Origin: an uncultured Spirochaetota bacterium
GTDB taxonomy: Bacteria; Spirochaetota; UBA4802; UBA5550
Reading direction: 5' to 3'
Length of the DNA stretch: 64,000 nucleotides
NCBI GenBank assembly: GCA_937872225.1
Contig: CALMRZ010000028.1
Span: 1-64,000, forward strand
The position numbers and the translations under genes are program-made. The notes under the pieces were generated by a model, which saw only the letters and a program-made list of their open reading frames with translations, searched no databases and had not been told where the DNA came from. Shown in pieces: positions 1 to 64,000 of this stretch (position 1 is its first letter; every line of letters starts with the position of its first letter).

Positions 1-33
1 GCATCTCACAATAAATCGTTTGCAGGTGGTTTC

Positions 34-594
34 CTAAACGGGGCCCAGAACCCCGTCCGAGTAATCTGAACCCAAACCATCAGCATGGGTGTTCCAGCGA
101 TGGAACGAGTAATAATCGCGGCTGAATGCCTCTGATGCGTTTTCGGGTATGGTAACGTCAGACCCCTGGGGAACGATTTGTTCGGCCAGAGTACCCGTTC
201 CATGATGTGCGTCAAAATTTATGTGCACCAGCAAGTCCCACACGGCATACAGGGTGGTATCTTCGGTCAAGTTTTCAATGGTTGCTCCATCCGCATAACT
301 TGTTCCTGAACCGTCTGGATGGGTATTCCAGCCATGGAAATAATAACCAGATCGGGTAAATGTATTGGGGGGTATCGTAAAATCGGAACCTTTTAATACT
401 GTTTCATCAGCCATCATACCGTCACCATCGTTGGCATTGAAGCTGATGTTGAGCTGTGAATCCCAGATTGAAAAAAGTGTGAAATACCCGGTAAGGTTTT
501 CGGTTTTTGTGTTATTATTCGAAGACAAATTATAGCAGGCTGTCAAACTTGCGGCGAATAATATAAATAACAATATTTTTGAAATATTTCTCAC
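34..594 (-). CDS. Lipoprotein with InlB-type (Listeria-Bacteroides) repeats
   Basis: Small exported protein of 186 residues. The N-terminus MRNISKILLFILFAASLTAC is a lipoprotein signal with the lipobox cysteine at residue 20. Two InlB B-repeat-like units follow (about residues 47-120 and 121-186), each with the family's GxGT...GYxFxGWNT...G..Y.DG...TTLYAVWD pattern. The first unit is complete. The second loses the pattern after DYSDG and ends at TAG, so the protein looks C-terminally shortened, although neither other frame restores the motif nearby. Such repeats form small beta-grasp folds on surface proteins; no enzymatic role can be inferred. No neighbour is close enough to suggest an operon. 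Confidence 0.75.
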   Translation of the reverse strand: MRNISKILLFILFAASLTACYNLSSNNNTKTENLTGYFTLFSIWDSQLNISFNANDGDGMMADETVLKGSDFTIPPNTFTRSGYYFHGWNTHPDGSGTSYADGATIENLTEDTTLYAVWDLLVHINFDAHHGTGTLAEQIVPQGSDVTIPENASEAFSRDYYSFHRWNTHADGLGSDYSDGVLGPV

Positions 595-1080
595 AGGGTA
601 AACTTTTTATGAAGTTGGTATTTTTAAATATTATGCAGCATCTTATTAAGCTGTCAAGGGGAAATATGTAAAAATTTTTTACTCAATCGAGATGAATTAA
701 TACATAAAAAACAGGGATTGAGAATATAGCACAAAAAAGCAAATTTAAGCAATTTTATTGTCCAGAAGGATTTTATGATCCCAGGGGGAAATCGTGGATG
801 ATTTTATTCTGAATAAGAAAGGCATTTCAAAGAATGCAATTATCCCTGAGACCGGATTGGACTTGCTCACGGAAGATCTTTCACTCAGGGCAATAGATGG
901 TGATTTACAATATTTTCCCATGTCCCGGTTTTTATTAGAAATTGGATTGACAATAGTATTATTGTTAAAACTATTATCAAAAAAATATATAAATTGTATT
1001 TCCTTTGTGTTTCTGGGCCACACTTTAATTACATCAAAAATTAGAGAGAGACCGTATTCTTCATACGGAATAATACTATT
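595..1080. other. AT-rich intergenic region
   Basis: A 486-bp AT-rich stretch between two exported-protein genes. It holds overlapping small ORFs on both strands (794-1084 plus, 745-1023 minus). Neither has a convincing ribosome binding site or recognisable protein pattern. It probably contains divergent upstream sequences, but I could not pick a clear promoter. Confidence 0.4.
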
Positions 1081-2349
1081 ATGAAAAAAATATCTAAAAT
1101 CGATCTGGAAAATGAAAAAGTATTTACCCGCAAAAATTTTTTAAAGGAAGCAGGGAAAGCCTCTCTTTCATTTGCCGCTATTCCAATGCTCGGCGGCATT
1201 GCCTGTTACTCTCGTAAGAATAATAAATCCGGAGCCATGAGCGCATTACTTGCGTTGAATCATAAACCTGGTCCGGGTCCCGATCCGACTGATGGCCCGC
1301 AGGCGAATACCGTATATATGGCAAAAAATGGTGATTGTTTCCAGAACGTCGCAAAGGTTTTTGAAATGATGGGCGGGATCGGCACCATTATTGATAAGGA
1401 TGACGTGGTCGTTATCAAGGGTAATGGTCAATGGCCGAAGCAGGGCTATACGCATACGGGCTGTATTAAGGCTGTTATTGATGCGATACTTGCTATCCCC
1501 GGATACTCAGGGGAGATTTTTATTTGTGATAATGTGCAGGAGTATGGATCGTCGGGAGCGCTCGGATTTGATGCCACGATAGATAATCGGACAAATAACT
1601 GGCCAGACCATAACTGGAACGAGCTCGCTGCGGAGTACCAGGCTGAGGGAAAACCTGTTACGGCAAAAAAATGGATAACCAGCCCTGGAACCATTTCAGG
1701 CCCCGCGGACGGGGAAGGGTGGATACGGGATTTTTTCAGCTTCCATGGAAATAATGCTTACCTTTCATATCCCATATTTGCCTCAACCCTGGTGTCGGGA
1801 CGGATGATTGATATGAAAAACGGCGTGTGGGAAAGCGGGGTCTATACCGGAAGAAAAGTTAAAGCAATATTTATGCCAACACTCAACAATCACGGTTCCG
1901 GTGCTGAGGATTATGCAGGAGTGACCAGTGCTATTAAAAGCTTCTTCGGTGCAACGGAAATTCATGGTGGTACCGGTGGTACCTTCAGCGGCGCACGGAA
2001 TATTCATGCTGCGAGTTATAATATTGATAATGCCACCTATGCCGGAGAGATGGCTGCCCGTTATATCACCACGATGTACAGCCCGGTACTGTATATCACC
2101 GCCGCCATGTTCAGCGGTCATGAGTCCCGGTGGGGAGCCGCAACAGAAACAAAGACGGTGCTCGCCTGCACAAACCCGGCGACCCTTGACTATATTGCCT
2201 GCAGGGATGTTATTTCACCCTATGCGTCATGGTTGAACCCTGATAATAACAATAATACCCGTAACCAGATACTGGGGTGTATTAACAGCGGTATAGGAAC
2301 CATCACGACGGGATCATATTCTGTTGTCAGCTATGACTTCAATGCGTAA
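1081..2349 (+). CDS. DUF362 domain protein with Tat-like lipoprotein signal
   Basis: 422-residue exported protein. Its N-terminus carries TRKNFLKEAGKASLSF followed by a hydrophobic stretch and GGIAC, which resembles a twin-arginine signal (RK in place of RR) ending in a lipobox at about residue 42. The central part (about residues 100-330) matches the DUF362 pattern: DDVVVIKGNGQ, then TGCIKAVIDAIL and IFICDN. DUF362 proteins often carry ferredoxin clusters, but no CxxCxxC cluster is visible here, so an electron-transfer role is not supported. Function unknown. It stands alone on the plus strand; the following gene is convergent. Confidence 0.7.
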   Translation: MKKISKIDLENEKVFTRKNFLKEAGKASLSFAAIPMLGGIACYSRKNNKSGAMSALLALNHKPGPGPDPTDGPQANTVYMAKNGDCFQNVAKVFEMMGGIGTIIDKDDVVVIKGNGQWPKQGYTHTGCIKAVIDAILAIPGYSGEIFICDNVQEYGSSGALGFDATIDNRTNNWPDHNWNELAAEYQAEGKPVTAKKWITSPGTISGPADGEGWIRDFFSFHGNNAYLSYPIFASTLVSGRMIDMKNGVWESGVYTGRKVKAIFMPTLNNHGSGAEDYAGVTSAIKSFFGATEIHGGTGGTFSGARNIHAASYNIDNATYAGEMAARYITTMYSPVLYITAAMFSGHESRWGAATETKTVLACTNPATLDYIACRDVISPYASWLNPDNNNNTRNQILGCINSGIGTITTGSYSVVSYDFNA

Positions 2350-2476
2350 TATGATATCAATACCTGCGATATCATCAATATAAGCAACTACGGTTTTTCT
2401 CTTCAACGATGCATGGCTCCCCGATGAGGCCATGCATCGTATTCCAGGCCGATGCCGGGTGACATGCTGTCCGGCA

Positions 2477-4852
2477 TCAATTACCTTTCCACTTGTTATA
2501 ACAGGCATTCAGCAGGGGGATGAATTCCGCTGTGGCCTTCTGGTGCCCCGCCGCTGTCGGATGGCTGTCAGAACCGACATAATAATACAATTCGTCCGGA
2601 TGAGATGGAACCGTTGGGCTGTCGGTAACAATATGCTCAACTACTGTCCCATTGACCCGGTGATGGTTCTTGGGATCGGTCAGGACATTATAATAATCGA
2701 ACACGTAAACATTGTTGTGTGTCGTATTATAGGTTGCCAGCCACCCCGAAGAAGTATCAACAAGCCAGTTGGCGATGGCACGGGTCATAGCGGGGTACGT
2801 AATCGAGATTTCCGGAGGAGGTACAATGAGGACAAACATCTTGTCGGTGTGGGCCGCGAAATAGGTCAACAGACCGTTGTAAATGGCTTTTTCATCGTCA
2901 ATTGACGAGCCAACCTCGCTGTTGGGGAAACAGGACTTGAACATGATTATCTCGTTTTGACCGCCCGGATCTGCCATGGTGTTGGTTGGATAATCCTCAT
3001 GATGGGTGTTGTTGTACAGGGCAGTCATCACCGTATTATTGTTGAACCAGTATGGCCAATGTACGGTGTCAGTATAAGAGCCAATCGGGTTATATGTTGA
3101 GCTCAGCCCGGGGCCCCAGCCATAATCTGTTTCTGTTACATAATAGTTGTTGGCATTCAGCTGCTGACCCAGGTTGCCGTTGCCGGTCCTGATCCAGTCG
3201 GAGCCCGTGCTGTGGTGGATAAAGACATATTTCCTTGTTGTTGCAGGAGCTGCCGTGTTTACATTGGTCATGAGCGTCCAGGTGTGCCCTATCCCCTGCT
3301 GGGTTGCCTGAGTTGTGGCATTTGCCGCGCTGTAGCCGGAATCGCCGATGCTGTTATGGGCAATAACCCTGTAATAATAGGTCGTGGAAGCTGAAAGGCC
3401 GGTATCACTGTATGAAGTGACATTGGTCCCTACAGTGGTTATCTGGGAGAACGTAGTCCCATTTAAACTTCGCTGTATGATAAAATTGGTTTCATTCGTT
3501 GAATTGTCCGTCCATGATAAATTAATCTGTGAGCTTGATGCGGCGGTTGCCGTGAGACCGCTTGGCGCTGCCGGAGCCACATCGGCGGTTATGGCCGAGG
3601 AGACGTTGGAGTCTCCCGAATTGCCAACGCCATTATAGGCCCTTACCCGGTAATAGTAGGTCGTATTAGGCGATAGGCCCGTATTGATGTATGCAGTAAT
3701 GCCGGCGCCGACCGTTGCAATTTGGGTAAAGGTGCTATTATTCGTGCTTCGCTCTATGGTAAAGCCTGTTTCATTGGTCGAATTATCGGTCCATGTCAGG
3801 TTTATCTGTGAGCTTGACGCTGCGGTGGCTGTCAGGTCTGTCGGCGCATAGGGGATAATATCGTTTGTCGTAGCAGAGGCCTCGTTCGAATAGCCTGAGT
3901 TGCCAAACGCGTTATAGGCCCTGACGCGGTAGTAGTAGGTGGTATTGTAGGTCAGCCCGTTGTTGTTGTACGAAGTTGTCCCGGCGGGAAGATCGCCCAC
4001 GATTTCAGTGAAATTGGAGTTGTTGCCGGCGCTTCTTTCAATCCTGAAGCCGCTTTCATTCGATGAATTATCGGCCCAGGATATATTGATCTGTGTGCTT
4101 GAGACGGCGGTTGCCGTTACGGACCCGGGGGCTTCGGGGCAGATGATGACGGATGCTTCATTGGAGTAACCTGAGTTGCCGGAGCTGTTGTGCGCCCTGA
4201 CCCGGAAGTAATAGGTGATTGTCGGATTAAGGCCAGAAGCGGTATAGGTTGTCGTATCCGCAGGGAGGGTCCCCGCGATCTCACTGAATTGGGCTTCTCC
4301 CTCGGCGCGCCGCTCAACAGCGAAGCCGTTCTCGTTGTCTGAATTGTCATGCCAGATGAGTCTTGCCTGGGTTCCAGAAATGACTGAGGCTTGCAATATG
4401 CTGGGGCTTGCCGGGACAAGCGGCGTCAAGCTGTAGGTGGTAGCGCTGGTTATGTTTGAATAATCCGAATTCCCGGCTGCATTGTAGGCCCGCGCCCGGT
4501 AATAATAGGTTTTCCCTGGTTCAAGGCCGGCGGCATCATTATACGATGTGACATTTCCCGGTATGCCGGCGCTGATTTCAATAAAGTCGGCGTTATTTCC
4601 GGCGCTCCGTTCTAGCCTGAACCTCCTGACGTTGCTGGAATTACTCTCCCAAACGAGGTCTATTCTATCGGTGGCTATGGCGGTGGACTGTAAATTGACA
4701 GGAGCGGCCGGCGCGATTGTGCTGTTGAAGAGGTTGATCCCCATCAGCGAAAATAAACTTGATCCTGAACCGGCAGTGAAGTCAATATTTCCGCAGGATG
4801 TTAAAATTATTTGTGAACAAATTATGGGAAAGATGAACAGGAATTTTTTCAT
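2477..4852 (-). CDS. Lipoprotein with five fibronectin III repeats and SGNH-like C-terminal domain
   Basis: About 791 residues from the preferred start at 4852 (MKKFLFIFP, lipobox TSC); an alternative start lies four codons upstream. Five fibronectin type III repeats of about 90 residues follow (roughly 48-515), each with the W.DNS(S/T)NE...F.IERS and TYYYRVRAYN..GNSGYSN signatures and Thr-rich junctions. The C-terminal 250 residues resemble an SGNH/GDSL-type domain: YVFIHHSTGSDW near its start supplies a possible serine block, and SDSHPTAAGHQ near its end resembles the histidine block, with non-canonical spacing. The likely role is a surface-anchored esterase or carbohydrate-binding protein. 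The repeats are similar enough to recombine. The lipoprotein at 6910-7770 has a related serine-block motif. Confidence 0.75.
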   Translation of the reverse strand: MKKFLFIFPIICSQIILTSCGNIDFTAGSGSSLFSLMGINLFNSTIAPAAPVNLQSTAIATDRIDLVWESNSSNVRRFRLERSAGNNADFIEISAGIPGNVTSYNDAAGLEPGKTYYYRARAYNAAGNSDYSNITSATTYSLTPLVPASPSILQASVISGTQARLIWHDNSDNENGFAVERRAEGEAQFSEIAGTLPADTTTYTASGLNPTITYYFRVRAHNSSGNSGYSNEASVIICPEAPGSVTATAVSSTQINISWADNSSNESGFRIERSAGNNSNFTEIVGDLPAGTTSYNNNGLTYNTTYYYRVRAYNAFGNSGYSNEASATTNDIIPYAPTDLTATAASSSQINLTWTDNSTNETGFTIERSTNNSTFTQIATVGAGITAYINTGLSPNTTYYYRVRAYNGVGNSGDSNVSSAITADVAPAAPSGLTATAASSSQINLSWTDNSTNETNFIIQRSLNGTTFSQITTVGTNVTSYSDTGLSASTTYYYRVIAHNSIGDSGYSAANATTQATQQGIGHTWTLMTNVNTAAPATTRKYVFIHHSTGSDWIRTGNGNLGQQLNANNYYVTETDYGWGPGLSSTYNPIGSYTDTVHWPYWFNNNTVMTALYNNTHHEDYPTNTMADPGGQNEIIMFKSCFPNSEVGSSIDDEKAIYNGLLTYFAAHTDKMFVLIVPPPEISITYPAMTRAIANWLVDTSSGWLATYNTTHNNVYVFDYYNVLTDPKNHHRVNGTVVEHIVTDSPTVPSHPDELYYYVGSDSHPTAAGHQKATAEFIPLLNACYNKWKGN

Positions 4853-5309
4853 TGTGTTACCCATATCCTCTGCGGGTTATATCATTTATTATTAGCAGAG
4901 ATAATCATATTGTCCGCTCTGGTAAAAGCATGCTCGGAACAGGATGATATACTGCTAACTCGTAAAATGATAACCTGCTTTATATTTATATTGTGGTTAA
5001 ACTTTTCAGGGATGGATCATAGTTCAAGAAGAATTTAATGAGTATGAAAAATCCATTTTCCTTTTAGTTAAACCTTTTTAAGCTAATAAAAAAAAAATTC
5101 TTCGGCAACAAAAAGTGACAAATTTCAAAGAAAATTTTTAGCGCATGTATTTTGTATACAAGTTTAGTCTCTCGGAATAGTCAGATTTGTATTATGGAAT
5201 AATGACATCAACAGGTGGTGTTTTGAATTGAGGATTGCACTAATAATTTCTCAGGGACAATCAGAATTTATTTTGATGACCTACGTGTGAAATACGGTAT
5301 CCATCCGGA
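4853..5309. other. AT-rich intergenic region
   Basis: About 455 bp between two minus-strand genes. It is AT-rich with poly-A and poly-T runs near 5090-5135. It must hold the promoter of the gene ending at 2477 and the 3' end of the transcript of the nadE-like gene. I see no clear hairpin terminator, ORF or RNA gene. Confidence 0.35.
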
Positions 5310-6275
5310 TCACCATAAAGCATGGGGCAGTTCGCGAAGGTGCGCCGTGGCCCGATTCTTGGCAGTGAAGTCTTTGAAAGATCTATTCACTGCCTCTATG
5401 GGGAGCTCCAGCACGCCGGCGACTTCCTCTTCGGGCACTTTGTTTTCCCAGGCATAGAGCAGGTGGTCCAGTTTTTCAAAAGGTATCCGGAAGAAAAATT
5501 CCTGGTCCGTGACCGGAAGGCTGAAGGTGTCCGGGCTGGGTGAACGCTGAATGATTTCCGGGGTGACTCTGAGGTGATTCGCTATCTGATAAATCTGGTT
5601 CTTGTAGAGGTATGCTAGAGCTTCGATATCGGTGCCCCCGTCGCCGTACTTGCAGAAGTCGCCCAGTATCATCTCAGTGCGGTTGGTGGTGCCGGCGACG
5701 ATCATGTTGCTGCGCTCCGCTTCGTAGTATAAATGGATCATCCGCGAACGGATCTTAATGTTGGCAAAGGATGTTATCGCGCGGAAGGCGTCGATCCCGA
5801 GGCGCTTTTTTGTAATGGATCCGTCAGGGAACTGGACCTGGAGCACGTAAAAATTGAAGGAGTCTCGCTCCAGGAGGTCGGTCGGAAGGCTGATATTGTA
5901 TTTATACCCGGGTTCATATTCGGGGACCAGGGACTTGATATAGGCGTCCCGCCTGCTGTATCCCCCGACGCTGTCAACGGTGGAGGTAATGTCAACCTCG
6001 CGAAAATTGATGCCGAGTTCCCGTGCATGCTTGGCGGCGAAGGAACCGCTGACGGGATTGGATTCCTTTTCCGGGAGGATGAGCCCCGTGACATATTCCG
6101 TGCCGACGGCTCGTACGGCAATGGCGGCCATGACGGCTGAATCGATGCCGCCGCTCAGCCCCACCACTACGCCGCTTCGGCGATACACGCTTTTCGTCTG
6201 GTCTGCGACAAAATCAGCGACCCGTTTGGTTTCAGCTTCCGGATCAATTTTCAGGATATCGATATTGAATTTCAT
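5310..6275 (-). CDS. nadE: NAD(+) synthase-like ATP pyrophosphatase
   Basis: 321-residue N-type ATP pyrophosphatase of the NH3-dependent NAD synthase family, which adenylates nicotinate adenine dinucleotide and amidates it to NAD. The PP-loop SGGIDS is at residues 41-46. The family motifs GTTNRTEMILGDF and KYGDGGTDIEAL sit at about residues 205-232. There is no N-terminal nitrilase domain, so ammonia must be free or supplied by a partner. About 60 residues between the PP-loop half and the GTTN motif (roughly 110-190) look longer than in typical short NadE. Divergent neighbours include an acyl carrier protein and a second ATP pyrophosphatase, so a specialised amidation role is possible; housekeeping NAD synthesis is the default reading. 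Confidence 0.8.
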   Translation of the reverse strand: MKFNIDILKIDPEAETKRVADFVADQTKSVYRRSGVVVGLSGGIDSAVMAAIAVRAVGTEYVTGLILPEKESNPVSGSFAAKHARELGINFREVDITSTVDSVGGYSRRDAYIKSLVPEYEPGYKYNISLPTDLLERDSFNFYVLQVQFPDGSITKKRLGIDAFRAITSFANIKIRSRMIHLYYEAERSNMIVAGTTNRTEMILGDFCKYGDGGTDIEALAYLYKNQIYQIANHLRVTPEIIQRSPSPDTFSLPVTDQEFFFRIPFEKLDHLLYAWENKVPEEEVAGVLELPIEAVNRSFKDFTAKNRATAHLRELPHALW

Positions 6276-6588
6276 TGTTTTTCCCGAATTATTGGTTGAA
6301 TCTTTACCTGTACAGAGCCGCTAATTAAATCAAGAGTTTTTTATATCTGCTGAAATTTTGATTTACAGGAAGCGTCCTGATTTATTGGTGATGAATATTT
6401 AACTATTGTTTGAAATAATGACGCTGATGTAAAGAGTGCAGGAAATAAGCTTGACTGCACAATGGTTGCCTTTTTTATGCACAACTGAATACTTTTTACT
6501 TTACAACCCGTCTGTATTGCTTTATTACTGGATGCAATACGGTTACGGTATCATGTAAAAGCAAAAAAATACAATTGAGAGTTGTCAT
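6276..6588. other. Divergent intergenic region (nadE-like / acyl carrier protein)
   Basis: 313 bp separating divergently transcribed genes. It should carry promoters in both directions. A weak plus-strand candidate has TTGACT near 6450 followed by TTTATG at a plausible distance. No RNA gene or strong hairpin is visible. Confidence 0.35.
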
Positions 6589-6852
6589 ATGCAAAAAACC
6601 GAAGAAATAATAATGAATTATATCAAAGAAAATTTTATTGCGGGCAGGAGCAGCAAGATAGAATTGACGCCTGAAATTTCTCTCCTGGAAAGCGGCATCA
6701 TGGATTCCACGGGGATACTGGAACTGGTTTTATTCCTTGAGGAACAATTCGCAATTAAAATTGATGATGAAGAGATCGTTCCGGAGAACCTTGATTCCGT
6801 TGCGAATCTACTGGTGTTTTTAGAGAAAAAGAAAGTCGCAATTACCAAGTAA
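6589..6852 (+). CDS. Acyl carrier protein
   Basis: 87-residue acidic carrier protein. Helix 2 carries the phosphopantetheine attachment motif GIMDSTGILELVLFLE with the modifiable Ser40, matching the family's DSx(D/G/E) pattern. It is a single-domain ACP, not adjacent to fatty-acid synthesis genes. The neighbourhood offers an AMP-forming acyl ligase (9144-10697) that could load it and two ATP pyrophosphatases. It may therefore be dedicated to modification of a polysaccharide or small molecule rather than general lipid synthesis. That pathway assignment is an inference. Confidence 0.85.
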   Translation: MQKTEEIIMNYIKENFIAGRSSKIELTPEISLLESGIMDSTGILELVLFLEEQFAIKIDDEEIVPENLDSVANLLVFLEKKKVAITK

Positions 6853-6909
6853 CAGGTTAACTCTCTCAATGACATCCATGCCGCAGTATTATTGCAAGGA
6901 GGCATCCGT

Positions 6910-7770
6910 CTATTGTTTCGCCAGCCGGGTCAAGAATCTGTCGGCAACGACCATTTTTCCCAAATCATTCAGATGGCCTCCGTCATAGGTATATGCCGGG
7001 ACCATGAGGTTGTGTTTAACGCCGCCTTTGGCACCGGTGTAAAGGGCGCCATCGGGATTTGTTGATTCAAATTGCTCCAGGTCTATAATGTACCTGCTGC
7101 CGTATTTTTTTCTCAGAAGAATGTTGAATTCATTCCGTTTTATATTGGCGTCAATGCTTTGCTGGAGTTCCGTTTCTCTGCCCATGATCATTTTTACCTG
7201 CTCCTTGAGCCTGGTCTTGATGCCGAACAGTTCCCCTTCGGTTGTGAGAGGCACGGTCATGTGAAGAAATATCACCTCGGGATATTTTTTCTTCATCGCG
7301 TCCATGGCCATGGAATAATACCTGAATAGATCGCTTATATCGGTATCCTTGTTGAAATCAACATAACAGAATTTGAAAAAAGCACTATCAATGCGCTTTG
7401 CAAGGCCGCTGTCCATTGTTTTCACAAAAGCGTCAATCTTGGATTTTGGCTTCCCGTTTTCGCCGTTCGGGGAATGTGCGAACACGCCGTTGTTAAATGC
7501 ACTGACATCTTTGGTTTCCCGGATATTCAACCTGATGGCGGGATTGCTTTTCATGATAGTAACGATGCCGTCGATGATGTTGTGGCCCACCGACTGGTGG
7601 CCGAAATATATCCTTTTTGCTGCAAGCTTTTCCCACTCCATCTCGGAAATGGATCTTGATTGCAGTTTTTGATCCATTGTGTCCATGGTTTTATCCCCAC
7701 ATGCCGCGATAACGAAGATTATTGCAATTATCCACGTAAACGGATTTATCAGTAGATTTATTGGTTTCAT
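6910..7770 (-). CDS. SGNH-like lipoprotein
   Basis: 286 residues from ATG at 7770, preceded by AGGTG at good spacing; a GTG three codons upstream is the alternative. The N-terminus has a hydrophobic signal ending in IAAC. The mature part begins with KRIYFGHQSVGHNIIDGI, in which GHQSVG is a plausible serine block, and ends with YDGGHLNDLGK, matching the DxxH block of SGNH/GDSL hydrolases. The predicted role is a cell-envelope esterase or O-acyl hydrolase, with the caveat that the canonical GDS triplet is absent. It is convergent with the acyl carrier gene and lies in the same cluster as an acyl ligase. Confidence 0.6.
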   Translation of the reverse strand: MKPINLLINPFTWIIAIIFVIAACGDKTMDTMDQKLQSRSISEMEWEKLAAKRIYFGHQSVGHNIIDGIVTIMKSNPAIRLNIRETKDVSAFNNGVFAHSPNGENGKPKSKIDAFVKTMDSGLAKRIDSAFFKFCYVDFNKDTDISDLFRYYSMAMDAMKKKYPEVIFLHMTVPLTTEGELFGIKTRLKEQVKMIMGRETELQQSIDANIKRNEFNILLRKKYGSRYIIDLEQFESTNPDGALYTGAKGGVKHNLMVPAYTYDGGHLNDLGKMVVADRFLTRLAKQ

Positions 7771-7779
7771 TCTTTTCAC

Positions 7780-8127
7780 CTGCCGGTATAAATTACCTGA
7801 TTTGTTTATGGAGATAATTGTAACTTGTCAATACTTTTTGGAGGGTTACTTTTTTATAATGCACTAACATGAAATTTTTGTAAAATATTTTATCTGATCC
7901 ACTGTGAAAAAGCGGGTAAATCAGCCATTAAAAACATGCATTCATTAAGCCCGTTAGACTTATATAAAAGAGGGTTGACAAAAGTAATGGCCGTTAACTA
8001 TGAGATAAAAAATCCATTTTCCACATGATATTTTGAAAGTTTGTGCCGGCTGCTTCGCGATGGTATTGCATTTCAGCGGATTCAGCGGGTTAGTTTATCA
8101 TTCTATTATTAATTGGAAGGTCCTCCT
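7780..8127. other. Divergent intergenic region with candidate promoter
   Basis: About 350 AT-rich bp between the SGNH-like lipoprotein and the amidotransferase-like gene. TTGACA at 7975-7980 followed 18 bp later by TATGAG at 7999 is a candidate promoter for the plus-strand pair, giving a leader of roughly 115 nt. No other feature was seen. Confidence 0.4.
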
Positions 8128-9129
8128 ATGAAATACTGCTCCCAATGCGTTTTACCGGAAACATTCCCCGGCATACAGTTTGATGATAAAGGCGTGTGCA
8201 ATTACTGCAATAATGCCAACCTTCCCGATAAAGATAAAAAAAGCGAGTACACGAAAAAATTTGAGGACCTTCTCGACAGCGTCAGGGGGAAGCAGGACTA
8301 TGACGTGATCATGGCCTACAGCGGAGGCAAGGACTCCACCTATACCCTGCATGTGCTGGCCGCCAAGTACAAGATGAAGATCCTGGCCCTGACCTTTGAC
8401 AACGGCTTCATTTCCCCGAGGGCCATGGAGAACATACTGCACATGACCGACGTGTGCGGCGCCACGAGCATGGTGGTGCGGCCCTCCTTCGAGACCATGA
8501 AAAAGGTCTTCGCGGTGGCCGCGAAGGAGGACTTCTACAGCCCCAAGACCCTGGACCGGGCGAGCTCCATCTGCACCACCTGCATCGGCCACGTGAAGTC
8601 ACTGGTTATAAAGACCGCTCTCCAGATGAACATCCCCCTTGCGGCGTACGGATGGTCGCCGGGCCAGGCGCCCATAACCTCGGCCATCATGCAGACCAGC
8701 CCGCGCATGCAGGCCATGACCAACAAGACCGTGCGCGACCTGCTCTTCAGGCGTTTTCCCGAAGAGCTCAAGCCCTTCTTCATCTCGGATGATGACCTGA
8801 CGAAATACCCGGCGGACCGGTGGCCGATAAATATCCATCCGCTCGCCTTCATGAAATACAACGAAAACGACATCGTCAGGCTGATCCAGTCCCTGGGATG
8901 GGTCATGCCCAAGGACACTGACCCCAATTCATCGAACTGTACCCTTAATGCCCTGGCGAACCACATACACCGCGAGAAGTTCGGTTTCCATCCCTACGCG
9001 TGGGAGATCGCCGGCATCGTCCGCTCCGGGTCCATGGAGCGTCACGAAGGGATCGAAAAGACCAGCCAGCCAGAAGACGCGCGGATGGTGCGGTACGGGG
9101 CGGAGAAGATCGGGATAACACTAAAATAG
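8128..9129 (+). CDS. N-acetyl sugar amidotransferase-like ATP pyrophosphatase (WbpG/PseA-like)
   Basis: 333 residues from ATG 8128, which has GGAAGG seven bases upstream; an upstream TTG is less likely. The N-terminus has two CxxC pairs (Cys4/Cys7 and Cys24/Cys27) within CSQCVLPETFPGIQFDD, the zinc-finger-like signature of WbpG/PseA proteins. The PP-loop SGGKDS is at residues 65-70, and CTTCIGHVK follows at about 155. Known relatives convert an acetamido to an acetamidino group on surface sugars such as pseudaminic acid derivatives, using ammonia from a HisH-type glutaminase. No glutaminase is present here. The gene is followed after 14 bp by an acyl ligase, so they probably share a transcript. 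Confidence 0.75.
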   Translation: MKYCSQCVLPETFPGIQFDDKGVCNYCNNANLPDKDKKSEYTKKFEDLLDSVRGKQDYDVIMAYSGGKDSTYTLHVLAAKYKMKILALTFDNGFISPRAMENILHMTDVCGATSMVVRPSFETMKKVFAVAAKEDFYSPKTLDRASSICTTCIGHVKSLVIKTALQMNIPLAAYGWSPGQAPITSAIMQTSPRMQAMTNKTVRDLLFRRFPEELKPFFISDDDLTKYPADRWPINIHPLAFMKYNENDIVRLIQSLGWVMPKDTDPNSSNCTLNALANHIHREKFGFHPYAWEIAGIVRSGSMERHEGIEKTSQPEDARMVRYGAEKIGITLK

Positions 9130-9143
9130 AACGGACGGCAGGC

Positions 9144-10697
9144 ATGGCCTTATCTCACGCCCTTATCCATCATTTCCTCGAGTCGAGCGCCGGGCGCTTT
9201 CCCGACAAGGTGGCGCTCATCCATGAGCAGACCCGCGCCACCTACGGCGACATCAACATCAAGGCCAACAGGATCGCCCGGGCCCTTGCCGGCATGGGGG
9301 TGGGGGCGGGGAGCCGCGTTGCCGTTATACTCCATAACAGCCTTGAATACGTGGCGAGCTATTACGGCGTGCTCAAGACCGGTGCGGCCTTCGTGTCCCT
9401 CGGCACGGACATCAAGGCCGAAAAGCTGGCAGGCCTCCTGGCGGAGATCGAGCCGGCGGCGGTCATATCGTCTGCGCGCTTCGAGGAGCTTCTCACGGAC
9501 GCGCCGGTTTCATCATTCCCCCTCAAGGCGCTCATGCTGTCGCAGCCGAACATGGCGTGGAGCGGCATGCCCTTCCCGGTGATAAAACTTGAGGAGATCT
9601 TTGCCGGCGGCGACGGGTCAAACATGGACCTTGACGTGGATCCTTCGAGCCTGGCATGCCTTATCTATACCTCCGGGTCCACCGGCGTGCCGAAGGGCGC
9701 CATGCTCACGCACTTCAACATTGTGAACAACACGGATTCGATCTGCACCTATCTGCATCTTACTTCAGAAGACCGCCAGATGGCGGTGCTCCCGTTTTTT
9801 TACGTGATGGGCAAATCCCTCCTCAACACCCATTTTGCCGTGGGCGGTTCCGTGGTCATCAACAACAAGTTCGCCTACACCGGGGCGGTCATCAAGCAGA
9901 TGATTGACGAGGAGGTTACCGGGTTTTCCGGCGTGCCCTCGACCTACGCCTACCTCCTGCACCGTTCGCCCCTGGCGGCGAGCAGGGACAGGCTGACCAG
10001 CCTCCGGTATTGTTCCCAGGCCGGGGGCCACATGGCGAAGCAGATCAAGCAGGACCTCAGGAAGGCCCTTCCGGACCATACGAAGATATTCATCATGTAC
10101 GGCGCCACCGAGGCGTCGGCCCGGCTGAGCTACCTTGAGCCGTCCGAGTTCGAAGATAAAATAGACTCCATCGGCAAGGCGATACCGGGGGTGACCCTCC
10201 GGGTCCTGGACGAGGCCGGGAACGAGGTCGCGCCGGGACAGACCGGTGAGCTCACTGCTTCAGGGCCCAATATCATGCAGGGCTACTGGAAAGACCCCGA
10301 GACCACGGCACGGGTGCTGGACAAAAACGGGTATCACACCGGCGACCTTGCCTATATGGACAATGACGGTTACCTGTACCTCGTCGGCCGCAAGGACAAT
10401 CTCCTCAAGGTGAGCGGTCACCGGATCAATCCCCAGGAGATCGAGGACGTGATGATGGAAAGCGGCCTCCTGGTGGAGGCGGCCGTTATCGGCAAGCCTG
10501 ACGAGCTCAAGGGTAACAAGCTTGTGTCGGTGGCAGTGCCCATTGAGAGCAGCTGCACGGCGGACCAGGTCATGGCTTTCTGCTCGTCGAAGCTCCCCCG
10601 GTTCAAGCTTCCCGATGAGATCAAATTTACCCGCGCCCTGCCGAAAAAGGCGAGCGGGAAGATAGACAGGGCAAAGTGCGGGGAGATGGTTGATTGA
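9144..10697 (+). CDS. AMP-forming acyl-CoA/acyl-ACP ligase
   Basis: 517-residue member of the ANL adenylating enzyme family, starting at ATG 9144. It shows the P-loop YTSGSTGVPKG at about 172-183, the core motif YGATEASARLSYLEP, the hinge motif TGDLAYMDNDGYLYLVGR and the C-terminal catalytic lysine in PKKASGKIDR at about residue 507. It activates a carboxylate as an acyl-adenylate and transfers it to CoA or a carrier. The stand-alone acyl carrier protein at 6589 is a plausible acceptor. It follows the amidotransferase-like gene directly, and the pair may act on one surface molecule. The substrate cannot be read from the sequence. Confidence 0.85.
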   Translation: MALSHALIHHFLESSAGRFPDKVALIHEQTRATYGDINIKANRIARALAGMGVGAGSRVAVILHNSLEYVASYYGVLKTGAAFVSLGTDIKAEKLAGLLAEIEPAAVISSARFEELLTDAPVSSFPLKALMLSQPNMAWSGMPFPVIKLEEIFAGGDGSNMDLDVDPSSLACLIYTSGSTGVPKGAMLTHFNIVNNTDSICTYLHLTSEDRQMAVLPFFYVMGKSLLNTHFAVGGSVVINNKFAYTGAVIKQMIDEEVTGFSGVPSTYAYLLHRSPLAASRDRLTSLRYCSQAGGHMAKQIKQDLRKALPDHTKIFIMYGATEASARLSYLEPSEFEDKIDSIGKAIPGVTLRVLDEAGNEVAPGQTGELTASGPNIMQGYWKDPETTARVLDKNGYHTGDLAYMDNDGYLYLVGRKDNLLKVSGHRINPQEIEDVMMESGLLVEAAVIGKPDELKGNKLVSVAVPIESSCTADQVMAFCSSKLPRFKLPDEIKFTRALPKKASGKIDRAKCGEMVD

Positions 10698-10963
10698 CCG
10701 GAAATTTCATCGAAACATCTTTAAGCAGGATATGGGGAATCCCAGGATAATTTTGCTGTTAGTAATATTGCTTGACATGGATCGATGTTGTTTTTTTATG
10801 TATAAGATAAATAAACAGTTTCTTCCACAAATTTCTGATCATTACGTTTTTTCTTGTTCTTCAAGTATGGTGCTTGGCTTATGCATAAAACGCCTGGCAT
10901 GTTAATACCATGTTTTTGTAGAATGTCGTATTGATATTCAGTCATTTAAATGATATACATAAA

Positions 10964-13636
10964 ATGAAACGTTTAATCCTCATCGCAATTCTTTCGTCAT
11001 CCATCGCGTCTGTGTCGTGCAACACCGACCGTGGTACTATCCTGAACATGCCCTTTTTCAGCGTGTTCGGCAACAAATCGGCAGCTATTACCTCCTTTGC
11101 CATCAACGGCACTGATATCACCCTGACCCTGCCTTGCGTCGGGACGCTCAATGACCTGGCGGCAAGTTTTACCATTACCGGGGACCGGGTGGAGGTCAAC
11201 GGTGTCGAGCAGGAAAACGGGGTGTCCCGCAACGATTTCACGGTTCCTGTGGTGTATACGGTCTATACGAAAAACGGGTCATCGAAGGATTATACTGTCC
11301 GCGTCACCATCGCCCATTATTCCGCAAAAGACATTACTCTTTTTTCCATCAATGGCATACACGCAACCATATCCGGCACCAACATCAGTCTGGTACTCCC
11401 CTATGGCACTGACCCTTCATCCCTGGTGGCCACCTACAACACCACGGGGCGTTTGGTCAGGACCGGGGGCGCCATACAGATAAGCGGAGTAACGCCTAAC
11501 AATTTTTCTTCGCCACGAACATATACTGTCGAGGCATGCGACGGTTCGACTCAGAATTTTACCGTCACCGTGACCATTGCCCCCAGCAACGCACGGGATA
11601 TTACCGGCTTCACCATAATGGGAATAAGCGGCAATATCGGCGCCGATACAATAACGCTGACCGTGCCCTTCGGAACTGATCTGGAGCATCTTACGCCAAC
11701 CATCACCCACACGGGAGTGAGCGTGACTCCCGCCTCGGGTGTCTCAAATGACTTTAGTGAACCGAATGTGGAATACACGGTGATTGCTGCTAACGGAATG
11801 ACGAAAACCTACCGTGTTACGGTGTCAGAGGCTCTCAATCATGCCAAGGATATACAATCCTTCACCATACTCGGCATACCAGGCACTATTGGTGCAAATG
11901 CCATAACGCTGACCGTGCCGTTCGGATCTGATCTGGAACACCTTACGCCAACCATCACCCATACAGGCGCAAGTGTTAGTCCTCGTTCAGGAGAGACGGT
12001 TGATTTTACTGATTCAGTTATTTACACCGTAACCGCCGCCAATGGTACAACTAAGGAATATGAAGTTACGGTAACTGAGGCGCCCAGTAATGTGAAAGAT
12101 ATCACGCATTTCGAGATTCTTTCAATAGAAGGAACCATTGTAGAGGGCGGCGGAATTGATGACAACACCATAACGGTGAATATTCCGTATTGGACCGATA
12201 GATCGAACCTGACGCCAACAATAACCCATACAGGCGCAAGCATAGATCCGGCTACCGGATTACCTAATGATTTCACGAATCCGGACATAGAATATACGGT
12301 AACCGCGGCCGACGGCACAACCAAGGTGTATCTGGTGACGGTCAACGTTGCCCCGAGTCCTTCCAAGGATATCACCCGGTTTACCATTCATGGCAGAAAC
12401 GGAACAATAACAGAGAGCGGAGACTTACTTAATAATACGATAGCAATTACCGTCCCGTCCTGGGCGAACCGATCCAGCCTCACACCGGGAGTTACCCATA
12501 CCGGCGCGAGCGTAAGTCCCGCTTCCGGCGTTTCACAGAATTTCACCAACCCGGTTCCTTATACAGTGACGGCACCGGATGCCACGACAAAGAGGTATAC
12601 GGTTACTGTAACACAGTCAACAGACGTTCTTATGCCTGGAACGTATGCGGCCGGGTATTACCATAACGGCACGAACACCGTCGCGTGCCTCTGGGATTTA
12701 ACTGATCCACTGAGGACTAGAATTGACCTGGAGAGCGCCAGTTCAAAAGCCGTCAGCGTCAGCGTCGATACTTCCTCGGGAAACACGGTATATGTCGCAG
12801 GCACATACGGCAGCAATGCCTGCTACTGGAAGATCAATGGCGCCATTACAACAAGGGAAGACCTTCTCAGTTCAGGCGGTATCCTGGTCGAAGACTCGCT
12901 TATAAGCGGCGGCTATTTGTACATTTCCGGAACATGCAATGTGACCGGAACCAAAGAGGCATGTTATTGGAAAATCAACCTGTCCACCGGCGGAGTGGGT
13001 GATTTAATTTCCCTGTCAGACGGAAGCGGTGCCAATGCCTATGAAATGACCAAGTCAGCCGACGGGACCATTTACATCGCCGGGACTGCGAATCACCCTC
13101 CCTATAGCAGTGCGTCACCATGTTTCTGGCTCATTGACAAGGACACAGGAGCCGACGTGCAGCATTTTGTCTTTAACAACGGCAGTAGTGCCAAAACAGT
13201 TATGCTGGACGGATCACATGTAATCATCGGAGGGTGGTTTGAGTATAACAGTCCATATACTCAGGCAAAATCATGGACCTACAGCGGTTCTCCGGTTCCG
13301 GGCGATAATCTGCTGCCCGAGTTGAGCTCTCCCAATGCTTCGATTGTATCATCCTCGTTAAATAGTTCTACCGTTGTACGATACATAGTGGGGCAGCTCA
13401 ACAATAAGGCCTGCTACTGGGTAAACGAAACCTATGCGAACACAATGAACGACGGTGATCCCTCCTTTGCATATGGAATTGGGGAAATCAATTCGCAATT
13501 ATACATCACCGGGTATTATACCGGCACATCCGGTCCTGTGGCAAGTGTGTGGGTCATCAATGGGGCGACGACTCTCAGTCTCCCGACCGGCACAACCGCC
13601 GAGGCCGCCGCCAGGGATGTCTTCATTAAGAATTAA
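10964..13636 (+). CDS. Large lipoprotein with DUF5018-like repeats and propeller-like C-terminus
   Basis: 890 residues from ATG 10964 (MKRLILIAIL, lipobox VSC); an upstream TTG in the same frame is less likely. Residues about 35-550 hold six repeats of 80-100 residues with a recurring pattern: (K/R)DIT.F.I.G..G.I...ITLTVP followed by LTPTITHTGAS..P.SG and YTV.A.(N/D)GTTK.Y.VTV. This resembles the DUF5018-like Ig-type modules common in Leptospira and relatives. The last 340 residues hold about six short repeats of the form Y(V/I)(A/S)G...ACYWKING, suggesting a beta-propeller. The protein is probably a surface adhesion or sensing protein. Repeats 3 and 4 are nearly identical and could expand or contract. 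Confidence 0.75.
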   Translation: MKRLILIAILSSSIASVSCNTDRGTILNMPFFSVFGNKSAAITSFAINGTDITLTLPCVGTLNDLAASFTITGDRVEVNGVEQENGVSRNDFTVPVVYTVYTKNGSSKDYTVRVTIAHYSAKDITLFSINGIHATISGTNISLVLPYGTDPSSLVATYNTTGRLVRTGGAIQISGVTPNNFSSPRTYTVEACDGSTQNFTVTVTIAPSNARDITGFTIMGISGNIGADTITLTVPFGTDLEHLTPTITHTGVSVTPASGVSNDFSEPNVEYTVIAANGMTKTYRVTVSEALNHAKDIQSFTILGIPGTIGANAITLTVPFGSDLEHLTPTITHTGASVSPRSGETVDFTDSVIYTVTAANGTTKEYEVTVTEAPSNVKDITHFEILSIEGTIVEGGGIDDNTITVNIPYWTDRSNLTPTITHTGASIDPATGLPNDFTNPDIEYTVTAADGTTKVYLVTVNVAPSPSKDITRFTIHGRNGTITESGDLLNNTIAITVPSWANRSSLTPGVTHTGASVSPASGVSQNFTNPVPYTVTAPDATTKRYTVTVTQSTDVLMPGTYAAGYYHNGTNTVACLWDLTDPLRTRIDLESASSKAVSVSVDTSSGNTVYVAGTYGSNACYWKINGAITTREDLLSSGGILVEDSLISGGYLYISGTCNVTGTKEACYWKINLSTGGVGDLISLSDGSGANAYEMTKSADGTIYIAGTANHPPYSSASPCFWLIDKDTGADVQHFVFNNGSSAKTVMLDGSHVIIGGWFEYNSPYTQAKSWTYSGSPVPGDNLLPELSSPNASIVSSSLNSSTVVRYIVGQLNNKACYWVNETYANTMNDGDPSFAYGIGEINSQLYITGYYTGTSGPVASVWVINGATTLSLPTGTTAEAAARDVFIKN

Positions 13637-13697
13637 GTATGCCAAGCCGGCACTGAGAGGGCTGGGCATGATAGCGAAGGATTAATGCAGACCGGCT

Positions 13698-13763
13698 CAG
13701 TCTCCGGTCAGATATTTTCCAGGTACTCCGTAAGTTCGTTCAGTTCTTCCTGGTCATTGACCT
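13698..13763. repeat. Degenerate direct-repeat copy of the 3' end of the gene at 14293-15984
   Basis: About 65 bp nearly identical to 14294-14360, sharing blocks such as CCAGGTACTCCGTAAG, CGTTCAG and TTCTTCC. There are a few substitutions and two or three single-base deletions that break the frame. The second copy is the functional C-terminal coding end of the minus-strand gene. The two copies bracket the toxin-antitoxin genes in direct orientation. Confidence 0.85.
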
Positions 13764-13850
13764 AATAATCGCAGATGCAATTAGTAATGAGATGTAGGTT
13801 GTTAGTAAAATAATAATTGACATTACATTAAATATCTCAAAACTAAATTA

Positions 13851-14114
13851 ATGGAAATACGATTTACCGATACGTCTTTTAAGCAATTAGCGAAAATTGC
13901 TAAAGGCGATAAGTCATCGGCAAGAAGAATTAAGGAAAAAATTAATGAATATGCCTGCAATAAATCGGTCAAGCATGATGTCAAGTTATTAAAAGGTGAC
14001 TTGGGGACTATATATAGACTTCGGGTAGGTGATTACAGAATACTCTTTACTATTGTGAAAAGAGTTATGATTATAGCTGAAATCAAGCACAGACAGGGCT
14101 CATATCATGATTAA
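13851..14114 (+). CDS. RelE/ParE-family toxin
   Basis: 87-residue basic protein of the RelE/ParE superfamily: an N-terminal helix pair, then LLKGDLGTIYRLRVGDYRILFTI, the family's central beta-sheet signature with conserved R.R.G.YR, and a short C-terminal strand ending IKHRQGSYHD. RelE relatives cleave mRNA at the ribosome, and ParE relatives inhibit gyrase; the sequence does not decide between them. No Shine-Dalgarno is visible before the ATG. A TTGACA lies at 13817, so a very short leader is possible. It overlaps the antitoxin gene by 8 bp and precedes it, the reverse of the classical order. The region is more AT-rich than flanking genes. Confidence 0.85.
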   Translation: MEIRFTDTSFKQLAKIAKGDKSSARRIKEKINEYACNKSVKHDVKLLKGDLGTIYRLRVGDYRILFTIVKRVMIIAEIKHRQGSYHD

Positions 14115-14292
14115 AACTCAAATAATTGAAGAAAATAAAAAACCGAAAGTTGTTATTCTGGATTATAAGGAATACCTCCGGCTTAAAGAAAAAGCGGATG
14201 ATTATGATGATTATGTGAGTGCCGTAAAAGCCATTAAATCTTCAAGAAGATTGCACACGCTTGAAGAGGTCGAGAAAAAACTCGGCTTATAA
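14107..14292 (+). CDS. Phd/YefM-like antitoxin
   Basis: 61-residue acidic protein, start overlapping the toxin's last codons. KPKVVILDYKEYLRLKEKADDYDD is typical of the dimerisation and helix segment of short Phd/YefM antitoxins, and the acidic C-terminal tail HTLEEVEKKLGL would wrap the toxin. It is shorter than classical YefM (about 80 residues) and its N-terminal DNA-binding part is minimal, so autoregulation is uncertain. Its stop codon abuts the 3' end of the next, convergent gene. Confidence 0.75.
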   Translation: MIKTQIIEENKKPKVVILDYKEYLRLKEKADDYDDYVSAVKAIKSSRRLHTLEEVEKKLGL

Positions 14293-15984
14293 TCAGTCCC
14301 CGGTCAGATATTTTTCCAGGTACTCCGTAAGGTCGTTCAGGTTCTTCCGGATCATCGACTTGAACTCGGGCGGTATGTTCTGGGACATGACGACCTTGTA
14401 GTAGTTGATGGCGTCCCGTACTTTCCTTTTCTTGATGTACTCATCTGCCTTTTCCAGCATCGGCTTGTACTTGTAGAAGGCGTACTCGATGATGTTCTTT
14501 TCCCGGGAAAGGCCGATCTCGTCGGGAAGCTTCGAGAAATCGTAGCTCACCTTGAGGATCGGGAGCTCCTTGGCCTTGCGCTTTGTGGTGGAGAGGAGGC
14601 GGCGGTAGAAGGACTCGTCCTCCCGCTTCTTCAGGTCGATCTCGTCCGTGGTGGTGACGTCCTCGCCGCGGCGCTCCTTCTTTTCCCCCAGGATCTCGAA
14701 GTCGCCCTTTTCCCGTTCCTTCTTGTCCTCGCGGAGGATCTTCTCGAAAATCTCGTCGTCCGTCAGCTCATCGCCGGACTTGTCCTTGCCGTATTCGCTC
14801 AGGAGCTCGAAGTCGTCTTTTTCTTCGACGTCCTCGGTGGAGCGCCTCAGGTGCTCCGATGCAGATGTTCCCGGACCGTCCGGTGACGTGCTCCCCGGTT
14901 CCGCAACAGCGGAAGACCCCGGCGCTTTATGCTTGGGGATCCGGTCCAGGAGGTCCCTCAGGGAGCGGGATTCTTTCGCGGCCGCAAGGGAAGGCTCCCG
15001 GTCCGCCTGGGGAATGCCGGCCTCTGCCATGTCCCTGACGGCCCTGCTGAGGCTCTTGAATTCATGCTTAAGGTCCGAGAGCTCGTCGGCGCTGGCGGCC
15101 CCGCCTGCCGCGCCGACGCCTACCAGGTCACGTGCGGCGTCCACCCTGTCCAGGCGGTCGCTCAGGCCGGACAGCGCCTGGGCAAGCTGGGTCTGCGCCG
15201 CTGCGGTCTCCCCGCCGGCCGCGCCGCCGGCGCCCTCGCTCCTGATCCTGTTCAGCTCCTCGCGGACATCGCTCAGCTCGCCCCGCAGCTTCTGCGTCAC
15301 GTTTTGTACTATGGAATCCACGTCCACGTTCTTGGAGGGGTCGACGATGCCTATATGTATGGTTTCCGGCAGCGAGTCGATCTGTATGGCGTTGGAGGGC
15401 ATGCCGCCCAGCTTGATCTTGATCTCGTCCCTGCCGGCGAGGGCGCCTCCCTCGCCGCTGATGCCGCGCTTCGCCTGCTCTTCCTTGCGCCTGGCCTCAT
15501 CTTCCTTTTTCTTCTTGAACTGTTTTAGGTATTCGATGTCAGCGTCGATCTTGAACCTGGTTTCGACGTCCTGTATCCGGGACCGCACTCCTTCAAATAA
15601 AGATATGGCCGTGGCAAAATCGCCCTTGCTCGCGTAGATCTCGGAGTTTAGCAGGGTCCTCCGGTATATCCTGAAGCGCGACGTTTCGGGGATGATCTCG
15701 TCGGCGAGGTAGGGGAGCTTGAACGCAGCCTGCTCTTCCTCTTCGGGGGCCTCGGCCTCTGACGGCATGAGGTCGGATTTCCTTCTCCTCTGCGGGATCG
15801 GGCTTTCCGGGAAGGCCTTTTCGATCTCCTTGTCGCTGGCCCTTCTCCTGAAGGTTTTGTCCTCCTCGGTGGCGCCGCCGGCGCCTCCCTCCCTCCGGTC
15901 CAGGACATCGCCCTTGCCGCCCATGAGCGCCCAGATAAGAAGGAGTATGATTACCAGCAGAATGATGATTAATATAATGTTCAT
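14293..15984 (-). CDS. Membrane-anchored protein with long charged linker
   Basis: 563 residues. An N-terminal transmembrane anchor (residues 2-20, MNIILIIILLVIILLLIWAL) is followed by a charged segment, a helical TPR-like stretch near 100-165 (RRTLLNSEIYASKGDFATAISLFEG), a disordered Ala/Gly/Glu-rich middle, and a second helical segment at 475-560 with another TPR-like pair. No enzymatic motif is seen. It is probably a scaffolding or envelope protein; I do not recognise a named family. Its last codons (14294-14360) are duplicated at 13698-13763, on the far side of the toxin-antitoxin genes, suggesting insertion at the 3' end of this gene. Confidence 0.7.
   Translation of the reverse strand: MNIILIIILLVIILLLIWALMGGKGDVLDRREGGAGGATEEDKTFRRRASDKEIEKAFPESPIPQRRRKSDLMPSEAEAPEEEEQAAFKLPYLADEIIPETSRFRIYRRTLLNSEIYASKGDFATAISLFEGVRSRIQDVETRFKIDADIEYLKQFKKKKEDEARRKEEQAKRGISGEGGALAGRDEIKIKLGGMPSNAIQIDSLPETIHIGIVDPSKNVDVDSIVQNVTQKLRGELSDVREELNRIRSEGAGGAAGGETAAAQTQLAQALSGLSDRLDRVDAARDLVGVGAAGGAASADELSDLKHEFKSLSRAVRDMAEAGIPQADREPSLAAAKESRSLRDLLDRIPKHKAPGSSAVAEPGSTSPDGPGTSASEHLRRSTEDVEEKDDFELLSEYGKDKSGDELTDDEIFEKILREDKKEREKGDFEILGEKKERRGEDVTTTDEIDLKKREDESFYRRLLSTTKRKAKELPILKVSYDFSKLPDEIGLSREKNIIEYAFYKYKPMLEKADEYIKKRKVRDAINYYKVVMSQNIPPEFKSMIRKNLNDLTEYLEKYLTGD
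14294..14360. repeat. Functional copy of the direct repeat (3' end of coding sequence)
   Basis: This copy encodes the C-terminal 20 or so residues and stop of the minus-strand membrane-anchored protein. It matches 13698-13763 over about 65 bp. It is the intact member of the pair. Confidence 0.85.
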
Positions 15985-16085
15985 GATGTCAGTACATTTC
16001 TTATACTGATAAAGTATATAATTATATGTATTTTGTAAATATAAAAAGTTTTGATATACATGACTTTAATAGTGTAATAACATAA

Positions 16086-16191
16086 CAAGGGTGGGAGTTA
16101 TCCCGCGAGCAGGCGACATGGATGTCGCCGATTCCGCGGAGTCCACATGGACGTTATACGAGGCGGACGAGTGGGATGGCTCCCACCCTTG
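16086..16191. repeat. Palindromic element with inner GGA-loop hairpins
   Basis: Perfect 12-bp outer arms (CAAGGGTGGGAG at 16086 and its complement ending at 16191), extended by a nearly complementary inner segment, enclose two smaller hairpins: GGCGACA-TGGA-TGTCGCC at 16112-16129 and GTCC-ACAT-GGAC at 16141-16152. The edge sequences GCGAGCA and GCGGACGAG resemble those of the element at 27440. It belongs to a family of hairpin pairs seen in several gaps of this window. It lies in the 353-bp divergent gap 15985-16337, which otherwise holds only the promoter at 16233. Confidence 0.8.
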
Positions 16192-16232
16192 CTATAAAAC
16201 TACCGTCATATCCATATTTTCGACAAAAACAT

Positions 16233-16260
16233 TTGACTTTGGTTGACAAAATGCTATAGT
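16233..16260 (+). promoter_or_regulatory. Candidate sigma-70 promoter for the DUF1858 gene
   Basis: TTGACT at 16233-16238, a 16-bp spacer and TATAGT at 16255-16260. The predicted start would be near 16267, giving a leader of about 70 nt before ATG 16338. A second TTGACA at 16243 lacks a matching -10. Confidence 0.55.
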
Positions 16261-16337
16261 TAGTAAAAAAAGGTGGAAAGTTTCACCGTGTAACCGTAAG
16301 AGGTTCCAAATATCAAAATACTCACAAGGATGACACT

Positions 16338-16553
16338 ATGGCACAGGAAAAAATAAATAAGGATATGACCTTTGGAGACCTTCTGCGTCAATTTCCCAAG
16401 GCAGGGCCGATCCTGATGGGATACGGCATGCACTGCATAGGCTGCCACATCGCCGTTACCGAGACCATCGAGCAGGGAGCGCGTGCCCACGGGATGGATG
16501 ACGCCATGATCCAGAAGATGATGCAGGACCTCAACCTGAAGGCCGCGAATTAA
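16338..16553 (+). CDS. DUF1858 redox-disulfide domain protein
   Basis: 71-residue protein, preceded by ACAAGGA at good spacing. It has the DUF1858 layout: KDMTFGDLLRQFPKAGPILMGYGMHCIGC, with the CxxC pair at Cys33/Cys36, followed by a helical TIEQGARAHGMD segment. Related hybrid-cluster-protein-associated domains are thought to act in disulfide or sulfur redox chemistry. It is the only such gene here with its own promoter. A second DUF1858 protein lies at 41695-41889. Confidence 0.85.
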   Translation: MAQEKINKDMTFGDLLRQFPKAGPILMGYGMHCIGCHIAVTETIEQGARAHGMDDAMIQKMMQDLNLKAAN

Positions 16554-16580
16554 TTAAAATTACATATCCAGGATAAACAT

Positions 16581-16608
16581 GTAGGGGTACGGCATGCCGT
16601 GCCCCTAC
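16581..16608. terminator. Palindrome between convergent genes, terminator-like
   Basis: A 28-bp near-perfect palindrome (GTAGGGGTACGGCA and its complement, one mismatch) lies between the ends of the DUF1858 and glgX genes. It could end transcription from either side, but there is no T-run after it, so rho-independent termination is uncertain. It could also be one of the window's mobile palindromes. Confidence 0.5.
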
Positions 16609-16613
16609 GCGTA

Positions 16614-18743
16614 TCATGCCACCAGCACCACCGTCGACATTTTCCTCACATAATAGATGGTTCCCTCAAGATATGGCTCCTTGCCGGCTTCAAATATGTC
16701 CCCGGGCGGCTCATTGGCGGTGTCAATCGCCACTTTCCATCTGCCGCCGGACGGCGCAGGGGGTATTTCGAATTTCCTGTTGATCCTCCCGCTGTGAAAT
16801 ATGATGTACAGGTCATTGTCGGGTCTGCCGTCGGCTGACTCGCCGTAATACCCGCAGAGCAGCATGGCAATGGACCGGCTCTCGGGCCTCCAGTCGGGTT
16901 CGCCGGCCCTGAATCCGTGCCACGAAATGTCGGGATGGGCCTTCCCGTTACGGGCTTCCCCGGTGAAGAAGCTGCCCTTGCGGAGGACCGGGTGATCTTT
17001 CCTGAAGCGTATCATCTCCTTTGTGAAGCGGAAGATGTCCATGTTGGCGTCCATCAGACGCCAGTCGACCCAGGATATCTCGTTGTCCTGGCAGTAGGCG
17101 TTGTTGTTCCCCTTCTGGGTCCTCCGGAACTCATCGCCGCCCAGGAGCATCGGGATCCCCTGGGAGAGGAATAGTGTGGCGATGAAGTTGCGGATCTGCC
17201 TTGTCCTCATCTTCGTGATGAGCTTCGTGGCGTCCGGGCCCTCGACGCCCAGGCTGCAGCTCAGGTTGTGGTCCTCGCCGTCGGCATTGTCCTCGCCGTT
17301 CTCGATGTTCCGTTTCCTCCGGTAGCTCACCAGGTCGTTCAGGGTGAACCCGTCATGGCAGGTGACGAAGTTGATGCTCTGCAGCGGTCCCTTGCCGGCC
17401 GCGCCGTACAGGTCTGAACTGCCGGTGACGCGGGTCGCGAAATACCCGACGCTGTTCGGGTCGCCGCGCCAGAACCGCCGGATGTCGTCGCGGTACCTGC
17501 CGTTCCACTCTGCCCACCGGCCCGGGAACTCGCCCACCTGGTAGGCCCCGGCGGCGTCCCACGCCTCGGCGATGATCTTGGTGTTCCTGAGTATCGGGTC
17601 CTCGTGGATGACCTCTATCAGGGGCGGGTTGCTCATGATGCTGCCGTTCTGGTCGCGCCCCAGGATCGAGGCCAGGTCAAAGCGGAACCCGTCGATGTTC
17701 ATGTCGATGACCCAGTAGCGGAGTGCATCGAGGATGAACTCGCGCACCAGGGGATGGTTGCAATTGAAGGTGTTGCCGCAGCCGGAAAAGTTGGTGTAAA
17801 AGCGCCGGTTCTCTTTCAGAATGTAGTAGATGCTGTTGTCTATGCCGCGGAAGGAAACCGTGGGCCCGGTCTCGTCGCCCTCGCCGGTGTGGTTGAATAC
17901 CACGTCGAGGATGACCTCAATGCCCGCCTCGTGGAAGGCGCTCACCATGTCCCTGAATTCCGCAACCTGCTGCCCCATGCTCCCGGCCGAGGAGTAGGAG
18001 CCCTTGGGAGCGAAAAAAGCCATGGTATTGTAGCCCCAGAAGTTCTTGAGGCGCTCCCCGGTGCGGGGGTTCACGTTGGTGTTGTCGTCCTCGTCGAACT
18101 CCTGCACCGGCATCAGCTCAACGGCGTTGATGCCCAGCTCCTTTAGGTAGGGGATCTTTTCCGCGAGGCCGCGGAAGGTCCCGCCGTGGGCCACCCCGGA
18201 CGATTCATGGCAGGTGAACCCCTTCACGTGGAGCTCGTAGATGATGTAGTCCCGCTCCGGTATCCTGAGGGGCATGCCGTGGAGTATCCGCGGCCGGTCC
18301 AGGGCGATGCAGCGGGGCGTGTAGGGGATACTGCTTGACGTTGAAAAGGAAAGGTCCAGGTCCGGAGACCCTGCGTCATAGCCCTGCGCCATGGTGAGGT
18401 CCCACCGGCGGGTCCCGGTTATGGCCCGGGCGCAGGGGTCGATGAGGAGCTTGTTCCGGTTAAAACGGTGTCCCTTTTCCGGCTCATAGGGACCGTCGAT
18501 GGAATAGCCGTAGAGCTGCTGCACCGGCAGGCCCTCCACCAGGATGTGCCAGATGTCCCCGGTGCGGTGGAGCTCCGGGTCCAGGGGCACCTCGATGAAG
18601 GGCGAATCCGCCTCGTCCGACTCGAACAGGAGGAGCGTGACGGAGTGGCAATGCCTGCTGAATATCGAAAACTGTATGCCGTTCTTGGTGACATGCGCAC
18701 CCAGGGGCAGGGGAGACCCGGGCATGGTTTTCAGGTTCCGCAT
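16614..18743 (-). CDS. glgX: Glycogen debranching enzyme (isoamylase/GlgX type)
   Basis: 709-residue GH13 enzyme that hydrolyses alpha-1,6 branches in phosphorylase-limited glycogen. An N-terminal CBM48-like domain (about 10-110, with YGYSIDGPYEPEKGHRFN) precedes the TIM barrel. Visible catalytic regions are DVVFNHTGEG (region I), DGFRFDLASIL with the nucleophile Asp (region II), IAEAWD with the acid Glu (region III) and TCHDGFTLNDL (region IV). The length is usual for GlgX/TreX. It starts 13 bp after the stop of the DUF1573 gene on the same strand, so the two are probably co-transcribed although functionally unrelated. Confidence 0.95.
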   Translation of the reverse strand: MRNLKTMPGSPLPLGAHVTKNGIQFSIFSRHCHSVTLLLFESDEADSPFIEVPLDPELHRTGDIWHILVEGLPVQQLYGYSIDGPYEPEKGHRFNRNKLLIDPCARAITGTRRWDLTMAQGYDAGSPDLDLSFSTSSSIPYTPRCIALDRPRILHGMPLRIPERDYIIYELHVKGFTCHESSGVAHGGTFRGLAEKIPYLKELGINAVELMPVQEFDEDDNTNVNPRTGERLKNFWGYNTMAFFAPKGSYSSAGSMGQQVAEFRDMVSAFHEAGIEVILDVVFNHTGEGDETGPTVSFRGIDNSIYYILKENRRFYTNFSGCGNTFNCNHPLVREFILDALRYWVIDMNIDGFRFDLASILGRDQNGSIMSNPPLIEVIHEDPILRNTKIIAEAWDAAGAYQVGEFPGRWAEWNGRYRDDIRRFWRGDPNSVGYFATRVTGSSDLYGAAGKGPLQSINFVTCHDGFTLNDLVSYRRKRNIENGEDNADGEDHNLSCSLGVEGPDATKLITKMRTRQIRNFIATLFLSQGIPMLLGGDEFRRTQKGNNNAYCQDNEISWVDWRLMDANMDIFRFTKEMIRFRKDHPVLRKGSFFTGEARNGKAHPDISWHGFRAGEPDWRPESRSIAMLLCGYYGESADGRPDNDLYIIFHSGRINRKFEIPPAPSGGRWKVAIDTANEPPGDIFEAGKEPYLEGTIYYVRKMSTVVLVA

Positions 18744-18756
18744 GTCGCCCTCCGCG

Positions 18757-19122
18757 TTACTTGACCTCGACAGTCAGTGTCAGCTTAACGGCGGCCTGAT
18801 CCGGGTCATTGGTATAGACCATGACCGACTTGGTCAGCTTTCCCGGATGGGTGCCGGTTTTTAATGTTACTTCAATTTCTCCGCTGCCTCCGGCAGGGAT
18901 GTCCTTCTTGGAAAGAAGGACGCCGGTGCAGCCTCACCCGGCCGATATTTTATCGATAAGGAGCGTGCCGTCACCCAGGTTTTTAAAGGTGAACACGTGC
19001 TTTACTTCAATATTCTGTTCCTGCACGCCGAAATCATGGGTCGGCCGGTCAAACTGGATCTTCGGCTTGCCGTTGCAGAAAAGGGCCGCCGGCACCAGGA
19101 GCAGCACTAGCAGTTTTTTCAT
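18757..19122 (-). CDS. DUF1573 lipoprotein with in-frame TGA (candidate selenoprotein)
   Basis: 121 codons from ATG 19122, which is preceded by a perfect AAGGAGG. The signal MKKLLVLLLVPAALFC suggests lipidation at Cys16. The reading frame meets TGA at 18936-18934 (codon 63) and then continues without interruption for 58 codons to TAA. Both halves match one DUF1573 domain: KIQFDRPTHDFG and FKNLGDGTLLIDKISAG before, GCTGVLLSKKDIPAGGSGE and TKSVMVYTNDPD after. The TGA falls on the first cysteine of the family's conserved S-C-G-C-T motif (here G-U-G-C-T), the position where selenocysteine replaces cysteine. A stop mutation or sequence error is the alternative. It lies directly upstream of glgX. 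Confidence 0.75.
18901..18921 (-). promoter_or_regulatory. Hairpin 12 nt after the in-frame TGA (possible SECIS)
   Basis: On the coding strand a perfect 9-bp stem GTCCTTCTT / AAGAAGGAC with a TCC loop begins 12 nt downstream of the TGA, the usual distance for a bacterial SECIS. A further CCGGC/GCCGG pair could extend it. The apical loop lacks the usual G, so this is not a textbook SECIS. Confidence 0.4.
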
Positions 19123-19357
19123 AGGGAAAAGCCTCCTTAAACGCATATGATAGATGCTCCCGGGATTTTAAATTATCAAGCATTTTTTTAACCTACCGGG
19201 GCTCTGTATTTGAAATTGAAAGAGGGTTCGCCTGATCTTAATATCAAATATTCAAAAAAAAGAAATTTTTTGAAAAATGATGTAAAGTAATCCTACATCT
19301 CATCCGACCATATAGATGATTATTATTGATACACTCCTATCAAAATTTACCAGGTTG

Positions 19358-19400
19358 AAGGCTTTTGCAGCTCGCACTCCTGCAAAAGCCTTTTATTTTC
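19358..19400 (+). terminator. Strong rho-independent terminator with no gene before it
   Basis: A perfect 13-bp stem (AAGGCTTTTGCAG / CTGCAAAAGCCTT) is followed by TTTATTTTCTCTT on the plus strand. It sits in the divergent gap 19123-19506, about 110 bp before the next plus-strand gene and with no coding sequence upstream. It may end a small RNA that starts in the gap, or attenuate the YciO gene's leader. A weak promoter candidate has TTGAAA at 19270. Nothing else was seen in this gap. Confidence 0.75.
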
Positions 19401-19506
19401 TCTTCACCTGCCTGCCGGCCCGAATCTCAATTTTGTTTAATAATATTTTAACGCCTTATATACGATAATATATATAACAATTTATGAATAGGAAGGGCCT
19501 CCGCCA

Positions 19507-20172
19507 ATGAGTTCAACGGGAGTCCTTGAAAGACCAGGAAGCATGATATTCGTCATCAATGAACAGAACCCCCAGAAACGGCTTATCGACAAAGCCGTTG
19601 AAGTGCTGAAGCAGGGGGGCGTCATAGTGTACCCCACCGACACCGTGTACGCCTACGGCTGCGACATCAACGACAAGCGGGCCATAGAGAAGATCTACTG
19701 GATCAAGCATATCGGGCGCAACAAGCCCCTGAGCTTTATTTTCAGCGACATTTCGGAGATCAGCGAGTATGTCAGGAACATTTCCGACAGGGCCTTCAAG
19801 ATAATGAAAAAGGCCTTCCCGGGCCCCTATACCCTCATATTCAACGCCACCAAGCTGGTGCCGAAGGTGGCCATTACCAACCAGAAGACGATCGGGGTCA
19901 GGATCCCGGACAACAATATCGCCATGGAGCTGGTGCGGACCCTGGGGCGGCCCATCATGTCCGCCAGCGTCAGCACCTCCACCGGGGAATATATTGTGGA
20001 CCCCAAGGACCTTGAAAAGATTTACCGGAACGAGGTGGACCTGGTCATAGACGCGGGTCCGAAGGTTTCCGAGGTATCCACGGTCATTGACCTCACCGAC
20101 GGCAACCCCGTCGTGTTGCGGGAAGGAAAGGGGGCGATTTTTTTTAACTTTACAAGGGACGGCGTGTTCTAA
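19507..20172 (+). CDS. YciO/Sua5/YrdC-family protein
   Basis: 221-residue member of the threonylcarbamoyl-AMP synthase family, which makes the precursor of tRNA t6A from threonine, bicarbonate and ATP. Matching motifs are GGVIVYPTDTVYAYGCD near residue 38, RNKPLSFIF, FPGPYTLIFNAT, IGVRIPDNNI and PIMSASVSTSTGE. Conservation fits the shorter YciO branch better than full Sua5, since the C-terminal Sua5 domain is missing. YciO function is less well established. The first start (19507, after GGAAGG) adds a 12-residue tail; MIFVINEQN at 19543, with AGGAAG before it, is also possible. Confidence 0.8.
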   Translation: MSSTGVLERPGSMIFVINEQNPQKRLIDKAVEVLKQGGVIVYPTDTVYAYGCDINDKRAIEKIYWIKHIGRNKPLSFIFSDISEISEYVRNISDRAFKIMKKAFPGPYTLIFNATKLVPKVAITNQKTIGVRIPDNNIAMELVRTLGRPIMSASVSTSTGEYIVDPKDLEKIYRNEVDLVIDAGPKVSEVSTVIDLTDGNPVVLREGKGAIFFNFTRDGVF

Positions 20173-20210
20173 TTATAGTCACGACAACAGGACAGGGGAT
20201 TGTCTGATTG

Positions 20211-20281
20211 ATCCCCCCCCAGAGGGATGCTTAAAATAGAATTGAACCCGGAAGTCTCCCTTGGGGGGATTTAGGGGGCTT
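20211..20281. repeat. C-run/G-run palindromic repeat, copy 1
   Basis: A C-run, an AT-rich middle, then AGTCTCCCTTGGGGGGATTT and TAGGGGGCT. Its right half is a diverged version of the core shared with the copies at 24733, 51546 and 56102. It lies between the YciO gene and a small membrane protein gene. Confidence 0.75.
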
Positions 20282-20318
20282 TATCAAGCCGCCGATTATT
20301 AATTTGAGGTATCATTCA

Positions 20319-20642
20319 ATGGAAGGATTACGTGATTTTTTAAAGGTTGTGATAGCCATCAGCATTTTCCTGGGGCTGGGGGCGATCGTGTCGTTCATAT
20401 ATTACAATATCCGCAAGCGGGACCTTTTCGGCGGCTATATCGGCGGCCTGGTGGTCGGCTTCATCGGCGCCATCATAGGCGGCTATATCCTTGATTATCT
20501 GTTTTACAATATCGCCGTGACCATCCTCGAGTTTCTTTCCCGGGGCATCGGCGTCAATGTCATTGCCGGCTTCATCGGCGCCTACGCGGCGCTCTATATC
20601 ATGAACCGTCTGAACCATGACCGGGAGCGCAAGAAATACTGA
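20319..20642 (+). CDS. Small membrane protein
   Basis: 107 residues from ATG 20319, with GAGG at good spacing. Three hydrophobic segments (about 8-28, 38-62 and 68-95) with a glycine-rich second helix (LFGGYIGGLVVGFIGAIIGGYIL) resemble small Gly-zipper membrane proteins, but I do not recognise a family. It is followed by a strong bidirectional terminator. It may be co-transcribed with the YciO gene, although a repeat separates them. Confidence 0.6.
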   Translation: MEGLRDFLKVVIAISIFLGLGAIVSFIYYNIRKRDLFGGYIGGLVVGFIGAIIGGYILDYLFYNIAVTILEFLSRGIGVNVIAGFIGAYAALYIMNRLNHDRERKKY

Positions 20643-20674
20643 TCTGGACATCGATTCCCACGAACTATACAAAA

Positions 20675-20703
20675 AGAGGGCTGACATCTGATGTCAGCCC
20701 TCT
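20675..20703. terminator. Bidirectional terminator
   Basis: A perfect 13-bp stem (AGAGGGCTGACAT / ATGTCAGCCCTCT) with a CTG loop, A-run on the left and a T-rich tract on the right. It lies between the convergent small membrane protein and LruC-type genes and serves both. Confidence 0.85.
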
Positions 20704-20746
20704 TCGCTTTGTCGCTTGCTGATTCTCTAGGCCCCATCAGGGCCTG

Positions 20747-22279
20747 TTACGCGCCCTTCTGCAGCTTCCTTCGCCGGATGTTGATCAGCACGACCGCGGT
20801 GATCATGACGCCTATCAGGGCGCTGATGGCGGCGATGCTGGTTACATGGCGGTTCTTGATAAGATACGCAGTCAGGGCCGAGCCGCTCGGTACCGGGAAC
20901 GTATAGTTGGTGTCGGGATTCATATACCATTCCTTATATTCCTTGCCGTCCGATTTATACCATTTCTCGAAATCGGGGTAAGCCTTGAATATGGTGGCCC
21001 CTTTCTTCCCGGTGCTTTCATACGGCCACATCCACTCGTCGGGCACCAGCACCGCCCAGGGGAACTTGTCGGTATCGAGGACCTTGCCCACGAACTTGGT
21101 GGTCACGAAGGGGAGGTGCACCTGGTTGTTTTTGTCGCTGTTAGCCATGATGAACGGGTCATAGGGCATCGGGGCGATCTCGGTCCTGGCGACCGGGTTC
21201 TCGAACACTATGTCAAGGGAATGCACCTTCGCGTCGACATAGGTTTCGTTCTCCTTGGCGTTCCATTTCTGGTTCAGGTCACCCTTCGGGTCTTCGATCA
21301 GGAGATAATCGGTGCCTAATATATTCATATAGAACTTGTTCTTGTACCCGGCTCCGGCGGCAAGGGTCTTGCTCCGGATGTTGATTTTGCTGATCTTGTT
21401 CTGCGGGTTGATGTATTCGGTGATGCCGAACTTCACTACCAGGTCGTTGAAGTCCGCGTCGCCCTTGTTGGGATACAGGTCTTCAAAGGCTATGGTGTAC
21501 TGGTTGGTCACCGAGGCGATGAGGGCCGGGTCATCGGGGAACTGGTCCGCGGCATCGGCAACGCCGTCGCCATCGGAATCTTTCACGGTCTCCCCGGCCT
21601 TCTTCTCGAGATAGATCACCCGTGAAATGGTGGCGAGGTCCTGGGCATTCTCAACCGAGACGGTCTTGGAAACATAGCTCGGGTGCTCGACGACGATTTC
21701 CAGCGCATTGGCGGCCTGGTTTATCGTGGCAGAGAAGGCGGCTTTTCCTGCATCGTCCGAAATGGAAGAAGTGACCCCTTCGCCGTTGGAGCTGACATTG
21801 ACGGTCGCCTTGGCTATCGCGGCGCTGGCGGCGTCCATGATGGACAGGTCGAAATTAAGGGTTTTGACCGTGGCATACTCGAACCCTTCGTTTGAGGTCG
21901 TGTCCTTGTTCTCGTCAGCAGGGGGCTGGGTGGCCGCGGGAGGTGTTGATCCCTGAGTTCCGCCGGTAGAACCTTGCTGTTCCTGGGTCTGCTCTTGGTT
22001 TTGGTTCTGTTCACCGCTGCCAGGACCGCTTTCCTGGGTAGCTGTTTCGGTGTTTGCCGCGGTTTCGGTAGAAGTTTCACCGCTTACCGTTGACCCTGAA
22101 TCTTGAGGAGTGGTGGGGGTCGTCGGATTTGTGCTGGAGGAGCCTTTATCCGTTACCGTGGTGGTTTCCACGTTCGACGGGTCCACGCTGTAAAGCGGGA
22201 AAGCATCCTTCTTGGAATCCTTGCAGGCGATCATGGTTGCCGACACAACCGCGACGGCGAGCACAAATAATTTTTTCAT
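20747..22279 (-). CDS. LruC-domain lipoprotein with C-terminal membrane tail
   Basis: 510 residues, start at 22279 after a clear GGAGG. The lipoprotein signal MKKLFVLAVAVVSATMIAC precedes a long Thr/Ser/Glu/Gln-rich linker (about 25-130), a beta-sandwich carboxypeptidase-regulatory-like segment (140-225) and a LruC domain (230-460) containing DSDGDGVADAADQFPDDP, a calcium-binding-type repeat, and FEDLYPNKGDADFNDLVV. The last 30 residues form a hydrophobic helix followed by IRRRKLQKGA, the shape of a C-terminal sorting or anchoring tail. Having both a lipid anchor and a tail anchor is unusual. LruC proteins are known from Leptospira surfaces. Confidence 0.85.
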   Translation of the reverse strand: MKKLFVLAVAVVSATMIACKDSKKDAFPLYSVDPSNVETTTVTDKGSSSTNPTTPTTPQDSGSTVSGETSTETAANTETATQESGPGSGEQNQNQEQTQEQQGSTGGTQGSTPPAATQPPADENKDTTSNEGFEYATVKTLNFDLSIMDAASAAIAKATVNVSSNGEGVTSSISDDAGKAAFSATINQAANALEIVVEHPSYVSKTVSVENAQDLATISRVIYLEKKAGETVKDSDGDGVADAADQFPDDPALIASVTNQYTIAFEDLYPNKGDADFNDLVVKFGITEYINPQNKISKINIRSKTLAAGAGYKNKFYMNILGTDYLLIEDPKGDLNQKWNAKENETYVDAKVHSLDIVFENPVARTEIAPMPYDPFIMANSDKNNQVHLPFVTTKFVGKVLDTDKFPWAVLVPDEWMWPYESTGKKGATIFKAYPDFEKWYKSDGKEYKEWYMNPDTNYTFPVPSGSALTAYLIKNRHVTSIAAISALIGVMITAVVLINIRRRKLQKGA

Positions 22280-22354
22280 TTAAAAGCCTCCAAATTGGGT
22301 TAGTGTTCTGGATAAATTTATTAAGATCAAATTAATAAAAATAAGTGTAATCGT

Positions 22355-22390
22355 CAATAAAAAAACCCACCCAAATGGGCTTTTTTATTG
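22355..22390 (-). terminator. Terminator of the radical SAM operon
   Basis: A 15-bp-arm hairpin (CAATAAAAAAACCCA with its near complement) lies about 90 bp past the stop of the minus-strand radical SAM gene. The A-run on the left reads as a T-run on the minus strand. Symmetry suggests it could work both ways. Confidence 0.75.
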
Positions 22391-22480
22391 TTTTTTGTAT
22401 ACTGTTTTTGAAAAAAATTAATTTTAAGTGGACAAAATATTAAATATGAATATAAATAGCAATTGAATCAAATCTTTTGT

Positions 22481-24118
22481 TCAAATAAAACAGGAATCAA
22501 TAATTTCTTGTGATACATTTTGAAGAAACTTCTTTGCGTCATCCATTGCGACGAATGGCCTTGCAAGAATGATATCCGAAGCAATTTTCCTGCTAATGCC
22601 GGGAATCAATTCCAGGGATTTTTGGGACAGGGTATTGATATTGATCGGACAAGGAAGAGCAAGGAGAGAACGCTCACGGTGTGAGATTATAACGGCATCA
22701 CAGAAGCTGTTTAATGGGAGCTCCATCGGGAATTTTAAGGTTATGGCGTAACTGGCAATCTGTTTTCCGTACGAATAACCCGCCTGTGTTTCCAGCACCT
22801 GGCACTGACGAATGATCGTGCCGGGAGGATAGATCCTTTCAAGCATGGCATGCTCGATTTCAGAGCGTATCCTGTCGCGGTAATAGACAAAGCGGTTCTC
22901 CACGCTTTTTCCCGGGACAAATTTTTTCATGTGGGCCGGCGTCCCGGGAAAGGTAAGGATCTGGCGGATATTAATCCGCTTCACGAGAAGTCCCCGTTCC
23001 ATGATATCGGAAAGATAGCGGAAATTGGTCTCGAAGGTGCCCATGGTCTCACCGTCGAGGCCATGGAGCAGGTTCACGCCCGGAAGAAGGACCGGAACAG
23101 AGCCAATTCTTTTTCCGCCGATTTCGTTGATGATCTCTATGGCGCGCACCGCGTCTGACGGCGATACCTTCAGGTTGTTTCTGCGTACGACCTCTTCGTC
23201 GAAGGACTCGACGCCGAGGGCCATGGTGTCTCCCGGGGTTACGGTGGCCGCCAGGTCTTCCAGGATCACCGACGATTCTTCCGGAAAAACCGCTATGGTT
23301 CCGGGATTGGCGTTGTCTATGTTCAGGACCGATATGAGCCCCCGGTCCTTCCTGGTCCGCAGCTCCGCCAGGAGCTCCCGCAGCGGCGATACCTCGGGCC
23401 TCGGGAATCCCCTGATGAAGGAGGAGCAGTCAGAGCGGTACTGCAGGATGTCGGCCTGGCGTCCCAGCCTGAACCGGGATACGCCGGCGGCGATCAGGGC
23501 GTCGACCTCGGCGATGATGTCACCGCCTTCCCGGAACTCAACAGGGCCGTAGAGGCCCTCGGAGCAGAAGGAGCAGTGGCTCTCCCGGGGGCATCCGCGG
23601 GAGGTCTCGACTTCGCAGATGATGTCGGGAAAGCGCGGGTGATGCCGCACGACCCCGGCGCCTTTCACGGCCCACCGGGCGATTTCGCCGGCGGAGCGGC
23701 GTTCATCGGCCCCGCCGCCCCGGGCGAAGGCAAAGGCGAATTTCTCGATATCGTTATGGACCAGGATGACGTTGTCGCCGCCGGGCAGGACATGGCTGAT
23801 GAGTCCGCCGACGGCGAAGCGCTGGTTCCGGTTGTTTTCCGCGATGCGCCGTATCTCCGCGGCGGTGCCGATTTTGCTTCCCAGGTACCGGCCCGGCACC
23901 ACGGCGCCGCCGATGAGGAAGACCATGTCGTAGGCCCCTTCCAGGCGGTATCCGCCGGCCCTGAGGGAGTCGATGGTGAGATAGTCGATGCGGGCACCGT
24001 CGGCGCCGGCGTCGGCCAGGGCCCCGAAGATATACCGGGGATAGGGCGACACGAAGGGCGGGACGCCGAAGCATGCCGGCTCGTCGACGTAGCAGTCAAG
24101 GATGCAGCAGTTCAGCAT
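22481..24118 (-). CDS. Radical SAM protein with N-terminal B12-binding-like and C-terminal HhH domains
   Basis: 545 residues. The iron-sulfur ligands are Cys176, Cys182 and Cys185 in GCPRESHCSFC, a C-x5-C-x2-C spacing rather than the classical C-x3-C-x2-C. The first 150 residues resemble a Rossmann B12-binding-like region, and residues about 490-540 (ININTLSQKSLELIPGISRKIA) form a helix-hairpin-helix motif. The same layout occurs in uncharacterised, mostly archaeal, radical SAM proteins; the substrate is unknown. The start overlaps the stop of the HD-domain gene by 7 bp, so the two are translationally coupled. Confidence 0.8.
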   Translation of the reverse strand: MLNCCILDCYVDEPACFGVPPFVSPYPRYIFGALADAGADGARIDYLTIDSLRAGGYRLEGAYDMVFLIGGAVVPGRYLGSKIGTAAEIRRIAENNRNQRFAVGGLISHVLPGGDNVILVHNDIEKFAFAFARGGGADERRSAGEIARWAVKGAGVVRHHPRFPDIICEVETSRGCPRESHCSFCSEGLYGPVEFREGGDIIAEVDALIAAGVSRFRLGRQADILQYRSDCSSFIRGFPRPEVSPLRELLAELRTRKDRGLISVLNIDNANPGTIAVFPEESSVILEDLAATVTPGDTMALGVESFDEEVVRRNNLKVSPSDAVRAIEIINEIGGKRIGSVPVLLPGVNLLHGLDGETMGTFETNFRYLSDIMERGLLVKRINIRQILTFPGTPAHMKKFVPGKSVENRFVYYRDRIRSEIEHAMLERIYPPGTIIRQCQVLETQAGYSYGKQIASYAITLKFPMELPLNSFCDAVIISHRERSLLALPCPININTLSQKSLELIPGISRKIASDIILARPFVAMDDAKKFLQNVSQEIIDSCFI

Positions 24119-24666
24119 AGTTCCGCCACGATCTCCCCGATATCGCGGGTGAGAAAGCCCTGTATCTTACGTTCCACCCGGAGCACGAAATTCTTGTTCT
24201 CGGTTATGAGGGTCACGATGCGCGGGTTGACGCCGTAGCGCCTGACCAGGTCGTCGACGCGGTCATCGATCGAAACGATCCGGTCGTGCATGACCCGCTT
24301 GTCGGCGTAGAAGACGAGCTCCCGCTCCTCGAGGTCGCCCTCGGGGCTGAAGCCCTCGAAGACCACGTGGGAATCGACGATCTCCGCGATGGCGTCGTAG
24401 CCCAGCTCCCGCATCATCCGGCCGCCGATCAGGTCATGGCGCAGCTCCCGGGACCCGATGGTCATGGTCTTGGCGATGTCATGGAGGAGGGCGGCGGCCT
24501 GCACCAGGCTGGCCTGCACGACACGGGGGTCCCTGAGATTGGCCACCAGTGCCATGGCGACGTTCATCACCTGTTCCGAATGCCTGATGATGTTCTCCAG
24601 CATGTCGTATCGCCTGATGAGCTCGTAGCATTCATCCATGGAAGGGACCGGTACGTTACGGTTCAT
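24112..24666 (-). CDS. HD-domain phosphohydrolase
   Basis: 184-residue protein with the HD metal-binding pattern: H near residue 29, the HD pair in ALLHDIAKT, a further His in ELRHDLIGG and a final DSHVVFEG. The small single-domain architecture fits an HDIG-type nucleotidase or phosphodiesterase of unknown substrate. The gene overlaps the downstream radical SAM gene, suggesting a shared function. A C-run/G-run repeat lies just upstream. Confidence 0.8.
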   Translation of the reverse strand: MNRNVPVPSMDECYELIRRYDMLENIIRHSEQVMNVAMALVANLRDPRVVQASLVQAAALLHDIAKTMTIGSRELRHDLIGGRMMRELGYDAIAEIVDSHVVFEGFSPEGDLEERELVFYADKRVMHDRIVSIDDRVDDLVRRYGVNPRIVTLITENKNFVLRVERKIQGFLTRDIGEIVAELC

Positions 24667-24732
24667 TGATACGCTATTTCTCCTGAGATTTTTTGACCTT
24701 ACCCGCGACCTGCACGGGGCTGTCTCGGGACA

Positions 24733-24810
24733 CCCCCCACCCCCCCCTAGGGGGGCTTTAAAGACTGTTCCGATTATATAAGTCCCCCTCCGGGGGATTT
24801 AGGGGGCTTT
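24733..24810. repeat. C-run/G-run palindromic repeat, copy 2
   Basis: Hairpin of C- and G-runs, about 30 bp of AT-rich sequence, then the core AGTCCCCCTCCGGGGGATTT followed by AGGGGGC. The core is identical to that of the copy inside mutL (56102-56178). It lies in the gap 24667-24892 between two minus-strand genes. Confidence 0.85.
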
Positions 24811-24849
24811 TAGGATGTCCCCTTACGTGTAACACTCATTCTTTCCGCT

Positions 24850-24874
24850 CCCCTCTCCATTTCAAGGAGAGGGG
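24850..24874. repeat. Short palindrome
   Basis: CCCCTCTCC / GGAGAGGGG with a 7-base loop lies 19 bp past the 3' end of the DUF62 gene. It could stabilise or end that transcript, but no T-run follows on the minus strand. Confidence 0.5.
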
Positions 24875-24892
24875 CCGGAGGTGAGGTGCTAC

Positions 24893-25684
24893 TCATGGAG
24901 CAGGGGCGCGGGTCGTCGATAACGGACGGAGCGTCAGCTGGTCCCCTATGCTCATCCGGTGCTTTTCGGCAATGGAACTCATGCTCAGAGCAAGCTCGAT
25001 AAAGCCGGAACTGCCCCGGATGATGCCGCACTGGCCCTTGAACAGGTCGCCGTAGGTCCGGACGCATATGGATTTGAACCGGTACCGTCCCGAAGATACC
25101 GAATATAACGAGCACGCTTCAAAGTCAATAGTATTTACGGGTAGGGATGTAATGGCGTTGCCGAATTTATCGATATGGATGATCCCGCATTTCATTGACT
25201 CCGGGGCCGCCGTGTACCGAGGAAAGGGGGCCGTCACGACTGAATCGGCCGGTTTGCCGTACCGCTCCGGCGGGGTGCCCCGGGAAAGGCCCGATGCCAC
25301 CGGCGCGAAGACGTCCCTGCCGTGAAAGGTGGAAGACGCGTTTTTGAACGGGGCCATGTCGATGTGATACAGCTTCATCGTGTCGGTAATGACCGCGGAG
25401 ATTATGCCGTTGTCCGGCATGACAAAGAAGTACCGGCCGTCGGCCGCGATAAGTCCCTTCCGTTCGGTGCCCACCCCGGGATCGACGATGACGCAGAAAA
25501 CCGTTCCCTCCGGGAAGTACCGGTACGAGGAGTAGAGGATGAATTGCGCGTTGAGTATCGAGTAGGATTTTACGGAGTGGCTTATGTCGACGACCTCCGC
25601 GCCGGGATCAAGGCTTTTCAATACGCCCTTGACGACGCCGACAAAATGGTCGGTATATCCGAAATCCGTAATGAGTGCTATCAT
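24893..25684 (-). CDS. DUF62-family S-adenosylmethionine hydrolase
   Basis: 263 residues of the DUF62/fluorinase superfamily. TDFGYTDHFVGVVKGV, VDPGVGTER, PDNGIIS, FHGRDVFAPVA and IDKFGNAITSLP are the family's SAM-site motifs. Members without a halide loop catalyse S-adenosylmethionine plus water to adenosine plus methionine. No fluorinase-type loop is evident, so hydrolysis is the likely reaction. It is a single gene flanked by repeats and a gap. Confidence 0.85.
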   Translation of the reverse strand: MIALITDFGYTDHFVGVVKGVLKSLDPGAEVVDISHSVKSYSILNAQFILYSSYRYFPEGTVFCVIVDPGVGTERKGLIAADGRYFFVMPDNGIISAVITDTMKLYHIDMAPFKNASSTFHGRDVFAPVASGLSRGTPPERYGKPADSVVTAPFPRYTAAPESMKCGIIHIDKFGNAITSLPVNTIDFEACSLYSVSSGRYRFKSICVRTYGDLFKGQCGIIRGSSGFIELALSMSSIAEKHRMSIGDQLTLRPLSTTRAPAP

Positions 25685-26139
25685 AGGGGACCCTGTGGGC
25701 GGACTGCCGTAACCTGTTTACATGGTATCCTTTTTTAACAGTGTCTCGCGAGTGACGTCCCCCCGGCCTTGAACAGGGGAGAACCGTTTGCCGGGCGCGG
25801 TCAATGCAATCGTCGTTGCGGAATTTATCCTGGCCCGCAGAGCGGCCCCTCGCGATAAGCGATTGAGTCAATAAGTGTTCCAGCACGGAATTATTATTAC
25901 ATTAATATTTCTGATTTGAAGTCAATCTTTTTCCGGTAATAACTATTATTGCATCAGCTTATTAAAAAAAAGTTGAAAAATATGAATATTATTTATATGG
26001 TAATGATGAGACGCATGAAAGATGTATCTCTATCGGGAATATTGTTTGCCGCAGGCACATGGCACTCATGGAAAGCCATGGGCATATCGGATGCCGAATA
26101 ATACCGGGTAGACGATAAAATTAATCTATGGAGAATGCA
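25685..26139. other. Intergenic region, mostly featureless
   Basis: 455 bp with no supported gene. The left half is GC-rich and the right half AT-rich. A weak plus-strand promoter candidate (TTGAAA at 25973, about 17 bp before TATGGT) could serve the next gene. GGCACTCATGG and CCATGGGC near 26057-26085 form a modest imperfect hairpin. Confidence 0.35.
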
Positions 26140-26583
26140 ATGAAAAAACTAGCCCTTCTGCTTGTCGTTGTCTTCGCGGTGTCGGCCTATGCGCAGGATA
26201 AGCCGGCGGAACAGTTCGCAAAATCAAAGGACATCCAGGTGACCCTGACCAGCATTTCCCTGGAAAAATACGGGCCGGCGAAAGAGGACAAGACGTTCAA
26301 GGCGGGGGAAACGGTATTCATTAACCTCGAACTGAAGGGGCTCCAGGCCAACGACCAGGGGCAGGTGGTGGTCCAGGCCGACATCAGCGTGCCCCAGCTC
26401 AGCCTCGACAGGAAGAACCTGATAGACGGCTCGACCGGCGCCGAGGACGTGGTGCCGATGTATTTCCAGATCCCCATCGGGTCGGTGCAGAAGGGCGGCA
26501 CCTGCTTTGTGAAGATCACGGTCCGCGACATGGTCGCCAAAACCTTCGTGGAATACAGCACGACCTTCAAGCTGACGAAATAA
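26140..26583 (+). CDS. Exported protein of unknown function
   Basis: 147 residues from ATG 26140, which has GGAG six bases upstream; an ATG four codons earlier is less likely. A Sec signal ends at AYA-Q (about residue 20). The mature part is beta-rich (VTLTSISLEKYGP, TVFINLELKGL, CFVKITVRDMVAKTF) and looks like a single Ig-like or C2-like domain. I do not recognise a family. It is convergent with the next gene. Confidence 0.6.
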   Translation: MKKLALLLVVVFAVSAYAQDKPAEQFAKSKDIQVTLTSISLEKYGPAKEDKTFKAGETVFINLELKGLQANDQGQVVVQADISVPQLSLDRKNLIDGSTGAEDVVPMYFQIPIGSVQKGGTCFVKITVRDMVAKTFVEYSTTFKLTK

Positions 26584-26624
26584 CTCGTACTATTGCCCAT
26601 GCATGACACGCCGCGCGCGGCGCG

Positions 26625-27323
26625 CTACAGCACGAAAATCGTCCCCAGGTCAACGGCCGGCATACGGCCCAGGGGGACGATTTTTTTTCCCCGCGTAACG
26701 ACAAAATCCTCGATCAAACTGTAATCGGGATGCTGCTCCAGGGTCCCGGCGCAGAGGACCATATTATCCCACATCCCCGTAGCCCCGCCGATAAAACCGT
26801 ACCGGTATCCCGGCAGGTCAATGTGACCGGCGCTGATAGGCAGCGACTCGACTCCCCGCGATGTTGCTGCCCGGTGGATCGACATGTCCGCGGTTATGAT
26901 AGAGTTGTCGTCGACGATCAGGGTGGAGCATTTGGCGTAGCCCTGGCTCACGCCGACCGCGGCGATTTTTTTTGAGCGCAGGTATTCTTCGATGCCAGGG
27001 TCGGATCCGGCGGAATGACGGAAGGCCCATTGACCGGCGCAGGCTATATTATACGGGACATCGGCGGGATATGCCCGTGTGAGGGGTGTTGAGCACAGTG
27101 TCACGTCCGCGTATTTTTCCATCATATTTACAAATGATACAGATATATCCGGATGGCAGAAGATGCGGTCCCCGTGGACGAATATCTGTATATCCGGATG
27201 GCCGGCGAGGGGCCCGTCCACGAGCCCTGTTTTTGGAATGAGTATGGGTTCGATGTCCATCTTTATCAAATTCTCGATGATTTCTCCCGGAGCGTCGGGA
27301 TTTATGACGGCAATGCGGTCCAT
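26625..27323 (-). CDS. DUF6873-like GME-fold protein
   Basis: 232 residues from ATG 27323. MDRIAVINPDAPGEIIENLIKM, GHPDIQIFVHGDRIFCHPD, GYAKCSTLIVDDNSIITADMSI and GYRYGFIGGATGM fit the DUF6873 family, which resembles the guanidino-group-modifying enzyme fold. The conserved Cys in GYAKCST and the Asp/His residues could form an active site, but no reaction is established. The frame stays open upstream through a repeat to 27590, so an upstream start cannot be excluded; family length supports 27323. Confidence 0.65.
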   Translation of the reverse strand: MDRIAVINPDAPGEIIENLIKMDIEPILIPKTGLVDGPLAGHPDIQIFVHGDRIFCHPDISVSFVNMMEKYADVTLCSTPLTRAYPADVPYNIACAGQWAFRHSAGSDPGIEEYLRSKKIAAVGVSQGYAKCSTLIVDDNSIITADMSIHRAATSRGVESLPISAGHIDLPGYRYGFIGGATGMWDNMVLCAGTLEQHPDYSLIEDFVVTRGKKIVPLGRMPAVDLGTIFVL

Positions 27324-27439
27324 GATTAATGCATCCAAAAAGTATTGACATGGATTTTCGGGTGCAATGATGATGTTACGCAAGCAGTTTTTCGATTGGA
27401 CATACATCGGCCATAGGCGGCGTCGCCTTTCAGCGAGCA

Positions 27440-27510
27440 GGCAGCCAGGATGGCTGCCGGAGCCGCTAGGACAGGATGTCCTATTTGCGGCGGAGCGAGC
27501 GGAAGGTGCA
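27440..27510. repeat. Tandem GGA-loop hairpin pair
   Basis: Two hairpins in tandem: GGCAGCCA-GGA-TGGCTGCC (27440-27458) and AGGACA-GGA-TGTCCT (27468-27482), edged by GCGAGCA and GGAGCGAGCGG. An outer GCAAGCA/TGCTTGC pair (27380s and 27530s) may close the structure. It belongs to the family seen at 16112, 31557, 41316, 45010, 50663 and 60467. It lies between divergent genes (27323 and 27560). Confidence 0.8.
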
Positions 27511-27559
27511 TTGCTTGCTATGGAATAAATCAAGAAGAATAATATAAGCAGGTAATGAC

Positions 27560-29254
27560 ATGAGATTATCCAGATACATACTCCCCACATTGAAAGAGGA
27601 CCCCTCCGACGCCGTGGTCCTGAGCCACCGCCTCATGGTGCGGGCCGGACTCATCCGCAAGGAATCCGCGGGCATGTACGTGTACCTGCCCCTGGGATGG
27701 CGGGTGCTCCGGAAGATCATCGGGATCGTCCGCGAGGAGATGGACCGGGCCGGCGCCCTGGAATTCCTGATGCCGGAGCTCACCAACGCCGACCTCTGGA
27801 AAGAGTCGGGCCGGTGGGACACCATGGGGCCGGAAATGTTCCGCATCCGCGACCGCAACGCCATGGAATACGCCCTGGCGCCGACCCACGAGGAGGCCTT
27901 TACCGCGGCGGTGCGCGGACTTATATCATCCTACCGCGACCTGCCGGTGAACGTGTACCAGATCAACACCAAGTTCCGCGACGAGATCCGTCCCCGCTTC
28001 GGCGTGATCCGCAGCAAGGAATTCATCATGAAGGACGCCTATTCCTTCGACATGGACGAGGAGGGGCTGGAGAAGTCGTACCAGGCGATGCGGACCGCCT
28101 ATCGGCGGGTCTTCGAGCGGTGCGGCCTCGAGACGATCCCGGTCGAAGCGGACACCGGGTCCATGGGCGGAAGCAACTCCGAGGAATTCATGGTGGCGTC
28201 GGAAGTGGGCGAGGAGTCATTGCTCCTGTGCGACACGTGCGGGTACCGGGCAAACCGTGAGAAGGCCGAGTACGGCCGTCCGGCGGCTTCGTCCGACGCG
28301 CCCAAGGACATGACCGAGGTGGCCACGCCGGACGTGAAGACCATCGATGACCTGGCCGCGTTCTTCAAGTGCCCGCCGGACCGTTTCTTCAAGAGCATCA
28401 TCTACGTGGCCGACGGCAAACCCGTGATGGCCGTGGTACTGGGAAACCGTGAAATCAACGAGCTGAAGTTGGCCCGGGCGGCAGGCGCCGCAAGTCTTGA
28501 GCTGGCGCCCGATTCAGTGGTCGAGGAGGTAACCGGCGCTCCCGTTGGATTTGCCGGACCGGTGACGAAGAAGAACATCAGGATCATCTTCGACCTCTCG
28601 GTACAGGGAGTCGTCAACGGCATAACCGGGGCAAACAAGAAGGACGTCCACTTCGACGGCGTCAACCCGGGCCGCGACTTTGCCGTAAAGGAAGAGGCGG
28701 ACATTACCTGCGCCGAGGAGGGTGATCCCTGCCCGAAGTGCGGCGCCGCCATGTACGTGAAAAAGGGCATCGAAGTGGGCCACATCTTCAAGCTCGGCTA
28801 TAAGTATACAAAATCCATGAATGTCAAAGTGGTGAACGAGCAGGGGACGGAAGTGACCCCCATCATGGGCTGTTACGGCATCGGCGTAAACCGCACCATG
28901 GCGGCCGTGGTGGAGCAGCATAACGACGACAAGGGGATCATCTGGCCCGCGGCCCTGGCGCCCTTTGACATCCACCTGGTGGGCCTGGGCAAGGGCGACG
29001 ATGAAGTCAAAAAGGCCGACGAAATATACGACCTTCTGACGGATAAAGGCTTTGAGGTCCTCTATGACGACCGGAAGGCAAGCCCCGGCGTCAAGTTCGC
29101 CGACGCGGACCTGGTGGGCCTGCCGGTGCGGATAACCATCGGGAAGAACTATTTCCAGACCGGGGAGGCCGAGGTCAAGCTCCGCAGTGGCGGGGATGTG
29201 CTGAAGGTTAAAAAGGATGAACTGGCGGACAAGGTGCGGGAATTGCTTCGATAA
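27560..29254 (+). CDS. proS: Prolyl-tRNA synthetase
   Basis: 564-residue class II synthetase, bacterial type. Motif 1 and 2 regions (RAGLIRKESAGMYVYLPLGWRVL; LAPTHEEAFT; FRDEIRPRFGVIRSKEF) are followed by the Ala-tRNA(Pro) editing insertion at about 225-400, motif 3 (GCYGIGVNRTMAAVVEQ) and an anticodon-binding domain. It has the usual length and includes the editing domain. It is monocistronic; the hairpin TGCCGGC/GCCGGCA at about 29261-29291 may mark the transcript end. Confidence 0.95.
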   Translation: MRLSRYILPTLKEDPSDAVVLSHRLMVRAGLIRKESAGMYVYLPLGWRVLRKIIGIVREEMDRAGALEFLMPELTNADLWKESGRWDTMGPEMFRIRDRNAMEYALAPTHEEAFTAAVRGLISSYRDLPVNVYQINTKFRDEIRPRFGVIRSKEFIMKDAYSFDMDEEGLEKSYQAMRTAYRRVFERCGLETIPVEADTGSMGGSNSEEFMVASEVGEESLLLCDTCGYRANREKAEYGRPAASSDAPKDMTEVATPDVKTIDDLAAFFKCPPDRFFKSIIYVADGKPVMAVVLGNREINELKLARAAGAASLELAPDSVVEEVTGAPVGFAGPVTKKNIRIIFDLSVQGVVNGITGANKKDVHFDGVNPGRDFAVKEEADITCAEEGDPCPKCGAAMYVKKGIEVGHIFKLGYKYTKSMNVKVVNEQGTEVTPIMGCYGIGVNRTMAAVVEQHNDDKGIIWPAALAPFDIHLVGLGKGDDEVKKADEIYDLLTDKGFEVLYDDRKASPGVKFADADLVGLPVRITIGKNYFQTGEAEVKLRSGGDVLKVKKDELADKVRELLR

Positions 29255-29358
29255 TATCTGCCGGCCCCGTGTTTAAATCCGGCGCCGGCAGATGCTCTCC
29301 GTTGGGAAAAATCCATCCCCAAAAACCGTTAAAAATCAACCGGTGACGCCTATTAATA

Positions 29359-29387
29359 TTGACATTTAAATATATGTTTTCAAGAAT
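29359..29387 (+). promoter_or_regulatory. Candidate promoter upstream of etfBA
   Basis: TTGACA at 29359-29364, 17 bp, then AAGAAT at 29382-29387. The -35 is perfect and the -10 is weak. It would give a leader of about 140 nt before etfB. Confidence 0.4.
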
Positions 29388-29531
29388 GTTCGACAATAGC
29401 CATACCCATCTTTTTTATGTTGGCGATCAATCGATAACTGGTATCCATGCGGCGGAGATGGAGAGCGAACTACACGCACAGGTGTTATACATAAATCACG
29501 GTTCGTAAAATTTAATAAAGGGAGTAAGGAG

Positions 29532-30302
29532 ATGAAGATAGCTGTCTGTCTAAAACAGGTTCCAGACATGGAATCCAAGTTCAAAATCGTTGAAGACAAA
29601 AAAATCGATGAATCACAGATCGCTTTCAAAATCAATGATTTCGATAACTACGCCGTTGAAGCAGCCCTCCAGCTGAAAGAAAAGTTCGGCGGGGAAGTCG
29701 TTATCGTTACCTGCGGTCCCGAGCGCGCGGCCAAAGACATCCGTCAGGCCTTCGCGATGGGAGCGGACTGGGGCATCCATGTGAATGACCCCGCGGTTGA
29801 AGCCGGCGACAATTTTGTCGTTGCCTCTACCCTGCAGAAAGCCATTGAAAGCATCGGCGGCGTTGATCTCGTCCTCACCGGCGTCCAGGCCGAAGACGAC
29901 CAGGCTGCCGTTACCGGCGTTATGCTCGCCGACCTGATGGGCTGGCCCCACTGCACCAACGTCAAGAAGCTGGAAGTGAACGGCGCCGCCCTCACGGTGA
30001 ACCGCGAACTCGAAGGCGGACTGAATGAAGTTATCGAAATGAGCGCCCCCGCGGTCCTCACGGTGCAATCAGGCATCAATGAGCCCCGGTACCCGACCCT
30101 TCCGGGCATCATGAAAGCCAAGAAAAAACGGCTCGATGTCAAGAAAGCCGCCGATATCGGCGCATCTGCTGCGTCAAAAACCGATTTCATCAAGATGTTC
30201 TTCCCTGTATCCGATCACAAGGCGGAAATTCTCCAGGGCGATGCGGCGACGGTTGCAGCGAAACTCGTTGAGAAATTAAAGAATGAAGCCAAGGTGATAT
30301 AA
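29532..30302 (+). CDS. etfB: Electron transfer flavoprotein, beta subunit
   Basis: 256-residue EtfB, start preceded by AAGGAG. MKIAVCLKQVPD, the AMP/FAD-proximal core DLVLTGVQAEDDQAAVTGVMLADLMGWP and the signature VQSGINEPRYPTLPGIMKAKKK are typical. With EtfA it carries electrons between flavin dehydrogenases and a membrane or bifurcating partner. No acyl-CoA dehydrogenase or ETF oxidoreductase lies next to it, so the partner is not known. It is 13 bp from etfA, in the same operon. Confidence 0.95.
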   Translation: MKIAVCLKQVPDMESKFKIVEDKKIDESQIAFKINDFDNYAVEAALQLKEKFGGEVVIVTCGPERAAKDIRQAFAMGADWGIHVNDPAVEAGDNFVVASTLQKAIESIGGVDLVLTGVQAEDDQAAVTGVMLADLMGWPHCTNVKKLEVNGAALTVNRELEGGLNEVIEMSAPAVLTVQSGINEPRYPTLPGIMKAKKKRLDVKKAADIGASAASKTDFIKMFFPVSDHKAEILQGDAATVAAKLVEKLKNEAKVI

Positions 30303-30315
30303 GGAGGACGGTACA

Positions 30316-31266
30316 ATGGCAAAGATATTAGCTATAGCTGAACACAGAAATGGAAAACTGACTGATGCCACCCTTGAGCTCTGCAAGGCCGCGAAAGCGC
30401 TGGCATCCGCCCTGGGCGCCGAGCCGGCAGCGGCGATCATGGCCAAAGACGACGCCCTGGCAAAGGAAGTCGCGAAATATATCCCGACCGTTTTTTGCGT
30501 GGCCAACGCCGCCCTCGAAGGATATACCGCCGACGGTTACACCCAGGCGATCAAGGCCGTTGTGGAATCCCAGGACGTCAAAGGCGTTCTGATTCCCCAT
30601 TCATATGACGGCGTCGACTATGCCGCGAAGGTCGCCATGGCGATCGGCGCCGGCATCGTCTCGAACTGCAACAAGGCCCGCGTAGACGGCGGCAAGGTGA
30701 TCTTTACCCGGAACACGTATAATGGAAAGATCCAGGAAGAGAAATCGGTTAATACCGACAAGTTCGTCGCCACCTTCGAAAAGGGCGCCTATGACATGGA
30801 AGCTGCCGGCGGGGCCGGCGCGGTGACCGCGGTTCCCGCGAACATCGCCAGCGTGCGGACCAAGTCCAAAGGCATCATCGAAACGATGGCCGGGGCCGTT
30901 GACATTTCCCAGGCCAAGATCATCGTTTCCGGCGGACGCGGATGCAAAGACGCCGACAAGTACAAAGAATTCATCGTCAGCCTCGCCCAGAAGCTCGGCG
31001 GCGAATACGCGGCTTCCCGGCCGGTGGTCGACTCCGGTTGGACCGATGCGGCCCGCCAGGTAGGCCAGTCCGGCAAGACCGTTGCCCCGGATCTCTATCT
31101 GGCATGCGGTATTTCCGGCGCCATCCAGCACGTGGCCGGCATGAAAGGCTCCAAGTGCATCGTGGCCATCAACAAGGACCCGGAAGCCCCCATCTTCAAC
31201 ATAGCGATGTACGGCATCGTGGGCGACCTGTTCGAGGTCATTCCCCAGATTAAAGAGAAACTCTAA
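30316..31266 (+). CDS. etfA: Electron transfer flavoprotein, alpha subunit
   Basis: 316-residue EtfA after a strong AAGGAGG. The N-terminal half folds with EtfB. The C-terminal FAD domain shows [44 protein letters not shown] (split motif of the FAD site), and [21 protein letters not shown]. No N-terminal ferredoxin extension is present. A perfect rho-independent terminator follows at 31291. Confidence 0.95.
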
Positions 31267-31290
31267 GACTCAATTGAATAAAACAAAAAA

Positions 31291-31317
31291 AGCTGCCCCT
31301 TCGGGCAGCTTTTTTTT
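31291..31317 (+). terminator. Rho-independent terminator of etfBA
   Basis: 8-bp stem AGCTGCCC / GGGCAGCT with a CTTC loop, seven Ts after and a long A-run before, so it may act in both directions. It sits 24 bp past etfA. Confidence 0.95.
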
Positions 31318-31345
31318 ATCCTTTTCCCCGGAGCAGGGGCATTAT

Positions 31346-31873
31346 GGCCGGGAGCCGGCCGGGCAATTGTTGAAAGGGGAAGAGGGTGACTTCCCTCTTC
31401 CCCTTTCGATCCCCATCACCCCGCGCCTGCGGCGTGCTGGGCGTTAGCTAAGAAAAAGCATTACTTTGATCGGCGTTCGTATACAGCCTCCTGCAGACGA
31501 ACGCCTCCCGCGACATCCCTGTCGCGGGTTTATATAGTATGAATTATAAAGAAAGTCGCCGGACAGGAGGTCCGGCGTTGCGAGGATGCCGCACGAGGCG
31601 GCTTCCGGAGCGAAAGCCAGTAGGTGCTTCTCATCATTTAAAAATATTAGAATCATGCGACGATTGTAAAGCATATCCTAGACTGAGCCTTTAAAAAATC
31701 CGCCCGTAGGGCGGATACCGATCGGGGTGGTGTTTGAGGCGAGTCCCACGCAGTGGGCGAGCCGAGTTCACCCCGTAGCCCGTCGCGGCGCCTGAGCGAT
31801 CCGAAGGGTGGAGCACGAGGAGGGAGGCCGGGGAGGCCTTCCTCCTCGTAAAATTGCCGACCGGCTCTCGGTC
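31346..31873. repeat. Composite nested inverted-repeat element, copy 1
   Basis: About 528 bp between etfA and the outer membrane protein gene. From the left: terminal hairpin (GGCCGG-gag-CCGGCC, 31346), AT spacer, 15-bp purine/pyrimidine hairpin (31372-31407), conserved box, inverted hairpin pair (31475-31528), AT centre, direct hairpin pair (31557-31577 and 31588-31602), two triloop hairpins (31700-31714, 31745-31757), inverted conserved box, long hairpin (31815-31849) and terminal hairpin GACCG-gctct-CGGTC (31859-31873). Copies with the same order occur at 40991-41597 and 60217-60805. The flank 31874-31970 holds nothing recognisable. Confidence 0.85.
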
Positions 31874-31970
31874 ACCATCCTGCCCTGGTCACAGGCAATC
31901 AACAATATGATTGCTGTAAGCGTAATGATTAATAGAGCAAAAGATGAAATTCCTGATAAAGGGATAAGAA

Positions 31971-32720
31971 TTAAAGCGCAGCCTGCTCCGCGGGAGCAGT
32001 CATGGGAAAGATGTTGGTCCTGAACATCACCCCGGCCTGGACCGTGAGGCCGATGAGGTGGGATACGTCGTTGTTATGCTTTATCATCTGCGTGACGTAG
32101 AGCTCGCCCTCTCCGCCGAAGAAGATGTCGACGTAGGCGACCGTCCTGAATTTGAAGAACAGGCCCAGGGTGAAGCCGAATTGCGACGGGTATATCATGG
32201 ACATCATATCCATTTTCCTTCTGTAAACCGACAGCATCTGGTTGTTGTGGGTCATCCGGGAGGTGATGATCTGCGTGTACTTGATGCCGGCATGTATCTG
32301 GAATGAAAAGAAAGACGCGTTGAGGGACGTCACGAGGGAGAGGGGGAAGCTGAAGGTCCACCCCTCGACTTTCATCTTTGTATAGGCCAGCGACATCGGT
32401 TCGATGGAGAGAGAGGTGATCCGCGACTTCAATTTCATTACCAGGTTCATCTGGTTGAACCAGAGGCCGGTGTGGATCCCCGCGATGTTGTTGAACATCT
32501 TCTCGAAGACGAAGGCGCCGCCGTAGCCCGGGGCGAACTCGTGCTTCAGGATCATGTCGCCCCCCTTCCGCAGCCAGTTGTTGTACCATCCATATGAGCC
32601 GGCCAGCCCGAAGGAAACAGTGGGGGCAGGGCCCGTTTCATCGCCGGCCCGGGCCGGCAGTGCCGCGCCCAGCAGCAGGACGGCCGAGAAAAGGCTGATA
32701 ATCAGGTGCTTCATGACCAT
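31971..32720 (-). CDS. Predicted outer membrane beta-barrel protein
   Basis: 249 residues with a Sec signal ending ARA-G at about residue 26; ATG 32714 is an equally good start. The mature part alternates hydrophobic and polar residues in about eight strands with aromatic girdles (FGLAGSYGWYNNW, FFSFQIHAGIKYTQ, FGFTLGLFFKFRTVAYVDIFFGG, TVQAGVMFRTNIF). This fits a small outer membrane barrel, although the C-terminus lacks a terminal Phe. The cargo or role is unknown. It follows the bactofilin gene by 8 bp and is probably co-transcribed with it. Confidence 0.65.
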   Translation of the reverse strand: MVMKHLIISLFSAVLLLGAALPARAGDETGPAPTVSFGLAGSYGWYNNWLRKGGDMILKHEFAPGYGGAFVFEKMFNNIAGIHTGLWFNQMNLVMKLKSRITSLSIEPMSLAYTKMKVEGWTFSFPLSLVTSLNASFFSFQIHAGIKYTQIITSRMTHNNQMLSVYRRKMDMMSMIYPSQFGFTLGLFFKFRTVAYVDIFFGGEGELYVTQMIKHNNDVSHLIGLTVQAGVMFRTNIFPMTAPAEQAAL

Positions 32721-32728
32721 CGGGCGGA

Positions 32729-33085
32729 CTAGTTCTTATCCTCCATGATGCAGGTCCCGTTGAAAACCGATCCGGACTCTATATTCAGTTCCGGGGTGAC
32801 CAGGTCTCCGCTGGTCTTGCTTTTCTTGAATAGCTCGATTTTCTTCGATGCTTTGATCTTGCCGCTGAAAACGCCGCTGACGTTGACCTCGCTCGCCCGC
32901 ACGTCGGCGCTTACCTTGGCCTCGCGCCCCACGATGAGCTGGCCTTCGGTTTCAATTTTTCCCTCAAAGGAGCCCTTGATCTTCAGGGAATTTTTGAACT
33001 TGAGGTTCCCCTTGAAGGTGATGTCGTCGGCGATGACCGTGTCGATTTTATTTTCGTCTTCCAGTAGTTCCTTTGGTTCTGCCAT
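32729..33085 (-). CDS. Bactofilin
   Basis: 118 residues, start preceded by GGAG. The right-handed beta-helix repeat pattern (DITFKGNLKFKNSLKIKGSFEGKIETEGQLIVGREAKVSADV...VSGVFSGKIKASKKIEL) is the bactofilin (DUF583) signature. Bactofilins polymerise without nucleotide into cytoskeletal scaffolds that localise cell-wall enzymes or shape the cell. The coupled outer membrane protein gene hints at an envelope-shape role; no M23 peptidase neighbour is present here. Confidence 0.9.
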   Translation of the reverse strand: MAEPKELLEDENKIDTVIADDITFKGNLKFKNSLKIKGSFEGKIETEGQLIVGREAKVSADVRASEVNVSGVFSGKIKASKKIELFKKSKTSGDLVTPELNIESGSVFNGTCIMEDKN

Positions 33086-33290
33086 TGATGTCTCCGTGAG
33101 TTGAATATATCATTGGTTAACGCGGGCAATGCCCGTGAATCCGGTGTTAGTAAACATAGAATAGCGTGTATAAAATGTCAAACAGTATTATGCACACCGG
33201 GATGATTACACGGGCGCCCGCCGTGCTGTTTTTTAGTGCCGGCCGGAAAATAATCTTGAAATATTTCTTCTATTCAGACAGGCTCCATCC

Positions 33291-33638
33291 ATGAATGAGG
33301 ATCTGCATGCCATACTTCGGCAGGCCGGGGAGCTCGGTCGCCTTATCCAGTCCACCGATATTTACCGCGACTACATGGCCGCGTCAGAGTCTCTCAATGC
33401 CGACGGCGAAGCCGTAAAGCTCCTTGAAGAGTACACGAACCTCTGCCGCTCCATCAAGGAACGTCAGGACCTGTCGGATATCATTGAAAAATACGAGTTT
33501 GAAAACCTGGAGAGCATGACCGGCCTTGTTTCCGGAAACGGGACAATCATGGGCTTTCTCGGGGCGCAGAAGAGGTATCTGGACCTGCTGACGCGGATCC
33601 AGGAAGAGCTGGCCGATACCGGCTTAACCGGAGGATAA
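33291..33638 (+). CDS. YlbF/YmcA-family protein
   Basis: 115-residue all-helical protein. LGRLIQSTDIYRDYMAASESLNADGEAVKLLEEYTNLC matches the YlbF/YmcA (DUF964) family. In Bacillus these proteins act in a complex that influences RNase Y-dependent mRNA processing and competence. No such partner is visible in this window. It is divergent from the bactofilin operon and upstream of the SPFH operon, which has its own promoter. Confidence 0.75.
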   Translation: MNEDLHAILRQAGELGRLIQSTDIYRDYMAASESLNADGEAVKLLEEYTNLCRSIKERQDLSDIIEKYEFENLESMTGLVSGNGTIMGFLGAQKRYLDLLTRIQEELADTGLTGG

Positions 33639-33824
33639 TTATAATACCTGGAACATAACTGCATGAAATGATAGTACCGGGCCGCCTGCGGCAGCGGACC
33701 ATGGATTATTGCCGATGTTTTGTCATTATTGACTATGAAAATTTATCAGCTTTTTTTCTTTATTTCTTGACTCGCTCTTTTATATCCGTAATAATACAAC
33801 GTTAGTAACTAAATCGCCTGTTTC

Positions 33825-33853
33825 TTGACATACGTATCTTGATTGAGTATTAT
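33825..33853 (+). promoter_or_regulatory. Near-consensus sigma-70 promoter of the SPFH operon
   Basis: TTGACA at 33825-33830, exactly 17 bp, then TATTAT at 33848-33853. The predicted start is near 33860, about 35 nt before the first gene. A second, weaker candidate lies upstream (TTGACT at 33767). This is one of the best promoters in the window. Confidence 0.8.
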
Positions 33854-33894
33854 TAAGAACAACTCAAACAAAAATAAGGAAGAGAGTGAGGCTT

Positions 33895-34419
33895 ATGCAA
33901 CCAAATCTTGATAATTTAAAGAAGAAAATCCAGGAGAACCGTGATCTGATTGACCGGATCACCGTAAAGCTTCCCGGATTCAAGGGATACGTGGAAAAAG
34001 CCGAAAGCTACGCGGCCGACAAGATCGTCAGGGATCTGCTGGCTGACAGGATACTCGGTTTCAAGAACGAGGTGAACGCGAAGATGGTCGAACTGGAAAA
34101 GAAACAGCGGAGGGACAGTCTGGGCGACCTTGATTCACTCAGCCTTAAGATGGAAGCAATGATAAAGAAATGCCAGCACGCCGATTTCGGCAGGGCGGCC
34201 GCCCTGTCAAGCATGACCATTTCGGAGGACGACAAGAACAGGCTCCTGGAATATGACTGGAGGCTCATCTCTGCCCTTGACGGCATCGAGAAGAGCCTGG
34301 GAGAATTACGCAACGCGTCGGATGCTATCGGCACTGTCATCAGCGGCATTGGCGATGCGCTGCGGGCTTTTGAAAAGAACTTCGACGAACGAAAAAATGT
34401 ATTACTGGAGGTAATCTAA
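33895..34419 (+). CDS. Coiled-coil protein of the SPFH operon
   Basis: 174 residues from ATG 33895; a GTG three codons upstream is less likely. It is almost entirely helical with heptad-like runs (LDNLKKKIQENRDLIDRI; ILGFKNEVNAKMVELEKKQ) and no signal or membrane segment. By position it may play the role that PspA-type coiled-coil proteins play in similar SPFH/DUF4178 operons, but it is too short and unlike PspA in detail for that name. Its stop codon directly abuts the next start. Confidence 0.65.
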   Translation: MQPNLDNLKKKIQENRDLIDRITVKLPGFKGYVEKAESYAADKIVRDLLADRILGFKNEVNAKMVELEKKQRRDSLGDLDSLSLKMEAMIKKCQHADFGRAAALSSMTISEDDKNRLLEYDWRLISALDGIEKSLGELRNASDAIGTVISGIGDALRAFEKNFDERKNVLLEVI

Positions 34420-35538
34420 ATGGCATTGATTGATGTAGTCGAATGGAAAAACAAACAGGGCGAGGTGCTCTATCGCTTTCCTGAAAACGCCATCTCCATG
34501 GCGGCGCAGCTTATCGTCATGGAAAACCAGGAGGCTGTTTTCTTTCGCGAAGGCCGCGCCCTTGACAGCCTGGGCCCCGGCAGGCATACCCTGAAATCCG
34601 GTAACATCCCCATTCTGGAAAAGCTCGTGAACCTTCCCTTCGGCGGAAAGTCGCCGTTCCCCGCAGAGGTCTACTTCGTGAACAAGACCGAGATACCCAA
34701 CCTGAAATGGGGCACCAAGCAGCCCATCGACCTCCAGGACCCGGTCTATAACATAGCGGTGCCGATCCGCGCTTTCGGCAATTTCTCTATCAAGATCAAG
34801 GACACCAAGGCGTTCCTCACCATGGCCATCGGCACCTGGCAGGCCTACACCACCGAGGCGATAGAATCGACCATCCGCGACCAGGTCATACTTCCCAAAC
34901 TCTCCGACCTGATAGCGGAGTTCATGCTGAAGCAGAACGTCACCATTCTCAAACTCGCTCAGTACTACAACGAGATCGGCGTTTCGGGCAAGGCCAACAT
35001 CCTGGACGATTTCGCCAGCTACGGCCTTGAACTGGTGCGCTTCGCCGTCGAATCGATCAACGTGCCCCAGGAGGACGAGTCGGTCAAGCGACTCAAGAAG
35101 GCCCTGGCTGACAAGGCGGAGATCGGCATCATGGGACAGGACGACTACAAGATGAAGCGCACTTTCGACACCATGGAAAAGGCCGCCGGCAGCGACGGCA
35201 TGGCCGGCGGCATGATGGGAGCCGGCATGGGCGTGGGCATGGGACAGCAGATGGCCGGAATGATGGGGGCAGCCATGGGCGGCGCCCAGGGCGCAAAGGC
35301 CGTCTGCCCGCACTGCAACGCCCAGAACCAAGCCGGGGCGAAATTCTGCGCTTCGTGCGGCAAGGAAATGGTTGTGGCGGCCATGGCCTGTCCCAAGTGC
35401 AACGCCAAGATCCCGGCCAACTCCAAGTTCTGCCCCGAGTGCGGGGCCAGCACGGCCGGCGGCGCCTGCGTGAAGTGCGGGGCCAAGCTGCAGCCCGGGG
35501 CCAAGTTCTGCCCGGAATGCGGGGCCCAGCAGGGATAA
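34420..35538 (+). CDS. SPFH-domain protein with three C-terminal zinc ribbons
   Basis: 372 residues after GGAGG. Residues about 1-245 form a YdjI-like SPFH domain (GEVLYRFPENAISMAAQLIVMENQEAVFFREGRA; LKWGTKQPIDLQDPVYN; SFGNF-type core). A Gly/Met-rich linker (268-295) leads to three zinc ribbons, each CxxCx(10-12)CxxCG, ending KFCPECGAQQG. Such proteins lie at membranes in envelope-stress operons. There is no transmembrane segment; binding is probably peripheral through the SPFH domain. The following DUF4178 and DUF350 genes fit that context. Confidence 0.9.
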   Translation: MALIDVVEWKNKQGEVLYRFPENAISMAAQLIVMENQEAVFFREGRALDSLGPGRHTLKSGNIPILEKLVNLPFGGKSPFPAEVYFVNKTEIPNLKWGTKQPIDLQDPVYNIAVPIRAFGNFSIKIKDTKAFLTMAIGTWQAYTTEAIESTIRDQVILPKLSDLIAEFMLKQNVTILKLAQYYNEIGVSGKANILDDFASYGLELVRFAVESINVPQEDESVKRLKKALADKAEIGIMGQDDYKMKRTFDTMEKAAGSDGMAGGMMGAGMGVGMGQQMAGMMGAAMGGAQGAKAVCPHCNAQNQAGAKFCASCGKEMVVAAMACPKCNAKIPANSKFCPECGASTAGGACVKCGAKLQPGAKFCPECGAQQG

Positions 35539-35549
35539 ACGGTTAGGCC

Positions 35550-36149
35550 ATGGCAGCAGCGCAATGCGCCTCGTGCGGCGCCCCGGTGGAGATAAAGAAC
35601 AGGTTCAGCAAGGTCCTGGTCTGCTCGTACTGCGGCACCCACCTCAAGGTGACCGGCGACGGGTTCGACGCCGCCGGCAGGCACCCGAAGCTGGCGGAGT
35701 TCCCGTCGATCTTCCAGGTCGGGAGCAGGGGCACCATCCTGGGCAAGCCCTTCACCGCCCTGGGGCGGATGCGCTACAACTACCCGGGCGGGCATTTCGA
35801 CGAATGGTTCCTCGAGTACGACGGGGGCACCGCCTGGTTCACCGAGGACGAGGGGACCTATTCCCTCTTCACCGAGGTCGAGGAGGCGGTGGAGTTCCCC
35901 GATATCACCACGGTGCGGGCCGGCCAGAACGTGATGGTCGGCGATAAAAAGGTTATGGTCAAGGAAAAGGGGACGGCGGAGGTCGCCGGCGCCGAGGGAG
36001 AGCTTTCCTTTTATGTCGAGCCGGGCACCAAGGTTGTGTACATGGACGGGGTCTCTGAAGGGAAGAAGATCGCCATTGAGGCCACGGAAGACGAGATAGA
36101 GCTCTTCACCGGCAGGCCACTGCTGGCGAGGGATATAATAAAATCCTGA
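35550..36149 (+). CDS. DUF4178 protein with N-terminal zinc ribbon
   Basis: 199 residues. An N-terminal zinc ribbon (CASCGAPVEIKNRFSKVLVCSYCGT, Cys pairs near 6-9 and 29-32) is followed by a DUF4178 beta-domain: LGKPFTALGRMRYNYPGGHFDEWFLEYDGGTAWFTEDEG. DUF4178 domains recur in operons with SPFH or PspA proteins, DUF350 proteins and aminopropyltransferases; their biochemical role is not established. It is soluble and lies 11 bp after the SPFH gene. Confidence 0.85.
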   Translation: MAAAQCASCGAPVEIKNRFSKVLVCSYCGTHLKVTGDGFDAAGRHPKLAEFPSIFQVGSRGTILGKPFTALGRMRYNYPGGHFDEWFLEYDGGTAWFTEDEGTYSLFTEVEEAVEFPDITTVRAGQNVMVGDKKVMVKEKGTAEVAGAEGELSFYVEPGTKVVYMDGVSEGKKIAIEATEDEIELFTGRPLLARDIIKS

Positions 36150-36174
36150 TACTGACGATCCATCCGAGGATTGA

Positions 36175-37575
36175 ATGGAAACCGATAATCCGGAACTGAA
36201 GGCGTTGAAATGCTCCAAGTGCGGCGGCGGCCTGGTCAAGAGCTACCGGTCCGAGTACGACGATGAAGAGGAGGAGAATGTCAGCGTTCCCATCGGCAAG
36301 TGCTCCTCCTGCGGGCAGGAGTATGACCGGAAAACTGAAGAATACTACGGGCTTTTCGCCGATGACCTTGCCGCAGACAAGGACAATTCCGTGTTCAAGC
36401 TCGGCGTCAAGGGGACGCTGAAGGGCGTTGAGTACGAGATCATCGGCAGGATACGCTACCAGGACGAGGACGAGTGGGAAAAATGCACCTGGGACGAATG
36501 GTTCGCCGTGGCGTCCGACGGCTCCTACCACTACTTCGTCGAGGAGGAAGGAGAAATCCATTCCTACGAGGATTACACGCCCCAGTCGGTCGACCTTGAA
36601 TCTGACCCGTCCTCGATAGAATTCGAAGGGAAAAAGATATCAAAAGACGGGGCCTACGTGGGCCGCATCGTGTTCGCCGAGGGCGAGCTTCCCTGGAAGC
36701 CGGAGATCGGCGAGCCCGCCACCATGTACGATTTCAAGAAGGACGGCGCTAAGTTCACCATCGAGCAGTCGGAGGGGGAAGTTTCCATTACGAAGGGCGA
36801 AAAGCTCTCGTACCATGATGTCGTTGCGGCCTTCGGCGGCGAGGAACACAAGAAGCTGTTCAATGAAACCGTAACGAAACGGAAGAACTACAGGCTCAAG
36901 GCGGTGCTCTACGCCGTAGCTTCCGCTGCGGTATTGGCCCTCGCGGTGGTAAACTGCCTCACCACGGCGCCCGTTGCCGGCGTCATGAAAAACAAATACG
37001 ATCTGGCCGCCAATGTCCCCGTCAGTGAAGGGGGGCAGAACATGTACCAGAGCGAGGTCCTCTACGGGCCCTTTGAATTGAGCAAAGGCGACGCTCTGTA
37101 TGCGGCCCGGGTGTTCGTCGATGATTCGATACAGAAAATGAGCCTGGAATGGCAGTCCTTCCGGTTCCTGCTGGTTCCCGAAGACCGGCTCCTCAAGGCG
37201 GTCAATCACCAGATGACCCCGGCGGCCCTGAAGGACCTCTTCGACGAGGTGGACGCCATCCGGGAACCGGTGGAGTGCTACACCTTCAGCGGCGATTTCT
37301 GGGACGAGGAGGGGACCGACGACGAGGGCTACTGGCACGAAAGCGACCTTTCCGTGGAGGATGATTTCGTCCTGGAGAAGGCCGGCAGATATTACGCCTA
37401 CCTTGAGATGACCAGCCAGAAGCCCCGCGCCACCGCGTCCATAGGCCTGGAGCTGACGCGGGTGAAGAGCTATCGCTATTATATCATCGTGATGGTCGTC
37501 CTTGCCGGACTTTCCTTCTGGAACCGGGCTAAGGCGCGGACGTTCAACGCGATGCCCTTTGACGTCGCGGGATAG
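36175..37575 (+). CDS. DUF4178 protein with zinc ribbon and membrane-anchored C-terminal domain
   Basis: 466 residues. A zinc ribbon (CSKCGG and CSSCGQ) and DUF4178 domain (VKGTLKGVEYEIIGRIRYQDEDEWEKCTWDEWF) precede two transmembrane helices at about 242-262 and 435-455. The loop between them (about 265-430) is an exported beta-rich domain, so the zinc ribbon and DUF4178 parts are probably cytoplasmic. It is a larger paralogue of the preceding gene, likely a membrane partner of the SPFH protein. It is followed by a small exported protein gene. Confidence 0.8.
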   Translation: METDNPELKALKCSKCGGGLVKSYRSEYDDEEEENVSVPIGKCSSCGQEYDRKTEEYYGLFADDLAADKDNSVFKLGVKGTLKGVEYEIIGRIRYQDEDEWEKCTWDEWFAVASDGSYHYFVEEEGEIHSYEDYTPQSVDLESDPSSIEFEGKKISKDGAYVGRIVFAEGELPWKPEIGEPATMYDFKKDGAKFTIEQSEGEVSITKGEKLSYHDVVAAFGGEEHKKLFNETVTKRKNYRLKAVLYAVASAAVLALAVVNCLTTAPVAGVMKNKYDLAANVPVSEGGQNMYQSEVLYGPFELSKGDALYAARVFVDDSIQKMSLEWQSFRFLLVPEDRLLKAVNHQMTPAALKDLFDEVDAIREPVECYTFSGDFWDEEGTDDEGYWHESDLSVEDDFVLEKAGRYYAYLEMTSQKPRATASIGLELTRVKSYRYYIIVMVVLAGLSFWNRAKARTFNAMPFDVAG

Positions 37576-37589
37576 GGGGAGGCAGGGAG

Positions 37590-37775
37590 ATGATACGGAG
37601 CATACTTATTGCGGCATTGCTGATGGGAGGCGGGTTCTTCGCGTCCGCATTCAATGTGGGATATTCAACGGCGGGACAGAAATACATCGCCAAGCACCGG
37701 GACGAGCGGAAGTCTCTCAGGCCCGGGTATTATTACGGACGTCCCGGTTACGGCGGCTTCAGGGGCGGGAAATAA
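37590..37775 (+). CDS. Small exported Gly/Tyr-rich protein
   Basis: 61 residues after a GGGAG site. A signal-like helix (MIRSILIAALLMGGGFFASAF) is followed by a basic, Gly/Tyr/Arg-rich tail (RPGYYYGRPGYGGFRGGK). No known domain. Position and spacing place it inside the SPFH operon. Its small size leaves some doubt that it is translated. Confidence 0.55.
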   Translation: MIRSILIAALLMGGGFFASAFNVGYSTAGQKYIAKHRDERKSLRPGYYYGRPGYGGFRGGK

Positions 37776-37862
37776 TTACGGCTATACTGCGGATTCCCCG
37801 CTTCCATCGGCTGCGGGGCATATATCATTACACTGCGATCAATACCAGGAGGAAACGCTACT

Positions 37863-38153
37863 ATGAATTGGGGAAGCTTGCTGCACGGGATAATCGACAC
37901 CGCCATTTACAGCCTTGTGGGGATCATCATGATGGGGATCGGCATATTCATTGTCATCATGATATCTCCTTTTTCGGTCAAGAAGGAGATTGAAGACGAC
38001 CAGAACGTGGCCCTGGGCCTCATCATGGGGTCGATCATCATCGGTATATCCATCATCATTGCCGGTGTGCTGATGTCCCCCGGCGGCGACTACCTGAAGA
38101 AAAAGATCGGCCCGGCAACGGATGTAAAAATCGAAGAGAAAGCCGACAAGTAG
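37863..38153 (+). CDS. DUF350 membrane protein
   Basis: 96 residues with AGGAGG upstream. Two transmembrane helices (about 13-34 and 49-72) surround the conserved ISPFSVKKEIEDDQNVALGLIMGSIIIGISIIIAG, typical of one DUF350 unit (YjfL family). DUF350 genes accompany aminopropyltransferases and SPFH or PspA genes in many genomes; function unknown. It lies 9 bp before the aminopropyltransferase gene, so coupling is likely. Confidence 0.85.
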   Translation: MNWGSLLHGIIDTAIYSLVGIIMMGIGIFIVIMISPFSVKKEIEDDQNVALGLIMGSIIIGISIIIAGVLMSPGGDYLKKKIGPATDVKIEEKADK

Positions 38154-38162
38154 AGACTTCCG

Positions 38163-39692
38163 GTGAAAAATGAGATGAGAAGACTGGAACAGAGGATACT
38201 TCTATTCTCTGTTTTTTTTCTGTCCCTGTGCGGGATAATTTACGAACTGGTCCTGGGTTCACTGGCGACCTACCTCCTGGGAAACCCGGTGCAGCAGTAT
38301 TCCATAACCATCGGCTTTTTCCTGAGCTCCATGGGCCTGGGCTCCTACCTCTCGCGGTTCTTGACCAGGGACATGTTAAAAAACTTCATCATGATCGAGG
38401 TCGCCCTCGGCTTTGTGGGCGGCCTTTCGGTATTGATACTCAGCTACCTGTTTTCCTTCTCCGCGACCTACTACATGCTGCATATCTTTTTTCTGATCGT
38501 CATCGGGACCCTGGTCGGCCTGGAAATCCCCATCATAACCCGCGTCCTGAAGAGGTACGGCTCCCTGAAGGACATACTGTCCAACGTGCTTTCCCTCGAT
38601 TACATCGGCGGGCTTGCGGGGTCTCTCCTGTTCCCGCTCCTTCTCTTTCCCTTCCTGGGGAGGATGCTCACCAGCGTCATCATCGGTGCCCTCAACATCC
38701 TGGTGGCGATCGTCATCATCATCAAGATAGATTATGAGAACAGGCGGAAAACGGACCTGCTCATCCCGATGGCCGTTTTCATCCTTCTGCTCGGCATGGC
38801 GGCGTCTTCCGACCGCATCAACACGATACTGCAGAAGCGGCTCTATTACGACGATATCGTTTTTTCCAAGCGGTCCCGGCACCAGGAGATCGTGATGACG
38901 AGGAACGACGCCGATTTCCGCCTCTACCTCGACGGATCCCTTCAGTTTTCATCGGTCGATGAGTACCGGTATCACGAGATGCTGGTCTTTCCCTCGCTGG
39001 CGATTCACAAAAGCGCGAACAAGCGGGTCTTGGTCCTCGGCGGCGGGGACGGCCTCGCGGTGAGGGAGATACTGAAGTGCAGGGACGTGGCCGCCGTAAC
39101 CCTGGTTGAGCTGGACCCGGCAATGATCGACCTGGCGAAGAAGAATTCCTCCCTGCGGGTGCTGAACGGCGACTCCCTGGATGATCCCCGCGTTTCCGTC
39201 GTCGTGGGCGACGCCTACGCGTACCTCGTTGGAAACAGGAAGAAATATGACGTGATCATCGCTGATTTCCCCGATCCCCATGACGAGACGATATCGAAGC
39301 TTTACACGGTGGAATTCTACATGCTCCTGCGCCGGTCACTTGGGCGCGGGGGGGTATTTGTCACCCAGTCGACATCGCCCCTGTTCGCGCGGGAGGCCTT
39401 CTGGTGCATACACCATACCATGAAAAAGGTCTTCGGCTCGGTCACGGCCTATCATGTCTACGTCCCGTCCTTCGGGGACTGGGGATTCAACATGGCGTCC
39501 GAGGGGGCCCCTCTCGCCGCCCCGGTCGGCGGTCCGGCGCCGGGCCTGAAATATTATACCGCTGAAACCTTCAGGGAATCCCTCCATTTCCCCATGGATT
39601 CCTCGGCCACATTGACGGATATCAATACCTTCAACAAGCCGGTGCTCTACAGCTATTACCTGAAGGGATGGAAGTATTACACGGAGATGTGA
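38163..39692 (+). CDS. Membrane-bound aminopropyltransferase (spermidine synthase-like)
   Basis: 509 residues from GTG 38163; ATG 38175 is the alternative. About six transmembrane helices (residues 12-220) are fused to a spermidine-synthase-type domain (about 225-500). The decarboxylated-SAM fold shows RVLVLGGGDGLAVREILKC, VTLVELDPAMIDLAKK and DVIIADFPDPHDETISKLYTVEFY, the last containing the catalytic and putrescine-site region. It would transfer an aminopropyl group to a polyamine or other acceptor at the membrane. No SAM decarboxylase gene lies nearby, so the substrate is uncertain. Confidence 0.85.
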   Translation: MKNEMRRLEQRILLFSVFFLSLCGIIYELVLGSLATYLLGNPVQQYSITIGFFLSSMGLGSYLSRFLTRDMLKNFIMIEVALGFVGGLSVLILSYLFSFSATYYMLHIFFLIVIGTLVGLEIPIITRVLKRYGSLKDILSNVLSLDYIGGLAGSLLFPLLLFPFLGRMLTSVIIGALNILVAIVIIIKIDYENRRKTDLLIPMAVFILLLGMAASSDRINTILQKRLYYDDIVFSKRSRHQEIVMTRNDADFRLYLDGSLQFSSVDEYRYHEMLVFPSLAIHKSANKRVLVLGGGDGLAVREILKCRDVAAVTLVELDPAMIDLAKKNSSLRVLNGDSLDDPRVSVVVGDAYAYLVGNRKKYDVIIADFPDPHDETISKLYTVEFYMLLRRSLGRGGVFVTQSTSPLFAREAFWCIHHTMKKVFGSVTAYHVYVPSFGDWGFNMASEGAPLAAPVGGPAPGLKYYTAETFRESLHFPMDSSATLTDINTFNKPVLYSYYLKGWKYYTEM

Positions 39693-39698
39693 CCGCCT

Positions 39699-40607
39699 AT
39701 GAAAAAAAGAGGGGAACTGAATTTTGACCTGAAACAGCTGCGCTCGTTCATGGAAGTGCTGAACGAAAACAGTTTTACCAGGGCGTCACGGAAGCTCAGG
39801 GTGGGTCAGGCCACCATCAGCCATCATATTATGCTGCTGGAGAAGGCCCTGGGGGTGAAGCTCGTCAACCGCACCGCCCGCGACGTGTCGGCGACCGAAG
39901 AAGGCAGGGTCTTCCGGACTTTCTGCGAAAAGCTCTTCAAGAACATCGAATCCGTGAGGGCCGATCTTGACCGCGGGGCGCGGTCGGGCACGACCAGGAT
40001 AGCGGCAAGCTCCATTCCGGCCGCCTATATCCTCCCCGGCATACTGGCGGCGGTGAGGCGGGAATTTCCCGGCGTCACGTACCGGCTCCAGGTCACCGAC
40101 AGCAGGGAGGCGGTGGAGATGGTGAAGGAAGGGAGCGCCGATGTCGGAATCGTGGGCAAGGAGCACCGGCACCCGTCCCTGTTGTACACTCCCTTCTGCA
40201 GTGATGAAATCGTCCTGGTGGGACCGAAGGGGAGCCCCGCAGCGATCAGCGTGGCAGAGCTGACCGGCATGCCCCTCATAATACGCGAGGCCGGCTCCGG
40301 CACCAGGAAGAGCAGCGAAGAGGCCCTGGGGAGGCAGGGCGTCACGCCGTCGGCCCTCCAGGTGGTGCTGGAATCCTCGTCGACGGAAAGCATAAAGGAG
40401 TCGATAGCGGCGGGGCTCGGCGTTTCCTTCCTGTCGCGACTTGCGGTTCAGCAGGAGAAAAGGGCAAAATCCCTCACCGTGATCGGAGTTAAGGGGCTTG
40501 CTATACAAAGGTCGTTTTATTTCGTTCACGGCGGCAGCAGACAGCTGTCGAGGGCAGCGCAATTGCTCCTTGATTCGTTGATCGAATTCGGGAAAATGCG
40601 TGATTGA
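39699..40607 (+). CDS. LysR-family transcriptional regulator
   Basis: 302 residues. An N-terminal winged helix-turn-helix (FDLKQLRSFMEVLNENSFTRASRKLRVGQATISHHI) is followed by the two-lobed inducer-binding domain (GTTRIAASSIPAAYILPGIL to the C-terminus). It starts 7 bp after the aminopropyltransferase gene, in the same direction, which is unusual because LysR genes are often divergent from their targets. It may sense a metabolite of that operon. No operator was identified. Confidence 0.9.
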   Translation: MKKRGELNFDLKQLRSFMEVLNENSFTRASRKLRVGQATISHHIMLLEKALGVKLVNRTARDVSATEEGRVFRTFCEKLFKNIESVRADLDRGARSGTTRIAASSIPAAYILPGILAAVRREFPGVTYRLQVTDSREAVEMVKEGSADVGIVGKEHRHPSLLYTPFCSDEIVLVGPKGSPAAISVAELTGMPLIIREAGSGTRKSSEEALGRQGVTPSALQVVLESSSTESIKESIAAGLGVSFLSRLAVQQEKRAKSLTVIGVKGLAIQRSFYFVHGGSRQLSRAAQLLLDSLIEFGKMRD

Positions 40608-40651
40608 CAGGGAGGGGTGATCCGGCTGAATTACTTCAGCCGGAAACGCGG

Positions 40652-40840
40652 TTAAACGGCCTTTAAAACCTTGCCTGAACGAATGCAGCGGGTGCAGACG
40701 TATTTCCTCACAGCGCGGTTGTCCTCAAGGACTTTTATCCTCTTGACGTTTGCATGCCAGATCTTCTTGGTCTTCTTGTTGGAGTGGCTGACGTTGTTAC
40801 CTATCTGTATCGCCTTGCCGCAAACTTCACATTTAGCCAT
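40652..40840 (-). CDS. rpmB: 50S ribosomal protein L28
   Basis: 62 residues from ATG 40840, with AAAGGAAA upstream; the frame runs further up but family length fixes the start. MAKCEVCGKAIQIGNNVSHSNKKTKKIWHAN and the second pair CTRC give the four zinc ligands of the zinc-binding (C+) form. It is monocistronic, and the reverse strand of a composite repeat lies upstream. Confidence 0.95.
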   Translation of the reverse strand: MAKCEVCGKAIQIGNNVSHSNKKTKKIWHANVKRIKVLEDNRAVRKYVCTRCIRSGKVLKAV

Positions 40841-40990
40841 GGCTGTTTCCTTTCTCGCTTGTTGATTGGCCACACCGGGAATCCCGGCGGCCCCGCATGT
40901 GTCATTATTAATATGGAATGACACTATTATTTCACCGCTTTTTTTTTCAAGCACTTTTTTATGCAGTGCCCTTGTCAGGGCGAGACTTCG

Positions 40991-41597
40991 ACCGGGATCC
41001 GGGCGGGATTATGCGAGAGGGAAGGACACTCCGTCCTTCCCTCTCGCGCACTCCCATCCCGGTCGCTCAGGCGCCGCGATGGGCTTGAGGTTATAGTGTT
41101 AGTGCATTTTATTGATGTGCTGTTTGGTGTAAATTCGTTGCCTTTTCACGCTGCTTTATCGGGCGATGCAATATTTCTTCACCGCTTATCGTGGGTTCCG
41201 GCTCCATCCTCGGCGCGTTTTTATTTGAACCCGGGCATCCATGCCCGGCTTTTTTAAAGATCTTTCTCATGAAATAATTTTAGGGATATACACTTATACT
41301 TATATACTTACAAGTCGCCGTGCAGGAAGCACGGCGGTGCGAGGATGCCACAGGAGGTGGCTTCCGGAGCGAAAGCCATCAGTATCGTATTACATTCTTA
41401 AAAAACTTAACATTATAACAATCCAGTAAAAAACAGATAAACCTGGAAATTACAAACAACATCAATACTAAGCCCCCGCCGGCGTTGAGGCGGCGAGGGT
41501 GGCGGGGGTACGGGGGGAGGAGGTAGCCGCGGTGCTACCTCCTCCCCCGAATAAGTCCCGACCCGGTCCGGGGCACATGAAAGACCGACTCTCGGTC
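40991..41597. repeat. Composite nested inverted-repeat element, copy 2
   Basis: About 607 bp in the divergent gap 40841-41694. It holds a terminal ACCGG-gat-CCGG hairpin (40991), 15-bp hairpin GCGAGAGGGAAGGAC and complement (41013-41047), conserved box (CGGTCGCTCAGGCGCCGCGA), about 220 bp of unrelated sequence, the covarying hairpin pair (41316-41336 and 41347-41361), an inverted box, a second long hairpin (41513-41548) and terminal hairpin GACCG-actct-CGGTC (41583-41597). The two triloop hairpins of copies 1 and 3 are missing, and the left inner pair is not recognisable. The rest of the gap has no supported gene. Confidence 0.8.
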
Positions 41598-41694
41598 AAA
41601 GAGATGGGATTCTTTTTATAATAATTCTCTTGACTGATATGAGAAAAATTTCATTTCATATAAAATTAAAGACATTCCATGTAATGGTATAACC

Positions 41695-41889
41695 ATGAAA
41701 ATAACAAAATCAACAAAAGCCCCCGACGCAATAAAACAATCCCCGAATATCATGAAGGTATTCAAAAAATACGACCTCTACTGCCCCCGGTGCAAGGGAA
41801 TCGGCGAGGACACGGTGGAAAAAATCGCCATCTGCAACGGCATGGACGTGCAGGCCTTCGTGGACGAGCTCAACAGCGCGCTGGAATGA
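41695..41889 (+). CDS. DUF1858-like small redox protein
   Basis: 64-residue protein resembling the DUF1858 domain: PDAIKQSPNIMKVFKKYDLYCPRCKGIGEDTVEKIAICNGMD, with a CPRC pair at about residues 30-33. It lies 1 bp before the rsmD start, so translation is coupled, although no functional link to 16S methylation is known. It may belong to a wider redox set with the other DUF1858 protein at 16338. Confidence 0.75.
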   Translation: MKITKSTKAPDAIKQSPNIMKVFKKYDLYCPRCKGIGEDTVEKIAICNGMDVQAFVDELNSALE

Positions 41890-41890
41890 A

Positions 41891-42472
41891 ATGGGCGGCA
41901 TACGGGTAACAGCCGGCGCACTGAAAGGGAGATTGATCCCCTTCGACAACCGGAAATTCGACGATGCCGACATCACGCCCCAGAAGGTGAAGGGCGCGAT
42001 TTTTTCCATGATCGGCGAGTGGCTCAATGGCAAGGGATTTCTCGACCTTTTCGCCGGATCCGGCCAGATCGGCATCGAGGCCCTCAGCAGGGGCGCGGAC
42101 CCGGTCGTCTTCAATGACACAGACTATAAACGTGTCCAATTCATGAAAGCCTGCCTCGATGGATTTGGCCTTGAGAAAGTTCCACTTGTGCTGAATCTTT
42201 CCGCTGACAGGGCACTGGCCTTTCTTAAGTCCAGAGGCCATACCTTTGACTATATATTCCTTGACCCTCCCTATGTGAAAGCGAGGGAAGGGGTTTCCTA
42301 TCATCGGGAGCTGGTAAAAGCGATAGCTGACTCGGGGGTGCTTTCGGAAAAAGGCGAGATCATCATACAGCATTTCAGCGGCAACACCATGGATGGGGGG
42401 ATAGGTCCCTATCACCACAAGGCCACGAAAGTATATGGCAAGACGGCGCTGACGGTTTATTCGCCTCATTAA
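41891..42472 (+). CDS. rsmD: 16S rRNA (guanine966-N2)-methyltransferase
   Basis: 193-residue RsmD-family protein that methylates G966 of 16S rRNA using SAM. The N-terminal IRVTAGALKGRLIPF, motif I FLDLFAGSGQIGIEALSRGA and catalytic motif IV DYIFLDPPY are all present. It has normal length. The start overlaps the previous gene's end region (ATGAAATG). Confidence 0.9.
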   Translation: MGGIRVTAGALKGRLIPFDNRKFDDADITPQKVKGAIFSMIGEWLNGKGFLDLFAGSGQIGIEALSRGADPVVFNDTDYKRVQFMKACLDGFGLEKVPLVLNLSADRALAFLKSRGHTFDYIFLDPPYVKAREGVSYHRELVKAIADSGVLSEKGEIIIQHFSGNTMDGGIGPYHHKATKVYGKTALTVYSPH

Positions 42473-42516
42473 AAGATATTTCATTACTGGATTCTGATTA
42501 ACAAGGAGATTCTCTA

Positions 42517-44910
42517 ATGGCCCCTTCGCTTTATGCAGGTAAAATACTCTCAATAAACCTGACAGACCGTACAATTGGTTTCATTGGGACAGAACAATAT
42601 GCTGAACGGTTTCTCGGGGGAAGGGGCATAGCCACGGCCCTGTACTATGACATGGTGCACCCCGATGCCGGCGCCTTTGATGAAAGAAACTGCCTCATAA
42701 TGGCAGTGGGCCCGCTGGCGGGAATGCCGGGCGGCCTCGGGGGCTCGCGGTGGGGGGTCTATTGCAAATCCCCGTTGCCGCGGATGAGCCATAGGGGAAA
42801 GGACCTTTTCTGCTACGGCAATCTCGGCGGCACCTTCGGGTCGGAGCTGCGCTTTGCCGGCTATGACGCCATTGTGGTGACCGGCAGGTCCGAACGGCCC
42901 GTGTATATTGAAATTGCCGATGACAGTATCCGCTTCAGGCCGGCGGATCATATATGGGGGGAAACGACCCATGCGGCCATGGAGGTTCTGGCCGGAGAGG
43001 TCCCGGAGCGGTCACGGTCCATGGTCATCGGGCCGGCGGGGGAGAACATGGTCCCCCTCGCGTCAATACTGGCTACCGGCGACTCCAGCTGCAGCGGCGG
43101 GACCGGATCGGTCATGGGAAGCAAGAACCTCAAGGCAATAACGGTCAGGGGGACGCACCGGAATATCGTCGTCGAGAACAGGGACAGGCTCAAGGAGATA
43201 GAGAACTGTATCAGGTCCTATAACAGGGGGAACACGAAGGTCTGGGGCATGGACTTCATGGCCCACGGGCCCAAGACCACCAAATACCCTTGCTTCGGAT
43301 GCATGGCCCACTGCCTCAGGGTGAAATATAAGGCGGACGACGGCACCAGCGGCAAATTCATGTGCCAGTCGCGTTTTTTTTACATGCCCCACGCCTGGGG
43401 TTATTACAATGAAGACAATGATGTGCCCTTTTTCGCGAACCAGCTCTGCGATGCCTACGGCATAGACACCTGGGAGATGCAATCGCTCATGGAATGGCTG
43501 CTCCTCTGCATTGCGGACGGCATCATCACCGAGGAACAGTGCGGTCTCAACCTGAAGGAAGTGGGAAGCCTGGAGTTTATCCGCAAACTGGTCCACATGA
43601 CGTCAACAAAAACGGGATTCGGCGAGATAACCCACCGCGGGGCCCATGGCGGCGGCAAAGCGATAGGCGGGAAGGCCGCAACGATCTACGCGCGCACCGA
43701 CCCCTACGACCCGCGGTACTGCACGGTCAACACCCTCATATTCCCCTTCGAGTCCCGCGAACCGATCCAGCAGCTCCACGAAGCGGGCCTGGTCCTTTCA
43801 CAATGGTCAAGCTGGGCCAAAGGGGTAAAAGAGGCCCACATATCGAGCGACGTCGTGCGGGGCATCGCGGAGCGCTTCTGGGGAAGCGCCGATGCCGGCG
43901 ACATGACCACCCTCAGGGGCAAGGCCCTGGCGGCAAAAAAAATCCAGGACCGGCAGATAGCCAAGGAGTGCGCCGGCTTCTGCGACTGGATGTTCCCCAT
44001 CATAGATATCCCGACCGGTGAGAAGCACGTCGGCGATCCCGCCATAGAAAGCCGCATCCTCTCCGCTGCCTTCAACAGGGATATGACAGAAGGCGAATAC
44101 TACCGGTTCGGCGAGCGCGCCTTCAATCTCCAGCGGGCGATCATGCTCCGCGAGGGCCATCGGGCCCGCGCAGATGATTACCTGCCACCGGAGTGGCATG
44201 ACCGGCCCCTGGAGACCCATGTCGCCGATCCCGAGTGCCTGGTGCCGGGTAAAAACGGCGTCATTGTTTCACAGATCGGAAGGAAGGTCGACCGGGATGC
44301 CTTCGAATCGATACGGGACGAGTATTACGAATATCGCGGGTGGGATGTGAAAACGGGCCTTCAGTCGGAACAGCAGCTTGCCGCTCTGGGGCTCGGACAT
44401 GTCGTCCATGATCTGGCACAGCGGGACCTGGCGGTGAAGAAGTCGCGCCAGACGCCGCTTGCCGTAAAAGCCGCGCGGGTGCTGTCCCGGACGGTCAGGT
44501 CCCTGAAAGGGAGGATCCCGGCACAAGACAACGAGCTTCTCGCGGAGATAACGTCCGGCAGCAGCCTCACCCATGGGGAGATAATGGCCATCCTGGAGGT
44601 TGACGCAAAAAAATATGTAAACGAGAAGATCGCCCACAACTTTGCCGGTTGGACCAAGCACATGCAGTACCACTTCACCGACATTGACGCCTATTATTCC
44701 ATTGAATTCGTCAATGGCATGACCAGGGCGCCGGTGAAGCTTTCGTCACCCCTCAAGAATCCGGAGATCGTCTATGAGATGGATTCGCGCGTCATCAAGG
44801 CCATGTATGAGGGACGGATAACCGGCGAACAGGCATACCTGAAGCGCCTTCTCCGGCTCAAGGCCCCTTTCACGGACATGATGAAGCTCCAATCGCTGAG
44901 CAAGCTCTGA
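42517..44910 (+). CDS. Aldehyde:ferredoxin oxidoreductase family protein
   Basis: 797 residues. N-terminal AOR domain (GRGIATALYYDMVHP; GVYCKSPLPRMSHRGKDLFCYGNLGGTFGSELRFAGYDAIVVTG) with tungsten/molybdenum-pterin site motifs, then CFGCMAHC (CxxCx3C) and the distal CAGFCDW cysteine of the 4Fe-4S cluster. It is about 150-180 residues longer than classical AOR because of a C-terminal region (about 640-797) rich in helices. It would oxidise aldehydes to acids with ferredoxin, or act on another substrate as some divergent members do. The next gene, an activase-GRE fusion, could produce the aldehyde. Confidence 0.85.
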   Translation: MAPSLYAGKILSINLTDRTIGFIGTEQYAERFLGGRGIATALYYDMVHPDAGAFDERNCLIMAVGPLAGMPGGLGGSRWGVYCKSPLPRMSHRGKDLFCYGNLGGTFGSELRFAGYDAIVVTGRSERPVYIEIADDSIRFRPADHIWGETTHAAMEVLAGEVPERSRSMVIGPAGENMVPLASILATGDSSCSGGTGSVMGSKNLKAITVRGTHRNIVVENRDRLKEIENCIRSYNRGNTKVWGMDFMAHGPKTTKYPCFGCMAHCLRVKYKADDGTSGKFMCQSRFFYMPHAWGYYNEDNDVPFFANQLCDAYGIDTWEMQSLMEWLLLCIADGIITEEQCGLNLKEVGSLEFIRKLVHMTSTKTGFGEITHRGAHGGGKAIGGKAATIYARTDPYDPRYCTVNTLIFPFESREPIQQLHEAGLVLSQWSSWAKGVKEAHISSDVVRGIAERFWGSADAGDMTTLRGKALAAKKIQDRQIAKECAGFCDWMFPIIDIPTGEKHVGDPAIESRILSAAFNRDMTEGEYYRFGERAFNLQRAIMLREGHRARADDYLPPEWHDRPLETHVADPECLVPGKNGVIVSQIGRKVDRDAFESIRDEYYEYRGWDVKTGLQSEQQLAALGLGHVVHDLAQRDLAVKKSRQTPLAVKAARVLSRTVRSLKGRIPAQDNELLAEITSGSSLTHGEIMAILEVDAKKYVNEKIAHNFAGWTKHMQYHFTDIDAYYSIEFVNGMTRAPVKLSSPLKNPEIVYEMDSRVIKAMYEGRITGEQAYLKRLLRLKAPFTDMMKLQSLSKL

Positions 44911-44982
44911 GCGCTGAAGAATAGTCCACAGGCATGCGACAGGGGCGCCGCGGGCGTTTGAGGCGGCGGGGTGGCGGGGAGC

Positions 44983-45123
44983 CCGAGAGGAGGAGGGTGC
45001 GGACACTGAGCAAACAGGATGTTTGCCTGCCGCCAGCGACAGGATGTCGCTACAAAGGCGGCCGTCCCCTCGGAATATTGCAAACCCGCATCCGGGTTAC
45101 GCCACCACGCCCCGGCCCGGGGC
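44983..45123. repeat. Partial composite element carrying two GGA-loop hairpins
   Basis: The right-arm module of the composite family (CCGAGAGGA at 44983 pairing with TCCCCTCGG at 45065) encloses two hairpins: GCAAACA-GGA-TGTTTGC (45010-45026) and AGCGACA-GGA-TGTCGCT (45035-45051). Past the arm lie ACCCG-catc-CGGGT (45085-45098) and GCCCC-ggccc-GGGGC (45109-45123). It occupies most of the 316-bp gap between the AOR-family and GRE fusion genes; the remaining sequence holds only the GRE ribosome binding site. Confidence 0.8.
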
Positions 45124-45226
45124 AAATAGCAAAAATCTATCCGGAATTATCATTCCAGACGACAGAGGTTCAATGTGTGGTTACCATCGGGGCAACATCA
45201 TACCACGAAGCACAGAGGAGTACCCT

Positions 45227-48200
45227 ATGGAAACCATCCGGTACCAGCAGCCGGCGCAGCGGAACGAGCAAGGCGCCTTTATGAAAATGACCCGGGGGGA
45301 CGATACCGGCACCCTTCGGATCATGAAAATCCAGCGGACCTGCGTCCATGACGGTCCCGGCATACGCACCACGATATTTTTCCAGGGATGCGCCCTGAGG
45401 TGCGCCTGGTGCCAGAATCCAGAGGCGCTGACGGCGGATCCTGAAACGGCGCCTGACGGTTCCCTGACACTGTCCGATATTCTTGAAACAGTGTGCCGGG
45501 ACAGGGACTATTACTCTGCCACCGGGGGCGGCGTGACCCTGAGCGGCGGCGATCCCCTTCTGCAGAACAGGGCCGGCCTGCTGCGGCTGCTGGCCGCGCT
45601 GAAAGATGAGGGCATTCATATTTCAGCCGAAACGTCCCTCCATGTTCCCTGGGATACCATCGAGGAAGCGGCTCCTTTCATCGATCTTTTTATCGTTGAC
45701 CTGAAGCTTGTCGGCGACGAAGCGCGCCATGCCGCGTGCACGGGTCAGACCGGGGAATTGATACGCGAAAACATCGCACGGCTTATCGGCCTGAAGGCCA
45801 ACGTGAGGTTCCGGATGGTGATTGTCCCCGGCTTCAACGATACCGATACCGACATCAAGGCTGCCGCATGGTTCCTGAAGTCTGTCGGGCACAACGGCAT
45901 TGAACTGCTGAAATATCATAACATGTACGAAGACAAGGCCCGGCGCCTCGGCCTGGCGGTAAAGCCGCTGAATATCACGCCGGAGCAGAGCCTCGATGCC
46001 GTCCGGCGCGCCGAAACATTGTTCAGGTCAATGAATATCAACGCCGTATGCGTTGACCTCGATGCCCCCAGGAACAGGGCTGTTTTCACCCGTCGGGTGT
46101 ATGACATACAGAACGATATCCGGGAAAGCGGCCACAGCCTCTGCTTTGAAGTGTCCAGGCTGAAGACGAAATATTACCGCAAAAACGGATTCAGGAAACC
46201 GACGCCCATCCACCGGGCGGAGCGCCTGGCCTACGTGCTGAAGAACAAGAAGGTCATCATCTATCCCGGAGAGCTGCTGGTAGGCAATTTCACCTCGAAA
46301 AGAAGGGGCGGCCAGGTTTGGGAGGAGCACTATGGCATCCTCTTCATGTCCATCCTCCACCAGATCAACCGCCAGACCCCTGTGGCCTTCCAGTGCTCCC
46401 TGAGGGACAAGCTTTCATTTTACTTCAACATTCTACCCTTCTGGGTCCGGCACAGCCTTCTCATGAAGGTGAACAGGAAGCTGTCGGACCTGGCGCTTAC
46501 GGTGGCGCGGTGCTCGGAGATGAATACCGGCTTCAACAACAACATGGCCGCCATCGCCCATTTCATCGTAAACTTCGAACGCATCCTCCAGCTCGGGACC
46601 GACGGCATCATAACAGAAATCGAAACGATGCGGAAGGAACGGCCTGGTAACAACCGGGACTTTTACGATGGCGCCATTATCGCCCTCAGGGGGATTGAGG
46701 AGTTCGCCCAGCGGTACGCCGAACGCCTGAATGTCATGGCGGATGCGGAGGCCGATCCGGCCCGCCGCGGAGAGCTGGCGGAGATGGCACGCATCTGCGG
46801 CCATGTCCCGAAATACCCGGCCCGGACTTACCATGAGGCGCTCCAGTCAATGATGTTCATCCATATCGGGCTCTGCATCGAGTCGTATGAGAACGCGGTT
46901 TCCCTGGGCCGCCTTGACCAGGTGCTCTATCCCTACTATAAAAAGGACCTTGAGGCGGGCCTCATCACCTATGAAAAGGCGAAGGAGCTGCTGGCGCTTT
47001 TTATCCTCAAAATGGACGAGGCCATACTGGTGAACGACGGCGATACCTATCTCAGGATCGGCAGGCTCTTTGAGACCATGTCAACGGACCAGGCCGTCAC
47101 CGCCGGCGGCCTGGGGAAGGACGGCAAAGACGCCACCAACGACCTGACCTACATGCTGCTGGACATCTGCGAGCTCCAGCCCTACGCCGTGAACATGACG
47201 GCCCGCATCAACAGGAACAGCCCGCCGGAATACCTGGAGCGTCTCGCGGAGGTATACATCAACGGGGCTCCCATGCCGGCACTGTACAACGACGAGCTGT
47301 ATGTGGACACCCTGATGAAGCATTATGACACCACCATCGAGGACGCCAGAAATTATGCCGTGGTGGGATGCGTCGAGCCCAATGCCTCCGACGACCATTA
47401 CGGCAATACCGACTGCGCCAACATGAACGTCACCCTCCCGTTCCTGCAGGCCCTGAAAGGCGAGGAGAACGATCTGTGGAATTTCGGCAGGCTGGAGCAG
47501 CTGGACAAGATGGCGGCAAAATTCGTCGAGTATGCCTTCAGGGGCGATAATACGTTTTCACGATTCATCTCCTCCCGGTATGCGGACGCGCGGCGCAGAA
47601 GAAAATTGAAGAAAGCGGCGCCGCGCTATAACCCCCCGGCGACCATGGAAGAGCTCCTTGGCCGCTTCCAGGATCGTCTGAACGTCCTGGCGGCGTCCAT
47701 TCTGGCGGACCATCAGAAAATCGAAGGGGAGATACGGAAGAATTTTACAACGCCCCTGGCGTCGTCCCTGTCCCGGGGATGCGTCGAGAGCGGGAAGGAC
47801 GTGAACGAGGGCGGGGCGAGGTTCAACAGCAGCGGCATACAGGCCGTGGGAATCACTGACGCCGCGGATTCGCTCCATGCGATCGATGAAGTCGTTTATA
47901 AAAAAGGACTCTACACCATCCGCGAAATCATTGACGCGATCGACGCCGATTTTGAAGGGGAGCGCAACCGGGAGATCAGGAACGCGTTGCTCGCAGTGAA
48001 AAAATTCGGCCAGGATGAGTCCCGCGAAGCGGTCGAATGGGTCAACAGGGTGCTGAATATCTATGTCAACGCACTCAACTCGGTGAAGAACTGCCCGCGC
48101 AACGGCATCTATACCGCCGGCTACTATGCCCTGAACGTGAGCGACGTGTACGGCGCGAAGACGCAGGCCCTGCCGTCGGGCAGGCTCAGGGGTGTGCCCC

Positions 48201-48571
48201 TCGCGAACAGCATCACCCCCCATTACGGCATGGAGGTGTCAGACCTGCTGTCATCGCTGAATTCAGTCGCCGGAGCCGATTACGTGAGCTATGCCCCCAA
48301 CGGCACCACGGTGACCTTCACCATCGATTCCGCGCTGTTCCAGGGTCCCGACGGGGTCAGGAACCTGGCGGGTATTTTCAGCACCTATTTCAGGAAAGGC
48401 GGCATGCAGTTCCAGCCCAACGTGATCAACAGGGAGATACTCCTGGACGCGTATAAAAATCCGGAAAAGCACCCGTATCTCCTGGTCCGGGTTGCAGGCT
48501 ACTGCGCCTACTTCAACGATCTTTCCGATGAGCTGAAAAAGATCATCATCAACAGGACCTGCTATTCGTAG
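45227..48571 (+). CDS. Fused glycyl-radical activase and glycyl radical enzyme
   Basis: 1114 residues from ATG 45227, preceded by GAGGAG at ideal spacing; the frame is open 68 codons further up but through a repeat. Residues about 28-270 are a radical SAM activase: Cys55, Cys59 and Cys62 in FFQGCALRCAWC, then GGGVTLSGGDPLLQ. It lacks the extra ferredoxin domain of larger activases. Residues about 283-1114 are a complete glycyl radical enzyme: active Cys715 in VVGCVEPNAS and the radical loop RVAGYCAYF with Gly1091. GCVEP is typical of dehydratase/lyase-type members, not pyruvate formate-lyase. The two parts are separate genes in known systems. The substrate is unknown; the neighbouring AOR-family enzyme suggests an aldehyde product. 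Confidence 0.9.
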   Translation: METIRYQQPAQRNEQGAFMKMTRGDDTGTLRIMKIQRTCVHDGPGIRTTIFFQGCALRCAWCQNPEALTADPETAPDGSLTLSDILETVCRDRDYYSATGGGVTLSGGDPLLQNRAGLLRLLAALKDEGIHISAETSLHVPWDTIEEAAPFIDLFIVDLKLVGDEARHAACTGQTGELIRENIARLIGLKANVRFRMVIVPGFNDTDTDIKAAAWFLKSVGHNGIELLKYHNMYEDKARRLGLAVKPLNITPEQSLDAVRRAETLFRSMNINAVCVDLDAPRNRAVFTRRVYDIQNDIRESGHSLCFEVSRLKTKYYRKNGFRKPTPIHRAERLAYVLKNKKVIIYPGELLVGNFTSKRRGGQVWEEHYGILFMSILHQINRQTPVAFQCSLRDKLSFYFNILPFWVRHSLLMKVNRKLSDLALTVARCSEMNTGFNNNMAAIAHFIVNFERILQLGTDGIITEIETMRKERPGNNRDFYDGAIIALRGIEEFAQRYAERLNVMADAEADPARRGELAEMARICGHVPKYPARTYHEALQSMMFIHIGLCIESYENAVSLGRLDQVLYPYYKKDLEAGLITYEKAKELLALFILKMDEAILVNDGDTYLRIGRLFETMSTDQAVTAGGLGKDGKDATNDLTYMLLDICELQPYAVNMTARINRNSPPEYLERLAEVYINGAPMPALYNDELYVDTLMKHYDTTIEDARNYAVVGCVEPNASDDHYGNTDCANMNVTLPFLQALKGEENDLWNFGRLEQLDKMAAKFVEYAFRGDNTFSRFISSRYADARRRRKLKKAAPRYNPPATMEELLGRFQDRLNVLAASILADHQKIEGEIRKNFTTPLASSLSRGCVESGKDVNEGGARFNSSGIQAVGITDAADSLHAIDEVVYKKGLYTIREIIDAIDADFEGERNREIRNALLAVKKFGQDESREAVEWVNRVLNIYVNALNSVKNCPRNGIYTAGYYALNVSDVYGAKTQALPSGRLRGVPLANSITPHYGMEVSDLLSSLNSVAGADYVSYAPNGTTVTFTIDSALFQGPDGVRNLAGIFSTYFRKGGMQFQPNVINREILLDAYKNPEKHPYLLVRVAGYCAYFNDLSDELKKIIINRTCYS

Positions 48572-48903
48572 TAGGTGAGGGGCCGTCGGGGCGGGCGGTA
48601 TTGTATATCACCCCCCCCGCCCTCGGGGGGTGAGTCACATCTTACGGCTTGCATGTAAGAAGACGCCATCGTGCCTGATACTCGGAAGCTAGACGGTCAC
48701 TCATTTGCTCAGCGGCTTAGAAGAATCATTAAGTCCAGGTAAAATTCCTTGCAGATCCCGCCTTTTGCTCTGATAATGAATGAATATTGAACCAAACAAC
48801 AGTATATTTCTTGACGTATATCGCCGGTGGCGTCTGTTATCATAATCAAAGGCGCTGTCGCGTATCGGCCTGTGGACCATGACCGCGCCGAGGAGCAGGA
48901 TAC
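48572..48903. other. Intergenic region before glnS
   Basis: 332 bp. CACCCCCCCC and CGGGGGGTG near 48613-48642 form a C-run/G-run hairpin shortly after the GRE stop and may end that transcript. TTGACG at 48811 is a weak -35 candidate for glnS, with TATCAT at 48838 at an over-long spacing. Nothing else was recognised. Confidence 0.4.
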
Positions 48904-50589
48904 ATGGAAAACGTCGAGAAGACTTCCCCAACAAATTTCATCAAGGATATCATTGACGAGGATATCAGGGCCGGCAAGAACAACGGCCAGGTGGTGACCC
49001 GGTTCCCGCCGGAACCGAACGGCTACCTCCACATCGGCCACGCCAAATCCATATGCCTCAACTTCGGTCTGGCAAAGCAGTACGGCGGCCGTTGCCATCT
49101 CCGCATGGACGACACCAACCCCGAGAAGGAGGACGTCGAGTACACGGACTCCATCATCAATGACGTGAAGTGGCTCGGTTTTGACTGGGGCAATCACCTT
49201 TACTACGCGTCGGACTACTTCGAGCAGATCTACCAGTGGGCAGTTCTCCTGATAAAAAAGGGCCTGGCCTATGTAAGCGAAATGACGCCGGACGAGGTGT
49301 CCGCCACCCGGGGCACCCCCACGGTGCCGGGGAAGGAGGACCCGGGCAGGAAGCGGAGCGTCGCGGAGAACCTGGACCTGTTTTCGCGCATGAGGGCCGG
49401 CGAGTTTCCGGACGGGTCGCATGTTCTGCGGGCCCGCATCAACATGGCCTCGCCGAACATGCACATGCGCGACCCGGTGCTCTACCGGATCAAGCGCGAC
49501 GAGCACCACCGCACCGGGAACAAGTGGTGCATATACCCCATGTACGATTTCGCCCACGGACAGTCTGACTACATCGAGGGGATCACCCATTCCATCTGCA
49601 CCCTCGAGTTCGAGGTGCACCGGCCCCTGTACGACTGGTTCCTCGACCAGATCGCCGAGCCCGGAAGGGCGCGGCCGCGGCAGATCGAGTTCGCCCGTCT
49701 GAGCCTCTCCTACACGGTGATGAGCAAGCGCAAGCTCCTGGAACTGGTGAAATCCAATTACGTCCGCGGATGGGACGACCCCCGCATGCCCACCATATCG
49801 GGCCTGCGCCGCCGCGGATATACGCCGGAATCGATCCGCGATTTCGCCGACCGCATCGGCGTTGCCAAGGCGGACAACATGGTCGATATGGCCCTCCTGG
49901 AGCACTGCGTCAGGGAAGACCTGAACCGCCGCGCCCCCCGGGTCATCGCCGTGCTGAACCCGCTCAAGGTGGTCATCGAGAACTATCCCGAGGATAAAAC
50001 CGAAATGATGGAAGCGGTCAACAACCCGGAAGACGAGAGCATGGGCAAGCGGGAACTACCCTTCTCGAGGGTCCTGTACATAGAGCGCGAGGATTTCCGC
50101 GAGGAGGCGCCGCCCAAATTCTTCAGGCTGGCTCCCGGCAAGGAGGTGCGCTTCAAGTTCGCCTATTACCTGAAGTGCACCGGCGTGGTGAAAGACGACA
50201 GGGGAGAGATCATCGAAGTGCGCTGCACCTACGATCCCGCGACCCGCGGCGGATGGTCCCAGGACGGCCGCAAGGTCAAGGGCACCATTCACTGGCTGTC
50301 GGCCGAGCAGGCGGTTCCCGTGGAGGTGCGCCTCTACGAGCACCTCTTCACCGACCCCAACCCGGACAAACCTGAAGAGGAGGGAGCCGACTACAAGAGC
50401 CTGCTGAACCCTGATTCGCTGAAGGTCCTGGACCGCTGCCTGGTGGAGCCCTCATTGAAAGGAGCGAAGCCCGGCACGTCCTTTCAGTTCGAGCGGCTGG
50501 GATATTTCTGCGTGGATCCCGATTCGACGCCGGACAGGCCGGTGTTCAACCGTACGGTTACGCTGAAGGATTCGAAGGGAAAGGATTGA
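48904..50589 (+). CDS. glnS: Glutaminyl-tRNA synthetase
   Basis: 561-residue class I synthetase. [23 protein letters not shown] holds the HIGH motif, and [13 protein letters not shown] the KMSKS-type loop; the C-terminal two-barrel anticodon domain is complete. [12 protein letters not shown] and [18 protein letters not shown] are characteristic of GlnRS as opposed to GluRS. Its presence with a single gltX (52348-53790) suggests direct Gln-tRNA charging. Confidence 0.95.
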
Positions 50590-50735
50590 TGCAACCCCCC
50601 TCCCTTGATGGGATGGGACAGGGGAGGGTGGGTACAATTCACCCCCACCCAGACCATCTGCCGGACAGGAGGTCCCAATGCCGCGGAGGCCATGGATGGC
50701 CGAGAGCGGCCCCCATAAAGGGGGAGGAGAGTGTT
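50590..50735. repeat. Gap with GGA-loop hairpin pair and C/G-run palindromes
   Basis: Between glnS and a convergent gene. CCTCCC/GGGAGG near 50594-50630, GGGTGGGT with ACCCCCACCC, then two hairpins: GGAC-aggag-GTCC (50663-50675) and GGCCA-TGGA-TGGCC (50688-50701), the second closed by an outer GCCGC/GCGGC pair. It is a member of the window's loop-hairpin family. Confidence 0.7.
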
Positions 50736-50739
50736 GTTC

Positions 50740-51519
50740 TCATCTGCCGATATATTCCACGGTCATGTCCTGGATCGCCGACACGGCCCGCAGGTAGGGA
50801 AGGGGCGCCTCGGCTTTCAGGTTGTGATAGGCGAAGGCGATGTACCGGTTGAGCTTCTCTTCCCCCGGCCTGGTGGCGTCAACCAGGCGCCAGCGGCCTT
50901 TCCAGTACGCCTCCGCCCACATGTGATACACGAATACATTCCGCTTACCCAGGAACTCCTCGGATAGATACATGCCGACCACGGCGCGGGCCGGCACACC
51001 CAGTTTACGCAGCAGGGCCACTGCCAGGACGCTGTGCTCAGTGCAGTCGCCGCGTTTCATCCGGAATACCTGCGCCGCCGGCACGATCGGTAGCCCCAGG
51101 GTTTTGTCCGCAATATGGCGGTAGACGAAATCTTCAACGGTCCTGACCGGATAATCCGCTTTGTTCAGCTGAGCCGCCGCGCCGGTTATCTCGGGCGACG
51201 ACAGGTTCAGGAGGAGGGTATTTTTAAGATATCCTGATAGCTCTTCCGGTGTGGTCGCCACCTTCTTGATGAGGCCGGTTTCAATATCGATAGTTTTTTT
51301 CTGATTGCCGATGCGCTCCCTGATGGTACTCTGGTATGGCGTACCGATAAGGGTGAATTCAAGGTCTGATGATTCAACGCGGAACCGGGAAGATTTTTCG
51401 CCATAAATGGATGGTTTGAAGTTCTTGACCTGGACGGAATAGTTGAAAGGGTCGGCGGCAGGAAGGGTTTGCGCTGTGAGGATTGAAAGCAGAAAAAACA
51501 ATATTGATTTGTTTTTCAT
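50740..51519 (-). CDS. Exported transglutaminase-like protein
   Basis: 259 residues from ATG 51519; the frame continues upstream only through a palindromic repeat, so those codons are artefacts. A signal peptide ends at PAA-D (about 22). The C-terminal half holds a transglutaminase-like catalytic triad: Cys in RMKRGDCTEHSVLAVALLRKLGVPARAVVGM, His in VYHMWAEAYW and Asp in WRLVDATRPG. These enzymes act as cysteine proteases or cross-linkers. It lies downstream of the lipoprotein gene at 51624, separated by a repeat. Confidence 0.8.
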   Translation of the reverse strand: MKNKSILFFLLSILTAQTLPAADPFNYSVQVKNFKPSIYGEKSSRFRVESSDLEFTLIGTPYQSTIRERIGNQKKTIDIETGLIKKVATTPEELSGYLKNTLLLNLSSPEITGAAAQLNKADYPVRTVEDFVYRHIADKTLGLPIVPAAQVFRMKRGDCTEHSVLAVALLRKLGVPARAVVGMYLSEEFLGKRNVFVYHMWAEAYWKGRWRLVDATRPGEEKLNRYIAFAYHNLKAEAPLPYLRAVSAIQDMTVEYIGR

Positions 51520-51545
51520 AATGAAGTGTTTCGTATGGTTGATAT

Positions 51546-51622
51546 ACCCCCAACCCTCCGGAGGGGGGCTTCCAGGACCAGTTCGGATGGGGGAAGTCCC
51601 CCTCTGGGGGATTCGGGGGGTC
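51546..51622. repeat. C-run/G-run palindromic repeat, copy 3
   Basis: ACCCCCAACCCTCCGGAGGG, an AT-poor middle, then AAGTCCCCCTCTGGGGGATT and CGGGGGGTC. It has the same layout as the copies at 24733 and 56102 with a few changes. It lies between the 3' end of the lipoprotein gene (51624) and the start of the transglutaminase-like gene (51519), both on the minus strand. Confidence 0.85.
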
Positions 51623-51623
51623 A

Positions 51624-52319
51624 TCACTCCAGCACCAGCTCCAGCCTGTTGTTGAGCATGGTGATGACCGTCTTCTGGGTGATGCCGTCATTGTCGATAT
51701 AGGAATCGATGTTTTTCAGGTTTTCGATGGAGAAGCCGAGGTGGATCAGGTTCTTTGTTTTTCCATTGATGCTCACATCTTCCCTGCCCAGGACCTTTAC
51801 CAGCACCAGCACCGGCTCCTCGGTGTCGACCGAGGGCTCATAAATGTGATTCCTGATGATGGTGCCGGGCTTGAATTCGTTCCTGATGAGCTCATTCATG
51901 AAATAATTTCCTTCCAGGATAAAGGGTTTGGTGACGGTGATGGTGGATTTTCCCTCGCCGGTTTCGAGCGCTACCGTATTGCCGGTGAAGGTGGCGATGG
52001 TTTTGACTTCGCTCACCTGGCCGTTCTGGATAGTCCTGTTGTGTGTCTCCATCTTGACCGGCTTGAAGTCAAGGGTCTCGGTGATGACCTGCCGGGACGT
52101 GTTCTTTATGTACCCGGCGTCCATTTCCATGTCCGTGGTGGAGACCCAGGTGTTGTTCACGATCCGGTTGGTGACCACGGCCCTGCCGATGGGGGCGCCG
52201 TTGACCATGAGGCGGTAGTTCCATGTCCCGGACGGTATTTCTCCGGCCCCCTTGCGGCACGCGCCCGCCGACACGAGGAGTATGGCGGTGAAGACCAGCA
52301 TCTTTTTCATGACTCTCAT
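51624..52319 (-). CDS. Lipoprotein of unknown function
   Basis: 231 residues from ATG 52319 (AAGGA six bases upstream); ATG 52310 is the alternative. The lipobox is VSAGAC. The mature part is beta-rich (GTWNYRLMVNGAPIGRAVVTNRIVNNTW; ETHNRTIQNGQVSEVKTIATF; TITVTKPFILEGNYF), like lipocalin-like or DUF3108-like exported folds. No certain family. It is probably co-transcribed downstream of gltX (29-bp gap). Confidence 0.6.
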   Translation of the reverse strand: MRVMKKMLVFTAILLVSAGACRKGAGEIPSGTWNYRLMVNGAPIGRAVVTNRIVNNTWVSTTDMEMDAGYIKNTSRQVITETLDFKPVKMETHNRTIQNGQVSEVKTIATFTGNTVALETGEGKSTITVTKPFILEGNYFMNELIRNEFKPGTIIRNHIYEPSVDTEEPVLVLVKVLGREDVSINGKTKNLIHLGFSIENLKNIDSYIDNDGITQKTVITMLNNRLELVLE

Positions 52320-52347
52320 CCTTATCCTTGCCCTGTTCTTCCCCCGG

Positions 52348-53790
52348 TTACTTGCAGTACCGGTCGTAGCAGAATTCCGTCCTCTTTTTGCACTTGTCAA
52401 AGCCTATTACCGGCATGGACTGGTCGAGCTCCGGGCCTTTCTGCCTGCCGGTGATGATGGCGCGGAGGGGCATGAAGAGGCTCTTCCCCTTCAGGGCGGT
52501 GTTTTCCTTGACGCGGTTGACCAGCGTGGAGGCGAAGTTTCCGGCGTTGAGCTCCGACCGGAACAGGTCCCGCGCGGCCGCGATCACCAGCCTGCCTTCT
52601 TCGGTCCTGAGCATGGCGTCTGCGTCGCTGTCCGGCTCGCTCACCTCGTCGAGGAATATCCCGATGAGGCCGCCGATGTCGGACAGGAGCTCGCATGATT
52701 TCCTGACAATGGTCACGATGTCCTCGAGGGTCTTCCGGCCGATGGCTTCCGGATTGTATCCCGCTTCCTTTATAAACGGGATGAAGAGGTCGGTCAATGC
52801 CGGCACCGGGTACTCCCGGATATACATGCCGTTCATCCATTTCAACTTCTGGAAGTCGAATATGGGGGCGTTCTTCGAGAGCTTTTTTAAATCGACCTGG
52901 CTGATGATGGCTTCAAGGGGAAGTATCTCGTCGCCGCTCTCCGAGGCCCATCCGAGCATGGACATGTAGTTCATAAGCGCCTCGGGCAGGTAGCCCTGGC
53001 GACGGTACATCTCCACCGAGGTGATGCCGTGACGCTTGGAGAGCTTGGACCGGTCGGGCCCCATGATGAGGGGCAGGTGCGCGTATTCCGGCTCGGGGAG
53101 GCCCAGGGCGCGGGCCACCAGGAGCTGCTTCGGCGTGTTCGAGAGGTGGTCGTCGCCGCGGATGACCAGGCTGATCTTCATCAGCGCGTCGTCGATGATG
53201 ACGATGTAGTTGAAGACCGGCACGCCGTCGGACCTGATGATGATGAAGTCGCCGCCGATATTGCTGCTGTTGAACTCCACGGGGCCCTTGATCCGGTCGT
53301 TGACCACGATGGAGGTGTTGTCCGGGACCCGGAACCGCACCGTGGGCTTCCGCCCCTCGGCCTCGAGCTTCGCGCGTTCATCGGCGGTAAGGTTGCGGCA
53401 CCGGCCGCTGTAGGTGTACGATTCGGCCTCGCCGTCGGCGCCCTTTTTCATGGCGTCAAGCTCTTCCTTGGTGCAATAGCAGTAGTAGGCATTGCCGTCG
53501 GCTATGAGCTTCTCGGTGTAGTTCCGGTATATGTCGAAGCGCTCCGACTGGCGGTAGGGGCCGAAATCGCCGCCCCGGTCGGGGCCCTCGTTCCATGATA
53601 TGCCGAGCCACGCCAGGTCCTGGTAAATGGATTGCTCGGATTCCTTCGTGCTCCGCTCCATGTCGGTGTCCTCGATCCGGAGCACCATGGTGGCGCCGTT
53701 TTTTTTCGCGATAAGATAGTTCATTATGGCCGTCCGGGCGTTTCCCACGTGCAGGAAGCCGGTGGGGCTCGGGGCGAATCTGACTCTCAT
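52348..53790 (-). CDS. gltX: Glutamyl-tRNA synthetase
   Basis: 480 residues from ATG 53790, preceded by AAGGAGA; a start ten codons upstream is unlikely. MRVRFAPSPTGFLHVGNARTA holds the HIGH-type motif, and DRSKLSKRHGITSVEMYR the KMSKS-type motif. The length and C-terminal helical anticodon domain are normal. With GlnRS also present, it is presumably discriminating. Confidence 0.95.
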   Translation of the reverse strand: MRVRFAPSPTGFLHVGNARTAIMNYLIAKKNGATMVLRIEDTDMERSTKESEQSIYQDLAWLGISWNEGPDRGGDFGPYRQSERFDIYRNYTEKLIADGNAYYCYCTKEELDAMKKGADGEAESYTYSGRCRNLTADERAKLEAEGRKPTVRFRVPDNTSIVVNDRIKGPVEFNSSNIGGDFIIIRSDGVPVFNYIVIIDDALMKISLVIRGDDHLSNTPKQLLVARALGLPEPEYAHLPLIMGPDRSKLSKRHGITSVEMYRRQGYLPEALMNYMSMLGWASESGDEILPLEAIISQVDLKKLSKNAPIFDFQKLKWMNGMYIREYPVPALTDLFIPFIKEAGYNPEAIGRKTLEDIVTIVRKSCELLSDIGGLIGIFLDEVSEPDSDADAMLRTEEGRLVIAAARDLFRSELNAGNFASTLVNRVKENTALKGKSLFMPLRAIITGRQKGPELDQSMPVIGFDKCKKRTEFCYDRYCK

Positions 53791-53847
53791 GGGGTTCTCC
53801 TTGGTAATTCTCGGTTGCATGCCGGCGGGGCGTCAGCGGGAACGCTG

Positions 53848-54081
53848 TCAGTAGTCGTACAGGTTGGTCGATGGCTTGCCGGTCACGATCTCCTTGGTGT
53901 CGCGCTCGATGCGGTTTACCAGCTGCTGGATCTTGTCCACGGTCTCTTCGGAGTAGAGCACCTTGTCGCACCGGGTGCATTTGAAGGCGGGAATGTTGTC
54001 GATGATAAGGGAAAAATGCTTTTTGCTCACGCGATATGAGCTCTTACCGTCTATCAGTGCGCCGCCGCAATCGCAATTCAT
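53848..54081 (-). CDS. YgiT-type zinc finger protein
   Basis: 77 residues. MNCDCGGALIDG and FKCTRCDKVLYSEET give the four cysteines of the MqsA/YgiT N-terminal zinc finger. Such proteins are usually antitoxins next to a small toxin gene, but no toxin ORF is seen on either side, so it may be an orphan. The C-terminal helix lacks an HTH. Confidence 0.8.
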   Translation of the reverse strand: MNCDCGGALIDGKSSYRVSKKHFSLIIDNIPAFKCTRCDKVLYSEETVDKIQQLVNRIERDTKEIVTGKPSTNLYDY

Positions 54082-54298
54082 GGAACGCTCCCCCTGCTTT
54101 CCTGTTGTCAGGACCCGGAAACATAAAAACGGGAATCCATACTGCCGGATGCCCGCATCAAGACGGACATAGTATTCAGAACATTGAATTTCGGTGTCAA
54201 GATATAATTTCTTGACAAAACTATTTTGTTCCGGTGGGATTTGACGGTATCCGTCCTTCCGGATTGAAACGGCGCCACATCAGAAAAGGGTTATCGCC

Positions 54299-55057
54299 AT
54301 GGACAACAGCATTGACAGGGCCGCGGAGGCCATCACGAGGGCGAAGCATGTCATCGCCCTGACCGGCGCGGGCATTTCCACGGAAAGCGGCATTCCGGAT
54401 TTCAGGAGCAGGGGAGGCCTATGGGAAAAGTTCGATCCGGGCGAATACGCCACCATAGATGTATTTTATTCAAATCCGGAAAAGGTATGGCGGATGCTGT
54501 TCGAAATGATAGACCTTGTCAGGACGGCCAGGCCCAACCCCGGCCACACCGCCCTGGCGGAGCTTGAGAAAATGAGTAAGCTCGCCTGCCTGATAACCCA
54601 GAACATTGACAACCTCCACCAGGAGGCGGGGAGCGTCAACGTGGTGGAATACCACGGCAACGTGAGCCGCCTCGAATGCCTCCACTGCGGGACGGTGTAC
54701 GGGCAGGGGGATTTCGACGTTGACGCCCTGGTCTCCTCGCGGATATCGCCCCTCTGTAAAAAGTGCGGTTCGGTGCTGAAGCCGACGGTCATTCTCTTCG
54801 GGGAATCGATACCCCATGAAGCCACGGTACGCTCCGAGGAGGCGGCCCGGAAGGCGGACGTTGTGCTGGTGATCGGCACCTCGGCGGTGGTGTACCCGGC
54901 CGCCGGCATACCCCTCATCGCCAAGCAGAACAGGGCCCATATCATCGAATTCAATCTGGAGGAAACCGGCCTGACATCCTACGCGACCGATATTTTCATC
55001 AAGGGCAGGACCGGCGATACCCTTCCCGAACTGGTGCGGCGGCTGCAATCACTATGA
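54299..55057 (+). CDS. Sir2-family NAD-dependent deacylase
   Basis: 252-residue class III sirtuin. GAGISTESGIPDFRS, TQNIDNLHQEAG, the catalytic His in EYHGN and the zinc ligands CLHCG and CKKCG are all present, with GTSAVVYPAA and EFNLEETG in the Rossmann part. It removes acyl groups from protein lysines using NAD. Its stop overlaps the mutL start (ATGA). A weak TTGACA (54212) is the possible promoter of the sir2-mutL-coa set. Confidence 0.95.
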   Translation: MDNSIDRAAEAITRAKHVIALTGAGISTESGIPDFRSRGGLWEKFDPGEYATIDVFYSNPEKVWRMLFEMIDLVRTARPNPGHTALAELEKMSKLACLITQNIDNLHQEAGSVNVVEYHGNVSRLECLHCGTVYGQGDFDVDALVSSRISPLCKKCGSVLKPTVILFGESIPHEATVRSEEAARKADVVLVIGTSAVVYPAAGIPLIAKQNRAHIIEFNLEETGLTSYATDIFIKGRTGDTLPELVRRLQSL

Positions 55058-56853
55058 CGGACCGGCCCATGGAACGGATCAGGCTGCTGCCTGACAGCGT
55101 CAAGAAGAAGATCGCCGCCGGCGAGGTCGTCGAGGGCCCCTTCTCGGTCATCAAGGAGCTGGTGGAGAACGCCATCGACGCCGGCGCCTCCCATGTCGAC
55201 GTGCAGGTCCTCGAGGGGGGCCTGCGCAAGATCACGGTGCGCGACGACGGCCGCGGCATGCACCGCGACGACGTTCCCCTCGCCGTGATGGAGCACGCCA
55301 CCAGCAAGATCGAGGACATCCACGACATCGAGCGCATCAGCTCCTACGGGTTCCGCGGCGAGGCCCTGTCGAGCATTTCATCCGTATCGCGCCTCACCAT
55401 CCTTTCGCGGCGGGCCGACGAGGCAACCGGCGCCCGCCTTGCCGGAGCGGACGGCGCTGTCGAGGTCAGTGATTACGCGGGTCCTGCCGGCACCACGGTC
55501 ATCGTCGAAAACCTGTTTTACAACGTGCCGGCGCGGAAGAAGTTCCTCAAGACCGTGCGGACCGAGACGCGCTTCATCCGGGAGATCTTCGTGAAGCTGG
55601 CGATACCCCACCCTGAGATCGCCTTCTCCCTGGACGTGGACGACGACCGCCAGGTCACGCTGAACAGGGCCGGGAGCGTCGAGGAGCGGCTCGGACAGAT
55701 ATACGGCGGCTCGATAATGGACGACCTCTACCGGGTCGAGCTCCAGGACCTCAAGGTTTCCATGAGGGGATTCCTGTCGAAGCCGCACTACCTCAGGTCG
55801 AACCGGGCCATGCAGATGCTCTACGTGAACAACCGGCCCGTGGAATACCGGTACCTGGGGTTCCTCCTGTCAAGGGCCTACGAAGCCGTGGCGCCCCGGG
55901 GCAAATATCCGGCCGGGATCATCTTCATCGATATCGACGCTCGCCTGGTGGACGTGAATATCCATCCTGCGAAAAAAGAAGTGAAGCTCTTTGACGGCCA
56001 TTACATTGACCGTCTGATCCTGGCACTGGGCGAAAAGGCCGTGAGCCGGGAGCACGCGGTCAGGGACGCTGTCTTTTCGCCGGGAACGTCCGATAAACAA
56101 CGCCCCCCAACCCCCCCGGGGGGGGCTTATTCAATCAATAATGCTAACCCAAGTCCCCCTCCGGGGGATTTAGGGGGCCGCCTGATGTTTGGTGAAAATT
56201 TCGGGAGAATGTCAAGCTGGGAAAGAGGCGGCTTTTCCCCGTCAACCTACGTGAAGGACGCGGCTGACCTGTACCATGACATTGAGGAGAGCAGGAAGAC
56301 CCGCATCATCGGGGTCGCCTTCGGCACCTATATCATCCTTGAAAAAGAGGGCCATCTCTATTTCATCGATTTCCACGCCGCCCACGAGCGCATCCTGTAC
56401 GATGCCCTTCTGGCGAAAGGGGATGCCCCGGAAAGCCAGCGTCTTGCCTTTCCCCGCATAATGGAGCTTTCCGTCGAGGATCACGCCCTGGTCATGGAAA
56501 ATATTGAAATATTTTCTGAAAATGGGTTTGACATAGAGGATTTTTCTGACAATTCAATAAAGATATCCTCGGTGCCGGAAATTGCCCGGGACGCTGACGC
56601 CGCGGACCTGGTGACGGATTTTCTCGAGTCGGTGCGGGGCGAATATCGGGCTTCCGATGTGCGTGAGCGGATCGCGGCGACCGTGGCGTGCCACGGGGCG
56701 AAGCGCGCCGGCGACCGCCTGACGGAGCGGGACATGGAAACCCTGGTGGCGGAACTGTTCGGAAAAGAGCGCCAGCTGGTCTGCCCCCACGGCCGTCCCT
56801 TCGTGTACAGGATGGAGAAGGGCGATATTGAAAGGATGTTCAAACGCCAATGA
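55054..56853 (+). CDS. mutL: DNA mismatch repair protein MutL with in-frame repeat
   Basis: 599 residues. The N-terminal GHKL ATPase has LPDSVKKKIAAGEVVEGPFSV, ELVENAIDAGA, DDGRGM and YGFRGEALSSISSV; the transducer and C-terminal dimerisation domain are complete. The C-terminal domain keeps CPHGRPFVYRM, and the metal-binding DQHA(x)2E motif appears as DFHAAHERI (about 438-446), so endonuclease activity is possible but modified. Residues about 350-375 (RPPTPPGGAYSINNANPSPP) are encoded by a copy of the window's C-run/G-run palindrome, placed in the flexible linker. Overlaps sir2 and coaC by 4 bp. Confidence 0.95.
   Translation: MTDRPMERIRLLPDSVKKKIAAGEVVEGPFSVIKELVENAIDAGASHVDVQVLEGGLRKITVRDDGRGMHRDDVPLAVMEHATSKIEDIHDIERISSYGFRGEALSSISSVSRLTILSRRADEATGARLAGADGAVEVSDYAGPAGTTVIVENLFYNVPARKKFLKTVRTETRFIREIFVKLAIPHPEIAFSLDVDDDRQVTLNRAGSVEERLGQIYGGSIMDDLYRVELQDLKVSMRGFLSKPHYLRSNRAMQMLYVNNRPVEYRYLGFLLSRAYEAVAPRGKYPAGIIFIDIDARLVDVNIHPAKKEVKLFDGHYIDRLILALGEKAVSREHAVRDAVFSPGTSDKQRPPTPPGGAYSINNANPSPPPGDLGGRLMFGENFGRMSSWERGGFSPSTYVKDAADLYHDIEESRKTRIIGVAFGTYIILEKEGHLYFIDFHAAHERILYDALLAKGDAPESQRLAFPRIMELSVEDHALVMENIEIFSENGFDIEDFSDNSIKISSVPEIARDADAADLVTDFLESVRGEYRASDVRERIAATVACHGAKRAGDRLTERDMETLVAELFGKERQLVCPHGRPFVYRMEKGDIERMFKRQ
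56102..56178. repeat. C-run/G-run palindromic repeat inside mutL, copy 4
   Basis: CGCCCCCCAACCCCCCCGGG, an AT-rich middle, then AGTCCCCCTCCGGGGGATTT and AGGGGGC. It matches the intergenic copy at 24733-24810 in order and core sequence. Here it is read through in frame without a stop, adding a Pro/Gly-rich segment to the MutL linker. Confidence 0.9.
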
Positions 56854-57380
56854 AAAAAATCATACTGGGCATATCGTCATCAATAGCGGCCTACAAGGCC
56901 TGCGACCTCATCAGGCTCTTCGTCAAGGGAGGATACTCGGTCCACGCGGTTGCCACGGAAAACGCCCTGCACCTGGTATCGCCCCTGACGCTGGAGACCC
57001 TGTCCGGCAACCCGGTATACAGCGAGCAGTATTCCCGGGAGCGCCGCGAGATGGGCCACATCGAGCTGAAGTCCGGCGCGTCCCTGTTCCTGGTGGCGCC
57101 GGCCACGGCCAACATCATCGGCAAGTTCGCCGCCGGCATAGCCGATGACCTGCTGTCCACCACGTTCCTGTCGGTCACCTGCCCGGTGATGGTCGCCCCG
57201 GCGATGAACCCGAACATGTACCTGCATCCGGCCGTCAGGAGAAACATAGAGATACTCAAGGCATGGGGCGTTGCCTTCATCGAGCCTGCCTCGGGCGAAG
57301 TGGTATGCGGTGATGAGGGCATGGGTAAGCTCGCGGATGTTGAAGATATCTACAGGGCCGCCATCAATGCAGTTAAGTGA
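56850..57380 (+). CDS. coaC: Phosphopantothenoylcysteine decarboxylase (CoaC)
   Basis: 176-residue HFCD-family flavoprotein, the CoA-pathway decarboxylase. ILGISSSIAAYKACDLIR, the catalytic His in EMGHIEL, FLVAPATANIIGKFAAGIADDLL, PAMNPNMYLHPAV and CGDEGMGKLA are typical. CoaC and CoaB are usually fused in bacteria (Dfp); here they are separate overlapping genes. ATGA overlap with mutL. Confidence 0.9.
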   Translation: MKKIILGISSSIAAYKACDLIRLFVKGGYSVHAVATENALHLVSPLTLETLSGNPVYSEQYSRERREMGHIELKSGASLFLVAPATANIIGKFAAGIADDLLSTTFLSVTCPVMVAPAMNPNMYLHPAVRRNIEILKAWGVAFIEPASGEVVCGDEGMGKLADVEDIYRAAINAVK

Positions 57381-58053
57381 AAGAAAAGCCATAATCACCG
57401 GCGGGCCAACCCGGGAATGGCTCGACCCGGTGCGGTTCATATCGAACCCCTCCACCGGGAAGATGGGGATCGCCATTGCCGACGTCTGCGCCGGGCGGGC
57501 CCGGGAGACCGTCTTCATCCACGGCCCCATCGACCCGTCCCTGGTGGGCACGAAAAAATACCGGTGCGTCGGGGTGGAAAGCACCAGGGACATGCTGAAC
57601 GCCGTGGCCGGCGAGCTGTGCGAAAACGCGGTCCTCATCATGGCGGCCGCCCCGGCCGATTACTCCCCCGTTTCCAGGGCGGACAGAAAAATAAAAAAAT
57701 CTGACGAGAACCTCGTCCTCGAGCTGAAGAAGACCCCGGACATCCTCAAGGAAGTGGCGGCAATGAAGCGGGACGGCCGCATCGGCGCGGTATTCACCGT
57801 CGGCTTCGCCGCGGAGACGGACAACCTGGAGGAATACGCGATACGGAAGCTCAACGAGAAAAACCTGGACATGATATGCCTCAACGACGTGTCCCAGAAA
57901 GGGGCCGGCTTCGGCTCCGACACCAACATCATTACCATTTTTTTCCGGAACGGGACACGAAAGGATCTCCCTCTCATATCAAAGCGCGAGGTCGCGGCAC
58001 GCATCGTTGACGAGATTGAGGCACGGCTTCCCCGATACCTGATAACCCAGTGA
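57367..58053 (+). CDS. coaB: Phosphopantothenate-cysteine ligase (CoaB)
   Basis: 228 residues from ATG 57367, which overlaps coaC by 14 bp; upstream starts would run through coaC in another frame. ITGGPTREWLDPVRFISNPSTGKMG is the nucleotide and dimer motif, with MAAAPADYSP and a conserved Lys in DRKIKKSDENLVLELKKTPDIL. With CoaC it forms phosphopantothenoylcysteine and decarboxylates it to phosphopantetheine for CoA synthesis. Confidence 0.9.
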   Translation: MQLSERKAIITGGPTREWLDPVRFISNPSTGKMGIAIADVCAGRARETVFIHGPIDPSLVGTKKYRCVGVESTRDMLNAVAGELCENAVLIMAAAPADYSPVSRADRKIKKSDENLVLELKKTPDILKEVAAMKRDGRIGAVFTVGFAAETDNLEEYAIRKLNEKNLDMICLNDVSQKGAGFGSDTNIITIFFRNGTRKDLPLISKREVAARIVDEIEARLPRYLITQ

Positions 58054-58066
58054 CAGGAGGTATGCC

Positions 58067-58885
58067 ATGTACCGTAGAAAGCCCGCGGTGGCAGGGTCGT
58101 TCTATCCTTCAAATGCGCAGCGCCTCGGGATGATGATCGATTCGTACCTGACGGAGGCGCAGGGGCCTTCCCCGAAGGGCGAGGTGGTCGGCGTGATCTC
58201 GCCCCACGCGGGGTACGTGTATTCCGGTCCCGTGGCCGCCCACTCATTCCACCGGCTCGCCCCGGACACGGAGCTCGTCATTGCCCTGGCGCCGTCGCAC
58301 CGGGCGCGCTTCAACGGCGCCGCCATCCTTCCCGAAGGCATCTTCGAAACGCCCCTGGGCGATGTGACCATTGACGCCGAGATGGGGTCGCGCCTCAAGG
58401 AACGGGATTATTTCGGCGTCATCAAGGAGGCCCATGAGCTCGAGCACTCCCTCGAGGTGCAGGTGCCCTTTCTGCAGAAGGTGCTGAAGAGCTTCAGCCT
58501 GGTCCCCATCATCGTAGGGACCGTTGACCTCGCCATCTGCCGCGCCATCGCGGAAGGGATCCATGCGGCCCTGGCCGGGGAAACGCGCAAGTTCGCCGTG
58601 GTCATTTCAACGGACCTGTCACATTACCACTCCTATAACACGGCCCAGACCCTCGACAGACAGTTCAGCGACGCCCTGAAGACCTTTGACGAACGCAAGG
58701 TGCAGGACGTCATATCGGCCGGCAAGGCCGAGGCCTGCGGCGAGGGCCCGGTCCTGGCCGGGATGGCGCTCTGCCGCCTCCTGGGGGCGGTGAAGGTGGA
58801 TATTTTGAAGTACGCCAATTCCGGTGACACGGCCGGTTCCAAGGACCAGGTAGTGGGGTACCTTGCCGCCGCCTTCGTGAAATAA
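58067..58885 (+). CDS. amrB: AmmeMemoRadiSam system protein B (MEMO1 family)
   Basis: 272-residue MEMO1-like protein, related to non-haem iron dioxygenases: KPAVAGSFYPSNAQRL, PHAGYVYSGPVAAHSF with metal-binding His, ALAPSHRARFNG, HELEHSLEVQVPFLQ and STDLSHYHSY. It normally accompanies AMMECR1 (AmrA, here at 60919) and a radical SAM partner. The radical SAM member is not in this window. Reaction unknown. Overlap-free start after AGGAGG. Confidence 0.9.
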   Translation: MYRRKPAVAGSFYPSNAQRLGMMIDSYLTEAQGPSPKGEVVGVISPHAGYVYSGPVAAHSFHRLAPDTELVIALAPSHRARFNGAAILPEGIFETPLGDVTIDAEMGSRLKERDYFGVIKEAHELEHSLEVQVPFLQKVLKSFSLVPIIVGTVDLAICRAIAEGIHAALAGETRKFAVVISTDLSHYHSYNTAQTLDRQFSDALKTFDERKVQDVISAGKAEACGEGPVLAGMALCRLLGAVKVDILKYANSGDTAGSKDQVVGYLAAAFVK

Positions 58886-58906
58886 GGAAACAGGAGGATG
58901 TTCGGC

Positions 58907-59194
58907 ATGATGGATCGTGACTCAAAAGTAACAAGAATGGAATACCTGCGCCTCTCCGGCGCCGGCATGATCGCGGTCGCTGCTCTGTTATCCGGAAGCC
59001 TGAGCTGCGCCGGCAGCACTACGGGAAAGAAAGCGTGCGCCGATTGCCCGGCCCGTAAAAATTACGACAAGGACCCGACTTCGCTATCGGGACGTTTGTG
59101 GAAATGGCACATCCAGTTTTGCCCGGGATGGAAGGGCTACGTCGGCTCCCTGTCCGAGCAGGAGCGGAAGATGATCGAGGAGAAGTACCGCTAA
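58907..59194 (+). CDS. Small lipoprotein-like protein with Cys pairs
   Basis: 95 residues from ATG 58907; an upstream ATG at 58898 sits right against AGGAGG. A hydrophobic segment (RLSGAGMIAVAALLSGSLSC) ends in a lipobox-like C, and the mature part has CADCPARK and a later conserved-looking IQFCPGWKGYVGSLSEQERKMIEEKY. No known family. It follows amrB by 21 bp, so it may act with it. Confidence 0.6.
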   Translation: MMDRDSKVTRMEYLRLSGAGMIAVAALLSGSLSCAGSTTGKKACADCPARKNYDKDPTSLSGRLWKWHIQFCPGWKGYVGSLSEQERKMIEEKYR

Positions 59195-59212
59195 CGGCGG
59201 GTTTAAACCCTG

Positions 59213-60082
59213 TTATTCCAGTATCCCCGCCTCGGGCCGATAAATCCAGAATTTTCCCCCTGTCATGTAATTGAGGTCCACCTCCGACGTGATGACATAG
59301 CGCTTGCCGTCTGAATTCTGGTGGGCCAACCGGTATTTTTTCTTTCCTTCAACGCCGATGATGACGGCCGTGTGGTCCGGGGCGCCCATGGTGTGGAAGA
59401 GCCTGCCGCCGTTTTCAAGCTTTCTTTCTATTTTTATTGATTTGAACTGGATGATGTCTCCGGCCTTTATCTCGTCACGGTCCGGATGAAGGAGCATGCC
59501 GAACTGAAGGGGCCGGTTCCAGTCAGCCCCGGCTCCGTCCAGGGCCTCCTGGGCCAGGTCCCAGCATTCGCCGGAGCCCACGGTCTTTCCCGTGACCCTC
59601 TTCACATAGGCCAGGATGCTTCGGCTGATGTCAAGGCCGCAGAAATTTTTCGGCAGTTCGGCGTCGGACCGCACCGTGAAGGCGCACAGGCCGTTCATGC
59701 TCGCGGCGTTCAGGGTCTTCTTGCCGAATACGGTCACCTCGTAGTCCCCGGTGCCGTCCTTGATGACATAGCTGAAGCTGAAATTTTTCGAGCCTTTCAT
59801 GAGGTATGTGATCTGCCTGACCGGGGCGTTTCCCTCTTTCTTCTTAACCCTGATCACCATGGCCGGAAGGGAGCAGGCGCCCCTGAGAGGGAGAAGGTAT
59901 CCTGTCGATGCCGGGGGAGGGGCCAGGGTAAACACGCCCCGGGCATCGGTGTAATAGATAAACGACGACGGGAAGTTCACGGCTTTGACCTGCGGTTCGG
60001 ATTGGCAGGCGGGGATCATGCCGATTATTATGGCAAGCGCCATTAAGAGTGAGGACTTTAATGCCGGATTTTTATGTGTCAT
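59213..60082 (-). CDS. Lipoprotein with CHAP/NlpC-like cysteine-hydrolase domain
   Basis: 289 residues. A signal with lipobox IPAC (about 26) is followed by an Ig-like domain (40-150). The C-terminal half has GSGECWDLAQEALDGAGADW, with a likely catalytic Cys, then GDIIQFKS, DHTAVIIGV with the likely His, and KYRLAHQNSDGKRYV. This order fits papain-like CHAP or NlpC/P60 hydrolases of the cell wall. The substrate is unknown. Its start is at 60082, divergent from amrA across the composite element. Confidence 0.65.
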   Translation of the reverse strand: MTHKNPALKSSLLMALAIIIGMIPACQSEPQVKAVNFPSSFIYYTDARGVFTLAPPPASTGYLLPLRGACSLPAMVIRVKKKEGNAPVRQITYLMKGSKNFSFSYVIKDGTGDYEVTVFGKKTLNAASMNGLCAFTVRSDAELPKNFCGLDISRSILAYVKRVTGKTVGSGECWDLAQEALDGAGADWNRPLQFGMLLHPDRDEIKAGDIIQFKSIKIERKLENGGRLFHTMGAPDHTAVIIGVEGKKKYRLAHQNSDGKRYVITSEVDLNYMTGGKFWIYRPEAGILE

Positions 60083-60216
60083 AGGTAATTTCCCATATTA
60101 TTAAATTAACCTATTATAATTCTTCAATTATATATATCAATTATTTTCTTAAATTCCGGACGTTACCGATAGCTATCGGTGCAGGTTTTGCCCCCCCTCT
60201 GGGAGCATTTATTTTA

Positions 60217-60805
60217 ACCGGGATCCGGTCTGAATTTTGAAAGGGGAAGAGGGTGACTTCCCTCTTCCCCTTTCGATCCCCATCACCTCGCGCCTGCGGC
60301 GGGCTGGGCTGAATGTTAGAGTGACTCATAACTGCTTGGCGCTCGTATGCAGCCTTTTGCAGACTCGCGCCTCCCGTGGCTTCCATGCCACGGGTGCTGA
60401 ATCCCTTGCATTCTACCCTTAAAACATTGCCATTTTTCAATTCAGCTTTTTAAAGACTGATCTAGTCGCCGGGCACGAGGCCCGGCGTCGCGAGGACGCC
60501 CCAGGACGGGGCTTCCGGAGCGAAAGGAAAAATTTGAATGATTATATTTAAAAAAATATTAATACAGCATATCATATTAATATGTTACATAAATGATTCA
60601 ATGCGGTCAAGCAACCCCAACATGTCCGCCGAAGGCGGACAAACCAAACAAGGGTGGATGTCTGAGCCGATTCCGGCAAAGCCGGATCGGCGAGTTCACC
60701 CGGAGCCCGTCGCGCCGACTGAGCGACCGGGGTGGCGGGGAGCCCGAGGGGAGGAGGGTGCGCAAACCTCATCCCCTCGGGAAATTGCACGACCCGTCCC
60801 GGGTC
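60217..60805. repeat. Composite nested inverted-repeat element, copy 3
   Basis: About 589 bp in the divergent gap 60083-60918. It holds ACCGG-gat-CCGGT (60217-60229), 15-bp hairpin (60239-60274; the 71-bp block 60238-60308 differs from copy 1 at two positions), conserved box, inverted hairpin pair (60345-60394), hairpin pair at 60467-60487 and 60498-60512, two triloop hairpins (60624-60640, 60672-60686), inverted box, long hairpin (60744-60780) and terminal GACCC-gtccc-GGGTC (60791-60805). The order matches copy 1 fully. The flanks contain no supported gene. Confidence 0.85.
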
Positions 60806-60918
60806 AATACATCAATTTGAATTGACATCTTCGCAAGGATATTAATAATGATGACTAGTTATGGACGCATGCACCTTGCATATGATTGGAGCATGTTTCC
60901 CCTGCCGGAGGCGATGCC

Positions 60919-61485
60919 ATGGTAGAACTTAACAAGGAACAGCAGATAAAGCTCCTGAAACTGGCGAGAAACACCATCGCCGATGCCCTGGGGATGCCGG
61001 CCGGTGAAAAACCGGAATTTAGCGATCCGGTCTTTGAAGAAAAATGCGGGGCCTTCGTTACCCTTCATATCCGCGGACGCCTCAGGGGCTGCATCGGGTA
61101 CATCAAGGGCGTGAAGAATATCCCGGAGACCATCATCGACATGGCAAAGGCTTCGGCCTTCCAGGACCCGCGCTTCCCGCCGTTGGGCAAGGATGAGCTG
61201 GAGAGGGCCGATATCGAAATTTCGGTCCTGTCGCCCATCGAGACCGTGGAAAGCGTCTCGGAGATCAAAGTGGGCAGGGACGGTCTGATCATCTCCCGCG
61301 GCGTCAATTCGGGGCTCCTGCTGCCCCAGGTGCCCACGGAGCAGGGATGGGACCTTGATACCTTCCTCGTTAACACCTGTTACAAGGCGGGACTTCCCGG
61401 GAACGCGTGGCAGCAGAAAGGCACAAAGATCGAAAAATTTTCGGCCCAGGTCTTCGGAGAAAAGGAACTGGGGATGCTGCAATAA
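60919..61485 (+). CDS. amrA: AmmeMemoRadiSam system protein A (AMMECR1 family)
   Basis: 188 residues from ATG 60919 with GGAGG upstream. The AMMECR1 signature LRGCIGYI is preceded by CGAFVTLHIRG, and GLIISRGVNSGLLLPQVPTEQGWD closes the family pattern. AMMECR1 proteins usually occur with MEMO1 and a radical SAM protein. Here the amrB gene lies 2 kb upstream across two genes and a composite repeat. Reaction unknown. Confidence 0.9.
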   Translation: MVELNKEQQIKLLKLARNTIADALGMPAGEKPEFSDPVFEEKCGAFVTLHIRGRLRGCIGYIKGVKNIPETIIDMAKASAFQDPRFPPLGKDELERADIEISVLSPIETVESVSEIKVGRDGLIISRGVNSGLLLPQVPTEQGWDLDTFLVNTCYKAGLPGNAWQQKGTKIEKFSAQVFGEKELGMLQ

Positions 61486-61497
61486 TCGGTAACAACC

Positions 61498-62145
61498 ATG
61501 ATACTGAAAGACACTATAAAGCTTATGGCTGACAATTTCAGGGGAATCGAGGGCGATTCCCTCTTCCTGGATATGACAAAGCTCCGGGGCGAGTTCGCCT
61601 ATTGCGGCCTCTGGTACGGAAGGGACGGCAGCGCTGAAAGCGTAATAACCGCCTCGCTCTATTATGCCGCCGGCGATGAGCGGCCTGAAGACCCGGCCGA
61701 AGAGCTCAAGGAGAACAGCTTCCAGCAGGCGGGGCGCTTCCGGGTGCCCGTCGACCGCGGCAACGTGTGGATCGCGGCGCGGGCATCGGATGATGCGTAC
61801 TGTAACATGCAACTGTCGCCCTTCCGGAAGGAATCCGCCTATGTCAATTACAAGGTCATCAGGCACCGGGCAGGCGGCGTCGAGGTCTTGGGCAGCGGCG
61901 TCCTCCGGGGCGGCGAGGCCTGGTTCGCGAAGATCGGCGTCGAGGACCGGTCCGGGGCCGTGGACTTCAAGGACGCCGTGTTTTACCTGGTGCTGATATC
62001 GGACCCCCCTCCCGGCGACTGGGAGGCGGCGTCCTGCATCGGCGTACAGGGGCTCCCGGTCCTGGTGCCGACGTGCCGTTTCGCCGTGGACCGTACATAT
62101 TCGCCCTGGAACGGGCAAAACCCTCTTGACGGGACCGGCGGTTGA
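61498..62145 (+). CDS. Conserved-looking hypothetical protein
   Basis: 215 residues with no signal, membrane segment or recognised domain. Mixed alpha/beta composition with a Phe/Tyr-rich first third (FRGIEGDSLFLDMTKLRGEFAYCGLWYGRDG) and GRFRVPVDRGNVWIAARASDD. The reading frame is clean and GC3-rich like its neighbours. It follows amrA by 12 bp and may work with it. I do not recognise a family. Confidence 0.6.
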   Translation: MILKDTIKLMADNFRGIEGDSLFLDMTKLRGEFAYCGLWYGRDGSAESVITASLYYAAGDERPEDPAEELKENSFQQAGRFRVPVDRGNVWIAARASDDAYCNMQLSPFRKESAYVNYKVIRHRAGGVEVLGSGVLRGGEAWFAKIGVEDRSGAVDFKDAVFYLVLISDPPPGDWEAASCIGVQGLPVLVPTCRFAVDRTYSPWNGQNPLDGTGG

Positions 62146-62215
62146 ACCATTATGGGCATGTTTTAAAAGGGTTTCTGGTGATCCGAATTGCAACTGTCCG
62201 CGTGACCGTAGCAAT

Positions 62216-62248
62216 GACCCTCCTGTACCCCGGGGTAATAGGAGGGTC
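62216..62248. terminator. Long hairpin between genes, terminator-like
   Basis: Two nested stems, GACCCTCCT/AGGAGGGTC and TACCCC/GGGGTA, 62216-62248. No T-run follows, so rho-independent termination is unproven. It lies between the hypothetical gene (ends 62145) and the lipoprotein gene (62324). Confidence 0.5.
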
Positions 62249-62323
62249 CATGATGATTGTTTCGTCGATTTCGCAATCACATTGTGAAACCCTGTCGTTA
62301 TTTTGAGCGTATCGGAGTCTTTG

Positions 62324-62773
62324 ATGAAAAAAACGTGCATCGTGGCAGCAGCGCTGTTTCTGACCATGACGGTTATCTCCTGTAAAAAAGAGAAAAAATT
62401 CGCCGAGCCTGAATATATCTTTGCCAAGTGGGCCCGGGCCATTGAGACCCTCAATTACAATGATTACGCCTCCTGCGAGGCCTATCCCAAGAGCGAAGGC
62501 GTGTTCCGCGAGATGTTCCGCGACACCTATTACACGGACCTCATGGTGACCGATGTCGAGAAATTGAACGAGAAGAACGTCCTCAAGGACCACCAGGGAA
62601 AACCCTACCTCAAACGGAACGTCCAGTTCGAATGCTCGGAGATTCGGCGGCGGGACCGTAAGCCCCTCCGGCTCCTTCGGGGCGACGTCGATTTCATCAA
62701 CTATGTCGGCAATGACCGGCCCAAAAAGGGCTGGCTCATGTGGAACCGGAAGATCATCCGGATCGAGCGGTAG
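62324..62773 (+). CDS. Lipoprotein of unknown function
   Basis: 149 residues from ATG 62324 (GGAG upstream); an ATG seven codons earlier is less likely. Lipobox VISC at about residue 19. The mature part (YIFAKWARAIETLNYNDYASCEAYPKSEGVFREMF) is helix-rich then beta-rich and resembles NTF2-like or lipocalin-like small exported domains; no certain family. Located 16 bp before a LolC/E-type permease gene, consistent with a lipoprotein-sorting context. Confidence 0.6.
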   Translation: MKKTCIVAAALFLTMTVISCKKEKKFAEPEYIFAKWARAIETLNYNDYASCEAYPKSEGVFREMFRDTYYTDLMVTDVEKLNEKNVLKDHQGKPYLKRNVQFECSEIRRRDRKPLRLLRGDVDFINYVGNDRPKKGWLMWNRKIIRIER

Positions 62774-62789
62774 GGGGCGTGTCTGCGCA

Positions 62790-64000
62790 ATGAGCCTGTA
62801 CGAATTGTTCATAGGGTTTCGCTATCTCAAATCGAAAAAGAGCCAGGGCATCGTGTCCACCAACACGTTTCTCTCGATACTGATCGTGTTCCTGGGCGTC
62901 TTTATCCTGATCGTGGTCCTCTCCGTCATGAACGGCTTCCAGGCCGCCATCAAGGACAAGATACTCGACGTTGATTCCCACGTGACCGTGCAGAACATGT
63001 ACGGGCCGGGGGAGGGCCTCGGGATACGGAACTACGAGGCCCTGGTGAAAAAGATAAAGACCGTCGAGGAGGTGCGCTCGGCCGACCCCTACATCATGTC
63101 CCAGGGGCTGGTGCGCATCGGCTCGAGCATATCCCCGGTCATGGTGCGCGGCATCGGCCGGCACGGGGTCATTCCCGGCGACGTGTCCAAGTTCATTGTC
63201 AAGGACAAGGACAATTTCACGAAAAAGGGAGTGCGGCGCCTTTCGGATAAAACAAAGGCCGAGTTTTTCAACACCCCGACCGCCTTTATCGGCCAGGAGA
63301 TGGCGACAAACAACAACATCATCATCGGCGACTACATCGAGCTGATCGTGCCCAAGGGCGCTCTTACCGTCAGGACGGGCCTCACGCCCGGCATGGAGCA
63401 GTTCAGGGTCATCGGCTTTTTCAAGACCGAGTATTATGACTATGACACCAAGCTCGTCATCCTCTCCCTCCCGCAGGCCCAGCGCCTCTTCGAGATAGGT
63501 GACGCGGTGACCGGCATCGGCATAAAGATCCGGGACGTCTACCGGGCGACCAGGGTTTCCGAGCGGATCAACGCCCTCCTCGGGTACGAGTACCTCACCA
63601 TGACGGCGGAGGAGAAGAACCGCAACCTCTTCTACGCGCTCCAGCTGGAGAAGCTGATCATGATGATCATCCTCTTCCTGGTCATCGTGTCCGCCGGATT
63701 TACCATCATGGGCACCCTGGTCATGGTGGTCATGGAAAAGCGGAAGGCGGTGGGCATATTGAAGTCCATGGGGGCAAAGCCGAATTCGATCATGGTCATC
63801 TTCGTGCTGGAGGGATTTTTCATCGGCATCATCGGGTCCTTCCTGGGGGTCGTCTGCGGGATTGCCGCCGCCCTCAACCTCGACGCCATCATACGGTGGG
63901 TCGAGGACGCGATCAACGGAATCATGGGGAGCATATACGCGCTTTTCAACATGGGGCTCTACGCCAAGATAAACCTGGTGCCGAGCCATGTTTATTATAT
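62790..64000 (+). CDS. LolC/LolE-family ABC transporter permease (5' part)
   Basis: The open frame begins at ATG 62790 and runs off the window end (403 codons seen). MSLYELFIGFRYLKSKKSQGIVSTNTFLSILIVFLGVFILIVVLSVMNGF is the N-terminal transmembrane helix and its signature; a periplasmic domain follows (about 55-280), then FtsX-like helices (LEKLIMMIILFLVIVSAGFTIMGTLVMVVMEKRKAVGILKSMGA). It extracts lipoproteins from the inner membrane with LolD ATPase. Partial only because of the window edge. Confidence 0.9.
   Translation, partial: MSLYELFIGFRYLKSKKSQGIVSTNTFLSILIVFLGVFILIVVLSVMNGFQAAIKDKILDVDSHVTVQNMYGPGEGLGIRNYEALVKKIKTVEEVRSADPYIMSQGLVRIGSSISPVMVRGIGRHGVIPGDVSKFIVKDKDNFTKKGVRRLSDKTKAEFFNTPTAFIGQEMATNNNIIIGDYIELIVPKGALTVRTGLTPGMEQFRVIGFFKTEYYDYDTKLVILSLPQAQRLFEIGDAVTGIGIKIRDVYRATRVSERINALLGYEYLTMTAEEKNRNLFYALQLEKLIMMIILFLVIVSAGFTIMGTLVMVVMEKRKAVGILKSMGAKPNSIMVIFVLEGFFIGIIGSFLGVVCGIAAALNLDAIIRWVEDAINGIMGSIYALFNMGLYAKINLVPSHVYY

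Follow-up and report, generated by a model that had tools for sequence, protein, structure and literature searches.

Whether an in-frame TGA triplet terminates a protein or encodes selenocysteine (Sec) is the question raised by a small DUF1573 gene within the window, the whole stretch of 64,000 nucleotides of Spirochaetota DNA that was analysed. A sequence-only reading had proposed a probable new selenoprotein here, while noting that the hairpin behind the TGA lacks a canonical loop G and that the window holds no selenocysteine genes. From the gene itself, the conservation of its UGA, its Cys homologues, the decoding machinery and the RNA hairpins, we infer that Sec is inserted at codon 63, and the gene almost certainly encodes a small exported DUF1573 selenoprotein with Sec at this UGA.

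The open frame lies on the minus strand, an orientation left unstated in the sequence-only reading, whose counts are exact: a Shine-Dalgarno motif precedes an ATG (19122–19120), followed by UGA at codon 63, 58 further sense codons and a terminal TAA (18759–18757). The read-through product matches PF07610 over the entire model (positions 1–98 of 98; E 8.1e-24; 83.9 bits), and the two halves flanking the UGA thus form one DUF1573 domain, as had been proposed. The features of the locus are collected in Table 1.

Table 1. Coordinates of the Sec-DUF1573 gene, its RNA hairpins and its neighbours within the window.
Feature	Position	Strand	Basis
Sec-DUF1573 gene, ATG to TAA, 121 residues, Sec (very probable) at 63	18757..19122	(-)	sequence + profile match
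Shine-Dalgarno AAGGAGG	19132..19138	(-)	sequence
Hydrophobic export signal, residues 1-15, ahead of Cys16 (possible lipidation, weak lipobox)	19078..19122	(-)	sequence + alignment
DUF1573 domain, residues 22-120, Ig-like fold	18763..19059	(-)	profile match + structure comparison
UGA codon 63, very probably read as selenocysteine; TGC in Cys homologues	18934..18936	(-)	homologue comparison
Cys65 codon, partner in the Sec-Gly-Cys motif, 33/33 Sec genes	18928..18930	(-)	alignment
Hairpin H1, 9-bp stem, G-free UCC loop starting at +22 after UGA	18901..18921	(-)	folding + synonymous test
Hairpin H2, core CUGCC-GGA-GGCAG at 18884-18896, GG loop start +43 after UGA; putative SelB-binding part	18881..18898	(-)	
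Isoamylase-type gene (CBM_48, alpha-amylase), 13 nt downstream, kept neighbour in family	16614..18743	(-)	
Divergent Sua5/YciO/YrdC-type gene, kept neighbour in family	19507..20172	(+)	

The genome to which the window belongs (4.69 Mb in 95 contigs, 97.7% complete) carries a full Sec system. SelA is detected at 370 bits on contig C72, with the tRNA-Sec gene (anticodon TCA) immediately upstream and a SelB of 604 residues, including its winged-helix domain, immediately downstream; SelD resides on contig C64 and itself contains an in-frame UGA in 6/6 genomes of the genus. The window contains no tRNA genes, and the lack of Sec genes within it is borne out, the system being located on these other contigs. 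All four genes expected of a bacterium with selenoproteins (selA, selB, selC and selD), for which a genome-wide search had been recommended, are therefore present, and with SelA, SelB, SelD and tRNA-Sec the organism is equipped to decode UGA as Sec. The same system weighs against reassignment of UGA, or its leakage, to another residue such as Trp or Gly. The frame that stays open behind the UGA would suit such a reading, but UGA also serves as an ordinary stop in this DNA, ending 18 of the 37 long ORFs in the window, and the UGA position aligns with Cys in homologues; we regard reassignment or leakage as very improbable.

Comparison across relatives provides the second line of evidence. A Sec-DUF1573 gene with exactly one in-frame TGA occurs in 6/6 genomes of the genus, where the relatives are 59–79% identical, and UGA-containing forms extend to most genomes of the family and to several other families of the order. 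In total, 33 distinct Sec genes from five families of one spirochaete order place the UGA at one codon, always within a Sec-Gly-Cys motif, and five Cys homologues (L015, L025, L026, L087 and L101) have TGC at that codon. Homologues from Bacteroidota and Chlorobiota likewise carry Cys at the Sec position. The alignment that had been called for thus confirms that the TGA replaces a conserved cysteine. Moreover, the downstream half of the gene, whose loss in relatives would have spoken against a selenoprotein, is kept: dN/dS, estimated from the few pairs that are not saturated, is about 0.2–0.3 both before and after the UGA, and this half is under purifying selection. A broken gene or sequencing error, in which UGA is a chance nonsense change, had some initial appeal with a codon one change away from TGC or TGT in a draft genome. 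It is refuted by the conservation of the UGA, which recurs in 33 independently assembled genes, as well as by a dN/dS well under 1 beyond the UGA and by hairpins that occur in the UGA forms only; we consider it scarcely credible.

The distribution of the gene and of SelA varies among the genomes compared. One genome (G006) carries a Sec copy and a Cys copy side by side. Another (G008, 72% complete) has only the Cys form, with SelA not found, and in a third (G007, 81% complete) the Sec gene is present and SelA was not found, which counts against the selenoprotein reading. Both SelA and Sec-DUF1573 are missing from four genomes of family f4; in family f2, SelA is mostly present and Sec-DUF1573 is absent. 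Plasmid searches returned Bacteroidota matches only, and a search of viral contigs returned no matches.

The machinery, conserved UGA, Cys homologues, selection and hairpins uphold the earlier proposal of a selenoprotein; its claim to novelty at the family level does not stand. DUF1573 selenoproteins carrying UGC appear in the tables of PMC9312934 and PMC13188914, with credit given to Zhang and Gladyshev 2007, and PMC2398784 lists them as OS_HP2 (pfam07610, UxC), so that Sec-DUF1573 (OS_HP2) is a family catalogued since 2007–2008 and not a new one. OS_HP2 (PF07610; NCBIfam NF041425) shares the PF07610 domain and Sec-Gly-Cys with the window protein but is known from the deltaproteobacterial symbiont of Olavius algarvensis, whereas the window gene comes from another phylum, Spirochaetota. 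The window protein combines the two published marks of a DUF1573 selenoprotein, PF07610 (at the 83.9 bits given above) and UGC/UxC (Sec63-Gly-Cys65). Against NF041425 (OS_HP2_seleno) it scores 76.2 bits (E 1.9e-21), below the curated cut-off of 100 bits, and for this reason we class it among the DUF1573 selenoproteins while leaving it outside NF041425. The Sec-DUF1573 family gains an order of mostly uncultured Spirochaetota, within which natural Sec/Cys swaps open the Sec-Gly-Cys motif to testing. What appears to be new is the RNA signal, with its unusual two-hairpin layout. No description of such an element was found in the literature surveyed, which did not extend to the original 2007 Olavius symbiont paper, and published members may share it.

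The first hairpin, H1, is the 9-bp stem-loop that had been pointed out 12 nt after the UGA (GUCCUUCUU-UCC-AAGAAGGAC), and its loop indeed contains no G. The second, H2, escaped the sequence-only reading; in the window gene it is CUGCC-GGA-GGCAG, occupying alignment columns 41–53 counted from the U of UGA. The hairpins of each gene were compared with 300 synonymous recodings of its peptide. H1 of the window gene is more stable than its recodings (z -3.7, p 0.007), and across the Sec genes the mean z is -2.8, with 27/33 at p 0.05 or lower. H2 yields a mean z of -2.15 over the same genes, with 24/33 at p 0.05 or lower. Among the Cys genes, neither H1 nor H2 exceeds synonymous expectation (0/5 for each). 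Both hairpins are thus selected beyond the protein sequence and are absent from the Cys homologues.

Covariation within H2 centres on the pair formed by columns 42 and 52. Its 5′ partner is the freely variable third position of a Pro codon, and its 3′ partner opens the codon that follows Gly-Gly and encodes Ser, Glu, Arg or Gln. This pair is U-A in 16 genes, C-G in 13 and G-C in 2, and is mismatched in 2; with a 5′ base that is synonymous, such a mix of three pair types would be difficult to obtain in another way. In an H2-only count over a larger set, the covariation score was reached by 0/500 shuffles and all slid versions scored lower, with counts that are inflated by kinship among the genes. 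H1 is retained through register shifts (for example L016, L020 and L075). Because its register shifts between genes, H1 was not recovered by RNAalifold over the whole element, and fixed-register pair counts miss it; for H1 and H2 together in the family set, such counts gave no clear covariation above shuffles.

The published bSECIS model (PMC13188914) calls for a G within the first two nucleotides of the loop and for 16–37 nt between the UGA and the apical loop, and further limits the stem to 4–16 bp and the MFE to -7.5 kcal/mol or lower. Both hairpins of the window gene fall within the stem and energy limits (H1, 9 bp and -11.9 kcal/mol; H2, 5 bp and -10.2 kcal/mol). H1 also has suitable spacing (21 nt) but no G in its UCC loop, and H2 has the G in its GGA loop but sits too far away (42 nt); for these reasons, neither hairpin alone fits the published model. 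The same contrast extends across the Sec genes: a G occupies the first two loop positions of H1 in 6/33 genes, the H1 loop being unconserved in sequence, and those of H2 in 32/33, and the loop lies at +19 to +23 for H1 and starts at +42/+43 in nearly all genes for H2. The arrangement therefore shares with the consensus stem-loops right after the UGA and, in H2, a G-rich apical loop, but differs from it in that a further conserved hairpin separates the UGA from the G loop, which begins 43 nt beyond the UGA. The earlier concern over the missing loop G of H1 is probably answered by the invariant GG loop of H2.

We lean towards a bipartite SECIS shared across the order, in which the GG loop of H2, 42 nt from the UGA, would be bound by SelB and would act only through H1 folded in between, the H1 loop sequence not being required; as a whole, such an element fails the consensus used by SECIS finders. 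Specifically, SelA, SelD and tRNA-Sec would produce Sec-tRNA, which SelB would bring to UGA codon 63 to yield the Sec-Gly-Cys motif. The two-hairpin element would direct this recoding, with SelB presumably contacting the GG loop of H2, and H1 would shorten the path so that H2 comes near the decoding site. Since H1 has the spacing without the G and H2 the G without the spacing, the simplest view is that SelB would need the G-containing loop, which would normally lie in H2, and a division of labour between the two hairpins is somewhat favoured. If true, the bipartite element would extend the spacing rule for bacterial SECIS and explain concretely how finders that rely on the consensus can overlook such genes.

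Alternatively, H1 alone could be the SECIS, with a non-canonical loop accepted by the SelB of this lineage; H2 would then be either an auxiliary stem or a side effect of the conserved coding sequence for PAGG. The H1 loop position at +19 to +23 lies inside the published spacing, and the synonymous signal of H1 is the stronger of the two. The unconserved H1 loop, rarely bearing the G, speaks against this reading, as does the covariation of the H2 stem at a synonymous site. Furthermore, the SECIS hairpins of other selenoprotein genes in the genus (selD, formate dehydrogenase and AhpC type) all have that G, in loops starting at +17 to +26: GGUCC-GGU-GGACC and relatives for selD, GUCGCC-GGUCU-GGCGGC for formate dehydrogenase, and UUUCGGC-GGUC-GCCGAAA, or AGUU loops, for the AhpC type. 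In the only gene that lacks H2 (L091), the H1 loop is GGA, which counts towards SelB needing a G loop, although one exceptional gene lends thin support. A single 9-bp H1 SECIS is accordingly not preferred; we retain it as a possible but doubtful rival to the bipartite element.

The hairpin of that exceptional gene (L091, G125:C14) reads CCUUCUC-GGA-GAGAAGG, which looks like a transfer of the loop G from H2 to H1. In the genome carrying the window (G000), an in-frame UGA with a canonical G-loop hairpin is found in three more genes, namely SelD (C64), a formate dehydrogenase-like gene (C21) and an AhpC/TSA-type gene (C65) (L047, L061 and L103). A read-through scan of the remaining window, judged by eye, gave no other convincing selenoprotein. 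A YCPRCKG motif occurs in a short ORF (about 64 aa; 41695–41889), which falls below the 100-aa ORF cut, ends in TGA and shows no sign of a meaningful continuation beyond it.

The predicted structure (pLDDT 87.8) adopts an Ig-like sandwich of the ASH/PapD kind, in which Sec63-Gly-Cys65 occupies a loop of the β-sandwich between predicted strands 54–61 and 66–70. Model comparison assigns the same fold to ASH/PapD-like Ig domains, including 2qsv of Porphyromonas gingivalis (E 5.7e-8, TM 0.70 by query) and HYDIN. The profile alignment with 2qsv has no Cys at the CGC positions, and the Sec-Gly-Cys motif gains no functional assignment from these matches. By analogy with other selenoproteins, Sec63 and Cys65 would most likely form a redox pair in the cell envelope. 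The earlier description as a lipoprotein holds in part: Cys16 does follow the hydrophobic signal, but Phe occupies position -1 and the Cys is missing from several orthologues. Judged from the sequence, lipidation at Cys16 is possible, but it is not a general trait of the family.

Within 16614–20172, the YrdC-type gene is divergent from Sec-DUF1573 and the isoamylase-type gene follows on the same strand, an order kept in the family. Both neighbours are conserved, yet they point to no role for Sec-DUF1573, with no functional link evident. For one further gene (L099), two in-frame TGA codons are listed. Additionally, some genomes in families f3, f5, f6 and f7 of the order encode a second Sec paralogue with the same H1/H2 element (L093–L098), which is distinguished by the absence of Cys at the end of the signal peptide, a mature start resembling TAFFFSKPSIxF and a longer C-terminal half.
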